DNA from: Pelotomaculum isophthalicicum JI
Lineage (GTDB): Bacteria; Bacillota; Desulfotomaculia; Desulfotomaculales; Pelotomaculaceae
Direction of reading: 5' to 3'
DNA length: 64,000 nt
Assembly: GCF_029478095.1 (NCBI RefSeq)
Contig: NZ_JAKOAV010000006.1
Coordinates: forward strand, 62,001 to 126,000
The stretch's first letter is position 1. Each line of letters opens with the position of its first letter. The position numbers were made by a program, and so were the translations under genes. This document shows positions 1 through 64,000 of this stretch, one piece after another. The notes under the pieces were generated by a model. That model was given only the letters and a program-made list of their open reading frames with translations. It had not been told where the DNA came from and searched no databases.

Positions 1-1
1 T

Positions 2-214
2 ACTCCGAACATACACCTGTTTACGGCAAATGACTTCCTTGACTGGACCCGCGCAAATCATGTCACTGTGGAACATGGTTTGTTCTGGGTGGATGAGGCA
101 ATAATCCCCTTTGAAGAAGGTGACGCGTCTGAAGCCAGCGAAGTTTTATTTGTTGTAAAAAGATTTGACGCGCACATAGAAAACCTCCCCGAGGGGAGGC
201 TGGAAGCAAAATGA
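2..214 (+). CDS. MetW-like methyltransferase, C-terminal fragment
   Basis: An open frame enters from the left edge and ends at a TGA at 212-214, giving about 70 residues. It begins TPNIHLFTANDFLDW, which resembles the C-terminal part of MetW-type SAM-dependent methyltransferases (TPNIHFFT..DF). The SAM-binding motifs lie outside the window, so the family call rests on this short tail only. A GC-rich hairpin (arms CCTCCCC and GGGGAGG, 184-199) lies inside the last codons and has no T-run. The next genes downstream are on the opposite strand. Confidence 0.45.
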   Translation, partial: TPNIHLFTANDFLDWTRANHVTVEHGLFWVDEAIIPFEEGDASEASEVLFVVKRFDAHIENLPEGRLEAK

Positions 215-230
215 TGTAAAGAAGGTATTT

Positions 231-818
231 TTACTCATGACCGCGCATCTCAAAACCTTGTCCTTTAGGACTCTGCTCCATCCTTTGCAGCATTTTATCA
301 GCTTGCTCCTGGGTCATTTTGCCATCTGTCACCGCCTGGGAAATCTCGGCTTTCTTTAATTCGAGCATCTTTTGATAGAATTGATCCATGGTCATGCCTT
401 GCCCGGTAACAATATCCTGAATTTTTTTACCTGCTTGCATTTCGGTTTTAAGCTGCTCTGTAGTAATGCCCAGCGCACTCGCCATGCCGTCAAGGTTGCG
501 GCCTTTCCCTTCAAGACCTTTCTTACCGTTCAGGAAGCCGAGCCTACCCAAGCCAAAATCTTTACCGGCGGCAATCTTGTCGGCTTGCGCTTGAGTGATT
601 TTACCTTGTTGAACTGCTTCGTCGAGCATTTGTTTTTTAGTGGTGTCCAGGGCTGTCGTTACCTGGTCCTGAGTTATACCAAGATTCGTTGCCAGTTTCG
701 ATACCCCGCTCCTAAGAGCAGGGCTCGCATCGAGGACTAAGCCGGTCTTGAAAGTCCCCTGGTTAGCTTGTCCGTTATGGTTTATGTTATCCCTTAATTC
801 GGTTTCGGTGATTGCCTT
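231..818 (-). pseudogene. Secreted-type helical protein lacking its N-terminus
   Basis: The frame is open from just after the TGA of the neighbouring CAP gene (819-821) down to 231. It contains no ATG, GTG or TTG until codon 629, which would give a 132-residue product. The sequence has repeated helical units of the type LGIT..Q(V/L)...L and GKITQAQADKI / GKMTQEQADKM. Such units are common in small secreted Firmicute proteins with a signal peptide. Homology-like sequence (LATNLGITQDQV) continues well upstream of the first ATG, but no signal peptide or start is present. I read it as an N-terminally truncated gene; a short product from 629 is the alternative. Confidence 0.5.
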
Positions 819-1187
819 TCAGTAAGACATCCCTATGAACAACTGCGTTACAACAACCCCATAACGTGTTTTGCATATACCAATTCCGATGCTGTCATGC
901 AGGGTGTTAAGTATATTTGGCCGGTGACCGCAGCTGTCCATTATCAGTTCGTGCGCCCGCCGGGTAGTCGCTGCCATGGCAATATTCTCCGCACCCATCG
1001 CCCTGGCCGTAATGCCGGCTTTTCGCACCATGTCCAGCGGGAAACCGTAAACGGGGGACCTGTGATTGAAATAATTATTTTTTAACATATCCTCACTTTT
1101 CTTGCGGGCCAGGTCTACCAGGCGCATATCCAAAGTAAACGCCGGCAAACCCGCCTTTTCCCGTTCCTGATTAACCAAATCGAACAA
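819..1187 (-). CDS. CAP/SCP-domain protein (YkwD-like), probably 5'-truncated
   Basis: The 122-residue product is nearly a bare CAP domain: LVNQEREKAGLPAF, the metal-site-type HRSP and ENIAMA segments, and SCGHRPNIL near the end. These secreted proteins normally start with a signal peptide, which is missing here. CAP-like sequence (SADEKLLFDLVNQ) continues in frame upstream of the TTG at 1187 to a TAA near 1240, without another usable start. A good GGAGG lies near 1240 with no matching start codon, so a small deletion may have removed the start and signal peptide. Function of the family in bacteria is poorly defined (spore or envelope associated). The gene may be non-functional. Confidence 0.6.
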   Translation of the reverse strand: MFDLVNQEREKAGLPAFTLDMRLVDLARKKSEDMLKNNYFNHRSPVYGFPLDMVRKAGITARAMGAENIAMAATTRRAHELIMDSCGHRPNILNTLHDSIGIGICKTRYGVVVTQLFIGMSY

Positions 1188-1419
1188 TAACTTTTCATCG
1201 GCGGAAAGGTCTGATATACTGCAGCCCGTTGTTGAATAACCTCCTTCGAGTTACACAGCTACGTCTATCTCATAATATTCCGCCTTTCCGGCATTTGACA
1301 ATTATTCAATCTTGAATTAAGACTACATTAATAAGTATTCAGTAAATGCCGCTTTTCCTTATGGCAAACAAAAACTATATACTATAAAATAGCAATATAT
1401 AGAGAGGGAAGGTGCGTTA

Positions 1420-1827
1420 ATGCCCGACATGGAAAAAATAAAAAAGAAGATCTCCACGGATCCTTTTGCCAGGATGCTTGGGGTTAGATTTGACGAACTC
1501 GGGGAAGGCTACGTAAAGCTAAGCATGCAAGTCCGAGATGACATGTTGAACTTCAATGGCTCAATGCACGGCGGTGTCATTTTTTCTTTAGCCGACATCG
1601 CTTTCAGCGCCGCCAGCAATTCACACGGTACCGTCGCAGTTGCTTTGCACGCCGACATAACCTATTTGAAGGCCGTACCGCCCGGCAGTACGCTGGTGGC
1701 CACCGGCGTGGAAAAAAACAAGACCAGGAGAACGGGCTTGTACAGTATCACTATTGATGACGCGGATGGAAACCATATAGCCGTGTTTCAAGGAGTCGTT
1801 TATCGAATTGACCAGCCGTTGTTCTAA
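1420..1827 (+). CDS. PaaI-family hotdog thioesterase
   Basis: A 135-residue single-domain hotdog protein. The segment FNGSMHGGVIFSLAD matches the conserved N..G..HGG..F.LAD signature of PaaI (hydroxyphenylacetyl-CoA thioesterase) proteins, with the catalytic Asp in the helix after HGG. The C-terminal strand GLYSITIDDADG is also typical. The family hydrolyses acyl- or aryl-CoA thioesters in the cytosol; the substrate cannot be told from sequence. GGGAAGG lies before the ATG. The M20 peptidase follows 20 bases later and is probably cotranscribed. Length and motifs look intact. Confidence 0.85.
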   Translation: MPDMEKIKKKISTDPFARMLGVRFDELGEGYVKLSMQVRDDMLNFNGSMHGGVIFSLADIAFSAASNSHGTVAVALHADITYLKAVPPGSTLVATGVEKNKTRRTGLYSITIDDADGNHIAVFQGVVYRIDQPLF

Positions 1828-1847
1828 CGGAGGGGGTACTTACATAT

Positions 1848-3185
1848 ATGCCGCCAATCAGCGAGCAGATCCTGATCTACCAGCGACCGGTGGAGTTGCT
1901 GCAAAGACTGATCCGTTTTAACACAACCAACCCGCCAGGCGACGAGGCGGCGTGTATTACCTATATTAACAACCTGCTGACCGAAGCCGGTCTTGAAACA
2001 GCTATCCTTGCCCGCGATCCCGGCCGCCCCAACTTGATCACTCGCCTAACGGGACAGGGCAAGGCCCCGCCGCTCCTGCTCTACGGGCATGTGGATGTCG
2101 TCACCGCGGAAAACCAGACCTGGCGCTACCCGCCTTTTGAAGGAAAGATAGCGGAAAGCTGCGTTTGGGGCCGGGGAGCGCTGGACATGAAAGGCGGTCT
2201 GGCCATGATGCTGGCCGCTTGCCTGCGCGCCAAAGCCGAAAACCCGGCTTTGCCCGGCGATATTGTGCTGGCTGTTTTAAGCGACGAGGAGAGCGGCGGT
2301 GATTACGGCGCCAAATACCTGGTAAACAACCACGCGGGCCTTTTTAAAGGCATCCGCTACGCCATTGGGGAACTCGGTGGTTATACGCTGCGTCTCGGCG
2401 GGAAAAAATTCTATATGATCATGGTCGCTGAAAAAAAATTGTGCTGGATGAAGGTGACGGTGCGGGGACCAGGCGGTCACGGCTCCATCCCCCGGCGCGG
2501 CGGCGCTATGGCTAAGCTTGCCCAATTGCTGCAACAGATTGAACAGCGCCGCCTGCCGGTGCATATCACACCGGTAGTGCGCCTGATGCTAGACACAATG
2601 GTACCCGTTTTACCCGATTCTACCTCCTCGGTCATTCGCCGGCTCCTTAATCCGGCCCTGACTGACAAAACACTTGACCAACTTGATGAGAGCTGGCAGT
2701 TCCTTGATCCACTGCTGCACAACACGGTCAATGCCACGATTGTGCATGGCGGCCACAAAATTAACGTGATTCCAAGCGAAATCACGCTTCAACTGGACGG
2801 CCGCCTCCTGCCCGGCTGCACGCCGGAAGATATGATTAGTGAACTCCGTGAGATTACGGGCGGCCAGTTTGCATTTGAGTTTATTCAGCGTGGCGCCGAC
2901 CCAGGCGAACCGGACATGGCTTTGTTTGACACCCTGGCAGAAATTCTGCGCGAGGCTGACCCGGACGGTTATCCCGTGCCGCTTTTGCTGAGCGGCTGCA
3001 CGGACGGTCACTTTTTTTCGCGACTAGGTATTCAAACCTATGGGTTCATGCCGATGAACCTGCCTCCGGAAATTGAAGTTTCCAAGTTGATCCACGCCGC
3101 CGACGAGCGGGTCCCGGTTGAAGCGGTAACTTTTGGCGCTGAAGCAATTTTTCAAGCCCTACAACGTTTCGCGATTAATAATTAA
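1848..3185 (+). CDS. M20-family metallopeptidase/deacylase (ArgE/DapE/CPG2 type)
   Basis: A 445-residue M20 enzyme with the di-zinc ligands in order: LLLYGHVDVV (His, Asp near residue 80), GRGALDMKGG (bridging Asp), LSDEESGG (catalytic Glu and ligand Glu), GELGG, and a late His in CTDGHFF. The lid/dimerisation domain begins around VRGPGGHGSIPRRGG. M20 members cleave acylated amino acids or dipeptides; ArgE, DapE and carboxypeptidase roles cannot be separated here. No signal peptide is evident, so it is probably cytosolic. It starts 20 bases after the thioesterase, with GGAGGGGG before the ATG. A TAAGCCG/CGGCTTA inverted repeat follows the stop but lacks a T-run. Confidence 0.85.
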   Translation: MPPISEQILIYQRPVELLQRLIRFNTTNPPGDEAACITYINNLLTEAGLETAILARDPGRPNLITRLTGQGKAPPLLLYGHVDVVTAENQTWRYPPFEGKIAESCVWGRGALDMKGGLAMMLAACLRAKAENPALPGDIVLAVLSDEESGGDYGAKYLVNNHAGLFKGIRYAIGELGGYTLRLGGKKFYMIMVAEKKLCWMKVTVRGPGGHGSIPRRGGAMAKLAQLLQQIEQRRLPVHITPVVRLMLDTMVPVLPDSTSSVIRRLLNPALTDKTLDQLDESWQFLDPLLHNTVNATIVHGGHKINVIPSEITLQLDGRLLPGCTPEDMISELREITGGQFAFEFIQRGADPGEPDMALFDTLAEILREADPDGYPVPLLLSGCTDGHFFSRLGIQTYGFMPMNLPPEIEVSKLIHAADERVPVEAVTFGAEAIFQALQRFAINN

Positions 3186-3403
3186 GCCGTCTACCGGCCA
3201 CATCGTCAGCCGGCTTAGCACTTGGGGCTTAACTGATTTATCATCTTAATGCCTGACCTGAAGTTTTCTTTATTGATTATTTTGGTATAATATTGACATG
3301 ATTCACTAATATCATATTGACCGAGAGTTTGCATCAAACCATAAAACATTATATAAAAGGAACAAAAGGCAGTCAGATTCAAACAATCAGGGGGGTGCTA
3401 TGA

Positions 3404-3985
3404 ATGAGTCTACCGCTCCAGGAAATAAAGGCAATACAAGCAGCCATAACGAGCGATAGGATCTACACCTACGAGGATTACTCCAGGCTGCCGGAAGGGG
3501 CTCCTTACCAGTTGATTGGAGGGAATTTGGTATTGACACCTGCACCTACAACCTATCACCAGATTATTTCCATGAAACTAGGTACTAAAATGGCCGGCTA
3601 TGTTATGGAAAAAGACTTGGGTCTGGTTCTTTTTGCCCCAATCGATGTCTACTTTGAAAATACTGAGACTTATCAACCCGATATTATCTTTATTGCTAAA
3701 GAGAGACTTTCAATTATCGAGAAAGAAAAAATCAAAGGTTCGCCCGACCTGGTGATTGAGATCCTCTCCCCCGGCACTGGTTACTACGACCTTAAGAAAA
3801 AGTTCAAAATATACGAAAATCATGGCGTCAAGGAATATTGGATTGTTGATCCGGAAGACTGCAGTGTGGAAATCTACGCAGTCCAAGAAGGCAAGTTTAT
3901 ATTGAGACATAAAGCAGAAAAAAAAGGCTCGGTCGATTCAAAAGTAGTCACTGGGTTTAAAATTGACGTTGAGAACTTCTTTTGA
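3404..3985 (+). CDS. Uma2-family (DUF820) PD-(D/E)XK nuclease-like protein
   Basis: The 193-residue protein has the Uma2 layout: YTYEDYSRLPEG at the start, YQPDIIFI, GSPDLVIEILSPGT and VKEYWIVDP. The PD...E core corresponds to a restriction-endonuclease-like active site. Uma2 proteins are abundant in cyanobacteria and some Firmicutes, and their role is largely unknown. GGGGGTG precedes the ATG. It stands alone between the M20 gene and convergent rqcP. In related genomes this position beyond rqcP usually holds yabP/yabQ/divIC, so it is probably acquired DNA. Confidence 0.8.
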   Translation: MSLPLQEIKAIQAAITSDRIYTYEDYSRLPEGAPYQLIGGNLVLTPAPTTYHQIISMKLGTKMAGYVMEKDLGLVLFAPIDVYFENTETYQPDIIFIAKERLSIIEKEKIKGSPDLVIEILSPGTGYYDLKKKFKIYENHGVKEYWIVDPEDCSVEIYAVQEGKFILRHKAEKKGSVDSKVVTGFKIDVENFF

Positions 3986-4063
3986 TGTTATTAATAAAAA
4001 AGGGGCGATAATAGTTACCGTCCCTCTCGTCATTTGCCCGGCCCGCGACAAACAGATTACTTG

Positions 4064-4342
4064 TTACGAAAGCTCGCCGTCATTTCTTACCGGCCTGGAA
4101 TCTTCCAGAATCTCGTATAATTCCGCCGCCATTTTAGCCGGTACATTTTCCCGAATCGATAATATTTTTAGTTTAAGGTTCCTGTTTCCAAAACCAATCA
4201 TTACAGTGTCACCTGGTTTGACTTCCGCTCCGGCTTTGGCCGCACGACCATTAACCGCAACCTGGCCCCGGTCGCAAACCTCTTTAGCCAGGGTGCGCCG
4301 TTTGATCACCCGGGAAACTTTAAGGAACTTATCAAGACGCAA
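4064..4342 (-). CDS. rqcP: S4-domain RNA-binding protein RqcP (YabO)
   Basis: The 92-residue protein starts MRLDKFLKVSRVIKRR, the classic S4 RNA-binding fold, followed by AKEVCDRGQVAVNG and a KPGDTV turn. It matches Hsp15/YabO-type proteins. YabO (RqcP) works with RqcH on stalled 50S subunits to add C-terminal alanine tails in ribosome quality control. Its place downstream of mazG and hup is the usual Firmicute position and supports RqcP over other S4 proteins. The yabP-yabQ-divIC genes that normally follow are absent here. Confidence 0.85.
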   Translation of the reverse strand: MRLDKFLKVSRVIKRRTLAKEVCDRGQVAVNGRAAKAGAEVKPGDTVMIGFGNRNLKLKILSIRENVPAKMAAELYEILEDSRPVRNDGELS

Positions 4343-4473
4343 GCATACTTACCACCTTTTACGCAATATCAGGCGCCAGGCTAATGTGGAACAAAGCATG
4401 TTCATCTAAAATCAAACGTAATCGCCTTTAAAATCAGACATACCAGCCTGACTATCGATTTTCATTGACAGTC

Positions 4474-4749
4474 TTACTTGCCCACAGCGTCGCGAAGAGC
4501 TTTCCCTGCCTTAAACACAGGTACACGGGCAGCTTCAATGTTAATTTCTTCACCGGTCTGTGGATTTCTTCCTTTACGGGCAGCTCTGTCCCTAATTTCA
4601 AAGGTACCGAAACCCACCAGTTGGACCTTGTCGCCCCTTGACAGCGCCTCTTCAATTGCGCCAAGCACCGCACCTACGGCTTTTTCCGAGTCTTTTTTGG
4701 TTAATTCCGTTTTTTCGGCAACGTTTGAAATCAACTCAGCCTTATTCAT
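4474..4749 (-). CDS. hup: HU-family DNA-binding protein
   Basis: The 91-residue histone-like protein has the full HU signature: [20 protein letters not shown], then [17 protein letters not shown] and the DNA-binding arm [12 protein letters not shown], ending [13 protein letters not shown] dimers bend and compact DNA. The length is exactly typical. GGAGGG lies upstream of the ATG. It sits between mazG and rqcP on the same strand, as in many Clostridia, with about 100 bases of AT-rich spacer on either side that could hold its own promoter. Confidence 0.95.
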
Positions 4750-4855
4750 TTGAACCCTCCTATATAAAATAGAGATATTAATTTATAACTTATTCGCTAA
4801 AATCCTCGTAGTTCCTTCCGCTAAGAAAATGTTTCCTAGGTTTTTTAATAGTTTT

Positions 4856-6514
4856 TTACTTTATTTCTTGTTTTTTTGCCTCCTCCCACCAAGCGTCCAG
4901 TTCGGAAAGTGAACATTTTTGCAGCTCTTTACCGGTACACCGCGCTTTATTCTCAATATAGCAAAATCTTTTGACAAATTTTTCAGAGGTTGACGCCAAA
5001 GCCGATTCGGGTTCCACATCAAGCAGCCTGGCCAAGTTAACCACTGAAAACAGCAGGTCGCCCATCTCCTTTTCAACTTGTTTTTTATCCCCGGTTGAAA
5101 TGGCGTGTTTAAGTTCGTCCAACTCCTCATGGTATTTTTCCATAGCGCCCCGGTAATCCGGCCAGTCAAACCCGACACTGGCAGCTTTCTTCTGCAGTTT
5201 AACCGCCCGCATTAACGCCGGCAAAGCCATTGAAACACCGGCAAGCAGGCTTGCAGGCTTGCTTCTTCCCTTCTCCCCGGCTTTTATTTTTTCCCAGTTA
5301 AGCGAAACTTCATAACTGTTCCTGGCGGTTGCCGTGCCAAAAACATGCGGGTGCCGGCGGGTAATTTTTTCACTAATGCCGTTGACAACGTCGTTCATGT
5401 CAAATAACCGGTTTTCCGAGGCAATTTGCGCGTGAAATACTATTTGTAGTAATAAGTCTCCCAGTTCTTCACATAATTTATACATATCTTCTTCATTCAG
5501 GGCTTCCAAGACTTCATACGTCTCCTCAAGGAGATACGGTCTCAATGTCAGGTGATCCTGCTCCAGGTCCCACGGACAACCTCCTTTTCCGCGCAGCCTC
5601 GCCAGCAGGTTGACCAGCGGGTCCAAAGGGAAGCGGCACGAACGCCGGCTGACGTTCAAGGTCCGGCGCCCGTTATTTGAACCGGTATTTGTTTTCTCAT
5701 TAACCCGGATAACCTCCACGCCTCCGTTTTGTCCAGTTTCTTCCCCATCCCCGACTGCTTGTCCATACAGCCCCTCTCTATCATCCGTACCTGTTTCATT
5801 CTTTCCTTGATCTCCGGCCTCCGACCTCTGACTTCCGACCTCCGGTATATACAGGCTTGTCAAATGATCCACCCAGTCCAGCCTGTCCAACTCCGACAAG
5901 GGGATATTTTCTATTCTTTCCTCACCCGGTATGCCGGCCCCTCTCACTACCGTGATCAAGTGGCCGGGCGGGTAATATTCCAGAAGCGACACTTTAACGT
6001 CGGCCGCCACCAGCCGGCTGTACACCTGTGTGACTACTGCCGGCCTGGCCGGCAGCGGCATATTATTATCGATGCGCAGCCCGTCGACTACCTGGAAACC
6101 AGCGCCGGGGTTCAGCCTGAGCGCGGTTATAACAGCGTCAAGAAAACTTAACGCCGGCTGGATGCAAATATTAATATCATCCCGCTCCGCAGCCTCCACA
6201 ATCAGGCGAACCGACTCCTCAGCCACCAGCGGGTGGCCCGGAACAGCATATAGTACGGGTTCGCGGCGCGCCGCCGCGATTACAGCCTGACAAATCCCCG
6301 CGTAGACCTCCTCAAAGCCGGGTGACTGTTCGTACAGATAATCAAAAGTGGAAAACGAAATCCCTTCTTTAACGAGCCAACTGACTACGGGATGTCTACT
6401 AGTCCGCAGGAAGGTACAGGTGGAGGCTTTCAAAGCATCCCAGGCGCTCACGGTGATATGACCCGGCGCCCCGGGACCCAGCCCCGTGATGGTTATGCCG
6501 GCTTGCAGAGGCAT
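4856..6514 (-). CDS. mazG: MazG nucleotide pyrophosphohydrolase with N-terminal methylase domain (YabN type)
   Basis: The 552-residue two-domain protein begins with a tetrapyrrole-methylase-like domain (about 1-225: ITITGLGPGAPGHITV, VPGHPLVAEESV). A C-terminal MazG domain (about 295-552) follows, with CPWDLEQDH, EETYEVLEAL and EELGDLLLQ, the Mg-binding EExxE/ExxD pattern. MazG hydrolyses NTPs to NMP and pyrophosphate and is linked to housecleaning and stress. Between the domains lies an unusually long polar linker of about 65 residues rich in G, E, Q and N, encoded partly by a short-repeat tract at about 5811-5848. AAAGGAG precedes the ATG. It lies downstream of spoVT but behind a terminator. 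Confidence 0.92.
   Translation of the reverse strand: MPLQAGITITGLGPGAPGHITVSAWDALKASTCTFLRTSRHPVVSWLVKEGISFSTFDYLYEQSPGFEEVYAGICQAVIAAARREPVLYAVPGHPLVAEESVRLIVEAAERDDINICIQPALSFLDAVITALRLNPGAGFQVVDGLRIDNNMPLPARPAVVTQVYSRLVAADVKVSLLEYYPPGHLITVVRGAGIPGEERIENIPLSELDRLDWVDHLTSLYIPEVGSQRSEAGDQGKNETGTDDREGLYGQAVGDGEETGQNGGVEVIRVNEKTNTGSNNGRRTLNVSRRSCRFPLDPLVNLLARLRGKGGCPWDLEQDHLTLRPYLLEETYEVLEALNEEDMYKLCEELGDLLLQIVFHAQIASENRLFDMNDVVNGISEKITRRHPHVFGTATARNSYEVSLNWEKIKAGEKGRSKPASLLAGVSMALPALMRAVKLQKKAASVGFDWPDYRGAMEKYHEELDELKHAISTGDKKQVEKEMGDLLFSVVNLARLLDVEPESALASTSEKFVKRFCYIENKARCTGKELQKCSLSELDAWWEEAKKQEIK
5811..5848. repeat. Short degenerate tandem repeat inside the mazG linker
   Basis: The plus strand shows repeated CTCCGAC/CTTCCGAC units (CTCCGGCCTCCGACCTCTGA and on). 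The reverse strand encodes part of the linker (GSQRSEAGDQ). It resembles the AGTCAGTAGTCAGGAG-type arms at 13296 and 13545 in composition and periodicity. It appears to be an intergenic-type repeat tolerated in frame within the unstructured linker. Confidence 0.5.
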
Positions 6515-6556
6515 ATTTAACGGTACTCCTTTCGCTGACTCTCAAGAATTTTGGCG

Positions 6557-6597
6557 ACCTTTGGGCATACAACGCGGCTCATGTTCGGCCTCATAAC
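6557..6597. repeat. Dispersed ~40-bp repeat, copy A
   Basis: The core GGGCATACAACGCGGCTCAT continues into GTTCGGCC. Closely similar sequences occur at 31294-31335 and 34787-34829, also in spacers. This copy sits between mazG and the spoVT terminator. Confidence 0.6.
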
Positions 6598-6599
6598 AA

Positions 6600-6627
6600 C
6601 AAAAAAGTGGCCTTGTAAGGCCACATT
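6600..6627 (-). terminator. Rho-independent terminator of spoVT
   Basis: Read on the minus strand, GTGGCC and GGCCAC arms enclose TTACAA and are followed by TTTTTT. It begins directly after the spoVT stop. Confidence 0.85.
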
Positions 6628-6629
6628 GG

Positions 6630-7190
6630 TTACTGCTCCATTTGTTTGGCCAGGAAACCCGCGGCGGTTTCAGCCAGTTTCAACTCCATTTCACCCATTT
6701 TCAAATCTGGTTCCTTTGTGGCCAAGATAACCGCCCCGATTGGGTCACCTTCAGCAATAATCGGAGCGATAACTTCGGAAGAATACCTGCACTCACCTTC
6801 TTCTATGGTCAGGCAGTCTTTGCAAAACGGATCTTCTCCCGGGTTATTGATGATTATAGCTTTGCGCTCATCCATTACCTTTTCAACAGCGGTTCCGATT
6901 GGTTTGTTTAAAAATTCTTTTTTAGAAGCGCCGGAAACAGCGATTATATTGTCCCGGTCTGCGATACAAGCGATATGTCCCAAAGCTTCGTATAATGAAT
7001 CGGCATATTCTTTGGCAAAATCCCCCAATTCACCTATTGGTGAATATTTTTTTAGGATTACCTCACCTTCCCGGTCAACAAAAATTTCAAGAGGATCGCC
7101 TTCACGGATTCTCAGCGTTCTTCTTATTTCTTTAGGAATTACGACTCTTCCCAAATCATCGATACGGCGTACTATGCCCGTAGCTTTCAT
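6630..7190 (-). CDS. spoVT: Stage V sporulation transcription factor SpoVT
   Basis: From the ATG at 7190 the protein is 186 residues. An AbrB-type swapped-hairpin DNA-binding domain (MKATGIVRRIDDLGRVVIPK, about 1-50) precedes a GAF-like C-terminal domain (about 60-185). SpoVT modulates sigma-G-dependent genes in the forespore. An in-frame start 36 bases upstream exists, but AAAGGAGGG lies just before the 7190 ATG and the family begins MKATG. It sits between prsA and mazG as in B. subtilis-type order and has its own strong terminator. Confidence 0.95.
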   Translation of the reverse strand: MKATGIVRRIDDLGRVVIPKEIRRTLRIREGDPLEIFVDREGEVILKKYSPIGELGDFAKEYADSLYEALGHIACIADRDNIIAVSGASKKEFLNKPIGTAVEKVMDERKAIIINNPGEDPFCKDCLTIEEGECRYSSEVIAPIIAEGDPIGAVILATKEPDLKMGEMELKLAETAAGFLAKQMEQ

Positions 7191-7318
7191 AAGCTTCCCT
7201 TCCCTCCTTTGTCGGCAAATGTTCACGAAATAACTTTCAATGATAGTATATATCGGAAAGGAGGCGTTTATTCATTTTTTTCCAATAGCCAACGATTATT
7301 TTCAACTTTTGTTTGTTT

Positions 7319-8302
7319 TTACTGTTTTGATGTATCCCCTTCTTTAGCGGTGAGCTTGTTAGTAATCTTGGCGTTGTTTTTTGCTTCCTGCATCATGCTG
7401 CTGAACTTGTCACTAACCGCCTGTTGGTTCAATTGTTCGGTGAGACGTTGTTCTATCTCCTCAAAGGGATACTGACCCGCGGCTATTTTCTTCTCCATTT
7501 TTATAACATGATAGCCGTATTCAGTCTTGACCGGGGTTTGGGTGAATTGTCCCGGACTGAGAGCAGACGCGGCATCGGCGAACTCCTGGACAGCATCACC
7601 CGCGCTAAAAGTGTACAACCCGCCGTTATTTTTGGAACCGCTGTCTTCCGATTTCTCCGCGGCCAAGGCGGCGAAGTCTTTGCCTTGCTTCAACTGGGTA
7701 ATTACGTCTTCAGCCATTTGTCTGGCCTCGGCGTCAGTATGCTGAACCGGATAGCCTTTGCTCCCGTCGTCAACAAAGAATAGAATGTGGCGGACCTGCA
7801 GCTGTTCAGGGTGAGTGAACTGCTCTTTGTTTTCGTCATAGTACTTCTTCACGTCATCTTCGGATACAGGCGGTATGTCTTTGGCCACCTGATCCTGCAT
7901 GTTTAAAATATACGCTATGTCTTCTTCGCTCATCTTTATTTGCGCCAGAAACTGATTATATTCTTCTGTGCTTGTGAACTGCAATTTAAATATGTTTATT
8001 TTATCCTGAACTTGTTCTTTCGTCAGCTTGCCGGATTTTCTGGCTTCCTGCAGAAACAGTTTGTTATTAATCATCTCGTCAAGGGTTTGCTTCCGGAGAG
8101 ATTCCGTCAAAGTCTGACCCTTGTCCCCGCTGAAATCAACCCCTTGCTTTTCCATACTGGCCTTAGCTTCGTCAACTCGCTGGGACAATTCAGCGCCGGT
8201 GATTTTTTCACCGTTAACTGTCGCCACCACATCCTGGCCGCAGCCGGCCAAGGCAAAGATCATCAGCACAGCCAGCGTCAGCGGCAAAATTTTTCTATGC
8301 AA
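7319..8302 (-). CDS. prsA: PrsA/SurA-type peptidyl-prolyl isomerase lipoprotein
   Basis: The 327-residue precursor has a lipoprotein signal (hydrophobic 6-18 and lipobox LAGC, Cys about residue 21). A SurA-N-like chaperone region follows (ATVNGEKITGAELSQRVDEA). The parvulin PPIase domain lies at about 165-265 (VRHILFF, GSKNNGGLYTFSAGDAVQEF, YGYHVIKMEK). It is expected on the outer face of the membrane, folding secreted proteins. It starts 27 bases after mfd stops, so the two are probably cotranscribed. Paralogues are common in this group, so the symbol denotes the family rather than a proven orthologue. Confidence 0.9.
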   Translation of the reverse strand: MHRKILPLTLAVLMIFALAGCGQDVVATVNGEKITGAELSQRVDEAKASMEKQGVDFSGDKGQTLTESLRKQTLDEMINNKLFLQEARKSGKLTKEQVQDKINIFKLQFTSTEEYNQFLAQIKMSEEDIAYILNMQDQVAKDIPPVSEDDVKKYYDENKEQFTHPEQLQVRHILFFVDDGSKGYPVQHTDAEARQMAEDVITQLKQGKDFAALAAEKSEDSGSKNNGGLYTFSAGDAVQEFADAASALSPGQFTQTPVKTEYGYHVIKMEKKIAAGQYPFEEIEQRLTEQLNQQAVSDKFSSMMQEAKNNAKITNKLTAKEGDTSKQ

Positions 8303-8329
8303 TACCCCATCTCCTCTCAGATAATGAAA

Positions 8330-11300
8330 TTATACATTACTACGCGTTCCCGTGGCAACCTCCGGCGATCTCTCAGTAAAATCGTTAAACTCGTTGCTGC
8401 AACCACCTAAAACGACTAAAAAATCCTCCAGCCGTTTAAGCAGGACTTGATTGTCACCAAAACCGCCGCCGGCCAACTTCAGTTTAATTTCAAATTCTTC
8501 GCCGGCGTTGTTGAACTTAACCTCGTTCAAGTAATGCCGGCCGGCGGCCACTAAAGCTTCGCCGGTCAGGGGATGATCCCGGCCGAACAGCAGGCGGTAC
8601 TGCCCCGGCTGCAAACTGATTTTTTTTACCTTCAACCGCCCGGCCAGTATTCTCACCTTGGCTACCGCCAGCAGGTTCTGCACCACCGCCGGCGGGTCAC
8701 CGAAGCGGTCCACCAGTTCATCCTCAAAGTCGGACAAATCGGCTGTGGCGGCTAAAGCGGCGATTCTTTTATAAATCTCTACCTTCTGGCCGGTTTCCGG
8801 TATATACGTGTCCGGAATGTACGCCTCAACGGGCAGTTCAATGGTGGTTTCCGGCGCCTGGGTTACTTTCTCGCCCCTGGCTTCTTTTACGGCCTCCTCC
8901 AGCAAGCGGCAGTACAGGTCAAACCCTACCGCCGCGATATGTCCGTGCTGCTCGGCCCCCAGAATATTACCCGCCCCCCTGATTTCCAGGTCACGCATGG
9001 CAATTTTAAACCCCGAGCCCAGTTCTGTAAATTCCCGGATGGCGGCCAGGCGCTTTTCCGCTGATTCGCCTAATACTTTCTCTTTTCTGAAGGTAAAATA
9101 GGCGTAAGCCAGCCTGTTGGAACGGCCGACTCTGCCTTTGAGCTGATATAGCTGGGCCAGGCCCATGGTATCCGCTTCCTTGACCAGAAGCGTGTTAACG
9201 TTGGAAATATCCAGACCGTTTTCAATAATAGTGGTGCAAACCAGCACATCATACTTGCCGTCCAGAAAATCCATCATAACCTGCTCCAAGTCATCTTCTT
9301 TCATCTGCCCGTGGGCCATGGCAATCCTGGCTTCCGGCACAAGTTCCTGCAGCATAAGCGCCACCCGCTCCATGTCCAAAACCCGGTTATATACGAAAAA
9401 CACCTGACCGCCCCGCCCCAACTCCCTCCGGATCGCTTCCCGGAATAAAACCGGATCTTCATCCAGCACATAAGTCTGAATCGGGTAGCGGTCTTTCGGC
9501 GGGGTTTCCAGAAGGCTGGTATCTCTCAACCCTACTAGAGACATATGCAGTGTGCGTGGAATAGGCGTGGCGGACAACGTAAGCACGTCAACATTCTTGC
9601 GGATAAACTTTAATCTTTCTTTATGGGCTACTCCAAAACGCTGCTCCTCATCTATAACCAACAGGCCGAGGTCCTTGAAGCGCACATCTTCCTGCACTAA
9701 CCGGTGGGTACCGATGACAATGTCAACAGTGCCCTGTTCTAATCCCTGCAATACTCGGCGCTGTTCCCGGACGGTCCTGAAGCGGCTGAGCACCTCAACC
9801 TTGACCGGGTAGCGCGCAAACCTTTCCCGGAAGGTGTTGTAATGCTGCTGGGCCAGAATAGTGGTGGGCACCAGCACGGCCACCTGCTTGCCTTCCATGA
9901 CCGCTTTAAAAGCGGCCCGCAGCGCTACTTCCGTCTTGCCATAGCCCACATCCCCGCAAAGCAGCCGGTCCATCGGACGGTTGCGCTCCATATCGACTTT
10001 AACTTCTTCAATAGCGCGGATTTGGTCGGGTGTTTCCTCATAAGGAAACGATTCTTCAAATTCCCGCTGCCAAACCGTATCCGGCCCAAAACCATGACCA
10101 TGCACTGTCTCCCTAGCCGCGTAAAGCGCCAGGAGTTCCTGGGCCATTTCCCTGACCGCTTCTCTAACTCTGCTTTTAGCCCGCGCCCATTCGCCGCCCC
10201 CCAGGCGGGACAAGCGCGGCGCCTCACCTTCGCTGCCCAGGTATTTCTGAATGAGTCCAACCTGGTCCACCGGCACGTACAGCTTATCCTCACCGGCGTA
10301 CTTGACGAGCAGGTACTCTTTCCGGATATCCGCGATAGTCAGGGGCACAACACCCAGGTAGCGGCCGATGCCATAATTAACATGAACGACATAGTCCCCA
10401 ACTTTCAAGTCTACAAAAGGAGTCAGCCGCTCAAGCTGTTTCTTTTCCTTGTGGATCTTCTTGCGCTGGCCGTACATATTAGACTCGGTTACCACAACCA
10501 GCCGGCAAATCGGCAGTTCAAACCCCTCTACCAGGCTGCCGGCCGTAATTACCACGTTGCCGGGCCGCACGTGGCCTTCCAGCGAACCAGTATAAAACGC
10601 GTCAATTTGATATTCTTTTAAGGACGTTAGAAGCTGCTGCGATCGTTGGCGGCCTGATACCAGCAATACTATGGCATAGCCTGCTCTACGCCATTCTTTT
10701 ATCTCGCCGGCCAACATCTCCACGTTGCCTAAAAAGCTGGGCAATGCCTTGCCGTGAAAGTTCACCGTGTTCTGAGGTTCCATAAGACGGGTAAGGCGGG
10801 GCAGCAGGGAACCGTAGACTACCTCGCGGGAAGCAAGAGCATCCGCGATGCGACTCCAGTCAACATTGTTCATGAATTGCGAAGGCAGCATGCGTCCTTT
10901 CGCCAGCAGTTCCTTATTGGCCTCGGCACGCTCCCGCTGAACAATTTGCGCCACTTCCGCGACGCGCACCGGGTCGTCGACAAAAATCAGGGCGCCTGCC
11001 GGCAGGTAATCCATAAGTGTTGCTGTTTCATCATAAAAAAAGGAAAGATAGTGTTCAATTCCATTAAAATAGCTGCCGGCAGCCTCCAGCACCTTTCCGG
11101 CTAATTCGTTGAGTTGTTGGACTGCCCCGGCGTCACCTGTCCTGCTCAGCTTGCGCTCTTGGTTCTTATACTCACGCGTCAGTGCGCGCCGGGCATTCTG
11201 CCAAACCAGCTCATCGCCGATGATAAGTTCCCTGGCGGGATATATTACCAATTCATTTGTCTTCTCTTCAGAACGTTGAGTTTGCACGTTGAATCTACGG

Positions 11301-11914
11301 ATCGAATCAACCTCGTCATCAAAGAATTCCAGACGCGCCGGCCTGTGCGCGGTCATTGGAAAGACATCCAGTATGCCGCCGCGCAGGGTAAACTGACCTC
11401 GCTCCTCCACCAGGTCAACCCGCTCATAACCTAATATCAGTAAGTTGGACAAAAGCCCTTCCAGACTTGTTCGTTCTCCCACCGCCAGGCGCAGAACCGG
11501 CGCCCGGAACGCACCGGGAGGGATCAATCGCCTTAACAGGGCTTCCACAGGGGCGACCACCACCATACGTTCACCCGAGCACAGCCCTTCCAGCACCTGC
11601 AAGCGCTGCGCCGTAATTTCCTTGCTCTGCGCCAGCACATTATGAGGAATTAGTTCCCATACCGGAAACTGTCTTACGGACACCCCAGGTAAAAGCCCGG
11701 CTAACTCATCAGCCAGAACACTCGTTTCCCGTTCTCCCGGCGTGATCACCAACACGGGCAAAGGTGTTATCTGATCAGTCAGACCGGCCAGCAAATAGCT
11801 GCGTTGAGAACCGGACAGGCCATAAACCAACTGTTTGCTTAATCCCCTCTTTATTCCTTGCACAAGGCTGTCAAATTCCGCAGAACGCTGCAGAGGTCTT
11901 AGAATACCGCGCAT
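8330..11914 (-). CDS. mfd: Transcription-repair coupling factor Mfd
   Basis: The 1,194 residues are the full family length. Seen in order: the UvrB-like N-terminal region (PLQRSAEFDSLVQGI, RGGILDVFPMT), the RNA-polymerase-interaction domain (DYVVHVNYGIGRYLGV), and the RecG-like translocase. The translocase has Walker A GDVGYGKTEVA, DEEQRFGV, SATPIPRTL and QLKGRVGRSNR. The C-terminal D7 domain (about 1050-1190) follows. Mfd removes stalled RNA polymerase at lesions and recruits UvrA. It follows fin after a terminator and heads the mfd-prsA unit. Confidence 0.97.
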   Translation of the reverse strand: MRGILRPLQRSAEFDSLVQGIKRGLSKQLVYGLSGSQRSYLLAGLTDQITPLPVLVITPGERETSVLADELAGLLPGVSVRQFPVWELIPHNVLAQSKEITAQRLQVLEGLCSGERMVVVAPVEALLRRLIPPGAFRAPVLRLAVGERTSLEGLLSNLLILGYERVDLVEERGQFTLRGGILDVFPMTAHRPARLEFFDDEVDSIRRFNVQTQRSEEKTNELVIYPARELIIGDELVWQNARRALTREYKNQERKLSRTGDAGAVQQLNELAGKVLEAAGSYFNGIEHYLSFFYDETATLMDYLPAGALIFVDDPVRVAEVAQIVQRERAEANKELLAKGRMLPSQFMNNVDWSRIADALASREVVYGSLLPRLTRLMEPQNTVNFHGKALPSFLGNVEMLAGEIKEWRRAGYAIVLLVSGRQRSQQLLTSLKEYQIDAFYTGSLEGHVRPGNVVITAGSLVEGFELPICRLVVVTESNMYGQRKKIHKEKKQLERLTPFVDLKVGDYVVHVNYGIGRYLGVVPLTIADIRKEYLLVKYAGEDKLYVPVDQVGLIQKYLGSEGEAPRLSRLGGGEWARAKSRVREAVREMAQELLALYAARETVHGHGFGPDTVWQREFEESFPYEETPDQIRAIEEVKVDMERNRPMDRLLCGDVGYGKTEVALRAAFKAVMEGKQVAVLVPTTILAQQHYNTFRERFARYPVKVEVLSRFRTVREQRRVLQGLEQGTVDIVIGTHRLVQEDVRFKDLGLLVIDEEQRFGVAHKERLKFIRKNVDVLTLSATPIPRTLHMSLVGLRDTSLLETPPKDRYPIQTYVLDEDPVLFREAIRRELGRGGQVFFVYNRVLDMERVALMLQELVPEARIAMAHGQMKEDDLEQVMMDFLDGKYDVLVCTTIIENGLDISNVNTLLVKEADTMGLAQLYQLKGRVGRSNRLAYAYFTFRKEKVLGESAEKRLAAIREFTELGSGFKIAMRDLEIRGAGNILGAEQHGHIAAVGFDLYCRLLEEAVKEARGEKVTQAPETTIELPVEAYIPDTYIPETGQKVEIYKRIAALAATADLSDFEDELVDRFGDPPAVVQNLLAVAKVRILAGRLKVKKISLQPGQYRLLFGRDHPLTGEALVAAGRHYLNEVKFNNAGEEFEIKLKLAGGGFGDNQVLLKRLEDFLVVLGGCSNEFNDFTERSPEVATGTRSNV

Positions 11915-11937
11915 ACATGTCCTCCTAAAAAATCATC

Positions 11938-11976
11938 ACAAAAAGAGCTTTAGCATACCCATGGCTAAAGCTCTAA
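11938..11976 (-). terminator. Terminator between fin and mfd
   Basis: On the minus strand 11-base arms AGAGCTTTAGC and GCTAAAGCTCT enclose a short loop and are followed by TTTTTG. It should end the pth-prsW-like-fin transcript. Confidence 0.85.
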
Positions 11977-12009
11977 CCCTTTGTCCCGATACTTTAAAAA
12001 GTAGATCTA

Positions 12010-12210
12010 TCAGTTAATAACAGGCTGGCTATAGAAGGTCTTGTCGTATCCGGCAAATATTGTTTCACGGCAGTCATCACAAACAGTATTTACCGTTATT
12101 ATATCTTGCCGCGCACTGCCCGTCAAGCCGCCGCCAGTGGGTATAAAGCCTGGCAAATGCAGCTGTCCGGCAACCGCGTCGCAACACTCGCAAACAAACA
12201 GCAAGGTCAA
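12010..12210 (-). CDS. fin: Anti-sigma-F factor Fin family protein (YabK-like)
   Basis: The 66-residue protein has two metal-binding-type cysteine pairs, CECC near the start and CDDC near residue 43, with GGLTGSARQDIITVNTVC between them. This matches the Fin layout (CxxC...LT..ER.D.I......IC.DC). Fin inhibits sigma-F in the forespore to favour the switch to sigma-G. Its place between pth and mfd is the B. subtilis position. The start is a TTG with AGAAGGGA upstream. The sequence is divergent, so the call leans on cysteine pattern plus synteny. Confidence 0.75.
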   Translation of the reverse strand: MTLLFVCECCDAVAGQLHLPGFIPTGGGLTGSARQDIITVNTVCDDCRETIFAGYDKTFYSQPVIN

Positions 12211-12232
12211 TATGATTCCCTTCTTAATAATA

Positions 12233-12661
12233 TTAGTTATTATTTACCAAATATGTCACAGTGCCATTCCAGGCCGCATGGGCCAGGTACCCGGCGAAAA
12301 GCGCGGGTGCCGCCGCTCCATAACGCTCGTATGCCAAAACAGTGATTAACCCAAAAATCGAATGGCTGGCCAGCGCCGCCAATCCCGCGTATAGACCATT
12401 ACGCCGCAGCGTAAACATCTCCCAGGCCGCTTCAATCACGCCGAAAAACGCATGTGTAAAAAATAAAGAGGCGCCGGTTAAAACTGCCGGAACGGTTTTG
12501 GAAAGTTCCTCCACCAGGGGTGCATAGTATATTATGTTCGGACCGGGCAAGTACACCTTTATGCGGTTCAATTGCCAGGCCAGCAAGGCTGCAAATAATG
12601 AGACCGCTAGAGACAACAGTACAGGATTAGATTCTCCATTGAAATCCAGAGATGCGCTCAC
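12233..12661 (-). CDS. Small PrsW-like intramembrane protease homologue
   Basis: The 142-residue protein has about four hydrophobic segments and the spaced motifs EELSKT, FGVIEAAWE, HSIFG and AHAAWN. This pattern resembles PrsW/CPBP-type membrane proteases (EExxK, Fxx.E, H and HxxxN). Such enzymes cleave within membranes; PrsW releases anti-sigma factors. At 142 residues it is short for the family. The GTG start overlaps the pth stop by four bases (GTGA), and fin follows 22 bases later, so the three genes form one operon. Activity and target are not shown by the sequence. Confidence 0.6.
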   Translation of the reverse strand: MSASLDFNGESNPVLLSLAVSLFAALLAWQLNRIKVYLPGPNIIYYAPLVEELSKTVPAVLTGASLFFTHAFFGVIEAAWEMFTLRRNGLYAGLAALASHSIFGLITVLAYERYGAAAPALFAGYLAHAAWNGTVTYLVNNN

Positions 12662-13224
12662 CTTCTATTGAAAAGATTCATGGCCGGCTCAATACCCTCG
12701 CGCACGGCGCAGATGGCGGCATCAGACGCCAGGCCAAGCGCTTCCTCCAATACCGCTGCCTCTTCATCGCTAAAATGCCCTAAAACATAATCTATAGTTT
12801 CATACCCGGGCTCCGGCGGCCTGCCGATGCCAACTCTTACTCTGGGGAAGCTATCTGTGCCAATTGCCCGGATAATCGATTGCATTCCTCTATGCCCCCC
12901 TGAACCGCCGCCGGGCCGCAACCGCAGTTTTCCGCACCTCAGGTCCAAATCGTCATAGATGACCAGCAGGTCTGAAGCTGTCAACTTAAACCAATTCAGC
13001 AAAGCGCCTACCGCGTCACCACTTAAATTCATATAGGTTTGCGGCTTGGCTAAAACAACCCTTTCCCCATTTATTTGCCCCTGGCCAACCAGCGCCTTAA
13101 ACAATTTTTTCCCGACAGTTACGCCCAGTACCGGAGCCAGGCGGTCGACGACCATGAAACCAATATTATGTCTTGTTTTGGCGTATTCACTGCCCGGGTT
13201 ACCCAGGCCGACAATCAATTTCAT
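12658..13224 (-). CDS. pth: Peptidyl-tRNA hydrolase
   Basis: The 188-residue protein has MKLIVGLGNPGSEYAKTRHN (catalytic His in the RHN motif), LAKPQTYMNLSG, VIYDDLDL with the catalytic Asp, and GGGSGGHRGMQSI. It recycles peptidyl-tRNA released from ribosomes. A GTG at 13242 would add six residues, but the family starts at MKLIVGLGNPG. It is the first gene of a minus-strand operon with the PrsW-like gene and fin. Confidence 0.95.
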   Translation of the reverse strand: MKLIVGLGNPGSEYAKTRHNIGFMVVDRLAPVLGVTVGKKLFKALVGQGQINGERVVLAKPQTYMNLSGDAVGALLNWFKLTASDLLVIYDDLDLRCGKLRLRPGGGSGGHRGMQSIIRAIGTDSFPRVRVGIGRPPEPGYETIDYVLGHFSDEEAAVLEEALGLASDAAICAVREGIEPAMNLFNRR

Positions 13225-13295
13225 GACTAAAGCCCCCCACACCCAAATCTCACTTTATTGTAACCCGGTGTGATTATGGATGAAAGAGCATTCTT

Positions 13296-13545
13296 GTCAG
13301 TAGTCAGGAGTCAGTAGTCAGGAGTAATAATAAGAGAATGTGCACAAAGCGCCTCAAATAGTTCCTTTGCTTATCCTTAGGCGATTAATAATACAAACAA
13401 GTTTGGCTGCAATGGCATTACTAAAAAACTTCTAGTTAAAAAGTTACCCATTGCCGTACTAAAAATCGCCCTAACGGCAAGCGCCACTCTATCCTGAGCA
13501 AACTTTATTGTCAATTATTCTGACTCCTGACTACTGACTACTGAA
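13296..13545. repeat. Inverted-repeat-bounded 250-bp element (MITE-like)
   Basis: The left arm at 13296-13330 holds two copies of GTCAGTAGTCAGGAG; the right arm at 13514-13545 is its reverse complement (CTGACTCCTGACTACTGACT). The ~180 bases between them have no convincing ORF. It fills the spacer between pth and the PRC-barrel gene. No target-site duplication could be recognised with confidence. Confidence 0.55.
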
Positions 13546-13648
13546 TACCTGAATATTTATTATAATTATTCCCTTTTTTTGTCATAATCATTCTGATCCG
13601 TGAATATGGTTTAGACAAGAAAATTTTCGGGGAATTGAGGTGTCACAA

Positions 13649-14476
13649 ATGAAAAAGAGTAAACGATTTGCCTCTTTGTCGGTAATAAGCCTGGAAGAGG
13701 GCCAGCAGATCGGCACTGTGAAAGGATTAATAGTAGATCCCGCCAATAAAAAAGTGGCGGCATTGATCATTGAACAAAAAGGCTGGTTCAAAGAGCAGCG
13801 CTTTATCCCTTATCATAAAGTGCACAGTGTTGGCAGCGACGCCATCACCATCGAAAAAAACACCTGCGTGGAAAAGGCGAGCAACCTTTCAGAAATAGTA
13901 AGATTGCTAAAGGATAAAGTAGGTGTCATCGGTTCAAAGATTGTGGCGGAAAACGGGACAGTGCTGGGATACGTGGATGAATTTTATGTGGATCTGGAAA
14001 CAGGCGCTATTGCCGGGCTGGAGTTCTCGGGAAACTTGCTCAACAGTGTGATAAAAGGTCGTGCTTTCCTTGATATTGCCCACGTGCGCACACTTGGCAA
14101 AGATGTAACGATAATAACAGATGAAGGTCTCGAAAATATCTTTAAACTTGAAGGCGGGCTGCAGGAAACAGTCAAAAATATCCGGGAATCCACCGGCCAA
14201 CTCTGGGATACCACAGTCCAAAAAACAAAGGAATTGAGCACCAGCATCAACAAAAAGGTGAAGAAGGACAAAAAAACCGATCCCAAACCCGATGATCAGG
14301 CAAGCAATTTTCATGACGATTTGACTAGAAACCAAGATAAAAGCGCCGCCCCGGAAGAACCCTCTTCCCAGGAGCAGCCTGCCGATAAAAAGGACGCCAC
14401 CAAAGAACCTCTAGAAGAAACCGTTATTACGCCATCAGAGGACAACGACCGTAAAGACGCCCCTCCACCGGCATAG
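13649..14476 (+). CDS. PRC-barrel domain protein
   Basis: From the ATG at 13649 the product is 275 residues. Two PRC-barrel-like units are visible: about 5-75 (LSVISLEEGQQIGTVKGLIV) and about 85-150 (VIGSKIVAENGTVLGYVDEF). A charged, Lys/Asp/Pro/Glu-rich tail of about 100 residues follows and is probably disordered. PRC barrels occur in RimM and photosynthetic proteins; stand-alone Firmicute forms are of unknown role, perhaps envelope or sporulation linked. GAGGTG lies 6 bases before the ATG; a GTG nine bases upstream is the alternative start. Confidence 0.75.
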   Translation: MKKSKRFASLSVISLEEGQQIGTVKGLIVDPANKKVAALIIEQKGWFKEQRFIPYHKVHSVGSDAITIEKNTCVEKASNLSEIVRLLKDKVGVIGSKIVAENGTVLGYVDEFYVDLETGAIAGLEFSGNLLNSVIKGRAFLDIAHVRTLGKDVTIITDEGLENIFKLEGGLQETVKNIRESTGQLWDTTVQKTKELSTSINKKVKKDKKTDPKPDDQASNFHDDLTRNQDKSAAPEEPSSQEQPADKKDATKEPLEETVITPSEDNDRKDAPPPA

Positions 14477-14507
14477 AAAACAAAACCTCAACCTCAAAAA
14501 GCGCGAC

Positions 14508-14551
14508 TTAACCCATAAGTTTACCGCTGCGGCAAGCTTATGGGTTTATTC
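14508..14551 (+). terminator. Terminator after the PRC-barrel gene
   Basis: Arms AACCCATAAG and CTTATGGGTT enclose a 17-base loop and are followed by TATTCTATT. The T-run is weak. It could act in both directions, also against the MATE remnant. Confidence 0.6.
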
Positions 14552-14554
14552 TAT

Positions 14555-14862
14555 TCAACCTGTGCCACTAATTGGTTGATTCTTGGGGAGGTATTTCATT
14601 TCAAAGAGAATAAAAACGGCCGTCAACAATACGGAGATGCCGTCAGCTATTGGCGCCGTTCTCCAAACCCCGTTGATTCCCCAAAATTTTGGCAGGATTA
14701 ATAACAATGGTATAAACAGCAACACCTGCCTGGATAAACTGAGTATAGCGGATTGAACAGGTTTGCCATACTTATTTTTTTATCGCGCATTTCCAAGCTA
14801 TTTTGCATTATTACAGCCGTTCCTTTCGTTGCATTCACGGCAAAACGGGATATGAAGATGAT
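14555..14862 (-). pseudogene. MATE-family efflux transporter, C-terminal remnant
   Basis: Reading the minus strand directly after the RND pump stop gives IIFISRFAVNATKGTAV and on. After a run of seven A residues near 14780 the frame shifts by one. It then continues as YGKPVQSAILSLSRQVLLF, LPKFWGINGVWRTAPIAD and a final stop at 14555-14557. The GKP..S.....RQ and WGINGVW..APIAD segments are typical of the last helices of MATE multidrug/Na+ antiporters. The N-terminal 75-80% is missing, so this is a fragment, with a homopolymer frameshift inside it. It begins exactly where the RND gene ends, which suggests a rearrangement junction. Confidence 0.7.
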
Positions 14863-17800
14863 TTATACACCTGAATGGTTATAGTTTGGTTTAACAAAGA
14901 TTTTTTTTATCCTCCCAAGAATAATTGAAAAGCGTTTTCTCATTCTTTCCATTAAGTCGTCAAAAATAGCATACACTACAGGCACCAGAACCAGGGTGAT
15001 GAGGGTTGAAAAAGATAACCCAAAGGCGATGACAATAGCCATCGGTTTCATCAATTCATTACCTGAGCCGCCCCCAAGAGCCATGGGCATCAAGGCCAAC
15101 ACTGTACACAGCGCCGTCATCAGAATTGGCCGCAGACGGATCGGTCCAGCCTGCTTGATTGCTTCGTCGCGCTCAAGTCCCCGCTTGCGCAGGGTATTGA
15201 TATAGTCAACCAACACGATGGCGTTATTGAGCACGATACCCACCAGCATGATCGCCCCAATCAGGCTCATAACGCTCAAGCGGGTGCCGGTGAGCCCCAG
15301 TCCGATCACAGCTCCGATAAATGTGGGCGGCAAGGAGAACATAATAATGAAAGGCTGGAACAAAGATTCAAACTGTGCCGCCATCACCATGAAGACCAGG
15401 ACAATCGCCAGTATGAGCGCCATGCCCAGCGCGCTGAAGGATTCATTCATATTTTGCCGCTCGCCGCTAAAGTCGATGGTATAGCCCTGAGGCAACGACA
15501 TTTTCGCCAGTTTTTCCTGAACCTCGCTATTAACACTTCCGGAAGCTCTTCCGGTTACATCAGCGGTAATTTCGACTTCCCGGTTTTGATTGGAGCGGCT
15601 AATCTCTTTGGGTGAATTTTTAATGGTGATGCTGGCCACATCACCCACCGATACCTTCGCCCCGGAAGAGGCGACCAGAGCCAGGCTCGCAAGACTGCTT
15701 TCCGTCTGGGTGAATTCACTGGAGTACTTTAACGTAATGTCCACCGTGTTATCCCCGGTATGCAGGCTGCCTACCGTCGCCCCTCCGAAGGCGGTTTTTA
15801 TCACCGAAAGAACCTGGCTTGCGGAAAGCCCGTAACGCGCCGCTTTCTCACGGTCAACCACCACTTGCACCTGAACGTTGCTGGACAACGAATTTGACAC
15901 GTTCCTGGTGCCTGAAACTCCTTTGACTATATCCACCGCTTTATTCCCCAGCTCTGCAAGAACATCCAGATCGTTGCCCCTGATAATCACATCGACCGCG
16001 CTGCTGGACATTCCCATGGCACCGCTTTCAACAGTCACCGTGATGGTGCCTCCGGCAGTATCGCTTAAGGATTGACGCACTTTTTCCGCCGCCTCGCTTG
16101 CCGTTAGTTTGTATTCATCTGTGGATTTTAGCTTATACTTGACATTTGCGTTATTATTTTCTGAAATACCTAAAAAGGACCTGCTTCCGCCGCCGACCGT
16201 GATATATCCTTTTTTAATACCGTCGCCCAACGCCTTTTGGGCCAGCGCATCAACTTCCATGGCCTTTTTACGGGTCGCCTCCAAACTTGTCCCCGTGGGC
16301 ATTTCAATTTTAACGTTAACCCCTCTTTCGTCCATTGAAGATATAAACTCCATCCCAATCAGCGGGATACACCCCAGACTGGCGAATAACATGAGCACGG
16401 TGCAGGCCACCACTTTTTTACGGTTACCTAAAGCCCAATTGAGAATAGTTTTGTAAAAAGAAGTAAGCTTTTGCAGTCCGTACCCGAAAATAATGACCGG
16501 GTTCTTGACGCCTTTTTGATACTCAAACTGTTCCGGCGCCGGAACAGTTTTTAACATTCTGGAGGACATCATGGGGACCAGCGTCAAAGCGGAAAAGAGT
16601 GCGCAGGCGTGGGAAAAGCTAACTGTAAGCGCTAGGGGCTTGAAAATCATGCTGGCTATACCGCTGACAAATACAACCGGCATAAAGACCACGATTTGCG
16701 AAGCTGCCGAAGCCATTACTGCAATTCCCACCTCAGCCGTTCCTACTTTGGACGCGTTGATTATGTCAAAGCCCTCCTGCCTCTTCCTATAGATGCTTTC
16801 CAGCACCACAATGGCAAAGTCGACAAGAGAACCAAGGCCCAGCATCAACCCCCCCAGGGAGAACATATTAATCGTTATACCAGCAAAATACATGGCGGAA
16901 AAAGTTCCGATCAAGGCGACCGGCAGAGAAATTGCCACAACCGCGGTACTACGGGCGTTGCGCAGGAACAAAAAAAGAATAATTACCGCCAGGCTCCCTC
17001 CCAAAACGCCGTGTTCCTCAACACTTTTAATGGTGTCGTTGATGGTGGTGGAGGTGTCGCTGACCAGGTTAATCTGCACACCGGCGGGAAGGTTTTTACT
17101 CAAAACGGCGACTTCCTCGCTTACCTTTTTAGCCACCTGCACAGTGTTTCCATCCGAAGTTTTCATGACTTCAAGACTGAGTGACGCATTCCCGTCAACA
17201 TAAGTGAGAGTGCTGTCTTTCTTGAAATCATCTCTCACGTCCGCGATATCCGACAGCAGGATATGGTTTTTCGATGATCCGGGAACGCTGATCTGCACGT
17301 TCTTGACGGCATCCAAATTGTTGAATTCGTTTACGACCCTGATGCTGATTTCCCTGGAGCCTTTGACCAGCGTACCCGCCGTCCCGGTAATATCATCACC
17401 GGAGATTGACTGTGACACCTGCTGTATGGTCAGTCCATAGGCATCCATTTTGGTTTGATCCAGCCTGACTTGAATCTCCCGCTCCTTGCCTCCGCTGATC
17501 GAAACTGAACTGACTCCCTCAACCCGCTCCAGAGCAGGCTGGATGGTATCCTCCGCAATTTCTTTCATCTTGGTAAGACTGGCTCCGGAAAGAGAATAGG
17601 TCATGATGGACTGGGAGTTGGGGTCAATTTTCATAATTCTGGGACTGCCGGCGTCATCCGGCAACGAGTTTCTCACCGAGTCCACTTTATCCCGCAAATC
17701 ATTTACCTTGTCATCAACCTTGATCCCGTAGTTAAATTGCACCGCCACCATGGAGTTTCCGCTAGAAGAGGTTGAACTGATTTTTTTGACGCCGCTGACC

Positions 17801-18018
17801 GAACTCACTGCGGATTCAATTGGTTTTGTGACCAATTTTTCCACCTCGGCCGGGGCTGCGCCTTGATAGCTGGTGGTGATAATTGCCACTGGTATATTCA
17901 TATTTGGCATAAGAGCAACGCCCAGGTTTGGCAAGGAATAAAGGCCAATGAACACCACCGTGAGGATGAGCATCGAGATGGCAACCGGCCGTTCTACGGA
18001 GAAATCTGCTATTTTCAC
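14863..18018 (-). CDS. RND-family efflux pump, inner-membrane transporter (AcrB/HAE1 type)
   Basis: The 1,051-residue protein has the duplicated RND architecture. The start MKIADFSVERPVAISMLILT gives TM1. Two large periplasm-type loops follow (about 35-335 and 560-860), each ahead of a bundle of five or six TM helices. GLMLGLGSLVDFAIVVLESI is the proton-relay helix with its Asp; MSLIGAIMLVGIVLNNAIVL is the matching helix of the second half. RND pumps exchange protons for drugs or lipids. The adaptor gene overlaps by four bases upstream. No outer-membrane channel gene is present, as expected for a monoderm-type cell. Confidence 0.93.
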   Translation of the reverse strand: MKIADFSVERPVAISMLILTVVFIGLYSLPNLGVALMPNMNIPVAIITTSYQGAAPAEVEKLVTKPIESAVSSVSGVKKISSTSSSGNSMVAVQFNYGIKVDDKVNDLRDKVDSVRNSLPDDAGSPRIMKIDPNSQSIMTYSLSGASLTKMKEIAEDTIQPALERVEGVSSVSISGGKEREIQVRLDQTKMDAYGLTIQQVSQSISGDDITGTAGTLVKGSREISIRVVNEFNNLDAVKNVQISVPGSSKNHILLSDIADVRDDFKKDSTLTYVDGNASLSLEVMKTSDGNTVQVAKKVSEEVAVLSKNLPAGVQINLVSDTSTTINDTIKSVEEHGVLGGSLAVIILFLFLRNARSTAVVAISLPVALIGTFSAMYFAGITINMFSLGGLMLGLGSLVDFAIVVLESIYRKRQEGFDIINASKVGTAEVGIAVMASAASQIVVFMPVVFVSGIASMIFKPLALTVSFSHACALFSALTLVPMMSSRMLKTVPAPEQFEYQKGVKNPVIIFGYGLQKLTSFYKTILNWALGNRKKVVACTVLMLFASLGCIPLIGMEFISSMDERGVNVKIEMPTGTSLEATRKKAMEVDALAQKALGDGIKKGYITVGGGSRSFLGISENNNANVKYKLKSTDEYKLTASEAAEKVRQSLSDTAGGTITVTVESGAMGMSSSAVDVIIRGNDLDVLAELGNKAVDIVKGVSGTRNVSNSLSSNVQVQVVVDREKAARYGLSASQVLSVIKTAFGGATVGSLHTGDNTVDITLKYSSEFTQTESSLASLALVASSGAKVSVGDVASITIKNSPKEISRSNQNREVEITADVTGRASGSVNSEVQEKLAKMSLPQGYTIDFSGERQNMNESFSALGMALILAIVLVFMVMAAQFESLFQPFIIMFSLPPTFIGAVIGLGLTGTRLSVMSLIGAIMLVGIVLNNAIVLVDYINTLRKRGLERDEAIKQAGPIRLRPILMTALCTVLALMPMALGGGSGNELMKPMAIVIAFGLSFSTLITLVLVPVVYAIFDDLMERMRKRFSIILGRIKKIFVKPNYNHSGV

Positions 18019-19145
18019 TTGGAACCACCTTCCTGCCTTGTAATTACTTTTACCTTCTGCCCGTCAGAAAGAAGGCGGTTGCCCTGGACTACGACAATCT
18101 GTCCTTCCTCCAAGCCTTTGGTGATTTCGGCTTGGGATTCATTGGACACTCCCGTTTCGACATAAATTTCTTTGGCTTGGTTATTTTCCACAACATAGAC
18201 AACATGCTGTCCACCCTTTTCAATAACCGCATCCACCGGAATAGTAATTACATTTTGCAAAGTCCCTGTAGAAAGGTTGATTTTCACCGTCATCCCCGGC
18301 TTTATTTCCCCGGCTGGATTGGCTACGGCGATTTCCACCGGGTAACCCATGGTGGTCGAGTCGGCTTTGGGGGCTATCGCGGTCACTGTTCCTTCCACGG
18401 ACTTATGTAAAGAGTCGATAGCTACCGGGACCTTGCCTCCCGTTTTAATGGCGTTCACCACACTTTCCGGTACCGAGGCCTCTACCTTGACTGTATCGAT
18501 GCTGACGATGACGGCGGCGTCCGTCTGGCTGCTGACCATTTCTCCGGTCTCCACCTTAATCGCGCCTATGAGGCCGCCAAGCGGCGCCGTAACCGTATAG
18601 TCGTTTAAATTGTCCTGGGTGGTGCTGATAGTCACCTGCAACTTGTCAATCTGCTGCCGGGCCTGTTCCAGGCTGAGCTTGGCATTGACCAGTTTGGTTG
18701 TCGCCTGTTCCAAATCGTTTTTTGACACGGCGCCGCTTTCATAAAGGGTATTGGTGCGGTTGTAATTGGACTGGGCATCCTTTAAAGCCTGCACCGCGGT
18801 ATCGTAACTTACCTGGGCGATGCCCAGGTCAGCTTGCGACTGAATCAGTTGGTTTCGTGCCTCCTTATCCTCAATCCGGAAAAGAACCTGCCCCTTTTCC
18901 ACCCGGTCGCCCAACTTCACGTTGACCCCGGCAACCCGGCCCGTAACTTTAGGAGCGATGGTTGCTTCCGCCGATGCCTTAATCTGCCCGGAAGCATCAT
19001 AAATCTTATTTATATCTGTCCTGCTCACACTCACCACCTCAACCGCGACGGCGGGGTTTTCGCCGCCGTCGGGCTGCTTGCTCCCACATCCACTAAAAAA
19101 AGCAGATAATAACAAAACCAATACCAAGATCGTTGATCGTTTCAA
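18015..19145 (-). CDS. RND efflux adaptor (membrane fusion protein), lipoprotein
   Basis: From the TTG at 19145 the product is 376 residues with a lipoprotein signal (hydrophobic stretch, then FFSGCGSKQ). It has the usual MFP order: a barrel-sandwich half with IAPKVTGRVAGVNVKLGDRV, a coiled-coil hairpin (about 85-170, GIAQVSYDTAVQALKDAQ), the second lipoyl half (TVTAPLGGLIGAIKVETGE), then beta-barrel and membrane-proximal domains. GGGAGAG sits nine bases before the TTG, favouring it over upstream in-frame ATGs. It overlaps the transporter by four bases, so the pair is translationally coupled. Confidence 0.9.
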   Translation of the reverse strand: MKRSTILVLVLLLSAFFSGCGSKQPDGGENPAVAVEVVSVSRTDINKIYDASGQIKASAEATIAPKVTGRVAGVNVKLGDRVEKGQVLFRIEDKEARNQLIQSQADLGIAQVSYDTAVQALKDAQSNYNRTNTLYESGAVSKNDLEQATTKLVNAKLSLEQARQQIDKLQVTISTTQDNLNDYTVTAPLGGLIGAIKVETGEMVSSQTDAAVIVSIDTVKVEASVPESVVNAIKTGGKVPVAIDSLHKSVEGTVTAIAPKADSTTMGYPVEIAVANPAGEIKPGMTVKINLSTGTLQNVITIPVDAVIEKGGQHVVYVVENNQAKEIYVETGVSNESQAEITKGLEEGQIVVVQGNRLLSDGQKVKVITRQEGGSK

Positions 19146-19392
19146 ATCTATTTTCTCTCCCTTCATCTTTCTAAAAATCACCTATTGCAATCTTTAACAT
19201 TATAAAAAAGTGAAATAAACTGGACCTAAACCAAATTGAAAAATTTTCTTAAAAAAATTGAAAATCCATATAAAAATTTCGAATTCTATTTTTATAAAAA
19301 TTTAAAGAACTATTTTAAAGCAATTTATAATTTGGATTTATAATAATTTAAAGAAACGATTTTTCTGCGGCAAGTCCAGAGGAGATAAAAAG
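19146..19392. promoter_or_regulatory. AT-rich divergent regulatory spacer between efflux operon and two-component system
   Basis: This spacer is strongly AT-rich. TTTAAAG occurs three times: twice 13 bases apart near 19300-19320 and again near 19350. Such direct repeats could be a response-regulator site, but this is inference. Promoters for both directions must lie here; I did not pick hexamers with confidence. Confidence 0.4.
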
Positions 19393-20862
19393 ATGTCCTT
19401 GAAAACAAAAATATGGGGTTCTTGTATAATTATGGTTACCGTTCCTCTCCTCCTCTCGATACTATCGGCCAGTCTTATTCGCATTAATTATGAAAAGGAT
19501 CACCAAATTCAGATCATAGAGGCCGCCCAAGAGGAAACAATGCGGGAAACCACAGGTTTTATGGATGAACTTGAGAATACGCTGGTCAATAAACCGGATT
19601 ATTTCAAAGATCCATTTTACTTGGCGCAATTCAACGAAAAGATTTCTTCTCTCAATATGGGGGTTATGGTCCAGTGCAATGGAGATTTTATATATAATTC
19701 TGTTCCAGTTAACACAGAAAAAATTAAACCTAATTTATCCAAGTTTATCCAACAAGATGTTACTGGAAAATGGGTTTCAGCAACGACAAAAGATTATATA
19801 GTAAGATGCCGGGCTTTCTCTTTCAGTGACGGGACAACCGGCCAAATCTACCTCTTCATGAACAGAATACCTCCTTGGGAGGCGTCACCTGCCGACCATA
19901 TCGCTTATGTGAAGTGGGTTTTTTTTATCTTCATTATTTGTATTTTTCTGACTAACAGTTATTTAACCTACCTTTTGTATAAAAGCTTAATCGAGCCTTT
20001 AAACTTGGTTAAAAAGGCAGCAAAGGAAATTCAACATGGAAACCTGGATTACCCCATTAGCTATCCGGTTAATAACGAAATAGGAGAATTATATCAGGAC
20101 TTTGAAGAGATGCGGCTAAAGCTAAAGCAATCACAAGAACTCAACACGCAATATGAAAAAAGCAGAAAAGAATTGATATCAAATATATCCCATGACCTTA
20201 AAACACCAATTACCGCAATAAAAGGTTACGCTCAAGGCATTATTGAAGGTGTGGCCAATAATCCGGAAAAAGTAGGGAAATATCTCCGGACCATTATTGC
20301 TCACGCTGTGGAAATGGAGCGATTAGCAAATGATTTAGCCCTTTTTTCCAAACTGGACATAAAACAACTCCCTTTTTCATTTGAATGTATAGAAATTAAC
20401 AGATACCTTGAGGATGCCAGAGAAGAATTGAATTTTGATTTATCTGAAAATAATATCATCCTTAAATTTGAGTCCCATTATAAAAGCAATGATTTAATTA
20501 TGGCTGACCGTCAGAGGTTAATCAGAGTCATTCATAACATCGTGGAAAACGCCAAAAAGCATTTAAACAAGCAAGAAAAGGAAATAAAAATAATTTTGAA
20601 AGAAGAAGAAAGTTCAGCCTTAATTGAAATAAGGGATAACGGTTCCGGTATTCCGGCAGATAAACTCCCTTTGATCTTTAATCGGTTTTACCGGGTAGAT
20701 AGTTCAAGAAACCGGACAACCGGAGGCGGTGGGATCGGTCTATCCATTGCGAGGGAGATTATCGAAGCTCATCAGGGAAGAATTTGGGCGGAGAGCACTG
20801 AAGATTTGGGGACAAGTATTTTTTTCACCTTAATAAAAGCCGCCTATTTTAAAAACAAATAG
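19393..20862 (+). CDS. Membrane sensor histidine kinase
   Basis: The 489 residues show TM1 (about 7-28), an extracytoplasmic sensor of about 140 residues, TM2 (about 173-196) and HAMP (about 200-250). HisKA follows with ISNISHDLKTPITAIKGY (phosphorylated His about residue 267). The HATPase domain has IVENAKKHL (N box), IRDNGSGIP (G1), FNRFYR (F box) and GGGGIGLSIA (G2). It autophosphorylates and passes phosphate to the response regulator encoded 36 bases downstream. It is divergent from the RND efflux operon, so envelope stress or drug sensing is a fair guess. The input signal is unknown. Confidence 0.92.
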   Translation: MSLKTKIWGSCIIMVTVPLLLSILSASLIRINYEKDHQIQIIEAAQEETMRETTGFMDELENTLVNKPDYFKDPFYLAQFNEKISSLNMGVMVQCNGDFIYNSVPVNTEKIKPNLSKFIQQDVTGKWVSATTKDYIVRCRAFSFSDGTTGQIYLFMNRIPPWEASPADHIAYVKWVFFIFIICIFLTNSYLTYLLYKSLIEPLNLVKKAAKEIQHGNLDYPISYPVNNEIGELYQDFEEMRLKLKQSQELNTQYEKSRKELISNISHDLKTPITAIKGYAQGIIEGVANNPEKVGKYLRTIIAHAVEMERLANDLALFSKLDIKQLPFSFECIEINRYLEDAREELNFDLSENNIILKFESHYKSNDLIMADRQRLIRVIHNIVENAKKHLNKQEKEIKIILKEEESSALIEIRDNGSGIPADKLPLIFNRFYRVDSSRNRTTGGGGIGLSIAREIIEAHQGRIWAESTEDLGTSIFFTLIKAAYFKNK

Positions 20863-20898
20863 AACTGGTGTGCTTTGCTTAAGAGGAGATAAAAAAAC

Positions 20899-21594
20899 AT
20901 GAAAAAAGTATTAATTATTGAAGACGAACAAAGTATCGCGGAATTGGAAAGAGATTATCTGGAAATAGACGGGTTTGAAGCAGACATCGAGCTAAACGGC
21001 CGGACTGGACTGCAGCGCGCCCTGCAAGGAAACTACGCCATTATCATACTGGATGTCATGCTGCCCGAATTAGACGGTTTTGAGATCTGCCGGACAATCC
21101 GCGACCGGATCAATATACCCATAATAATTGTCTCAGCCAAGAAAGAAGATATTGATAAAATCAGAGGACTGGGGTTAGGTGCTGACGATTATATGACCAA
21201 ACCTTTCAGTCCCGCCGAACTGGTAGCTAGAGTCAAATCCCATCTTGCCCGTTATAACCGTCTGGTTAATCAAACAGTTGTTGATCGTCCCGAGGAACTA
21301 AAAATCAAGGGGCTGGCAATCAATAAAATTTCCCGGCGTGTTTACCTTAACGGCCAGGAAATTCAGCTTACCACCAAGGAATTTGATCTGTTGGTTTTTT
21401 TGGCTGAGAACCCTGACCGGGTATTCAGCAAGGAACAGATTTTTGAAAAGATCTGGGGGTTCGATAATCTGGGGGATATTGCCACGGTTGCCGTTCATAT
21501 TAGAAGAGTTCGCGAAAAAATAGAAAAAGACCCGTCCAATCCTGATTATATTGAAACAATATGGGGTACCGGATACCGTTTTAATATTTCCTGA
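20899..21594 (+). CDS. OmpR/PhoB-family response regulator
   Basis: The 231-residue protein has a receiver domain (about 1-118) with the acidic pair in IIEDEQ, the phospho-acceptor Asp in IILDVMLPELDG, the conserved Lys in MTKPFSPAEL, and a C-terminal winged helix (about 130-230; LTTKEFDLLVFLAENPDRVF, YIETIWGTGYRF). It acts as a DNA-binding transcription factor activated by the adjacent kinase. AAGAGGAGAT precedes the ATG. The most likely target is the divergent efflux operon, inferred from position only. Confidence 0.93.
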   Translation: MKKVLIIEDEQSIAELERDYLEIDGFEADIELNGRTGLQRALQGNYAIIILDVMLPELDGFEICRTIRDRINIPIIIVSAKKEDIDKIRGLGLGADDYMTKPFSPAELVARVKSHLARYNRLVNQTVVDRPEELKIKGLAINKISRRVYLNGQEIQLTTKEFDLLVFLAENPDRVFSKEQIFEKIWGFDNLGDIATVAVHIRRVREKIEKDPSNPDYIETIWGTGYRFNIS

Positions 21595-21595
21595 A

Positions 21596-21622
21596 TAACC
21601 TGGCTTGCCAGGTTATTTTACC
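21596..21622 (+). terminator. Terminator after the response regulator
   Basis: Arms AACCTGGC and GCCAGGTT enclose TT and are followed by ATTTTA. It could also act on the convergent regulator gene. Confidence 0.75.
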
Positions 21623-21623
21623 A

Positions 21624-21881
21624 CTACTCCACAGCGTCTGCCAGGCAAAATGACTTAACAGATATCCCGCCGATTCTCTTCAAGTCATCCTCCAGCTTTT
21701 GCCTCTCATTATCGTTTGCCTGCATAGTCAGGGTGATAATACCTCTTTGGCGGCCGGGGCCGGGAATACCGCTGCGGCTTAATATTTGCGATCCGTGCCT
21801 GGTCAGCACTTGCTGCACTTCCGGGGCGTTGTTCGCCCTTTCATCTACCAGAATTCCAACAACACAAATGTCGCGCTTCAT
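21624..21881 (-). CDS. TM1266-type iron-only hydrogenase system putative regulator
   Basis: The 85-residue ACT-like protein reads MKRDICVVGILVDERANNAP, SRSGIPGPGRQRGIITLTM and ends with an IGGISVKSF segment. This fits the TM1266 family found near FeFe-hydrogenase maturation and catalytic genes in anaerobes. Its biochemical role is unproven. The ATG at 21881 has GGAGGG nine bases upstream and is preferred over a TTG six bases earlier. No hydrogenase gene is in the window. Confidence 0.75.
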   Translation of the reverse strand: MKRDICVVGILVDERANNAPEVQQVLTRHGSQILSRSGIPGPGRQRGIITLTMQANDNERQKLEDDLKRIGGISVKSFCLADAVE

Positions 21882-21912
21882 GTTCAAACTCCCTCCAGAA
21901 TAGTTTAATGAA

Positions 21913-22503
21913 CTATCCTGTATTATTATCTTTAACTTGTTTTTTTATATAATAACATATCAACATGACTAAAACAGCGATAGCTGTTATGGCTATTACA
22001 TTCTTGTAATGCAGCGAGAAATATAATATCTTTTTCCAATCATCTCCCAGGTAATATCCCAATAAGATAAAAGAATTCACCCAAATAAAAGCTCCTATTG
22101 ACGAATATATGAGAAATTTAACATAGTTCATTTTCAGCATTCCGCACGTATATGCCACAAGGTGGCGAATACCTGGAAAATAATAGCCAAAAACAATAAT
22201 TATATTACCAAATCTTGCGAGTATTTTTTCTAAATTAATACGTTTTTCTTTAAGGTTAAACCTTTCTTCAAATTTATGTTCAAACCTGCTTAAGATACCT
22301 TTGCCTATTAAATAGCTTAAGGTCATACCCGTTAAACTTCCCAAGAAAGAAAGAATGAATGCATAGCTATAATTTAGCTTGCCGGAATTTATTACATAAC
22401 CAAGATATGTCATCAACGCTTCGTCAGGTATAGGCACTCCGAGGATACCCAAAGCCAAAGACAAGTAAATCCCGGCATATCCTAATTGTTTAAAATGAAA
22501 CAA
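21913..22503 (-). CDS. DedA-family membrane protein
   Basis: The 196-residue membrane protein has the DedA signatures: GVPIPDEALMTYLGYV in the first re-entrant region, FLGSLTGMTLSYLIGK, and FGYYFPGIRHLVAYTCGMLKM with the conserved Arg. DedA proteins act in membrane phospholipid homeostasis; some flip undecaprenyl phosphate or phosphatidylethanolamine. Five or six hydrophobic segments fit the family. It is monocistronic between the TM1266-type gene and yjbQ. Confidence 0.88.
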   Translation of the reverse strand: MFHFKQLGYAGIYLSLALGILGVPIPDEALMTYLGYVINSGKLNYSYAFILSFLGSLTGMTLSYLIGKGILSRFEHKFEERFNLKEKRINLEKILARFGNIIIVFGYYFPGIRHLVAYTCGMLKMNYVKFLIYSSIGAFIWVNSFILLGYYLGDDWKKILYFSLHYKNVIAITAIAVLVMLICYYIKKQVKDNNTG

Positions 22504-22694
22504 ATGGATTAATGTCCCAATAATACAAACCCTCCCACCAGCTAAAATACCTTTGGACCCGAGTTTCTTAACTCAACTTTCAAGTTGTTTCTTAAAATGA
22601 TTCATGTCCTTCCAACATTATTGCAGCTTCAAATATTTTCCGGCCTTAAGTATTTTCATGAAAAAAGACTGCTAAATTGATGCCTGGCCGGGAG

Positions 22695-23099
22695 TTAAGC
22701 GCCGATAATGGTAATAACGATTTCTCTGCTCGGACGCGGCCCGTCGAATTCACAAAGGAAAATATTCTGCCAGGTAGATAGCCCAATTTCCCCGTCAATA
22801 ATAGGAATAGTTTCACTCGGACTAATCAAACCGGATTTCAAGTGCGCGTCTCCATTGCCATCTTGTCGATCATGTTCCCAAACGCCTCTCGGTATTAATC
22901 TCCTCAATAAATTTACCACATCGTTTTGAACACTTTCATCCCAATTCTCCTGAATCATTATCGCCGCTGTCGCGCCACGCACGTATACATTCACGATTCC
23001 GTTTTTTATATCTGACCCGGCTAAGATTTTTTTCACTTCATCTGTAATATCAATAAGCTCCTCACGATTGCGGGTTTTAACAGTGAATTTCTGTTGCAT
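22695..23099 (-). CDS. YjbQ/UPF0047 family protein
   Basis: From the ATG at 23099 the product is 134 residues with the UPF0047 features: VNVYVRGATAAIMIQEN, the conserved His/Asp stretch HDRQDGNGDAHLKSGLI, and LSTWQNIFLCEFDGPRPSRE. E. coli YjbQ has weak thiamine-phosphate synthase activity; the real role is unclear. AGAGGAAA lies before the ATG. An in-frame start 75 bases upstream would add a Lys/Asn-rich stretch atypical of the family. Confidence 0.88.
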   Translation of the reverse strand: MQQKFTVKTRNREELIDITDEVKKILAGSDIKNGIVNVYVRGATAAIMIQENWDESVQNDVVNLLRRLIPRGVWEHDRQDGNGDAHLKSGLISPSETIPIIDGEIGLSTWQNIFLCEFDGPRPSREIVITIIGA

Positions 23100-23281
23100 A
23101 TTAATTTCCTCTACCTTTTTTAATTTATATTCTAGTTGTTTCTTATTAATTTTAAAATTAAAATTTACTGTCACCTTATTTTAACAAATTTCCTTAGATT
23201 TTAATATATAAGCCTGTGCCGCACGCTTGTAATCTCACTCCCCGTTATTGTAAACTGGATAGGTAAAAGAGGTGATTTCAC

Positions 23282-25214
<1,933 letters not shown>

Positions 25215-25239
25215 CAGTTATTCTGCGTATCTTGTTCGG

Positions 25240-25656
25240 CTAATTATACAAATCCAGCAAGAGTCCCGCTATCTCATCAATTTTACCGACGATCTCAAAG
25301 TTTGCTTTCTGTTGCTCCAGCAGGGAGGCAGTCAATTCTTCAATTTTTTTATTTATTATCTCAATTCTAATCAGCAACCGGCCCAATCCGTAATCCTGTT
25401 TGACCCTGTAATAATTATTCAGTACAAAAGTCAGGTATTCTTGTACTTGTTCTTTATATTCGATCACGTCAACTTTGCTTTTTGTCCTCTTTAATTTATC
25501 TCCCGCTGCTTTTATTTTATCCAGCATCTCTTCAAGCTTCCGCTGTTCCCTTTTAGCCATATCCAGGGTACTGGAAAAGTCTTTGCCGCCTCCCGCTTTT
25601 AAAGCAGATGGCTTGTATTTTCTGCCGGTATTCCGATCAACTGTAGATATTTTCAC
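25240..25656 (-). CDS. YaaR/DUF327 family protein
   Basis: The 138-residue, mostly helical protein has the DUF327 pattern: a polar N-terminus (KDFSSTLDMA), heptad-like helices, YKEQVQEYLTFVLNNYYRVKQ, and IRIEIINKKIEELTASLLEQ. The family is widespread in Firmicutes, often near sporulation or DNA replication genes, and has no established function. It is convergent with the ABC-F gene and has no partner in an operon. Confidence 0.75.
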   Translation of the reverse strand: MKISTVDRNTGRKYKPSALKAGGGKDFSSTLDMAKREQRKLEEMLDKIKAAGDKLKRTKSKVDVIEYKEQVQEYLTFVLNNYYRVKQDYGLGRLLIRIEIINKKIEELTASLLEQQKANFEIVGKIDEIAGLLLDLYN

Positions 25657-25904
25657 AAATAATCCCCATTTCGACCTGCAATTATGACTATTTAACCAAA
25701 CTTGGATCTTCTTTGCCTTGATGCTTATTTCCTTCTATATCCTTCTATATAGAGAAAAATTTTTCATTGAATCTATCGGATGAATATAATTAGGCCATCC
25801 TCAGAGGTCCTAAGTATAATAACAAGGGCTTTCGTAGGAAGACGGAGTTGATTATTTAGCATAATTACGATAAAATTATGCTAAAAATAATAGAGGGTGA
25901 GGAT

Positions 25905-26192
25905 ATGCCACATATTAGACCAGTCTCTGATTTGCGGAACAATTTTGCTGACATCTCAAGGGTAGTACATGAGACGGCAGAACCGGTATTCTTAACCAAG
26001 AATGGTTATGGCGATATGGTTGTAATGAGTATAGAAACCTATGAACGCAAATTATTCGAAAGTGAAATTTATTTTAAGCTGAAGGAGGCAGAATTGGAAG
26101 CAAAGTCAACGGATAAAAGGTTTTCACATGAAGAAGTGTTTTCGGATTTAAGGGGAAGACTTGCCGACAGAGTGGATGGTGATAATGCATAA
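25905..26192 (+). CDS. Phd/YefM-type antitoxin
   Basis: From the ATG at 25905 the product is 95 residues: RPVSDLRNNFADISRVVHET, then EPVFLTKNGYGDMVVMSIETY, the standard Phd/YefM fold that binds DNA and, through its C-terminus, the toxin. GAGGGTGAGG precedes the ATG; a start nine codons upstream is less likely. The stop overlaps the toxin start (ATGCATAA). Autorepression of the pair is the family norm. Confidence 0.9.
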   Translation: MPHIRPVSDLRNNFADISRVVHETAEPVFLTKNGYGDMVVMSIETYERKLFESEIYFKLKEAELEAKSTDKRFSHEEVFSDLRGRLADRVDGDNA

Positions 26193-26490
26193 GATAAAAT
26201 ATATACCTTTGGCATTGAAGGATTTAAGAGATATTACGGATTATATCACCGGTATGCTTAAAGCGCCAAAGGCCGCTACGGATTTGCTTGACGCTCTGGA
26301 TGCTTCCATATCAAGGCTTGCACAATTCCCATATTCATGCAGGCTATATCAACCTGCACAACCATTAGAAGGTGAATACAGGATATTGCCAGTAAAAAAC
26401 TATCTGGTTTTCTATGTAGTAACTGAACTTGAAGTGGAGATACGCAGAATCATTTATGCAAAAATGGATATTGCCAAAATCATCAGATAA
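26185..26490 (+). CDS. RelE/ParE-type toxin
   Basis: From the ATG at 26185 the product is 101 residues: MHKIKYIPLALKDLRDITDY, then YRILPVKNYLVFYVV and VEIRRIIYAKMD, the ParE/RelE toxin strand order. Members either cleave ribosome-bound mRNA (RelE) or poison gyrase (ParE); the sequence alone does not decide. It overlaps the antitoxin stop by eight bases. With the clpC terminator just beyond, the pair is a compact insertion between yaaR and clpC. Confidence 0.88.
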   Translation: MHKIKYIPLALKDLRDITDYITGMLKAPKAATDLLDALDASISRLAQFPYSCRLYQPAQPLEGEYRILPVKNYLVFYVVTELEVEIRRIIYAKMDIAKIIR

Positions 26491-26524
26491 AAAATGAGAG
26501 CAAATTCACATTAGCTTAACTACG

Positions 26525-26560
26525 GAAAAAAAACCTGCCGTTCCCCAACGGGCGGCAGGC
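26525..26560 (-). terminator. Terminator of the ctsR-clpC operon
   Basis: On the minus strand CCTGCCG and CGGCAGG arms, with an inner CCCGTT/AACG pairing, are followed by eight T residues. Confidence 0.9.
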
Positions 26561-26579
26561 CTGTATTATAGTGCTATAT

Positions 26580-29018
26580 TTATGCGATTTTAACGGTAAT
26601 CTCATTATTGTCGCCTTTATCAAGCAACACCCGGTTGCCCCGCTTGAAGGTCCCCTTGAGGATTTCTTCGGAAAGCCGGTCTTCCACCAGGCGCAGGATC
26701 GCCCGGCGCAGCGGCCTGGCGCCGTACTCCTCGTCAAAGCCTTCCTTGGCCAGCAAGTCTTTGACAGTCTCGGTCACATCTATCTCAACCTCGTTTTCCT
26801 TCATCCTTTCAGCAACTTCCTTAAGCATCAAGTTGACAATTTCCCTGATGTGTTCAGCGCTCAAGGCGTGGAAAACGATAATTTCATCAATCCGGTTGAG
26901 AAACTCGGGGCGGAAAGTGCGCCTCAGTTCTTCAGTTACCTTGCTCTTCATATTCTCATAGTTTGCCTCGCGCTGGTCACCGGTACGGAAACCGAGAACC
27001 GACTCGCGCTTGATCATCTGAACGCCGACGTTGGACGTCATAATAATCACCGTATTGCGAAAATCCACCTTGCGCCCCTTGGAGTCGGTCAACCGGCCGT
27101 CTTCCAGCACCTGCAGCAGAATATTGAAAACATCCGGGTGGGCTTTTTCAATTTCGTCCAGCAGGACTACCGAATATGGCCGCCGCCGCACCGCTTCGGT
27201 CAACTGGCCGCCTTCTTCGTAACCCACATAGCCGGGAGGCGCTCCAACCAGGCGGGACACCGCGAATTTTTCCATGTACTCCGACATGTCAATGCGCACC
27301 ATGGCGTCCTCGTCGCCAAACAAGACCTCCGCCAGCGCCCTGGCCAACTCGGTTTTGCCAACCCCGGTAGGGCCGAGGAAAATAAACGAGCCAATGGGGC
27401 GTTTCGGGTCCTTCAGCCCGGCGCGGGCGCGCCGCACCGCCCGTGATACGGCCAGGATGGCTTCATCCTGCCCGATTACCCGCTGGTGCAATATTTCTTC
27501 CATTTTCAGAAGCCTTTCCGATTCCCCCTCGGCTAGCTTCTTTACCGGAATACCGGTCCAGTTGGCGGCAATCTGGGCGATGACATCTTCGTCCACTACC
27601 AGTTCCGGCCCGCCCTTGCGCTGTTTCCACGACTCCCGGAGCTGGTCGAGCTCATTCCGGATTTTCTTCTCCTGATCCCTTATTTCCGCCGCTTTTTCAA
27701 ATTCCTGGCCATTGACCGCCGCTTCTTTTTCTTTTTGCAGCACTTCCAATTTCTTTTCCAGTTCTTTTAAATCCGGCGGCGCGGTAAAAGCCTGCAACCT
27801 TACTTTTGAACCGGCTTCGTCCACCAGGTCAATGGCTTTGTCAGGTAGAAAGCGGTCGGTAATATAACGGCTCGATATCTTGGCGGCCGCTTCCAGCGCG
27901 GTATCAGTAATCCTGACGCGGTGGTGGGCCTCGTATTTATCCCTCAGACCGTGCAGAATTTGAATGGTTTCCTCAACTGTCGGTTCCTCGACGGTAATCG
28001 GCTGGAAACGGCGCTCCAGGGCGGCGTCTTTTTCAATATACTTGCGGTACTCATCCAGCGTGGTCGCGCCAATGCACTGCAACTCTCCCCTGGCCAGCGC
28101 GGGCTTTAAAATGTTCGCCGCGTCTATGGCCCCTTCGGCAGCGCCCGCTCCAACCATGGTATGCAGTTCATCGATAAACAGGATGACATTGCCGGACTGG
28201 CGAATCTCATCAACAATTTTTTTCAACCGCTCTTCAAACTCACCCCGGTACTTGGTCCCTGCCACCAGTGAGCCCATATCAAGGGTTACCACTCGTTTAT
28301 TTTCCAACACTTCCGGTATGTTTCCGGCGTTTATCCGTTGGGCCAGTCCCTCGGCCACGGCGGTTTTACCCACGCCCGGTTCGCCAATCAGCACCGGGTT
28401 GTTTTTCGTGCGCCTGCTTAAGATCTGGATTACCCTTTCTATTTCTTTTTCCCTGCCGACTACCGGGTCGAGTTTGTCTTCCTTGGCCAAAACAGTCAAG
28501 TCGCGCCCGTACTGTTCCAATGTGCGCGTTCCGCCGTCCTTCGCGTTGCCGGCCGGCTGTCCCCCTTCAGCGGCGGCGCCTGACTGCCCGCCCAGCATGT
28601 TGACTACCATGGCACGGACCTTGTTGCCGTCAGCGCCGTATGCGTTCAGGATATGGGCCGCTACGCCTTCTCCTTCGCGGACCAACCCCAGCAACAAATG
28701 CTCTGTGCCAATATAATTGTGCCCCATGCGCCTGGCTTCATCCACCGACAGCTCCAACACCCGTTTTGTGCGTGGGGTAAGCGCCGGTTCACCCGTCGCC
28801 GACCCTTTGGCGGCTTCCACTATTTGCGCTACCGCCGACCGTACTTTATCCGCATCAAGGCCAACCGCATCCAGCACTTTAGCCGCCACACCCTCACCTT
28901 CGCGGATCAGGCCAAGCAGCAGGTGCTCAGTCCCAACATACGGATAGCCTGAATTTTTCGCTTCTTCCCGGGCAAAATATAACGCTTTTTGCGCCCGCTC
29001 GGTAAATCTTCCGAACAC
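26580..29018 (-). CDS. clpC: AAA+ unfoldase ClpC
   Basis: From the GTG at 29018 the product is 812 residues. Two Clp-N repeats (about 1-145: [20 protein letters not shown]) precede AAA domain D1 ([15 protein letters not shown], Walker [13 protein letters not shown]). A middle region with a UVR motif ([15 protein letters not shown]) and AAA domain D2 ([14 protein letters not shown]) follow. ClpC partners ClpP to degrade proteins, including arginine-phosphorylated substrates marked by McsB. GGAGGTGAT precedes the GTG and the family starts at FGRFT, so the in-frame TTG 15 bases upstream is not used. It is the last gene of the ctsR operon. Confidence 0.96.
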
Positions 29019-29033
29019 GCCAATCACCTCCAA

Positions 29034-30104
29034 TTAACAATCAAATTCTTTAAACTCATTCCTGATTAACTCCGCCCTGAAAACATCCCTCTGGTGGGCG
29101 GACATCTCCCGCCCGGCCAACTTGATTAAGAAGGCCGGCCTTATTCTGACCATTAGTTCATTTAACAGTTTAGCCGGTATACCCGACAGAAGATTCATTT
29201 CTATGCCCAGCCGCAAATCGGAAAATAAACGCATCGCCTCTTCAGAAGACAGAATATGCGCGTTTTTCAAGATGCCGTAAGCACGATAAACACGGTCCTC
29301 GACAAAATCCCGCCTATCTTTATAAAGGGCCGCGCGAGTGGCCTTTTCCTGGGAGATTATTTGCCGGACAACAGCGGTAAGGTTGCTGATGATCTCCTCC
29401 TCAGTCTGCCCAAGGGTAATTTGATTGGATATTTGAAACAAATCTCCCAGCGCTTCAGTACCCTCTCCAAAAAGACCCCGTGCTGTTAGGCCGACTTTAC
29501 TGATAGCGTTCAGCACTCCTTTCAGCTGCTTTACCAGGACCAGGCCAGGCAAGTGCAGCATGACCGAAGCGCGCATTCCGGTCCCTACATTAGTGGGACA
29601 TGCCGTAAGGTAGCCAAGCTGCTCGGAAAAAGCATAATCCAGCGTTTTTTCCAATCCGTCATCGACCTGATTAATCAAATCCCATGCCTCTTTAAGCTGC
29701 AAACCAGAAAGCAGGCACTGAATCCGTAAATGGTCTTCCTCATTAACCATAATGCTGATTACTTCATCATCCCTCAACACAACCGCCTTGCACTCAAAAC
29801 TGTTTATCAGATCCGGGCTGATCAAATGCTTATCTACTAGTATCTGTCTTTCCACCGGGGACAATTCGCCTAACAGGCTCATCTCAAGGACGCCGGCTTG
29901 CCTTGCCAGTTCCTTGTCTTCAACTGCCAGCCGTACCGCGTGAATAACATCTTCGGCCTTAGCATTATTCAACAGATGCGGGAAAGGGATGTCAGCAAGG
30001 TTTCTAGCTACTCTAACCCGGCTGCTAATCGCAATGTCCGACTCCGGGCCGGCCCCATCCATCCAGTTGCTGTGGGAATCATTGACTGTCTTTTTCAGCG
30101 GCAT
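29034..30104 (-). CDS. mcsB: Protein-arginine kinase McsB
   Basis: The 356-residue phosphagen-kinase-like enzyme has ISSRVRVARNLADIPFP, VNEEDHLRIQ, and TACPTNVGTGMRASVMLHLP around the nucleotide site. McsB phosphorylates arginines to tag proteins for ClpCP and inactivates CtsR. The ATG overlaps the mcsA stop (TGATG), with GGGGGGAGG just before it. The position between mcsA and clpC is the standard order. Confidence 0.96.
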   Translation of the reverse strand: MPLKKTVNDSHSNWMDGAGPESDIAISSRVRVARNLADIPFPHLLNNAKAEDVIHAVRLAVEDKELARQAGVLEMSLLGELSPVERQILVDKHLISPDLINSFECKAVVLRDDEVISIMVNEEDHLRIQCLLSGLQLKEAWDLINQVDDGLEKTLDYAFSEQLGYLTACPTNVGTGMRASVMLHLPGLVLVKQLKGVLNAISKVGLTARGLFGEGTEALGDLFQISNQITLGQTEEEIISNLTAVVRQIISQEKATRAALYKDRRDFVEDRVYRAYGILKNAHILSSEEAMRLFSDLRLGIEMNLLSGIPAKLLNELMVRIRPAFLIKLAGREMSAHQRDVFRAELIRNEFKEFDC

Positions 30105-30631
30105 CAAACCTCCCCCCCCTCATTCATACTCTTTTCCAGTTGATGAATTTGGTCGCGCAGTTGAGCAGCCTGTTCAAAATCCTCGCGGCTAACCGCCTCT
30201 TTGAGACGACTCTTCAAGGTGTCTATCTCCTTCACCAAACGGGCGCGTCCCCCGGTGCGCTCAGGCACTTTACCCGTATGCCTGGTGCTGCCGTGGATTC
30301 TTCGCAGCAGAGGAAGCACCTTGTCTTCAAAGAAAGGGTAGCAGTCGCCGCAGCCAAGAAGTCCCTGTTTGACAATCTGTTCTTCAGGAACGCCGCATTT
30401 TTCGCATCTGTTCCCGGTTGTCTCCGCTTGATCACGTTGCTCCCCGCCCAATTCATGATTTAATAGACTGGCGAGGAAATTGTGCAGGTGTATTTGCGGT
30501 ACAAAAGCAAATCCCTGCGGCTGGATTTCCCTGGCACACACTTCACAAAGATGAGTTTCACTTTTTTGAGCGTTTATTATTTCTGTCATATGCACCGTCG
30601 CCGGACGCTGTCCGCAGCGCTCGCATAACAT
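30104..30631 (-). CDS. mcsA: McsA, activator of McsB
   Basis: The 175-residue protein carries zinc-finger-type pairs: CERCG at the start, CEVC near 28, CEKCG near 75 and CGDC near 95. It ends in a UVR domain (LKEAVSREDFEQAAQLRDQI) that binds ClpC or McsB. McsA stimulates McsB arginine kinase activity. It is translationally coupled to mcsB by a one-base-type overlap and follows ctsR by about 45 bases. Confidence 0.95.
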   Translation of the reverse strand: MLCERCGQRPATVHMTEIINAQKSETHLCEVCAREIQPQGFAFVPQIHLHNFLASLLNHELGGEQRDQAETTGNRCEKCGVPEEQIVKQGLLGCGDCYPFFEDKVLPLLRRIHGSTRHTGKVPERTGGRARLVKEIDTLKSRLKEAVSREDFEQAAQLRDQIHQLEKSMNEGGEV

Positions 30632-30675
30632 AATTAGACTCCCCCTTCAAGCTTTCCGAAATATCACCTTAACAT

Positions 30676-31137
30676 TTATTCTCTCAATACCGCTACTACC
30701 ATCGCTTTTAAGATCATAGCCCTTAATTGGTCACGCGCAGGTAAATTCAGACGCAGTATACTGCCGTCCATCGCTGAGAGCATTAAGCGCGCCTCTCTTT
30801 TGGTGATCAACTCCTCCTCCAGCAGTCTCCGGATTAAACCTGCGGCTTCGTTTTGAGATATTGAATCGCCAATCATATTACTGATATCAAGAATGAGATC
30901 CACCCGCTGATCCAGGGGCACCTTGACAATCCTGATAAATCCGCCTCCGCCTCTCCTGCTCTCCACGATATACCCCCGCCCCGTTGAAAACCGGGTCGTC
31001 AATACATAGTTGATCTGCGAGGGCACACAGTTAAAGCGGTTCGCCAGTTCACTGCGTTGGACCTCAATAAAATCCTGAATGCTTTCCGCCAGCATTTTCT
31101 TTAGATACCGCTCGATAAGGTCGGAAATATTGTTCAT
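30676..31137 (-). CDS. ctsR: Class III stress-gene repressor CtsR
   Basis: From the ATG at 31137 the product is 153 residues: NNISDLIERYLKKMLAES, the winged-helix segment NRFNCVPSQINYVLTTRF, and the glycine-rich wing ESRRGGGGFIRI, which contacts DNA. CtsR represses clp genes and is relieved by McsB/McsA during heat stress. It is the first gene of ctsR-mcsA-mcsB-clpC. Two in-frame starts a few codons upstream are less likely given family length. Confidence 0.95.
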   Translation of the reverse strand: MNNISDLIERYLKKMLAESIQDFIEVQRSELANRFNCVPSQINYVLTTRFSTGRGYIVESRRGGGGFIRIVKVPLDQRVDLILDISNMIGDSISQNEAAGLIRRLLEEELITKREARLMLSAMDGSILRLNLPARDQLRAMILKAMVVAVLRE

Positions 31138-31293
31138 TATTGTCACCATCCCTGTGCCGCAGATACTTTGACTTTGACTGACCTTGATATTATTATAATA
31201 TAAAAGTGTCCTGTTTACAATACTCCCAATTACTATTTTGGCCTTTTATAGTCAAGCTAAAACATAAAAGCGAAATCATAAAAACAATTGTAT

Positions 31294-31335
31294 GACCATT
31301 GGACATACAACGCATCCCATGTTCCGCCCTTATAA
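31294..31335. repeat. Dispersed ~40-bp repeat, copy B
   Basis: The core GGACATACAACGCATCCCAT leads into GTTCCGCCCTTATAA. It aligns with copy A (6557-6597) over its whole length. It lies in the ctsR-gyrA spacer directly beside the GGGGACA hairpin. Confidence 0.6.
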
Positions 31336-31337
31336 TC

Positions 31338-31388
31338 GGGGACATTCCTCCGACCCTAAATATAAGCCCGTTAGGGAGGTGTGTCCCC
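31338..31388. repeat. REP-like long hairpin with GGGGACA/TGTCCCC ends
   Basis: The sequence from GGGGACATTCCTCCGACCCT to TTAGGGAGGTGTGTCCCC folds with nested arms (GGGGACA/TGTCCCC, CCTCC/GGAGG-like, CCCTAA/TTAGGG). GGGGACA-type palindromes are often mobilised by RAYT/IS200-like Y1 transposases in other genomes. No such transposase is in the window. Confidence 0.5.
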
Positions 31389-31403
31389 TTTCCTCTGACA
31401 AAT

Positions 31404-31433
31404 GAAAAGAACCGGTGATATTAATCGCCGGTT
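31404..31433 (-). terminator. Probable terminator of gyrA
   Basis: On the minus strand AACCGGCGAT and ATCACCGGTT arms are followed by CTTTTC. It lies about 40 bases past the gyrA stop. The T-run is short. Confidence 0.6.
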
Positions 31434-31471
31434 TGCATCATGAAACCGTTATGGAAAAGGCTGCTTTAATT

Positions 31472-33898
31472 TCAATCTTCCATATACACCTTGGCAACCG
31501 CCACCACTAAATCCCCCGGGTCAAGGCGCATCAAGGTCACTCCCTGGGTTGAGCGGCCCATGGCGGATATATCACTGACGCTCAGGCGAATAATAATTCC
31601 TTCCGCGCTAATCATCATTATTTCTTCTTCACCTTTCACTTCCTGAACCGCAACCACCGGGCCATTCCTGTCGCTTGTTTTGACATTGATGATCCCTTTG
31701 CCGCCGCGGGATTGCAGGCGATATTCGGATATTTGCGTGCGTTTGCCGAATCCGTTGGCCGTCACGGTAAGCAAATAGGAGTCCGGACGAACAGTCTCCA
31801 TCCCTACCACTACGTCATTTTTCCTTAAAGAAATTCCTTTTACTCCACGTGAAACACGACCCGTAAAGCGTACTTCCTGCTCTGAAAAACGAATAGCCAG
31901 ACCATTCATAGTCGCTAAAATGATTTCCTCTTTGCCGGTGGTTAATTTAACGTCAATTAATTCATCTTGCTCGTCCAATGAAAGGGCGATAATTCCGTCC
32001 CGGCGGGAGGTATCGTAATGATTCAACTGAGTTTTTTTAACAACTCCGCGCTTGGTCACCATAAATAAATACTGATCCGGTTTAAACTCACGCACCGGGA
32101 TAACCGCCGTCACTTTTTCATTGTTTTCGATGTATATCAGGTTCACCAGCGCCGTTCCTTTGGCCTGCCTGCCGGCCTCCGGTATTTCGTGCACTTTAAG
32201 CCGGTATACCTTTCCGCGGTTGGTAAAGAACAATAAAAAGTGATGTGTCGTAGTTATGAACAGATGCCTGACAAAATCCTCCTCTTTAGTGCCCATGGCG
32301 GTTACGCCGCGGCCGCCCCGGCGCTGGCTGCGGTATGTATCAAGCGGTATTCTTTTAACATAACCCTGGTTGGTAATAGTAATTACAACTTCTTCTTCCG
32401 GGATTAAATCTTCTTCTTCAAAAGACACTTCTTCATACGATATGCTGGTACGCCGCGGGTCGGCGTATTTTTTCCTTATGGCGGACAATTCACTCTTGAT
32501 AATGTCTAAAACTTTTCGCTCATCTGCAAGCACTGAGCGGAGATAATTTATTTTTTCCATAAGTTCTTTGTATTCTTGCTCTAATTTCTCACGTTCCAAA
32601 CCGGTCAGTTGCCGTAAACGCATTTCAACAATAGCTTCGGCTTGTCTTTCGGAAAGATTAAATCTTTCCATTAAAGATGCTTTAGCGATTTCCGTCGTGC
32701 GGGAAGACCTGATAATTTTGATTATCTCATCCAGATGGGACAAGGCGATACGCAGGCCTTCAACAATATGCGCGCGCGCTTCCGCCTTTTTTAACTCAAA
32801 GCGGGTGCGCCTTACAATTACGTCTTTCTGGTGCTCAAGATAGTAAAATAAAGCTTGTTTCAGATTTAAATACCGGGGTTTCCCATCTACGAGGGCCAGC
32901 ATGATAACGCCAAAACTCTCTTGCATCTGGCTGTGTTTATAAAGCTGATTAAGAATTATCTGTGGGTTGGCATCCCTTTTTAGTTCAATAACAATACGCA
33001 TGCCCCTGCGGTCCGACTCATCCCGCAGGTCGCCAACCCCTTCCAGCTTCTTGTCTTTTACCAGTTCGGCTATTTTTTCAATTAAGCGCGCTTTATTAAC
33101 CTGATATGGTATTTCATTAACAATAATACTGCTTTTCCCATTGCTGTTTTTTTCAATTACCGCCTGTGCGCGGACTTTAATGCTGCCCCGGCCGGTGCGG
33201 TAAGCGTTCCAAATACCTTCCATGCCCATTATTTTTCCCCCGGTGGGAAAATCCGGCCCTTTTATGGCTGTTGTCAGATCTTTTATACTTACATCCGGGT
33301 CGTCAATCAGCATGATTACCCCGTCGATTACTTCACCGAGATTATGAGGCGGGATATTGGTCGCCATTCCCACCGCGATGCCGGCGGAACCATTGACCAA
33401 TAAATTAGGGATCCTGGAAGGCAGAACAGTCGGCTCTTCGGTTTTTTCGTCATAGTTGGGAATGAAGCTGACTGTTTCTTTTTCAATATCGGAGAGCATT
33501 TCTGTCGCAATCTTAGACAGCCTCGCTTCCGTATAACGCATTGCCGCCGCCGAGTCCCCGTCGACGGACCCAAAGTTGCCATGTCCGTCCACCATTGGAT
33601 AACGGGCGGCAAAATCCTGCGCCATACGCACCAAAGCGTCGTATACAGCCAGATCCCCGTGAGGGTGATATTTCCCCAGCACATCCCCGACGATAAACGC
33701 TGATTTACGGTACGGCTTTTCAGGCGAAAGACCAAGATTGTGCATCGCGTAAAGAATACGGCGGTGAACCGGTTTCAAACCGTCGCGCACATCAGGAAGC
33801 GCTCTTCCGACTACGACGCTCATAGCATAATCCAGGTAGGAATGCTTCATCTCTTCGTTAATATTTACCGGGATCACTTTTCCTGTTAATGACGGCAA
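31472..33898 (-). CDS. gyrA: DNA gyrase subunit A
   Basis: The 808-residue protein begins with the QRDR region ([20 protein letters not shown]) and has the catalytic Tyr in [14 protein letters not shown]. The coiled coil is followed by a C-terminal beta-pinwheel (about 500-805) with the GyrA box QRRGGRG. With GyrB it introduces negative supercoils. It starts at a TTG with GAGGTGAGAGG upstream. Normally gyrA directly follows gyrB; here about 10.7 kb of other DNA separates them. A two-mismatch parS-like site lies inside the gene near 31841. Confidence 0.96.
31841..31856. other. Degenerate parS-like site within gyrA
   Basis: TACTCCACGTGAAACA differs from the parS consensus TGTTNCACGTGAAACA at two positions. 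Near-origin secondary parS sites are common, but the match may be chance. Confidence 0.3.
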
Positions 33899-34191
33899 AA
33901 CCTCTCACCTCTACCTATTTTCTTCGACGTAGGAATTATACCAAAATAAACTAACTAATGCAATTTACCGGGGTAATCAGTTCAGATAATATGGTAAACT
34001 TTACAGCCGGATCTTTCGTGGTTTTAAAACCAAGGTTAATAACTCATCTTTACCTTTTTAACTGACCCGTTCGCCGTAAAATTTACATTCTCATTTTTCA
34101 CACAAATGATTATGGATTAATTTAAGTTTTTCTCCTCCTTATATTCAATGTGCCGGATATTTTTCACACAATCAAGACACACCACCTCAAA

Positions 34192-34317
34192 TCATTTTGT
34201 AATGTTGTTTTTTTTACCAACGGCCTTTCCACACAAAAGATATAATTTCTGCCATAACTTTTGTATCACTGCCTGCGGCCATTTTCTCGAAATTATAACA
34301 ATTTTAGTTTCACTCAA
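34192..34317 (-). CDS. Small 41-residue basic protein, hypothetical
   Basis: A short frame starts at a TTG (34315-34317) seven bases after GGAGGTG and runs to a TGA. The product is MSETKIVIISRKWPQAVIQK followed by LWQKLYLLCGKAVGKKNNITK: basic, with no recognised domain. The strong ribosome-binding site is the main support. It lies in the 450-base spacer upstream of gyrA, 27 bases after the small membrane protein gene, on the same strand. The rest of the spacer (33905-34191) shows no convincing gene. Confidence 0.4.
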   Translation of the reverse strand: MSETKIVIISRKWPQAVIQKLWQKLYLLCGKAVGKKNNITK

Positions 34318-34344
34318 ATGAATGCACCTCCGCTAATATATTTT

Positions 34345-34638
34345 TTAGGGCCCTCTAATCAAGCTGGCCAAGCTGCGTTCAAAAATTGAAAGTGTAATAA
34401 CTGATCCCCACTTAAAATAACCGGCTGTTGAATTAACTTTGATAATAACCTGTTCGTGTAAAAATGTTTTTATTTCATCAAGCACTACCGGCGCAGTCGC
34501 ATATATGTCTTGTATGATATGATCTGATCTTTCAACCAGCGCGCCGGATAAAAAAGCTATTGACAGCAATAAGGCAGTGAAAAAAATTGTTTTAATTTTA
34601 TTAAATCCCACTGACTTATATTTTAGAACAGTCCTCAT
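34345..34638 (-). CDS. Small single-pass membrane protein, hypothetical
   Basis: From the ATG at 34638 (GGGGG upstream) the product is 97 residues. It has a basic N-terminus, one hydrophobic segment (about 18-36: IFFTALLLSIAFLSGALVE), and an extracytoplasmic-type tail. I do not recognise the family. The signal-anchor layout suggests a secreted or membrane-anchored product. The upstream in-frame start 45 bases earlier is less likely. Confidence 0.5.
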   Translation of the reverse strand: MRTVLKYKSVGFNKIKTIFFTALLLSIAFLSGALVERSDHIIQDIYATAPVVLDEIKTFLHEQVIIKVNSTAGYFKWGSVITLSIFERSLASLIRGP

Positions 34639-34786
34639 TATTCTTACCCCCTTTGCACTTGTTTGTGATTTATATGCTACCATATTTTAGCAAACCTAAT
34701 ATTTAGCTATATTTGGTCAATAATTACCAATACAATAATTTAGCTCCTTTTTACTTCTGTTTTTATATATACAACTTTGTCGTTGA

Positions 34787-34829
34787 CGCCCCTTGAGCAT
34801 ATAATACGGCTCATGTTCGGCGTTTAATG
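34787..34829. repeat. Dispersed ~40-bp repeat, copy C
   Basis: The core TTGAGCATATAATACGGCTC leads into ATGTTCGGCG. It is the most diverged of the three copies (others at 6557 and 31294). Confidence 0.55.
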
Positions 34830-34860
34830 TCCTAAGCAATAATCTACTATTATCTATAAA

Positions 34861-34915
34861 ATTCAAAACCCCCGCCGTTATTCCAGGCAGGGGCTCACTA
34901 CAAAGATATTCACTT
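34861..34915 (-). repeat. Second copy of the gyrB-terminator sequence
   Basis: On the minus strand CCCCTGCC and GGCGGGGG arms are followed by TTTTGAATT, a terminator-like hairpin. The following bases (CTCACT....AGATATTCACTTTT) match the sequence just after gyrB at 44581-44640. The two copies bound the accessory island. Confidence 0.6.
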
Positions 34916-34937
34916 TTAAAACTATCGGTTTACACAA

Positions 34938-34994
34938 AAAATGAAACTCAAGCTAAGGAGCCCATAGCTCCTTTTCAAACTAGCGTTTCATTAA
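34938..34994. repeat. Imperfect inverted repeat
   Basis: AATGAAAC...AAGGAGC and GCTCCTT...GTTTCATT form a two-part hairpin with unpaired middles. It may be a terminator or the end of a small mobile repeat. Confidence 0.4.
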
Positions 34995-35507
34995 AAATGA
35001 ATTTGTTGGTGTAATAGATAAAATATTATTAATTCTTTTTAATAAAACAATATTACTCAAAAAGCCCTGAACCTTGAATACCTCCAAAACGCTATAAGGC
35101 AATATCGGCAAAAGCAACGATTAAGCGACTAAGTATTTATTCTTATCAACGAGTTACATTTGCCGGCCAATCATTGGCTGTAGACAGGACGAGCTAAAAG
35201 CTTCAAGCCATTCAAATAGTGGTATATCCGGAGCAAGGCATACCCCAAGAAACTGGACAAGTTGTATCTTCAAGAATAGTTACATATCTTCTGTGTATTG
35301 AACTCTATTAATGTCTGAATTAGAGCCGATAGGTGAGGTTGGCTTCTGCTCTAACCACCGCAACAGCAAGTTCAACATCCATTTTTTATTCTATCCTGAA
35401 AATTAACTACCGTAACGAATTGTAAAAAACAATAACAAACCAACCCAACTTCATAATAAAAAAATACGAAATCAGGAAACAGAAGGATGAAGGTATAAAA
35501 CAAAAAA
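34995..35507. other. AT-rich spacer without recognisable genes
   Basis: About 500 bases between the hairpin and the transposase. A 35-codon open stretch near 35208-35310 (IVVYPEQGIPQETGQVVSSR) looks protein-like but has no start and no recognised family. It may be a remnant. The 3' end of the IS110 element should lie in this stretch but was not located. Confidence 0.4.
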
Positions 35508-36517
35508 CTAAGCTACTGATTCAACGGTGACCTTGTACCCAAGGGATTCCAGTTTCTTAATGGACTGTCTGATGACAGTGTCACGCTTACGTTCTTCATA
35601 ATAAGTTGGACCAAGCTCAATATAAGGTTGCTTTCGCTTAACAATGTAGTAGGCAATGGTTAGAATACTATGGGCAACTGCAACAGCGGCACGGTTCTTT
35701 CCACGTCTTGCAGCAAGACGGTGATACTGACTGGACAAATAGGTATTCTTAGTTCGGCCAGCAGCCCTGGCTGCTTCTACCAGCGCACTTCTCAGTTCCT
35801 TGTTACCCTTGCGCGTTCGTCCCGACTTTCGTTTTCCGGCGCTTTCATTGTTTCCTGGAGACAACCCTGCCCACGAACACATATGAGCAGCGGAAGGGAA
35901 TTGGTCCATATCGGTTCCTATTTCGGCTAAAATTTGCTCAGCCGTGCGCCGACCCACTCCGGGAATGGTATCCAGCAACTCCAGGTCTTCGTCAAAAGGG
36001 AGCATTCGCTCCTTAATCTCTTCGTCTAGTTGTTTGATTTCGTCTGCCAGAAAGTCGATGTGACGCAGTTGGGTTTTAAGCATTAGCTTTTGGTGGTGCC
36101 CGATTAGACCATTAAGTGCCCGCTGCAATTCTGGCTTCTTATTCTTGAGTCTGCGCTGAGCCAACAAGGAATGTAACTGCCTTGCAAGAGGCCGTGACGG
36201 AGCAAACCGGCAATCCATTCAGCATCTTTAACATCGGTTTTGCGCCCAGGGACATTTTTCATATGCTTGGCATTGACCACCAAAGCCTGGATGTCTTCCA
36301 GTTCCAACAGGTTGAAAATGGGCTTCCAAAACGAACCGGTGCTTTCCATTGCCACATGAGTACAACCTTTGTCTTTTATCCAGTCCACCATGGAAATGAG
36401 GTCATCCGTCATCGTTGAAAATGTGCGAATCTCTTTTCCCTCAGGAATAATAACACAGGCTACAACAGTCTTTTTGTGAACGTCAAGGCCGCAGCAGTGG
36501 CTGTATACGACTTCCAT
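35508..36517 (-). pseudogene. IS110-family transposase with internal deletion and frameshift
   Basis: The first frame (from ATG 36517) has the DEDD/RuvC-like domain: GLDVHKKTVVACVI, AMESTGSFWKPIF, GRKTDVKDAEWIAGLLRHGL. The second frame (from about 36185) has the Transposase_20 half: LLDTIPGVGRRTAEQILAEI, SWAGLSPGNNESAGKRKSGR, RRGKNRAAVAVAHSIL. Joined, the reading is about 335 residues against roughly 400 for the family. The region between QGSYIP and LAQRRLKNKK, which normally carries the RELTRYR-type linker helix, is missing. A deletion near 36170-36185 that also shifted the frame explains this. The enzyme is probably inactive. Confidence 0.85.
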
Positions 36518-36760
36518 CTATTGCTCCTTCTACGGCAATTAAATTGAAGGGCTGGTGCAACAACCATCAATGATTATTCTATCCTGCGTGCTTCCCGGAT
36601 GGGAGCAACAATCTGTGGTGCACCTGGTCGTTGGGGTCTGTCTATTTAACGGGCTCGTGGCACCAAGAAAACACGACCTCCCTTCGCCAGCCGTAAAGAA
36701 AAAGATTCTATGCGGCTCTATTTTCATCCTTCTGCTGGTGCTGCGTTAGCAGCATGTTTG
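36518..36760 (-). mobile_element. IS110 non-coding end, candidate bridge-RNA region
   Basis: This is the ~240-base non-coding stretch 5' of the transposase start. In IS110-group elements the corresponding non-coding end encodes the bridge RNA that pairs with target and donor DNA. The stretch contains several short self-complementary segments around GGTGCACC (36617-36624) and GGGCTCGTGGCACC. The outer boundary is not defined; I saw no terminal inverted repeats, as is usual for IS110. The RNA itself is inferred from family knowledge. Confidence 0.45.
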
Positions 36761-36822
36761 TCTCTTTAGAAAAAATAAATATAATACACTTGTTAGTTGT
36801 TAATAAAAAATTATGGTTATAA

Positions 36823-38133
36823 TTACCGTAAAATATTAACTGTTATCTTATTAAGAATCCTCAAGAACCACGTAGAAATATCTCCTGAAATTATTGCGAT
36901 GTCCTGGTTTAGCCAATCTTCGGCATTGACATATTGCGGGGAAATACCGTAAGGAAACGTAAGCACTATTTTGGGTTTTTGATCGTTCATTTTCCAAATT
37001 GATTCAAAATCTTTCAAGTAACCTATAGCCTTGTACAAGCTGTCGCTGCTATAGCTGGATTCGGGTTCGGTGTTTTTAACTTCTACAATTAATCGAATCT
37101 CTTTAGAATTCTCGCGAACTTTAATTCGGACAGCAACATCAGGTCTTCTGGACGTACCAGACAAGCCATTGTAAAGATTTAAAAGAGTTTTATATAGGCT
37201 TCCAGTCACACCTACATCGAATAGGTTTTCAGGTGAACGGTTGAAACTAACTTCTCCAACCCAATTGTCACCCTCAATTATCGCCACTAGACGTGAACCA
37301 TCTCTTCGCACGAGACCAAATCTTGATTTTTTAGTAAGAGCGGATCTACTAAAGACAAATTCTTCAACGGAATTAATGACGCTAACCAAAACGAATAACT
37401 CGAAAAGATAGTCTGTATTTCTTTTCAATAACGGTGCAAGCCAGCCAACAGCCAACATTTCCTTTATAGCTTTCAGGTCTCTTTGAAGTATGGCCTTCTC
37501 GTACTCGACCCATAACTCATGTAGACGAGCATACAATTTACGCCGATTGCGGGAGGTTTGCGCGATCATTCTAGCCGTGGCTTCCGTTGTCGTTGTAATG
37601 TTTTTCAAATATGTAGAAGAGAGCATTTCTTCGCATGAAACTAATATCTCGGACAGCAAACGTATGTCTTCGGTCTCTCGCCCGCGATATGACCTCGCCT
37701 TATTGAAGACTTCTTCGACGTATAACTTGAGTAACATATTTTCCGGGGTGTTCGGTGTTTTAGAAGGGCAGTCAAGCACGAATACTTGATTGTCACGGCG
37801 CCACCTTCGTTCGATAATTGTCCTTTCCCATAAAATTCGCCCCCTAGGCTTCCTGTCACGTAATAGACGTGATTCTCTGGCTCGGGTCAGCGAAGAAAGT
37901 TTTCCAGGCGCCTCCTCGACGAGAAACTGTTGTGCTCCTTCAGTTCGCGAGATATGGTATAAAAGGGCTAACCATTCAATGTCGTTAGGAGACAAGGTTA
38001 GGGCCTGGAGAAAGTCTAATATTTCGTTTTCGTTTCCGGGCAAGTTCTTCCATAAGGAATCGAGACGAGCAAACAAGTACCGCTTTACTTCAGATTCCCA
38101 ATGCTCCGGCGTATATACAAAACTCCTACTCAT
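36823..38133 (-). CDS. PD-(D/E)XK nuclease subunit, McrC/LlaJI-R2-like
   Basis: From the ATG at 38133 the product is 436 residues. The C-terminal third has the nuclease core RRPDVAVRIKV...IRLIVEVKNTE, i.e. PD...(D/E)XK with EVK. The N-terminal 300 residues are helical with no recognised motif. In McrBC and LlaJI-like systems such a protein is the nuclease partner of the AAA+ subunit. The ATG lies one base after the motor gene's stop, with CGAGG just before, so the two are coupled. The MTase gene upstream in the same operon suggests a restriction role. The assignment is by core motif and context. Confidence 0.72.
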   Translation of the reverse strand: MSRSFVYTPEHWESEVKRYLFARLDSLWKNLPGNENEILDFLQALTLSPNDIEWLALLYHISRTEGAQQFLVEEAPGKLSSLTRARESRLLRDRKPRGRILWERTIIERRWRRDNQVFVLDCPSKTPNTPENMLLKLYVEEVFNKARSYRGRETEDIRLLSEILVSCEEMLSSTYLKNITTTTEATARMIAQTSRNRRKLYARLHELWVEYEKAILQRDLKAIKEMLAVGWLAPLLKRNTDYLFELFVLVSVINSVEEFVFSRSALTKKSRFGLVRRDGSRLVAIIEGDNWVGEVSFNRSPENLFDVGVTGSLYKTLLNLYNGLSGTSRRPDVAVRIKVRENSKEIRLIVEVKNTEPESSYSSDSLYKAIGYLKDFESIWKMNDQKPKIVLTFPYGISPQYVNAEDWLNQDIAIISGDISTWFLRILNKITVNILR

Positions 38134-38134
38134 T

Positions 38135-40036
38135 TTACCTCGTTTCACCCGCGGGAATGGCCCCAGTCCAAGAACTTAAGCTTCGGTCTAGCTTATCTCT
38201 ATCATTTGGTTGTTCAATATTTAGAGCGTCAGCAAGTTTTTCAAAGAGAAATTTATGTTCTTTCCGCTGTGATTCGAACTGTGGAAATAAGAACATTTCC
38301 ACAGCTTCTAACGTTAAAAATCTGGCGTCATTAACCTCATTTGCCTCAAAATGTATTCTGGTTTTCAAATAATTTATAACGTCCAGAGGAATTGACGCGC
38401 CTACAGGTTTGTTGATGGCGTGTAAGCCTGTAGTTTCGTCCGCGAACACCCGTAGCAGTAACTCTGTAATTTGTACCCACAAGGTGTTATCCTCAGGTTG
38501 AGAAGCACCTTCCGCTGCAGACAAGGTTATTGTGCTATTAATAATATCCCTACATTCTTCTGGCGAGGGCGCAGGAACCTCTACGAACGCGAATCGTCTC
38601 ATGAATGCGTAAGACAATTGGTAAAGGGCCGCCTTGTCGAACGTATTCATGGTTCCCATAATTCTCCAATCATCCTTTTTCTCATAGACCACATATTCCT
38701 CTTCTTCGTAATCTTTGTCATTTTCAACTTTGAGAACTATTTTCTTTGTACGCCCAATGGGATCTCCCGCATCGTTATATTCTTGGAAGCTTTGGGGCAA
38801 AACCACATCCTTACCCGCGAGGAAGGTAAACAGCTCTCCGAATGCTTTGTCAACATCAGACCGGTTAATTTCGTCTATGATGAGCCACTCGTTGTCACTT
38901 AATGCACGCGTGACTAAGCCGGGAGAAAAAGTTAATCTTTCAGGTCGTTTCAGGTCCGGCATGTACCCACCTATGACTTCGTGCGTAGTCCAGTCGGAAG
39001 TTGCGGTATAAAGCTTATAAGAGTTTCCTTTACACCTCTCAGCAATGCGTTTAGCCAAAGTCGTTTTTCCCGTTCCGGGGGGTCCGATTAATATGAGGTG
39101 ACTTCCACTTTGCAACGCCGCCAATATACGACGAATGACCTCTACGTTAAATGGCGGATTTCCAACTACGTCATCTGGGTTCGGCCATTCTACGTCAGTA
39201 TCATTAGTTTCTTCTTGGACATCTTCTATTTCAACATTGTTCATAAGAGATCCGAGGTCAACTAGCATCTCATTTTCGGCATTGTCCGCAATAGACCTGA
39301 AATCTACAACTGGCATTTCGTTAGTTAACAGGCCTTCCTCCCTCCAGTCATGCTGGCTTGCGGTCGAATTCTCTATTAAATATTCACTTAATTCTTCAGT
39401 CAAAAACTCGCCGAGAGCCAAAAGAAGACCCGTTGAAAAGTTGGAAGAAACATGTGGGCTTAAATCACGGAATCTTAATAAGTACACAATTAACGGAAAA
39501 AAATCATTTCCACATTCACGAATTTCCATAAATTTTAAAAGGTTAGATTTCCAATTCGGATGCTTCCCTGCACTCCACTTATCAGGACCAACACCCAAAA
39601 TCATAATTGGAGCCGGGCGGCTACTAGGATATGGTATCGGGCTGGCCGCGACAGAAGCTTTTTTTAAAGGTTGTGTCAAGAAATTGCTACTAAAAGCCTT
39701 ACTTAAAAAGCTCCTAGCATTTTCCCCATCGACATGTGTGACGCCAAATTCCCTCACTACTAAATCTTTGTCTTCTTGTCTAAGAGATGGCATGAACAGA
39801 TCTACGTATTTGGCGGTCATAATTTTTCGTGGTGTAATTCGCCCATCTCTCGAACGTTTCGGGTGTAGGTCTACTACCGAATTTCCAACTATTTTCTGAG
39901 TTATGTCCAAAGAAAAAAAAGCACCGAAAGCCGTTGTCCGTTCAAGATTCGTCTTTCCATATCTTTGCTCTTCTCTAAGATTTAAAGACTTAAAGTTATT
40001 TAATATGGTTTCGCTGGAAAAATATAAAAGAGTCAT
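38135..40036 (-). CDS. McrB-like AAA+ NTPase, restriction motor subunit
   Basis: The C-terminal half of this 633-residue protein is an McrB-type AAA+ domain: Walker A ILIGPPGTGKTTLAKRIAER, Walker B WLIIDEINRSDVDKAFGEL, and the sensor segment IMGTMNTFDKAALYQLS followed by AFMRRFAF. The N-terminal ~290 residues are unlike any domain I recognise and may read DNA sequence or methylation state. McrB motors translocate DNA with GTP. Here the gene overlaps the C5-methyltransferase stop (ATG/TGA sharing 40036) and precedes the nuclease gene, as in LlaJI-type systems. Confidence 0.82.
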   Translation of the reverse strand: MTLLYFSSETILNNFKSLNLREEQRYGKTNLERTTAFGAFFSLDITQKIVGNSVVDLHPKRSRDGRITPRKIMTAKYVDLFMPSLRQEDKDLVVREFGVTHVDGENARSFLSKAFSSNFLTQPLKKASVAASPIPYPSSRPAPIMILGVGPDKWSAGKHPNWKSNLLKFMEIRECGNDFFPLIVYLLRFRDLSPHVSSNFSTGLLLALGEFLTEELSEYLIENSTASQHDWREEGLLTNEMPVVDFRSIADNAENEMLVDLGSLMNNVEIEDVQEETNDTDVEWPNPDDVVGNPPFNVEVIRRILAALQSGSHLILIGPPGTGKTTLAKRIAERCKGNSYKLYTATSDWTTHEVIGGYMPDLKRPERLTFSPGLVTRALSDNEWLIIDEINRSDVDKAFGELFTFLAGKDVVLPQSFQEYNDAGDPIGRTKKIVLKVENDKDYEEEEYVVYEKKDDWRIMGTMNTFDKAALYQLSYAFMRRFAFVEVPAPSPEECRDIINSTITLSAAEGASQPEDNTLWVQITELLLRVFADETTGLHAINKPVGASIPLDVINYLKTRIHFEANEVNDARFLTLEAVEMFLFPQFESQRKEHKFLFEKLADALNIEQPNDRDKLDRSLSSWTGAIPAGETR

Positions 40037-41250
40037 TAAGCTTCACCTACAACTTCGAAATTTAGTTCCAGATTCTCATAACGGATTAACTCTTTAACGT
40101 TTCTTTTTTCTGGCGGGTAGTCAAATAATATCTCGGGGTCTCCAGGCCTAATTGGCTTCTTATTTAAATTCAATTTTGAATATTGTATAAGAGGCGCTCC
40201 AATCATTTCTTGGCGACCCTCTAAAATATGTAAAAACATATCGGCAAACGCTTTAGCTAGCCTTGGCGCAACAGCATTGCCTATCATCTCGTAGATTGCT
40301 TTCACACTGCTACCTCGGAATACAAATGTATCCGGAAAAGACTGTATTCTTGCAATCTCACGTGCCGATAGCACACGGTCTTCGATGGGATGCCAGACGC
40401 CGGCGTTTTCCGGCTTAAATGCTGCAGTAACTGTTCCAGCCACTTCGTTTCGCGCAAACCTTCTGTAAAAATTTGGCCAACGATATTTTCTCATGTTGTC
40501 CCTAATCCTTTTTAGCCGATCCGGCAACAAGTCGTATGGAATGTCCTTCCAAGATCCACCTTCTGGAACTAGGCTTCCAAGATACACCGCTTGGGGGTTT
40601 AGTTTTAAAAGATCATTTTGGTTTGGGGTTTCAGGTGAAACATTAAGGCAAGACCCCAGGGTCAAATCCGCTCCGATTACAGGCGAGGGGAAACGGAAAT
40701 CTCGTTCTTTGAAGTTTTTCGCTACAGCTACAATGATTATTCTTAGTCTGTTTTGCGGAACTCCGTAGCTTGCCGCGTTAACCAGTTTAAAATGCACCTC
40801 ATAACCGCTGTCAGTTAAACTGGAGCAGATATCCTCGATAAGTCTAACGCCGTTTTGATTTCGTATGGTTAACAATCCACGCACGTTTTCAAACATCACT
40901 ATCTTTGGTCGCAATACGTCAACGTACCGGAGGCATACTTCGAAGAGCCGCCCCCTAGAGTCGTTAACACCTAATCTCTTCCCAGCGTTCGAAAACGGCT
41001 GGCACGGGAATCCAGCTGTCAGCACGTCCAGGCCATCTATTTCTGGTATGTTAAACGTAAAAATGTCACCTTCGTTGATCTTTCCGATGTTTTGGCGATA
41101 AGTTAAGCAAGCATCCGGATTAATGTCGTTAGCCCATACGATGTCGAAGCCAGCTTGGACAAATCCGAGGTCAAGACCTCCACAACCACTGAACATACTA
41201 AGAACCGTTGGTTTCTTTTTTAATATCCGATTTGTTAAACACCGAACCAT
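40036..41250 (-). CDS. C5-cytosine-specific DNA methyltransferase
   Basis: From the ATG at 41250 the product is 404 residues. The ordered m5C motifs are present: I (FSGCGGLDLGF), IV (GFPCQPFSNAG with the catalytic Cys), VI (ENVRG), VIII (PQNRLRIIIVA), then a target-recognition region (about 210-310), IX and X (GNAVAPRLAKAFADM). It methylates cytosine at C5 to protect host DNA from the coupled AAA+/nuclease pair. AGGAGA precedes the ATG; the in-frame GTG upstream lies inside that site. The catalytic residues look intact. The recognition sequence is unknown. Confidence 0.93.
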   Translation of the reverse strand: MVRCLTNRILKKKPTVLSMFSGCGGLDLGFVQAGFDIVWANDINPDACLTYRQNIGKINEGDIFTFNIPEIDGLDVLTAGFPCQPFSNAGKRLGVNDSRGRLFEVCLRYVDVLRPKIVMFENVRGLLTIRNQNGVRLIEDICSSLTDSGYEVHFKLVNAASYGVPQNRLRIIIVAVAKNFKERDFRFPSPVIGADLTLGSCLNVSPETPNQNDLLKLNPQAVYLGSLVPEGGSWKDIPYDLLPDRLKRIRDNMRKYRWPNFYRRFARNEVAGTVTAAFKPENAGVWHPIEDRVLSAREIARIQSFPDTFVFRGSSVKAIYEMIGNAVAPRLAKAFADMFLHILEGRQEMIGAPLIQYSKLNLNKKPIRPGDPEILFDYPPEKRNVKELIRYENLELNFEVVGEA

Positions 41251-41331
41251 TTTTTTTAGTTCTCCTCTCACAAAATGAAATATATGTGCTACTATTTTGA
41301 TTAGGTACTGTTAGGTGGTGAGTAAGATAAG

Positions 41332-42000
41332 ATGCTAGATTTACCAAAAAAACGCGCGTTTCAGGTCAGACTTCGAAAATGGTGGCAAAAAAGCAAACGA
41401 GATTTCCCGTGGAGAAAAACGCTAAACTCTTATGAGGTCATTTTGTCGGAACTACTTCTGCAAAAGACTGCAGCTTACAAAGCAGTCCACGCATATCGCG
41501 TCATGATAGAAAAATAACCCACAGCACAGGCTTTAGCAGATGCTCAAACAGACGATATAGAAAAAATAATATATCCCTTGGGTTTGGTAAAAAGAGCTAA
41601 ACTTATTAAAGAATTCGCTAGAGTTTTAGTTGCAGAATATGGCGGTAAACCGCCGACTGACAAGAAGGCCATCCTAAATTTACCTGGAGTTGGCCCGTAC
41701 ACAGCCTCCGCCGTTCTATGTTTCGCGTACGGCAAGAGAGAAGCGATTTTAGACACTAATGTAGAAAGAATTTTGTCCAGATTCTTCGGAATATCTCATG
41801 GCCTTACAGGTACACGCAGATATTCCGTGCTTTGGGAAGCTTCGCGAAAACTTTTGCCAAAAAAGAATTTTCGCGAGTTTAACTGGGCTCTTTTAGACTT
41901 TGCCGCCCTCGTTTGTACTTTTAGTAAACCGAAATGCCTTCGTTGCCCGATGAAAAACCTTTGCGCATTCATTGAAATCAATAAAAGTCAGATTTCATAA
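41332..42000 (+). pseudogene. HhH-GPD DNA glycosylase (MutY/Mig-like), cut by an in-frame TAA
   Basis: One frame runs from ATG 41332 to the TAA at 41998-42000, broken only by TAA at 41515-41517 (context IEK*PTAQALA, where KYPT would be normal). The rest fits a base-excision glycosylase: FPWRKTLNSYEVILSELLLQ, helix-hairpin-helix LPGVGPYTASAV, catalytic-Asp segment ILDTNVERI, and the 4Fe-4S pattern C-x6-C-x2-C-x5-C near the end. The Tyr in GVGPYTA is as in Mig-type T:G mismatch glycosylases. These are often encoded beside m5C methyltransferases to repair deaminated 5mC. It is divergent from the methyltransferase. Confidence 0.8.
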
Positions 42001-42038
42001 AACGTGGAACAGTTTCTCCTCTTGATTTTATCAGCGGC

Positions 42039-43343
42039 TTAACGTATACTAGAAAGCTCTTGCTTAAGAGAAAGGATTCTGCCCAACAAAGATTTTTTTG
42101 GTTCATCTTCATCACCGAGAACTAGTTTTGAAAGATGGAAATAATCTTTTTTAGACATAGCTGAAATGTGAGCATTTTTATTTCTAAAGCTGCTGACTTT
42201 TATAATATTTTTGGGCAATTCACACATAAGGAATTCAACCATTTCGGGCGTTAGCCCGACAGCGTCAAAGTCATCGTTTACGCCATTGTGATCGCCAAAC
42301 AGTAATATATGTGCGATTTCGCCCAACATGACGCCTCCTAACTGTGGCGATCCCGACTTTTCTCGCCTATTTAAGTTAACTTTGCGTCCCTTTGCATTCG
42401 TGAATATGTTAACTTCCTCCGAGTGATGTCTTAAAGTGACCCACGGATCGTCGTTAACTATGTTTCGACTTCTTCGCAGGTGACAAATTATTGACGCGTT
42501 TAATTCTCTCTCTATAGCTTTCCAAACGCCACTTCCCGGAAGCGAATAGTCAAACTCCTTGATTAAATTTTTCGAAGCAAAGATCTCGACATTCTTCGAC
42601 GACACCAAAAATTTTTTTGTTTCTTCGTCCATCACATTTCCTAAGTCTTCTACTATGCTAGGCAAGATAATACCGTTATCAGGAAGTCTTTGAGTAGATT
42701 CGAATAGTGACTAGTTTTCATTGAGCAATTTCTCTTCAAATTCTTCTATAGCCCTTTCAAATTGCAGGTCTCCTAAATTTTCTAGGGCTTTAGACAATAA
42801 TTCTTCTCTCCAACGTTGAGTTTTTTCCGTTCCGCCGAAGAAAATTTTAATACTGTCATCGACAGCTTTCTGGTTTTCTTTCTTAACATACACGTCATGA
42901 AAAAAATTTATTTCAGTGATTGAGCGACTTAAACATATAACCTGAGCACGTGGCGTCAATCCCTTATTACGGCTAGAAAAAGTGTAGTTATTATAACCGG
43001 ATAAAGGAGTCCACGGCTGGGTAATCTTACCCCTAATATTTTTTAAATCATAATTTAGTTCGCTATCCAAGAGTTGACTGTTTGAGTTTTTAATACAGTT
43101 TAACGGAACGACGAGTACTTCATTTGGTTGGTCAGTTAAAAACAAACAAAGCCAAATATCTTCATTCTCTCTCAGATGAGTTGGTACAATGCTCGCAATA
43201 CTCTCTTCTCCTTCGATTCCTTTAATATCAGAAAGCGCACTTTTTAATTGAAAAAATTTTAACAGGAGATTAGCAATTTCACTTTTTTGCTTCTTGTAAA
43301 GTAGCACTCCTGCTATTGGCCATTTGTCTATTACGTTTGTCAC
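42039..43343 (-). pseudogene. Unrecognised island gene split by an in-frame TAG
   Basis: Two frames, 42711-43343 (GTG start with AGAGGTG upstream, about 210 residues) and 42039-42665, lie in the same phase. They are separated only by TAG at 42711-42713 and 15 open codons (SLFESTQRLPDNGII..). The second has no good ribosome-binding site, so one gene of about 434 codons is the simpler reading. Part 1 has no recognised domain. Part 2 ends with SSFRNKNAHISAMSKKDYFH, an R-x4-H motif as in HEPN domains, many of which are RNA-targeting defence or toxin proteins. Alternatively these are two coupled genes. The product's role in the island is unknown. Confidence 0.55.
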
Positions 43344-43584
43344 ACTTAAAAACACCTCTTTGGGTTGCCGTTAGGATGACGCCTAAAGCTTCTAAACTTT
43401 TTCCGGCATAAAGTCTTTTATATAATTATAGAACATATGTTCGTTTATGGGAAGGGGTTTTTATTATTAATTTTAGTTTTTATTTAATTACCGGTAAAAA
43501 GTAGAGCATTCCTTAGATCTATCCTACCGCAAGTAAAAAAATCCTCTCTGACTACTATTTATCTCATATCAATTAACGAGGCCT

Positions 43585-44202
43585 CTATAGGTCTAACGCC
43601 AAATGTACTATCTTACCCAGAAGGCGAACCCGTTCAATATTTAAAAACTCCTCTTCTCCGTTAAAAATAAAACACAAATGAAGTTCACCGTTTAATTCTG
43701 TCACTTCACCGACCCAAATCCAGTCGTCACAGAGCAAAAAAGCCGCTAAATCACCCTTACACACTTTACTCGTCTTATACACAAGAAGTCGAGTACCGCG
43801 TTTTATCCATCTGCAGCCCTCTACATTTGCTACCCATATGTATTGACCCTTGGACAAATTAGCTCCTGCAGCAACGACCGCTCCAAGTGATTCTAAAGTA
43901 TAACTAACATCATCAGAATTAATTCTATTTTGATACATTGGTATGTAAACAAATTCCCGTGGCCTGCCATAGACTCGACCCCATTTTATCAAATCGTCAA
44001 TTTCAATTAATGACTCGAGCAAATCCTCAATATTTATACCCAAAGACTCTGCGAGGGTACGAATTTTTTTTGCCCTAGGAACTCTGCTATCGTTTTCATA
44101 TCGACTTATTTCATATTTTGATACCCCTATTTTTATTCCGAGCTCCGTTTGAGTGAGCTTTTTTTCTTCGCGGGCTTTTCTAATTATTGTTCCTAACGTC
44201 AT
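43585..44202 (-). CDS. XRE-family regulator with degenerate S24-like C-terminus
   Basis: The 205-residue protein has an N-terminal HTH (about 4-60: TIIRKAREEKKLTQTELGIK, SKYEISRYENDSRVP). Its C-terminal domain resembles the LexA/CI S24 fold (YIWVANVEGCRW, then KGDLAAFLL). The catalytic Ser expected in the (E)GDSM position is replaced (GCRW), so self-cleavage is unlikely. It probably acts as the control protein of the island. A perfect palindrome lies 14 bases upstream of the start. Everything downstream on this strand up to the methyltransferase could be its target. Confidence 0.78.
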   Translation of the reverse strand: MTLGTIIRKAREEKKLTQTELGIKIGVSKYEISRYENDSRVPRAKKIRTLAESLGINIEDLLESLIEIDDLIKWGRVYGRPREFVYIPMYQNRINSDDVSYTLESLGAVVAAGANLSKGQYIWVANVEGCRWIKRGTRLLVYKTSKVCKGDLAAFLLCDDWIWVGEVTELNGELHLCFIFNGEEEFLNIERVRLLGKIVHLALDL

Positions 44203-44215
44203 TTAATTACCGCCC

Positions 44216-44251
44216 AAGTTGACAATTAGTCAAATAACTAATTGTCAACTT
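44216..44251 (-). promoter_or_regulatory. Perfect palindromic operator upstream of the XRE regulator
   Basis: Arms AAGTTGACAATTAGT and ACTAATTGTCAACTT (15 bases each, exact) flank CAAATA. On the minus strand a TATAAT lies just upstream (44253-44258), so a dimer bound here would block initiation. Autorepression is inferred. The spacer beyond (44259-44580) is very AT-rich and shows no gene. Confidence 0.75.
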
Positions 44252-44580
44252 TAATTATATAAAAAATCTTTGGTGATCTTAAATTTTTGTAATCATTAAG
44301 TCAACAATACATCTACAGAAATCTAATATTCTTCTATTAAATTTTAACATTACTACCACAACAAATCAATACTGTCAAGTATTAATAAGGTGGAATAATA
44401 CTTATACATGTTGTTTTTATTTAAATTTCAATATCTTAAAAAATAAAGCTTAATTTTTTATATAATTTTTGAATAAAAATCCCGCTTAAGTGGATTAAAA
44501 GATAACAAAGATATTATATCGATAATTCTTAATTTTTTCAGGTCTTTCTTAAAATTTTCATTCAACCTTATTTTAATTAA

Positions 44581-44640
44581 ATAAAACCCCTGCGTACATG
44601 CAGGGGTCTCACTTCTAAGAGATATTCACTTTTGGAACAA
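44581..44640 (-). terminator. Terminator of gyrB with repeated flank
   Basis: On the minus strand CCCCTGC and GCAGGGG arms enclose ATGTAC and are followed by TTTTATT. The bases between gyrB and the hairpin (AGATATTCACTTTT) recur at 34861-34915. Confidence 0.8.
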
Positions 44641-44644
44641 CACC

Positions 44645-46579
<1,935 letters not shown>

Positions 46580-46595
46580 CTAAAACCAAATAATA

Positions 46596-46624
46596 TTATA
46601 ACACGCGGGCGCTTAACCCTCAAG
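46596..46624 (-). promoter_or_regulatory. Sigma-A-type promoter of gyrB
   Basis: On the minus strand -35 TTGAGG (46619-46624) and -10 TATAAT (46596-46601) are separated by 17 bases. It lies about 40 bases upstream of the start codon. Confidence 0.75.
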
Positions 46625-46686
46625 TTGCATCCAAAAAGGACATATTTTGGGCGTATTTGAACCAATAGATTCATTCCTACAAATGA

Positions 46687-46935
46687 TCACTCATCAATAA
46701 TACTGTCTGACCTTTTCTTCAACGTTGTACATGAGATAGGTGAAAAATAAATTTTATCCGTGGTAATTATGTAGGATTTTTCTTTGTTATTTCCAGATAC
46801 ATGTTCTATGAAGCCTTCATCTTGAGCAATTTCAAGAAATTCTTTGGTGATTGCTGACGACTTCGTATTTATTTCCAAGATAGCAATAATATCTTTCTTT
46901 GGCACTACCACGTCAGCTCCAATATGTAAGAACAT
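46687..46935 (-). CDS. remB: Extracellular matrix regulator RemB (YaaB/DUF370)
   Basis: The 82-residue protein begins MFLHIGADVVVPKKDIIAIL, matching the DUF370 RemB pattern, and sits between recF and gyrB exactly as yaaB does in B. subtilis. RemA/RemB proteins influence biofilm matrix genes; RemA binds DNA as a ring. The C-terminus (IYFSPISCTTLKKRS) is typical. It starts 17 bases after the recF stop and is probably cotranscribed with it. Confidence 0.9.
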   Translation of the reverse strand: MFLHIGADVVVPKKDIIAILEINTKSSAITKEFLEIAQDEGFIEHVSGNNKEKSYIITTDKIYFSPISCTTLKKRSDSIIDE

Positions 46936-46952
46936 AATAAAGCCTCCTTTAT

Positions 46953-48056
46953 TTAATTAATTATTTTTCCCTCACGAACAATAAAAAGCTTTTTATTAAG
47001 ATTATGTCCCGTACCTATATCTTTAACTATATTAGACGTAATGAAAGTCTGTACGTTATCCTTAATTTTACAAAATAAAGCATTTTGTCTGGCATGATCC
47101 AGTTCAAACAACACATCATCAAGCAGCAAAATTGGATATTCGCCAATTTCATTATTCCACATTTGAATTTGCGCTAATTTTAAAACCAACACTATCGTGC
47201 GTTGCTGTCCCTGAGATCCGTATACCTTAGCTTCTTTCTTGTTAATTAAAAAAACAAGATCATCCCGGTGCGGCCCGATTAATGACTGCCCACGCGCGAT
47301 CTCCTCGTTTTTCACAGCTGACAGCTCAACATTAAAATGATTAATAATTTCTTGCTCGCTTGTTATGTTATCGATCCTTAAAGAAGAGAGGTACCGTATA
47401 CCAATCTCTTCCACTCCCCCTGTTAACTCCCGGTAAATATTTTTTATAACAGGGTTTACTTTTTTTAATAAGGCTATTCTTAGAAAAATTATTTTCGATC
47501 CGTATTGGCAAAATTGTTCGTTCCAGGTTTGCAGTGATTCACTATCGCATTTCTTGTCCCTGATCTCACGCAGCAAATTATTACGTTGGGTCAGAACCCG
47601 CTGGTAACGGATCAGGTAATGTCCATACTGGTGATTTAAAGGGCCAATTTCCAAATCTAAAAAACGTCGTCTTTCCTGCGGCGATCCTTTGACAATAACC
47701 AGGTCGTCCGGCGTAAACAATACTACGCCCGGCCATCCAAGAGGATAACCGCGGGCTAACGCGCCATTAACCTTTATTTTTTTCTGTCCGGGTGTCAGCA
47801 ATATTTTTAAATCCAATTCACGCCCGGCGGATTCAAATAAACAGCTTATTAATGAAAAATCACACTGCCAGTTAATTATCTCGCTTTCTTTTATTGTACG
47901 AAATGACTTGCCCGTACAAGCCAAATAAATCGATTCCAAAATATTTGTTTTTCCTTGCGCGTTGTCTCCGTTTAAAACATTTAGAGAAAAGCCGGGTTCT
48001 ATATTCCCGTGGAGGTAATTACGAAAATTTGTCAACTCCAATCGCTGAAGGCGCAA
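46953..48056 (-). CDS. recF: Recombination mediator ATPase RecF
   Basis: From the TTG at 48056 the product is 367 residues. LRLQRLELTNFRNYLHGNIE opens it, with Walker A NGDNAQGKTNILESIYLA, the ABC signature region VYGSQGQQRTIVLVLKLAQ and Walker B YPILLLDDVLFELD. RecF helps load RecA at gaps. GAGGAG lies ten bases before this TTG; another TTG 33 bases upstream is possible. No yaaA (S4 protein) is present between dnaN and recF, unlike B. subtilis. Confidence 0.94.
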   Translation of the reverse strand: MRLQRLELTNFRNYLHGNIEPGFSLNVLNGDNAQGKTNILESIYLACTGKSFRTIKESEIINWQCDFSLISCLFESAGRELDLKILLTPGQKKIKVNGALARGYPLGWPGVVLFTPDDLVIVKGSPQERRRFLDLEIGPLNHQYGHYLIRYQRVLTQRNNLLREIRDKKCDSESLQTWNEQFCQYGSKIIFLRIALLKKVNPVIKNIYRELTGGVEEIGIRYLSSLRIDNITSEQEIINHFNVELSAVKNEEIARGQSLIGPHRDDLVFLINKKEAKVYGSQGQQRTIVLVLKLAQIQMWNNEIGEYPILLLDDVLFELDHARQNALFCKIKDNVQTFITSNIVKDIGTGHNLNKKLFIVREGKIIN

Positions 48057-48154
48057 GAGTTTAACACTCCTCAGTTCACAGTTATTCAATAGATATAAGT
48101 CACCATTATCAGGTTATTTCAATATTACGGAATGCTTACCTTAGGGTCATTCTG

Positions 48155-49264
48155 TCATTCCTCTTTTATACGCACGGGCAGGAGTAAAGAAAAATATCCT
48201 TCATCACCAACCGGCCTAAATATTCCCGGACTGAGCGGACCGGCAAATTCAATGTCAATTTCTTCATTCCCGATCGCTTTTAATAATTCACTTAAATAAT
48301 AGGCGTTGAAAGCAACTTGCATTGGTTCACCTTCATAATAAGCTGGAATTTCTTCATAAACCCGCCCGGCTACTGCATTAGCTGAAATAACCAAAATATT
48401 ATCTTGTATATCAAGTTTGATCGCAGATGAGCCCTCTGTTGCCAGTAAAGCGGCTCTTTCCGTTGCTTCTGACAATTCCCTTGTTTTTAAACGAACCTTC
48501 GCCACCAACTCTTTTGGAATTACTTGGCGATAGTGAGGGAATTTTCCGTTAATTAAACGTGAAATAAAAGATAAGTTTTCACTGGAGAAAAGAACTTGAT
48601 TTTCTGTGATCTTAACTTGAACTGACTGCTCCGGTCTACCGATAATTCTACTTAACTCATTTAAAGTTTTACCTGGAACAATTACAGTTATATCAGAGCT
48701 ATTGTAGTTATCCAGATCGACCTTACGCCAAGCTAGGCGATGTGTATCAGTAGCCACCATCTGCATTTGTCCGTTTTTTACTTCAAGCATGACACCTGTG
48801 AATACCGGCCTGTTTTCATCTGTGCCAACAGCAAAAATAATTTGTCTTATAGCATCCCTGAAAATATTTTCCTTAATATCAAAATTATTATCACACGAAG
48901 GTAATGACACGTCAGGAAATTCCTCTACCGGAAAGCCGTTGATATTAGTTTCTGACTCGCCGTATTTAATGGTCATGCTTCCCGTTGCAGGATCTGAATT
49001 AAAAAGAATTGGGATATCTGGCAATCGCCTGATTAGCTCAGAGATGTATTTAGCTGGTAAGACCGCCGAACCTTGTTCAAAAACACTAGCTTTAACAGAA
49101 CATTTGATTCCCACTTCCAAGTCTGTGGCTGTCGTAATAAGCAGATCATCTTGTGTCTCAAATTTGATTCCTGAAAGGATTGGCAAGGGGCTTTTTAATG
49201 ACACGGCGCGTTGAGCTGTCTGGACAGCGAATAAAAGGTCTTCCTTGCTGCTGATTAAACGCAT
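48155..49264 (-). CDS. dnaN: DNA polymerase III beta sliding clamp
   Basis: From the ATG at 49264 the product is 369 residues, opening with MRLISSKEDLLFAVQTAQRA and containing three clamp domains (LPILSGIKFETQDDLLITTA, PEQSVQVKITENQVLFSSEN, VAFNAYYLSELLKAI). The C-terminal FRPVGDEGYFSLLLPVR is typical. AGGAGTGG precedes this ATG; the frame extends 99 bases further upstream, but that stretch is Asn/Tyr-rich and not clamp-like. The clamp tethers polymerase to DNA. Confidence 0.97.
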   Translation of the reverse strand: MRLISSKEDLLFAVQTAQRAVSLKSPLPILSGIKFETQDDLLITTATDLEVGIKCSVKASVFEQGSAVLPAKYISELIRRLPDIPILFNSDPATGSMTIKYGESETNINGFPVEEFPDVSLPSCDNNFDIKENIFRDAIRQIIFAVGTDENRPVFTGVMLEVKNGQMQMVATDTHRLAWRKVDLDNYNSSDITVIVPGKTLNELSRIIGRPEQSVQVKITENQVLFSSENLSFISRLINGKFPHYRQVIPKELVAKVRLKTRELSEATERAALLATEGSSAIKLDIQDNILVISANAVAGRVYEEIPAYYEGEPMQVAFNAYYLSELLKAIGNEEIDIEFAGPLSPGIFRPVGDEGYFSLLLPVRIKEE

Positions 49265-49472
49265 TTTTCCACTCCTGATTAATATTAATAATATAAAATT
49301 AACATTATTTATTTTTAAATAATAGTAGTAGGAGTTGTTATTATGTGGATATGTAGGTTCCATGAAGGCGCTTCTAGAAAAAAAGCTGTTTAAAAAAAAA
49401 GATAACTTTGAGAGAAAATTTATTACCGAAAAAATTTATCCACAGTATACAATAAAATAACAGATTTATTTA
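49265..49472. other. dnaA-dnaN intergenic origin segment with DnaA box
   Basis: This AT-rich 208-base spacer contains one exact DnaA box, TTATCCACA at 49436-49444, and one near-match, TGTGGATAT at 49344-49352. Poly-A/T tracts (49380-49405) could serve as unwinding sequence. It is the best candidate for part of oriC, although box density is low. Confidence 0.6.
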
Positions 49473-50813
49473 TCAACTGTTTTTTATTTGTTTAATTAAT
49501 TCAGTGATAATGTTCTGTAAAGTGTAATCCTCTTGTAACTTATTGCTTATTTTATTACATGCGTGCAGTACGGTAGTATGATCGCGGCCTCCAAAAAATT
49601 CGCCTATTTTAGGCAAGGACAAGTCGGTTAGTTCTTTAGTCAGATACATGGCTATTTGGCGGGGATAAGATATAGCGCTGGTTCTTCGCTTAGCCTTAAA
49701 ATCTTCCTGGCGAAGACTATAATATTTGGAAACAACTTGTTGAATTAATTCCACTGTTATTTCAGTGGGTTTTTCGGGAGGCAGTATATCTTTGAGCACT
49801 TTTGCCGCCAGTTCCGGGCTTATTTCTTCGTTATATAAAGAAGCGTAAGCGACTACTCTGATTAACGCTCCCTCAAGGACACGAATATTGGATTGAATCT
49901 TGTCCGCTATATAAGAAATAGTGTCGTCTGGTACATGCAGGTTTTCTAATTGACCTTTTTTTCTTAAAATGGCAATACGGGTCTCCAGATCGGGGGCTTG
50001 AATATCAGTTATTAAACCCCATTCGAAGCGGGAGCGGAGACGATCTTCCAGGGTTGGTATTTCTTTCGGCGGGCGGTCACTAGATATGATAATTTGTCTG
50101 TTGTCTTCATAGAGAGAGTTGAATGTGTGGAAAAATTCTTCTTGCGTGCTTTCTTTTCCAGCTAAAAATTGTATATCGTCAACAAGCAGGATATCCATAC
50201 TGCGGTATTTATTTCTAAAATCGTTTGTGTTATAATCTCTAATGGAATTAATTAATTCATTTGTAAATTTTTCGGATGTTACATAAGAAACTTTCATTCT
50301 ATTATGATTTTCTAGAATAAACCAGCCGATAGCCTGCATTAAATGAGTTTTGCCAAGTCCGGCGCCACCATATATGAATAAAGGGTTATAGGCTTTTGAA
50401 GGCGATTCAGCCACTGCGAGACAAGCGGCATGAGCAAAACGGTTGCCGTTGCCAATGACAAAATTTTTAAAACTATACTTTGGGTTAAAATGTGTTGAAG
50501 ATAATTCATCAATATTTTTATCGTTTTGTTTTTTATTGGAGGAATTTATGTCGAAAATTTCACTGGATATAAGAAACTTCACATCAATATCTTTATTTAA
50601 GATACTTTGAAAAACTTCTTTAATCAAAGGAGCATACCGGTCTTTGAGCCAATCGCGTGTAAAATAACTGGGGGCTTCAATAATAATTGTATTTTCATGG
50701 CATCCAAGCGGTTTAAGTGATTTAAGCAAAGTCTCAAAGGAATACTTGTTTATTTTTTTTTGCAGTATTTTTAGTGATTGATCCCAAAGATCTTGGACTT
50801 CACTTTTAATCAT
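49473..50813 (-). CDS. dnaA: Replication initiator DnaA
   Basis: The 446-residue protein has the standard four domains. These are an N-terminal interaction domain (about 1-80), a short linker (IFDINSSNKKQNDKNIDELS), AAA+ (Walker A IYGGAGLGKTHLMQAIG, Walker B ILLVDDIQFLAGKES), and the DNA-binding domain with the signature FFGGRDHTTVLHACNKI. DnaA-ATP binds boxes to open oriC. AGGAG lies seven bases before the ATG. Gene polarity diverges here: dnaA and leftward genes are minus, rpmH and rightward genes plus. Confidence 0.98.
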   Translation of the reverse strand: MIKSEVQDLWDQSLKILQKKINKYSFETLLKSLKPLGCHENTIIIEAPSYFTRDWLKDRYAPLIKEVFQSILNKDIDVKFLISSEIFDINSSNKKQNDKNIDELSSTHFNPKYSFKNFVIGNGNRFAHAACLAVAESPSKAYNPLFIYGGAGLGKTHLMQAIGWFILENHNRMKVSYVTSEKFTNELINSIRDYNTNDFRNKYRSMDILLVDDIQFLAGKESTQEEFFHTFNSLYEDNRQIIISSDRPPKEIPTLEDRLRSRFEWGLITDIQAPDLETRIAILRKKGQLENLHVPDDTISYIADKIQSNIRVLEGALIRVVAYASLYNEEISPELAAKVLKDILPPEKPTEITVELIQQVVSKYYSLRQEDFKAKRRTSAISYPRQIAMYLTKELTDLSLPKIGEFFGGRDHTTVLHACNKISNKLQEDYTLQNIITELIKQIKNS

Positions 50814-51156
50814 AATTAACTCCTGGTTACCTCCATAAAGAAAAATTATATATTAAAATTAAAGAAAGAAAATTAAACCCCAAAAATTCTCTCCCTGTTT
50901 TGAAGAGACCTTTTGAAGGTTTAAATAAGATACTTTTAAATGTAATATATACTTGATAAATAATTATTGTATTTTTCAATGACTTATTTATCATACCAAA
51001 ATTTACTTTATTTAGTCAATATATATTTTTTCTAGGCTTTTCTCTCTTTATAGTAATTCTTGACGTTGAAAGGTCATTACTATATAATTGGTAGTGTGTG
51101 CCTAATTATAACGGCATTTTGCTTTTTTATCCAATTAAAAAAGGGGGTGTAATAGC
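50814..51156. promoter_or_regulatory. Divergent dnaA-rpmH spacer with rpmH promoter
   Basis: The spacer is about 340 bases and very AT-rich. For rpmH a clear promoter is visible: -35 TTGACG (51060-51065), 17 bases, -10 TATAAT (51083-51088). I found no exact TTATCCACA box here. It may still be part of the origin, as in B. subtilis where boxes flank dnaA on both sides. Confidence 0.65.
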
Positions 51157-51291
51157 ATGAAACGTACTTACCAGCCGAAGTCGCGCAAGCACAAAAAGCT
51201 ACATGGATTTATTAAGAGAATGGCTACCCGATCTGGAAGAAATGTTTTGAAAAGAAGGAGATTTAAAGGGAGAAAGAGATTATCTGCGTAA
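51157..51291 (+). CDS. rpmH: 50S ribosomal protein L34
   Basis: The 44-residue protein [20 protein letters not shown] followed by [20 protein letters not shown] and RLSA is a complete L34. It is a basic structural protein of the large subunit near the peptide exit region. AAGGGGG lies nine or so bases before the ATG, and a sigma-A-type promoter lies about 70 bases upstream. rpmH-rnpA next to dnaA is almost universal in bacteria. Confidence 0.98.
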
Positions 51292-51316
51292 GGCCGCTGC
51301 ATATCAAAGTGGCCTT
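51290..51316 (+). terminator. Attenuator-like hairpin between rpmH and rnpA
   Basis: AAGGCCGCT pairs with AGTGGCCTT (one G-T wobble), followed by only three T residues. It may reduce rnpA expression relative to rpmH. Confidence 0.45.
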
Positions 51317-51386
51317 TCTAGCTATCATAGTATTTAAGAGTATAGTTGGTGTTTATAATTGGATATATTAGATAGCAGGAGAATTA

Positions 51387-51725
51387 ATGGCTGTTTTTAA
51401 TAAAATACAAAAAAATAAGGATTATAAGAAAGTATATAATTATGGAAAATCAGTGGCTGACCGTTATCTAGTTTTATTTTTTTTGGTTAATAATTTGGAA
51501 ACCAGCCGGTTTGGCTTTACAGTGAGTAAAAAAATTGGAAATGCGATTAAGAGAAACAGGGTAAGACGATTGTTCAAGGAAGCCTGCCGTTTAAATTTAA
51601 ATAGATTTCCAATTGGCTTTGATTATGTTTTACTGGCGCGTAATGCTATAGTGGGACAAAAGTATCAACAGGTTGAAGAAAGTTTGTTGAAACTGTTGAG
51701 AAATATTAATTCTTGCAGAGGGTAA
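51387..51725 (+). CDS. rnpA: Ribonuclease P protein component
   Basis: The 112-residue protein has [20 protein letters not shown] followed by RLFKEACR, the RNR-type signature that binds the RNase P RNA. It assists tRNA 5' maturation. The gene ends three bases before the yidD ATG, and the order rpmH-rnpA-yidD-yidC-jag is the standard operon. Confidence 0.96.
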
Positions 51726-51727
51726 GC

Positions 51728-51934
51728 ATGAGGAAATTGTTAATTCTGTTGATTCGTTTTTATCAAGTGGTTATATCGCCTCTAAAAATGCCTACCTGCC
51801 GTTTTTACCCGACTTGCTCACATTATGCTTTGCAAGCTGTGCAAAAGTATGGAATAATTAAAGGCTCCTTTATGGCAGTTAAAAGAATTATGAAATGTCA
51901 TCCTTTTCATCCTGGTGGATATGATCCGGTATAA
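51728..51934 (+). CDS. yidD: Membrane protein insertion efficiency factor YidD
   Basis: The 68-residue protein has the YidD core: [35 protein letters not shown] and [13 protein letters not shown], with the conserved cysteines. It is a small membrane-associated helper of YidC-dependent insertion. The ATG at 51728 fits the family; a TTG 15 bases upstream overlaps rnpA. Confidence 0.95.
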
Positions 51935-52007
51935 GTTGGGCTTGGTTGTATAAAATCATGCTAGTGCTGATGAAAGGTAAACGGGCATTATTAGGGAGGC
52001 ATGGGGA

Positions 52008-52676
52008 TTGGAAATATTTAATTCTTTAATTGCTGGTATGACTTATTTGCTGAATTGGCTATATCAGTTGACTGGACAGATTGGTATACCCAATTATGGT
52101 TTGGCAATTATTTTATTAACTATTATTGTTAAAATGGCTCTTTATCCTTTAACGCAGAAGCAGATGAAATCAATGGTGGTAATGCAAAGGCTGCAGCCGA
52201 AGGTAAAAGAGATACAGGAAAAATGGAAGAATAAAGATCCGAAAAAGATGCAGCAGATGATTATGGATTTATACAAGGAAAATAACGCCAGTCCAATGGC
52301 CGGTTGTTTGCCATTGTTGGTGCAGTTGCCGATATTAATTGCGTTGTACAGGTCGTTATACAGGTTTGATTTCATTAATCAAGCGCATGCGAGTTTTTTT
52401 TGGGTGCAAAATTTAAGTGATCGGGATCCTTATTATATTTTGCCGGTCCTGGCCGGTATCACTACTTTTCTTCAGTCAAAAATGACTACTTCCATGACGG
52501 ATCCCACACAGCGGACAATGCTGTATTTTATGCCTGTTTTCATTGTCTGGATATCAGCAACTGTCCCTGCGGGTCTTGCCCTGTATTGGGTTGTTTTTAA
52601 CGTGGTTGGCGGAATACAACAGTATTTTATTAATAAACAGACTATGCCGGTAAAGGAGGGAGCTAGCGGAAGGTGA
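52008..52676 (+). CDS. yidC: Membrane protein insertase YidC/OxaA (SpoIIIJ type)
   Basis: The 222-residue protein has the Oxa1 fold: an N-terminal TM segment, the hydrophilic-groove helix with the conserved Arg-like cytoplasmic hairpin region (QKQMKSMVVMQRLQPKVKEI), NASPMAGCLPLLVQLPILIA, and WISATVPAGLALYWVVFNVV. It inserts membrane proteins and, as SpoIIIJ, is needed in sporulation. It starts at TTG with GGGAGG upstream. It lacks an obvious lipoprotein signal and is shorter than B. subtilis SpoIIIJ. The stop overlaps the jag start by four bases. Confidence 0.95.
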   Translation: MEIFNSLIAGMTYLLNWLYQLTGQIGIPNYGLAIILLTIIVKMALYPLTQKQMKSMVVMQRLQPKVKEIQEKWKNKDPKKMQQMIMDLYKENNASPMAGCLPLLVQLPILIALYRSLYRFDFINQAHASFFWVQNLSDRDPYYILPVLAGITTFLQSKMTTSMTDPTQRTMLYFMPVFIVWISATVPAGLALYWVVFNVVGGIQQYFINKQTMPVKEGASGR

Positions 52677-53293
52677 AGGTTATTGAAAAAACTGGCAAAA
52701 CAGTTGAAGAGGCTGTTGGACAGGCTCTTCAAGATCTGGGCGTATCCATAGATGATGTGGAAGTGGAAGTAATTGAAGAACCTTCAAAAGGGATTTTAGG
52801 GCTATTTGGAGCAAAACCGGCAAAGGTAAAAGTAGTTTTTAAAGAAGGGGCAAAAGAGAAAGCCGTCGATTTGCTAAAGGACATTATTAAAAGTATGGAT
52901 CTGCGGGTTGATTTGGATGTTGTGGAAAGAAAAGAATTTATTACTATAAATATGAAAGGCCCGGAATTGGGCATATTAATTGGCAGAAGGGGCGAGACAC
53001 TGGACGCGCTGCAATTTTTGATAAATCTTTCAGTGAATAAAAATCAGGAAGTTAGAAGAAAAATAATTATTGATGTGGAAGGTTATCGTAACAGAAGAGA
53101 GGAAACACTGCAAAAACTTGCTTTAAAACTGGCTAATAAAGCCAGACAGCGAGGAAGAAGCGTTGTTTTGGAACCGATGAGTTCGCAGGAAAGAAGAATT
53201 ATTCATACCGCTTTGCAGGGAAGAGATGATATATACACTTTCAGTGAAGGTGACGAACCTTATCGTAAAATTATTATATCCCCTAAAAAATAA
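52673..53293 (+). CDS. jag: RNA-binding protein Jag/KhpB (EloR)
   Basis: The 206-residue protein shows a Jag-N domain (KVIEKTGKTVEEAVGQALQD, about 1-50), a KH domain (about 70-150; GPELGILIGRRGETLDALQF) and an R3H domain (about 145-206; MSSQERRIIHTALQGRDD). It binds RNA and affects cell elongation and division. It starts at a GTG overlapping the yidC stop (GTGA) and ends before a hairpin. Confidence 0.95.
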   Translation: MKVIEKTGKTVEEAVGQALQDLGVSIDDVEVEVIEEPSKGILGLFGAKPAKVKVVFKEGAKEKAVDLLKDIIKSMDLRVDLDVVERKEFITINMKGPELGILIGRRGETLDALQFLINLSVNKNQEVRRKIIIDVEGYRNRREETLQKLALKLANKARQRGRSVVLEPMSSQERRIIHTALQGRDDIYTFSEGDEPYRKIIISPKK

Positions 53294-53294
53294 T

Positions 53295-53333
53295 TATAAA
53301 CCCAGCGGGCTAAATGGAACGCTGGGTTTATAA
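53295..53333 (+). terminator. Hairpin after jag
   Basis: TATAAACCCAGCG and CGCTGGGTTTATA (exact 13-base arms) enclose an 13-base loop. The T-run is weak, so termination may be partial. Confidence 0.6.
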
Positions 53334-53421
53334 ATAAATACCAGCTATTTGAATTAGACCTCATAATCGCCGCTTATGTATTACCAAGGGAATATATAAA
53401 TTTTAGCGGAAGGTGGTTGTT

Positions 53422-54804
53422 TTGCTGGAAGATACAATTGCCGCTATTTCAACACCTTTAGGCGAAGGCGGTATAGGAATTGTTAGAATCAGCGGCACGG
53501 AAGCATTAAAAGTATCAAAAAAAATTTTTAAAGCAAAAAGCGTTAATTTAAAAGAGCTAAAAAGCCATAAGATGATTTATGGGCATGTCTACGACGATCT
53601 GGCGGGTGAAGTTGTAGATGAAGCGCTTTTTTGCTATATGAAAGCGCCGCATTCTTATACAAGGGAAGATATAGTAGAAATAAATTGTCATGGCGGAATA
53701 GTTCCCTTGAGAAAAACGCTTGAGCTAGTATTGAAGGAAGGAGTAAGACTGGCCGGGCCTGGTGAATTCAGCAAGAGAGCTTTTTTGAACGGCAGGTTGG
53801 ACTTGGCTCAAGCTGAATCAATTATTGACTTAATTAGGTCGAAAACAGAAACTGGGTTAAAACTGGCTGTTTCTCAACTAAAAGGTGATTTATCTAAGAA
53901 GATTTATGAAATACAAGATAAATTACTTGGAATATTAGCGCAAGTGGAAGTGAATATTGACTTTCCGGAAGAAGATTTGGAAGAAGCAACAAGTAAAGAT
54001 ATTATTTGCGCTGGTGAAGTGTTGGTGGAACAAATAAAAATTTTGATTGATGGCGCGGAAGCGGGGATTATTTATCGGGATGGCATCAGGGCGGCGATTA
54101 TCGGCAAGCCGAATGTCGGTAAGTCTTCCTTGTTAAATGCGCTATTAAAGGAAAAGAGGGCAATAGTTACAGATGTGCCGGGAACAACCAGGGATGTTAT
54201 TGAGGAAATTATCAATATAAGGGGAATTCCATTACGGATTATTGATACGGCGGGGCTGCGGGAGACTGAGGATTTAGTTGAAAAGATTGGTGTAGAGCGT
54301 ACAAGGGAGGCCGCTGAGCGGGCTGATCTTGTTCTAACGGTCCTTGACGCGTCGGAAGAGTTGTCGCGGCAAGATCTTGACGTATTGGCATTGGCGGAAG
54401 AAAAGAAATGCCTGGTTGTCATCAATAAAATCGATTTAAAAGATAGAAAAATAGATAAAGAAGTATTAAAAGAGCATGCCGGCACAAGGCCGGTAATCTG
54501 GGTATCAGCAGAACATGGGACCGGACTTTCGGAGTTGGAAAATTTGATAGCTGATTTGGCGCTATGTGGAAAGATTAATACTTCTGACGGCTTTATGGTT
54601 ACCAACATACGGCATAAAGCAGCGTTGGAAAAAGCATCATTTCATTTAAACGAGGCAATTGCGTCAATTAAAAAAATGGTACCGGTGGACATAGTCGCGA
54701 TTGACCTGCGCGACGCATGGGAAGCATTGGGGGAAATTACCGGGGCGTCCGTTAGCGAAGATTTAATTGACAGGATTTTTAGTGATTTTTGTGTTGGTAA
54801 ATGA
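53422..54804 (+). CDS. mnmE: tRNA modification GTPase MnmE
   Basis: From TTG at 53422 the product is 460 residues: an N-terminal tetrahydrofolate-binding domain ([20 protein letters not shown]), helical domain, an inserted G domain ([38 protein letters not shown]), and the C-terminal FCVGK with its catalytic-type Cys. With MnmG it makes carboxymethylaminomethyl-uridine at the wobble position. GGAAGGTGG lies before the TTG; an in-frame GTG nine bases earlier overlaps that site. Confidence 0.96.
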
Positions 54805-54810
54805 GGCGGA

Positions 54811-56712
54811 ATGATGGATTATTTTGCGGGAAATTATGATGTTGTTATAGTTGGCGCGGGACACGCCGGCTGTGAAGCAGGCCTTGCTTCCGCGAGGATG
54901 GGTTGCCGGACGCTGGTTGTCACGTTGAATATGGACAACGTTGCGCTGATGCCATGCAACCCGGCAGTAGGCGGGCCGGCTAAGGGGCACCTGGTGCGGG
55001 AAGTCGACGCGCTGGGTGGGGAGATAGGCTTGAATACAGACCGGGCGTCTATACAAATGCGCCTGTTAAATACCGGTAAAGGGCCGGCTGTTCAGGCTTT
55101 GCGCGCCCAGACGGATAAGAAATGTTATCAAGCAGGGATGAAGCAGGCGCTTGAGAGGCAACCGAATCTGGATCTAAAGCAAGCACTGGTCGAGCGTCTA
55201 CTTGTAAAAAATGGAAAAGTTTGCGGGGTGTCAACCAATACAGGGGCTGTGTTTACGGCAAAAGCTATTGTTTTAACAACAGGCACTTATTTAAAAGGAA
55301 AAATTTTTATTGGAGATCTTTCTTTTCCGGGTGGTCCCAACGGGCAGTTCCCATCTATTGGACTATCAGGCAGTTTGAGTGAACTAGGCATAAAAATGAA
55401 TCGCTTTAAAACCGGGACACCACCAAGAGTTGATAAGAATAGCATTGATTTTACGCGTATGTCCATTCAGCCGGGAGATGAAAGAATAAAACAGTTTTCA
55501 TTTATTTCTCCTCCGGTTATCAGGGAACAATTGCCTTGTTGGCTTACTTACACCACTGAGGAAACCCATAGATTAATCAGAGAGAACTTATACCGGTCGC
55601 CGTTATATACAGGCGTGATTATGAGCCAGGGACCGCGTTATTGTCCTTCTATCGAAACAAAAGTAGTACGTTTTTCGGATAAGCCTGCTCATCAGGTTTT
55701 TATCGAGCCTGAGGGAAAAGATACCGCTGAAATGTATGTACAGGGCATGTCCACAAGCCTGCCCGAAGATGTTCAACTGGCTTTGCTGCGCACTTTGCCG
55801 GGTCTGGAGAAGGTGGAAATGATGAGAGCGGGCTATGCCATTGAATATGATTATATTATCCCGGGCCAGTTAAAGCTGTCGTTAGAAACGAAAGCCGTAC
55901 CGGGTCTTTTTTCGGCCGGTCAGGTGAACGGCACGTCCGGCTACGAAGAAGCAGCGGCGCAGGGTATTGTTGCCGGTATTAACGCCGCTCTTTATGTGAA
56001 AGAAAAAGAACCATTCATTTTAGATAGATCACAGGCTTATATCGGTGTGATGATCGATGACCTGGTTACTAAAGAGATAGATGAACCTTACCGCATGCTG
56101 ACCTCCAGAGCAGAATACCGCCTGCTTTTGAGACAGGACAATGCCGACTTGCGATTAACTGAAATCGGTCATAAAATTGGCTTGGTATCGTCTGACAGGT
56201 ATAAAACGTATGTTAGGAAGAAGGAGCTCGTTGAGAAAGAGAAGGAAAGGTTAGAGCATACTGTTGTACCGGTGTCGGAAAAAATTAAAAAAATATTAAA
56301 TGAAATTAAAAGCGCGGAACTGCCACAGCAGGGAATCACTCTGGCGGGGTTGTTAAGACGGCCGGAAATTAATTATGAAAACTTGTTAATGTTGCCTGTA
56401 AAGCATCCTGAATTAAGTGAAGAAGTGCGTGAGCAAGTTAAGATTCAGGTTAAATATGAGGGATATATAAAAAAACAACAGGCACAGGCGGAACGCTTTA
56501 AACGTTTGGAAGAAAAAAAACTTCCTGTTGATTTAGATTATGGTAAGATGAAAGGTCTTTCCATGGAGGCTAAAGAAAAAATGGAAAATATTAAACCGGC
56601 GTCAATAGGACAAGCATCTAGGATTGCCGGAGTTACGCCGGCTGACCTTTCCGTGCTGTTAATTTATCTGGAGCAAAATAAAAGACGCCAACGGGATCAT
56701 ATTAGCTCATAA
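54811..56712 (+). CDS. mnmG: tRNA uridine modification FAD enzyme MnmG
   Basis: The 633-residue protein has the FAD-binding [40 protein letters not shown], the second GxGxxG region, and the C-terminal helical domain that binds MnmE and tRNA ([20 protein letters not shown]). It pairs with MnmE in wobble-uridine modification. It starts six bases after mnmE (ATGATG; GAGGCGGA upstream). Length and motifs are intact. Confidence 0.97.
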
Positions 56713-56760
56713 AAATGTACGGGCTCGTCAATATAATAAATTTAGATTACAGGTGGTCGG

Positions 56761-57489
56761 ATGGGTAATCTGCTCAAGACTCTCAAAAATGGTTTAAAGG
56801 AAATAGATATTGAAATAACGGAAAGCCAGTTAGAAAACTTTCAATTATTTTACCGGATGATAAAAGAAGAAAATAAGAGAAAAAATATTACATCAATAGA
56901 GGATGAGAAAGAATTTGCCATAAAACATTTTATTGATTCTATTACCTGCCTAAAAGCTGTTTCATTTAAAGATGGTATGACATTGATAGATATCGGTACT
57001 GGTGCTGGTTTTCCTGGAATACCTCTTAAGATTTGCCGCCCGGGAATTGAAGTTATACTGGTTGAATCCCAGGCGAAAAAAGTTGGTTTTTTGCTGAAAG
57101 TGATCAGGGATATGAATTTAATTAACATATCCGCTATTCACACAAGAGCTGAAGAAATTGGGAAAATGCCTCGTTACAGAGAGTACTGCGACCTCGTTAC
57201 CGCGAGAGCTGTTGCCGAGTTTAGAGTTTTAGCGGAATATTGCCTGCCGGTAGTTAAAATTGGCGGGTTTTTTTTGGCGATGAAAGGGCCGAAACTGGCC
57301 GAGGAGTTAATTGGGATAGATAAAACTATTACTATACTAGGAGGAAAAATCAATAAAATTGTTAACTTTAATTTACCTATTACTGGTGATGAAAGAAATA
57401 TAGTGGTTGTTGAAAAAATTAAACCAACTCCTGAAAAATATCCCCGACGCCCGGGCATACCTGTAAAAAAGCCGATTTCAGGCGAGTAA
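56761..57489 (+). CDS. rsmG: 16S rRNA (guanine-N7)-methyltransferase RsmG
   Basis: The 242-residue protein has the Rossmann SAM-binding segment MTLIDIGTGAGFPGIPLKIC and the conserved CDLVTARAVAEFRVLAEYC and AMKGPK stretches. It methylates G527 (E. coli numbering) of 16S rRNA; loss gives low-level streptomycin resistance. It is the last gene of the mnmE-mnmG-rsmG run, about 50 bases after mnmG, followed by a 140-base spacer before soj. Confidence 0.95.
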   Translation: MGNLLKTLKNGLKEIDIEITESQLENFQLFYRMIKEENKRKNITSIEDEKEFAIKHFIDSITCLKAVSFKDGMTLIDIGTGAGFPGIPLKICRPGIEVILVESQAKKVGFLLKVIRDMNLINISAIHTRAEEIGKMPRYREYCDLVTARAVAEFRVLAEYCLPVVKIGGFFLAMKGPKLAEELIGIDKTITILGGKINKIVNFNLPITGDERNIVVVEKIKPTPEKYPRRPGIPVKKPISGE

Positions 57490-57628
57490 GATAAGCTTGC
57501 CGTCTGCCTTATGTTACATTAACATCCTCAAAATTATCCTCAAGATCATTTTGTTCAAGGCAGGAACAAGAATAGAAAATGTTGAATTATAAGGTTTATT
57601 CTGCTGGAACAATGCTGGGGGTGGAAAA

Positions 57629-58390
57629 ATGGGAAGAATTATCGCAATAGCCAACCAGAAAGGGGGAGTCGCCAAAACAACCACGGCAGTTAATCTAAGC
57701 GCATGGCTTTCCCTGATGGGGCAGAAAGTATTGCTAGTGGACATCGACCCCCAGGGAAACGCGACGACCGGTGTAGGTGTTGATAAGGAAAAAATAGAGC
57801 TTTGTATTTATGATGTTTTAATTAATCAATTAGATATTGAAAGAATAATAGTCCCAAGTGCGGTGGAAGGTTTAGACCTGGTTCCGGCTACTATAGAGCT
57901 TGCCGGAGCGGAAGTCGAGTTGGTAAGTGTGTCCGACAGGGAGAAGATTTTAAGGACAGCTTTGAAAAAAATTAAAGAAATATATGATTTTATTTTTATT
58001 GATTGCCCACCTTCATTGGGTTTGCTGACGCTAAACGCCTTAACTGCAGCCGGGTCGCTGATAATCCCGATACAATGCGAATACTATGCTCTGGAAGGGC
58101 TGGGACAACTACTAAATACTATCGGTATGGTGCAAAAGCATTTAAATAAGGAACTGGTCATAGAAGGTGTGCTGTTGACTATGTTTGACGGAAGAACAAA
58201 TTTAGCCATACAGGTAGTTGATGAAGTAAAAAAACACTTTAAGGATAAAGTATATAGAGCTATAGTGCCGAGAAATATTCGTTTAAGCGAGGCGCCAAGT
58301 CATGGCAAACCGGTTATGGTATATGACAAGCGTTCAAAAGGCGCGGAAGTTTATCATGATCTGGCTAAGGAAGTGATCGGCATTGAGTAA
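57629..58390 (+). CDS. soj: Chromosome partitioning ATPase Soj/ParA
   Basis: The 253-residue protein has the deviant Walker A of ParA (IANQKGGVAKTTTAVNLSAW), FIDCPPSLGLLTLNALTAA, and ends with GAEVYHDLAKEVIGIE. It acts with ParB in origin segregation and modulates DnaA. It lacks an N-terminal HTH, as chromosomal ParA usually does. The stop overlaps the parB start, giving tight coupling. Confidence 0.96.
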   Translation: MGRIIAIANQKGGVAKTTTAVNLSAWLSLMGQKVLLVDIDPQGNATTGVGVDKEKIELCIYDVLINQLDIERIIVPSAVEGLDLVPATIELAGAEVELVSVSDREKILRTALKKIKEIYDFIFIDCPPSLGLLTLNALTAAGSLIIPIQCEYYALEGLGQLLNTIGMVQKHLNKELVIEGVLLTMFDGRTNLAIQVVDEVKKHFKDKVYRAIVPRNIRLSEAPSHGKPVMVYDKRSKGAEVYHDLAKEVIGIE

Positions 58391-59303
58391 GCGCAGGGGT
58401 CTTGGCAAAGGTTTGGAGGCTTTGATTCCAAGTATAGAAAGCACTATCAAAGGTCAAAAAGAAATCCAGGAGGAATACAAAGAAATAAATATAGAAGATA
58501 TTAAACCAGCGCCCAATCAGGCGAGACAGTTGTTTGATCAGGAAAAACTGACAGAACTGGCCGCTTCGATTAAAGAGCATGGTGTTATACAACCGGTGGT
58601 GGTAAGACCCTTAAAAGAAGACGGTTACGAATTAATCGCCGGGGAAAGACGATGGCGGGCCTGTAAGATCCTGGGTTACAAGCTTGTTCCAGCTATAATC
58701 AAAAAGTATGAGGATTTGGAGGCTATAGCAGTTTCGCTAATTGAGAATGTGCAGCGTGAAGATTTGAATCCTTTAGAAGAAGCGACAGCGTACCAGCAAT
58801 TAATAAAAAAATATGGGCTGACTCAGGATGAGGTTTCCGGCAGGGTAGGGAAAAGCAGGCCTTTTGTGGCCAATATGGTGAGGCTTTTGGATTTGCCGTC
58901 TGAAATAAAGGATATGCTTGCTGACGGACAGTTAAATGCAGGACACGCCAGGGCCCTGCTGGCGATAAGGGAGCCGGGAAAACAATTGGCCGCCGCGAGA
59001 AAGATCTCAAAACAACAATTAAGTGTGCGCCAAGCGGAAAAGATGACAAAAAATATAAACGAAACAGGAAAAAAAGTTTTAAATGACAGGGTTGTTATTA
59101 AGGATTTTGTACAAGAAATAGAGGCGGCACTGAAGAATTATTTTGAAACAACTGTAAAATTAAAAGAAAATGACGGTGGCGGCGGCAGGCTAGAAATAAA
59201 TTACCGCAGCAAAGATGAGTTGAAAAGAATTATTGAGATGATGCTGGGAAAAGAAAATGTTTCACGTGAAACATTTTCTGATACTGGGAACAAGATTACT
59301 TGA
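58383..59303 (+). CDS. parB: Chromosome partitioning protein ParB/Spo0J
   Basis: The 306-residue protein has RRGLGKGLEALIPS, the CTPase/ParB motifs (ELIAGERRWRACKI, LIENVQREDLNPLEEATAYQ), an HTH (TQDEVSGRVGKSRPFVANMV) and a C-terminal dimerisation domain. ParB clamps load at parS and recruit SMC. It starts at a TTG overlapping soj. A perfect parS site is embedded in the last codons of the gene. Confidence 0.96.
   Translation: MSKRRGLGKGLEALIPSIESTIKGQKEIQEEYKEINIEDIKPAPNQARQLFDQEKLTELAASIKEHGVIQPVVVRPLKEDGYELIAGERRWRACKILGYKLVPAIIKKYEDLEAIAVSLIENVQREDLNPLEEATAYQQLIKKYGLTQDEVSGRVGKSRPFVANMVRLLDLPSEIKDMLADGQLNAGHARALLAIREPGKQLAAARKISKQQLSVRQAEKMTKNINETGKKVLNDRVVIKDFVQEIEAALKNYFETTVKLKENDGGGGRLEINYRSKDELKRIIEMMLGKENVSRETFSDTGNKIT
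59252..59279. other. parS centromere site
   Basis: TGTTTCACGTGAAACA (59258-59273) matches the parS consensus exactly. The palindrome extends with AGAAAA and TTTTCT to 28 perfect bases. It lies within the 3' end of parB, where ParB would load. Confidence 0.93.
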
Positions 59304-59315
59304 TCCTGTTATACT

Positions 59316-59358
59316 AGAAAAAACGCCTGGGTTTAAATCCCCCAGGCGTTAATTTTTT
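59316..59358. terminator. Bidirectional terminator between parB and yyaC
   Basis: AACGCCTGGG and CCCAGGCGTT arms are flanked by AATTTTTTT on the plus side and, read on the minus strand, TTTTTTC. The yyaC stop codon lies in the loop. Confidence 0.88.
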
Positions 59359-59935
59359 TATACTCCGGAATGGTTCTCTTAAGTCCGTTTGCTATGACAT
59401 CAGCGATTCTCATTACTAAATTCAACCTGGTATTTTGAAGAACCAGGTACTCCATAAATCCTCCGATGTTCACAATACCGGTAATATGGATTTGACCTAC
59501 CGGCGGGAGATTTTTATTTACACCCGCGCCGGGAATCAGCGATCCGTCTCCCAAATTCACGCAACCGACATTTTCCAGTTTGCCAAGTGACGCGTCAATA
59601 GCAATAACAAAAGGATCGTGGTGGTTAAGCTTAATTTCTTCAATGGTCTCCTGCAGGTTGCTGGCGTGTATCGGCTTTTCCAAGGTGCCGTAGACAATAT
59701 AAAAGTCTTGCTCACCTGAATTGATAATGCTGCCGACCAGGGGTCCAAGACAGTCGCCGGTGGAACGGTCGGTGCCGATACATAATAATACCTTCGGGCA
59801 TTCCGGGCTGACTTCATACCTTTTTAACCTTGCGGCAAGATCTAGGGCGAACTTACTGACAGCGGCTGTGTCTTCTATGTTAATACTAGTCTTATCTAAA
59901 TTTGATATCGTATTTAATTGACTTATGTTTTTCAT
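59333..59935 (-). CDS. yyaC: Sporulation protein YyaC (GPR-like fold)
   Basis: From the ATG at 59935 (AGGAGGG upstream) the product is 200 residues. It has VLLCIGTDRSTGDCLGPLVG, DFYIVYGTLEKPIHASNLQE, FVIAIDASLGKLENVG and the glycine-rich GSLIPGAGVNKNLPPVG, matching YyaC proteins related to the germination protease fold. YyaC is conserved in spore formers next to parB; its activity is not established. It is convergent with parB. Confidence 0.92.
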   Translation of the reverse strand: MKNISQLNTISNLDKTSINIEDTAAVSKFALDLAARLKRYEVSPECPKVLLCIGTDRSTGDCLGPLVGSIINSGEQDFYIVYGTLEKPIHASNLQETIEEIKLNHHDPFVIAIDASLGKLENVGCVNLGDGSLIPGAGVNKNLPPVGQIHITGIVNIGGFMEYLVLQNTRLNLVMRIADVIANGLKRTIPEYKKINAWGI

Positions 59936-60099
59936 TGATAACCCTCCTGAAGTCAAACTAATATAGTTATTGCCGTGTGGGTAGTTAATTATTCCTTAAG
60001 TAAAAAATTTTTTATTAAAAGCATTTGTTTAAATGATAGGCATAGAAATGCTTATATATACCTTTAAAATAAAATATTTAACCCGGAGGAAGGGCGCTA

Positions 60100-61185
60100 A
60101 TGTTACGCTCGCAGGGCAATTTTTTGTTGTTGGCCAAGGTTGTGACAGCATATGTCGGTTCGGTAATAGGGGCTGGTTTTGCATCGGGGCAGGAAATAAT
60201 GCAATTTTTTATTTTACATGGCTGCAAAGGATTATTGGGCGTGGTCCTCTCAACGGTTTTATTCGCCTATCTGGGCGGACTCGTAATGTTTCTTTCGATA
60301 AAGATGCGTTCGACCAATTATAAGGATTTGTTAATATTCTTATTGGGGGCTAAAGCCGGAAAAATTGTTGATGTATTGAACTTGTTAATGCTGATGGGGG
60401 GCTTATGCGTAATGATGGCGGGCAGTGCCGCTGTTTTCGGGGAGCATTTTGGTTTGCCCGCCAGGGCGGGCGTGTGGGTTGTGGTTGTAGTGACGTCACT
60501 GGTAATTATGGGGGGTCTTGATGGAGTGTTAACGGCTAATGTCGTTCTCGTTCCTTTAAAACTATTAGCTGTTGTGTTGATTACGTTAACTGCAATATTT
60601 AAAGCGAAAGAAGCAATTTTTCTGATTCCGCATGCCGCGTCTGTGGGCGGAGTGGCGGGGTCTTGGGTGGGTGCGGGCCTTCTCTATGTTTCATATAATA
60701 TGGTTGTACCGGTGGCCGTCCTCTCATCATTAGGAGGCAGCATACCATTAAAGATTGGGGTTGCCGGCGGTATGGCCGGAGGCTTTTTATTGGGTCTTGC
60801 AGTTTCTTTGGTCACGGTAGCTGGTTTGTTATATTTTCCGGAAGCCGCGGCATATGAAATTCCTCTGTTGTTTCTCGCCAGCCAACTCGGGTTAGTTTTT
60901 TACTGGCTGCTCGGTTTTCTAATCTGGCTTGCAATTATTACCACTGCCATAGCGGATGCTCATGGAATAGCCAGCCGTCTCGCGCCGCGCGGAGGCTTGA
61001 ATTACAGGATTTTTGGCATATGCGCCTGTCTGCTGGCCCTGCCGGTTGCCGGGCGAGGTTTTTCAGATTTAGTGCGCCTGTTATACCCCATCTTTGGATA
61101 TGTCAGCTTATTATTATTAATCTGCTTATTAATAGTTCCGCCTGTTAAAGTTATAATCAATTATAAAAATAGTTTCATATCGTAA
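60100..61185 (+). CDS. YkvI-family membrane transporter
   Basis: The 361-residue protein has about ten hydrophobic segments. The first carries YVGSVIGAGFASGQEIMQFF, the hallmark of the YkvI family in the APC (LeuT-fold) superfamily; the unwound TM1 GAGFASG would form the substrate site. Substrate is unknown. CCGGAGG precedes the ATG. It lies downstream of yyaC on the opposite strand and ahead of cvpA. Confidence 0.85.
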   Translation: MLRSQGNFLLLAKVVTAYVGSVIGAGFASGQEIMQFFILHGCKGLLGVVLSTVLFAYLGGLVMFLSIKMRSTNYKDLLIFLLGAKAGKIVDVLNLLMLMGGLCVMMAGSAAVFGEHFGLPARAGVWVVVVVTSLVIMGGLDGVLTANVVLVPLKLLAVVLITLTAIFKAKEAIFLIPHAASVGGVAGSWVGAGLLYVSYNMVVPVAVLSSLGGSIPLKIGVAGGMAGGFLLGLAVSLVTVAGLLYFPEAAAYEIPLLFLASQLGLVFYWLLGFLIWLAIITTAIADAHGIASRLAPRGGLNYRIFGICACLLALPVAGRGFSDLVRLLYPIFGYVSLLLLICLLIVPPVKVIINYKNSFIS

Positions 61186-61239
61186 AGAGTTTCCGTATAA
61201 TTGATATGTGATTAGGTAATTATGGGCGGAGTTGGTAAA

Positions 61240-61923
61240 ATGAATTGGTTGGATTGGTTGATTATAGCTGTCCTCGCCTGGTCCACTTTCCAGGGCTTGC
61301 GGCGCGGTCTTTTGGTTAGCGTGGCTAAAATGGCCGGTCTGTTGACAGGATTAGTTGTCGCGTATTCTTACTACCGGCCCTCAACTGATTATTTGTCCGT
61401 CCGCTGGCATTTGGAGGAGCTAATGCTTCCTTTGACCGGGCCTTTATTAAAGTTTTGGCAACCCGCCGCGGATGTAATAAGCCCGCTTGCCTTATCAGGA
61501 AAGCAGATGTCCGGCGATTACGTAGCGGGCCTGATTGCTTACAGCATTCTTGAGGCGCTAACCTTTTTAGCGCTGTTAACCGTCACTGTCTGGCTGGTAA
61601 ACGCAGGCGGGCGCATTTTAACCAGTTTTGCGGATTTTAGCTTGTTAGGCCCGTTGAATCATCTGGGCGGACTGTTGTTCGGATTTTTAAAGGGGCTGCT
61701 GTTAGTGATGATTATTCTCGCATTACTTTCGCCTTTTCAACAACAAAGCCCGTTTTCCGGCGACCGCGTTGTCACACCGGGGATGGCTGCCCCGCAGGGT
61801 AAAGCTTTTGGGGAATCTGCCCTCCTGACCTATTTTAAGCCACTGATTAATACCTTTAACAAAACGTTTCCGGGTGGCACGCCGGGTAAAAATATTTTGC
61901 CAGAATCGGTTAATAGCATTTGA
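61240..61923 (+). CDS. CvpA-family membrane protein
   Basis: From the ATG at 61240 the product is 227 residues with about four TM segments: NWLDWLIIAVLAWSTFQGLR, GLLTGLVVAYSYY, ILEALTFLALLTVTVWLV and the LLGPLNHLGGLLFGFLKGLL segment typical of CvpA. CvpA proteins are linked to colicin V export and to envelope or division functions. GGAG lies eight bases before this ATG; another ATG 18 bases upstream is possible. The C-terminal ~50 residues are polar. Confidence 0.82.
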   Translation: MNWLDWLIIAVLAWSTFQGLRRGLLVSVAKMAGLLTGLVVAYSYYRPSTDYLSVRWHLEELMLPLTGPLLKFWQPAADVISPLALSGKQMSGDYVAGLIAYSILEALTFLALLTVTVWLVNAGGRILTSFADFSLLGPLNHLGGLLFGFLKGLLLVMIILALLSPFQQQSPFSGDRVVTPGMAAPQGKAFGESALLTYFKPLINTFNKTFPGGTPGKNILPESVNSI

Positions 61924-61975
61924 TGTGCCAAAAAGGTGATAATAGATTTAATAAAAGATACAGGAGGATTCTAAC

Positions 61976-63388
61976 GTGACAGCGTCCAAAGACCAGCACC
62001 CTGCCACTAAACTGGCTTACCGCAGACAAAATGGCTGGGACCGCCTGAGTGAGGCGGAAAAAGTCAAGGTAATGGCTTTTACTAGTGATTATAAAAAGTT
62101 TTTAAACGCTGCTAAAACGGAAAGAGAGGTAATTGGAGAAGCAATAAGGCATCTCAATAATATCGGCTTCCGACCTCTGGACGGTATGGTGGAGTTAAAA
62201 GCAGGTGATAGGATCTATGCAGTTAACCGGCACAAAGCCTTAATTGCAGCCGTTGTCGGGAAAAGACAACTGGAATATGGATTAAATGTTATCGGCGCGC
62301 ACGCCGACAGCCCGCGTCTGGACTTGAAACCATTACCCGTTTTTGAGGATGGGGACATGGTCTTTTTTAAAACGCATTATTATGGTGGAATAAAAAAGTA
62401 TCAGTGGCTGTCTGTTCCCCTCGCCCTGCACGGAATAATAATAAAAGCCAACGGGGATGCGGTTCAAGTGCTGATTGGCGAGAAACCCGGCGAACCTGTT
62501 TTTACCATTCCCGATCTCCTGCCTCATCTGGCTAAGGATCAAATGGATAAAAAAATGGCGGACGCCGTGCCCGGGGAAAACCTGAATATCCTCGTAGGAG
62601 GCATCCCTCTGCCTGACAGTGAATTAAAAAGACGATTTAAACTAGCCATTCTTGATTATATGCACCGCGAATACAATGTCATTGAGGAGGATTTGATCAG
62701 CGCGGAACTGGAATTGGTTCCTGCCTGGCCGGCCGTGGACATTGGTTTTGATCGCAGCTTTGTCGGGGGTTATGGGCAAGATGACCGTGTTTGTGTCTAT
62801 ACAGCCCTGCGTGCTCTGGCTGAAACCACTGTGCCTGAGCGAACAGCTTTGGTCCTGCTTTCCGATAAAGAAGAAATCGGCAGTAACGGCAACACGGGGA
62901 TGGAGTCTGTTTTTTTCACAAACACGGTAAGGGAAATTACTGCCCGCTGCGTTTCAAATTATAATGAACTGACGTTTCGCCGCGTTTTGGTAAATTCATT
63001 CGCGCTTTCCGCGGACGTTAACGCTGGTTTCGACCCCAACTATGGGGAGGTTAGCGAAAAAATGAACACCGCCCGCCTTGGTGCGGGTGTAGTGCTGACC
63101 AAATATACCGGAAGCAAGGGCAAGTACGAGTCTAATGACGCGCATGCGGAAGTGGTGGCCTTGGTGCGCAGGCTGTTTAATGAAGCCGGGGTGATCTGGC
63201 AGACAGGCGAACTGGGCAAAGTCGACCAGGGCGGCGGCGGCACCATTGCCCACCTGCTGGCTGGCCATGGCATGGATGTGCTTGATTGCGGGGTAGCCCT
63301 GCTGGGGATGCATTCACCTTTTGAGGTCACCAGCAAGGCCGATGTTTATATGGCTTACAAAGGCTATAAAGCTTTTTTGTCCAGATAA
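61976..63388 (+). CDS. M18-family aminopeptidase
   Basis: The 470-residue protein carries the M18 zinc ligands and context: NVIGAHADSPRLDLKPLPVF, GYGQDDRVCVYTALRAL, LLSDKEEIGSNGNTGMES (catalytic Glu), SADVNAGFDPNYGEV, and the final LLGMHSPFEVTSKADVY with His. M18 enzymes remove N-terminal acidic or hydrophobic residues in the cytosol as large tetrahedral oligomers. AGGAGG lies before the GTG start. It is plausibly in the same transcript as cvpA. Confidence 0.92.
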   Translation: MTASKDQHPATKLAYRRQNGWDRLSEAEKVKVMAFTSDYKKFLNAAKTEREVIGEAIRHLNNIGFRPLDGMVELKAGDRIYAVNRHKALIAAVVGKRQLEYGLNVIGAHADSPRLDLKPLPVFEDGDMVFFKTHYYGGIKKYQWLSVPLALHGIIIKANGDAVQVLIGEKPGEPVFTIPDLLPHLAKDQMDKKMADAVPGENLNILVGGIPLPDSELKRRFKLAILDYMHREYNVIEEDLISAELELVPAWPAVDIGFDRSFVGGYGQDDRVCVYTALRALAETTVPERTALVLLSDKEEIGSNGNTGMESVFFTNTVREITARCVSNYNELTFRRVLVNSFALSADVNAGFDPNYGEVSEKMNTARLGAGVVLTKYTGSKGKYESNDAHAEVVALVRRLFNEAGVIWQTGELGKVDQGGGGTIAHLLAGHGMDVLDCGVALLGMHSPFEVTSKADVYMAYKGYKAFLSR

Positions 63389-63485
63389 CCAACATTTTCT
63401 TATTGATTTTTATGTAATATCAGTATAAGGTTGGTTCAGTCGCTACAAATTTAAGATCCAAAGTTGTGATGAGAGGTGTGGAATT

Positions 63486-64000
63486 TTGCCTCCCGTTAAT
63501 CTTGATTATTTGAATACTATGGCCGCTGGTTTTAATTACTATAAAGTACTAGGTATTTTAGCTATAATAGCATGTGCTTTTATTATAGTCCGTTTAGGCA
63601 GTGCAGCCATAACCAGACTGTTCTCCCGCGAGGAAGATTCACGCCTTGGCGCCAGTAAGAGGGTCCGTACCATGGCGGCCCTGTCGATAAGCATTCTGCG
63701 TTATAGTGTTTATTTTATCGCATTGGTAATGATCCTAGGTATTTGTGGTGTGCAAACCGGCGCCTTGCTGGCGGGCGCCGGAGTGGTCGGCCTGGCTGTC
63801 GGATTCGGCGCCAAAAATCTGGTTGAAGATGTTATTTCAGGCTTTTTCATTCTCTTTGAAGACCAATTTGCCGTAGGCGATCATATAACCGCGGTGGGAG
63901 TATCCGGTATTGTAGAGGCAGTGGGCCTGCGGGTTACGCGGTTGAAGGATACAGGCGGCCAGGTTCACTACATTCCTAACGGCAAGATCGCCCAGGTGAC
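63486..64000 (+). CDS. MscS-family mechanosensitive channel, 5' part
   Basis: The frame starts at TTG 63486 (AGAGGTG upstream) and runs off the window after 171 codons. It has an N-terminal TM segment (VLGILAIIACAFIIVRLG), a second TM, then the pore helix LLAGAGVVGLAVGFGAKNLV and VISGFFILFEDQFAVGDHIT, the MscS pore and beta-domain signature. These channels release solutes under hypo-osmotic shock. The C-terminal domain is outside the window. Confidence 0.92.
   Translation, partial: MPPVNLDYLNTMAAGFNYYKVLGILAIIACAFIIVRLGSAAITRLFSREEDSRLGASKRVRTMAALSISILRYSVYFIALVMILGICGVQTGALLAGAGVVGLAVGFGAKNLVEDVISGFFILFEDQFAVGDHITAVGVSGIVEAVGLRVTRLKDTGGQVHYIPNGKIAQV

Follow-up and report, generated by a model that had tools for sequence, protein, structure and literature searches.

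The three intact genes on the minus strand at 36823–41250 of the window, the whole analysed stretch of 64,000 nucleotides from Pelotomaculum isophthalicicum JI (contig NZ_JAKOAV010000006.1), encode a C5-cytosine DNA methyltransferase (MTase), a McrB/MoxR-type AAA motor and a PD-(D/E)XK nuclease. The operon is probably a motor-driven, that is nucleotide-driven, restriction-modification (R-M) system of chimeric origin with a single MTase, whose m5C mark protects the host. At the sequence level, it looks like a LlaJI-type head and MTase set on a chassis that is otherwise found in stand-alone, Type IV-like pairs. The head and the MTase resemble those of one LlaJI-type operon (locus L098), and the motor core and nuclease resemble another chassis; the parts thus point to different histories. 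The simplest account would be an exchange of the head, or of the chassis, between two systems that both carried a C5-MTase of the one subgroup.

The consecutive genes code for proteins of 411 (MTase), 633 (motor) and 441 (nuclease) amino acids. The MTase gene (40036–41250, minus strand) has AGGAG upstream of its ATG at 41250, with an alternative GTG start possible at 41271. Its stop overlaps the start of the motor gene (38135–40036, minus strand) in TAATG, and the TAA of the motor is followed after one base by the ATG (38133) of the nuclease gene (36823–38133, minus strand; alternative GTG start possible at 38148). The first-pass annotation, made from the letters alone, had described one coupled operon, and these junctions confirm it. 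The C5-methyltransferase that it placed in the operon was equally well founded, with a PF00145 match at E 8e-75 and the PCQ and ENV motifs present as FPCQPFS and FENVRG.

The MTase belongs to a small subgroup. It is 52% identical to the MTases of G921 and of a Staphylococcus epidermidis plasmid, 51% to those of L098 and of a Fructilactobacillus sanfranciscensis plasmid, and 50% to those of G263 and of a Ruminococcus phage. The target-recognition region (aa 184–290; 40402–40722, minus strand) is common to these six, at 48–58% identity and 54% for L098. On the other hand, the other C5-MTases of the LlaJI-type loci and of loci L012 and L016 are 25–37% identical to the window MTase, and none of them matched the target region at E up to 1. 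With a threshold of E 1e-70, this rare subgroup was found in one of the 397 other phylum-sample genomes and in one of 230 of the class of G404. Beyond the subgroup, the target region has weak plasmid matches in Neisseria gonorrhoeae (31%), Rhizobium (40%), Sinorhizobium (38%), Agrobacterium (37%) and Sedimenticola (44% over part), and some of these lie beside known kinds of enzyme, of the NotI family in Sedimenticola and NgoFVII-like by eye in N. gonorrhoeae.

Each of the six other subgroup MTases found adjoins a putative restriction module of two genes. The partners are a PF10117 McrC with a motor in three cases, a LlaJI system in one (L098), and in G263 and G921 a protein of 464 or 472 residues (36% identity between the two) together with a small protein of weak likeness to nucleases (PDDEXK_3 at E 0.03 in G263, by eye in G921). 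With the window chassis, putative restriction modules of four kinds thus accompany this MTase subgroup: McrBC, LlaJI, the window type, and the 464/472-residue protein with its small nuclease-like partner. The MTase tree joins L098 to S. epidermidis (96/93) and the phage to G263 (99/99), and the kind of partner thus does not track the branching of the MTases; the whole subgroup including the window has weak support (50/30). In identity, the L098 MTase stands nearer to the S. epidermidis enzyme (68%) than to the window enzyme (51%). The last of the four modules, seen at L093 7930–10977 and L113 6357–9479 as a subgroup C5-MTase, the 464/472-residue protein (no Pfam match for the L093 copy) and the small nuclease-like protein, is possibly an undescribed kind of R-M system.

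The motor carries at its N-terminus a head (about aa 1–245; 39302–40036, minus strand) that is the presumed DNA-recognition domain, is absent from the libraries, and presumably reads a defined DNA site. Motor residues 1–289 had no match in Pfam, the EVE, SRA and YTH readers included, and none in PHROG, in agreement with the earlier remark that the first ~290 residues match no known domain; the case raised against that reading, a known methyl-reader at this N-terminus, found no Pfam match for aa 1–289. Relatives of the head were absent from the plasmids and viral contigs, and from 111 other genomes of the class sample, same species apart. A homologue was found in the motor head of L098 (L098:5240–6973; genome G562 of the same phylum), with 30.5% identity over 190 residues at E 8e-20. 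The alignment score is 202, whereas 500 shuffles averaged 37.5 and never exceeded 65, and of the 36 other heads or head-like proteins in the comparison L098 alone matched. The suggestion that the recognition domain may be new thus stands as far as the libraries go; it is not unique, having this relative. The head link is that of one pair, window and L098: nine other LlaJI-type heads compared showed no homology, and the head profile found G562 itself only in 36 genomes of the family of L098. Against the PDB the profile gave nothing significant (best E 0.67), and the single-sequence structure model of the head (pLDDT 33.5) was too poor to use. A resemblance of the start of the head to the S. epidermidis, F. 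sanfranciscensis and Ruminococcus-phage heads was considered and rejected (z 0.8, 2.1 and −1.5; no match by hhalign); those three heads form a separate family.

L098 is a LlaJI-type operon by its RE_LlaJI nuclease (E 1e-102), its motor core in the LlaJI clade and its gene order. Like the window, it has the homologous motor head, an MTase of the same subgroup and motor, nuclease and MTase in one run, and in both methylation would protect. Unlike the window, its motor core lies in the other clade and its nuclease is RE_LlaJI; the order is motor–nuclease–MTase in L098 and MTase–motor–nuclease in the window. Twelve loci were examined from the 15 RE_LlaJI matches. At least one C5-MTase was present in 11 of the 12, not always two, compared with two in LlaJI itself and one in the window operon. 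Adjoining the LlaJI-type operon, L098 7522–10986 encodes a divergent C5-MTase of 622 aa and a 490-aa protein with a close counterpart in L055 (14103–15587); they seem to be a separate system common to L098 and L055. A LlaJI-like operon with two MTases is also described in Clostridium cellulovorans (PMC11779793).

LlaJI is reported to restrict unmethylated DNA, with the R1 subunit alone setting the specificity (PMC1459862), and a review assigns the recognition of its site to a B3 domain (PMC12707154). Because of this behaviour of LlaJI, we hypothesize that the head in the window reads an unmethylated target and that methylation protects. The MTase would put m5C on its target in host DNA, and the motor head would bind the unmethylated form of that target on incoming DNA. 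There the AAA ring would assemble and move DNA at the expense of GTP or ATP, and the PD-(D/E)XK partner would cut. We infer that the head and the MTase read the same site and that the motor uses nucleotide; that methylation blocks cutting would follow by analogy with LlaJI. The S. epidermidis motor head is unrelated to the window and L098 heads despite its subgroup MTase; thus, a subgroup MTase can go with another kind of head, and a common target for head and MTase is a presumption. The protective role of methylation claimed in the first-pass annotation is therefore favoured by the homologous LlaJI-type head in an operon with an MTase of the same subgroup, and the polarity itself should be read as an inference.

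The motor has GPPGTGKT, LIIDEINR, TMNTFDK (the NxxD signature) and MRRF. Its earlier description as McrB-like is supported by AAA_5 at E 9e-21 and this signature. On the other hand, its best match by sequence in the PDB is midasin (E 2e-23), ahead of the McrB proteins of Thermococcus (1e-12) and E. coli (4e-10), so that McrB-like refers to the signature and the partner nuclease and not to a proven ancestry. In a motor-core tree of 32 rows, for which the tool warned of long branches that meet, the window belongs to a clade of 18 rows (100/99), and the ten LlaJI rows (100/99) and four McrB rows (97/88) group separately. This tree held 16 of the 22 paired relatives and the lone motor L017, without the LlaJI rows L099 (split motor) and L101; a second tree (29 rows, one of them LlaJI) recovered the same clade.

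The paired relatives come from 23 loci with a relative of the nuclease, in 22 of which a related motor lies directly beside it; the exception is L013, with an IS5 gene upstream of the nuclease. The window nuclease falls in the same profile family (A1) and its motor core in the same clade as these unnamed pairs, such as those from a Priestia megaterium plasmid (L012), haloarchaeal plasmids (L014/L015) and 18 genome loci, which differ from the window in having other heads and no contiguous C5-MTase. The signature is NxxDK in the motors of 21 of the 22 relatives (L058 is outside the pattern), NxxDQ in the 12 LlaJI-type loci and NxxDR in three McrBC-type motors; since a McrB-like ORF of 916 residues in L102 also has NxxDK, the lysine is not exclusive to the chassis clade. 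By scanning the N-termini of 19 of the 22 paired motors (L014, L070 and L066 were left out), EVE was found above the curated cut-off in five (L056, L057, L059, L062 and L065), and no other modified-base reader reached its cut-off. With the window MTase as sole query, a C5-MTase lay within ~6.5 kb in three of the 23 relative loci (L012, L016 and L055) and was contiguous in none; a very distant C5-MTase could escape such a search, and the surroundings of L058 and L059, near contig ends, are incomplete. In L012 the C5-MTase adjoins an NgoFVII-family enzyme and Vsr. L066 (2548–9052) has a window-type nuclease, an almost headless motor and two small upstream genes, as well as two divergent amino-MTase-like ORFs (by motif only), and is perhaps another R-M system on the same chassis.

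As the chassis relatives are mostly without an MTase and some carry EVE, modification-dependence is the more usual setting of this chassis. The operon might then combine a Type IV, modification-dependent pair with an MTase that is unrelated or was merely co-transferred; the head would read a foreign modification and the MTase would serve another end. The 20 of 23 relative loci lacking a C5-MTase within ~6.5 kb, and EVE in five of 19 N-termini, speak for this explanation, which we nevertheless consider unlikely, because in the window the MTase stop overlaps the motor start, because the head is neither EVE nor any other library reader, and because its homologue sits in a LlaJI-type system, the prototype of which is described as restricting unmethylated DNA (PMC1459862).

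E. coli McrBC (Type IV) shares with the window an AAA motor, a PD-(D/E)XK partner and the NxxD signature; the window differs in a motor core that stands apart, the lack of a PF10117 match, its own MTase and the lack of a recognised methyl-reader. McrBC systems usually lack a cognate MTase, and here the MTase overlaps the motor gene. The three operons that join a subgroup MTase (50–52% identical to that of the window) to McrBC, on the S. epidermidis plasmid NZ_CP121512, on F. sanfranciscensis pLS2 and in the Ruminococcus phage NatCom_2329, are like the window in having the MTase near motor and nuclease, with a transposase between MTase and motor in S. epidermidis. They are unlike it in their PF10117 McrC nuclease, a motor core that groups with E. 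coli McrB and the other head family. The NxD branch of the CoCoNuT systems has NxD in its GTPase (PMC11090510), whereas the window has NTFD, that is NxxD; the same census mentions a McrB branch linked to predicted DNA methyltransferases and postpones its description to a further publication (PMC11090510).

The operon lies in an island of ~9.8 kb (34769–44581) between gyrB and gyrA, with a GC content of 0.405 compared with 0.454 outside. The island is missing at this place in the same-genus genome G001, where ~86 bp separate the two flanking blocks of homology (up to 34768 and from 44582 in the window). Divergent from the MTase is a gene for a T/G mismatch glycosylase of the Mig type (41332–42000, plus strand), 38% identical to Mig of the Methanothermobacter thermautotrophicus plasmid pFV1 (E 9e-45) and 42% to a protein of the Caldicellulosiruptor plasmid pCALKR01 that is also divergent beside a C5-MTase. 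All three proteins have the tyrosine of GVGxYT, which distinguishes Mig from MutY and endonuclease III; the nearest NCBIfam model is mutY, below its cut-off. Mig repairs the T/G mismatches that arise from deaminated m5C, and the gene therefore fits an m5C-making MTase. An in-frame TAA at 41515–41517 breaks it in the window and in L009, a record of Pelotomaculum sp. PtaB.Bin013 with the same genes and identical translations, whose coordinates match genome G495 of the same species. Elsewhere in the island are a 208-aa protein without a family match (42039–42665, minus strand) with the R-x4-H motif RNKNAH, as in HEPN nucleases (by eye), a 214-aa protein that matches no Pfam or NCBIfam family (42711–43355, minus strand), and an HTH regulator (43585–44202, minus strand) that matches the CI-like phage repressor family phrog_4 over nearly its full length (E 2e-15) and may control the island.

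In L009 (4711–7912) the motor frame follows that of the window up to residue 473 and then continues into ORFs resembling, by eye, an IS200/IS605 pair; the ORF list of this contig holds no nuclease ORF. A misassembly at the repeat may be the cause. Taken with the stop in the glycosylase, present in both records, the interrupted motor may otherwise mean decay: a decaying island, in which the MTase may still act and restriction is lost or being lost. An IS110-family transposase adjoining the operon (35508–36517, minus strand), split into two overlapping frames and probably a broken copy, would accord with this view. All three operon genes of the window are open and keep their motifs, however, and we regard decay of the system as improbable, slightly more so than the Type IV explanation.

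The active site of the nuclease, RPD (335–337) and EVK (356–358) in the GTG numbering, is retained in at least 92% of the 24 nucleases compared, the window nuclease among them, and the PD-(D/E)XK assignment of the first-pass annotation is upheld by this conservation. There was no match in Pfam, NCBIfam or PADLOC, with RE_LlaJI and McrC included (PF10117 at E up to 1), and the profile had no match in the PDB; the single-sequence structure model was poor (pLDDT 40.5). The nuclease of the chassis is thus a family without a Pfam model. Its relatives were found in five plasmid records, of which the near-copy H4 was left out, and in one of the 397 other phylum-sample genomes, and by profile in 20 of 397 genomes (order of G404); 18 of these 20 neighbourhoods were added, G846 (a fragment with two stops) being excluded and G404 already in the set. 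By comparing profiles, the family gave a weak match to the LlaJI nucleases (probability 50%, 64 columns) and a weak one to the McrC type (probability 5%, E 0.009) that spans the PD...EVK region, whereas the LlaJI and McrC profiles link to each other at 95%. RE_LlaJI (PF09563) matched neither the window nuclease nor anything in its own genome, with a positive Bacillus subtilis control. Hence, the LlaJI-like label given at first fits the logic of the operon and not its parts, the motor core also falling outside the LlaJI clade. A diverged LlaJI system of the ordinary kind, whose parts were all inherited as one set, would share its gene content and its homologous head and MTase with L098. It is made very improbable by motor cores that separate at 100/99 and by the lack of RE_LlaJI in a genome searched with the same model that finds it in 13 of 249 genomes (order of G404); the 64-column nuclease match is too weak to change this verdict.

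The viral contigs held no relative of the nuclease or the head, of their profiles, or of the L098 head; 12 viral loci were found by the motor profile, one by the MTase and at least 80 by the MTase profile. In 93 viral loci, among the best matches listed, the target region, either head family and the window nuclease family were all absent, and among the matches listed for the same loci a LlaJI-type nuclease occurred in three and a McrC-type in one.

Returning to the chimeric R-M system, we tentatively propose, at somewhat less than an even chance, that the head sets the polarity of McrBC-like machines, that this chassis was made into a methylation-blocked R-M system by a LlaJI-type head and its matching MTase, and that the MTase subgroup circulates among at least four modules. 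A head exchange between such chassis is not reported in the accessible parts of the literature on LlaJI and McrBC, EVE, methyltransferases and domain swaps. The apparent joining of a methylase and a recognition domain of one system type to the motor and nuclease of another, little-studied type suggests that the parts are exchangeable. Modification-dependent and modification-blocked relatives of McrBC may form a continuum, as suggested in a review (PMC3874153). If true, a natural exchange of heads between a LlaJI-type motor and an EVE-bearing chassis would make this continuum directly testable.
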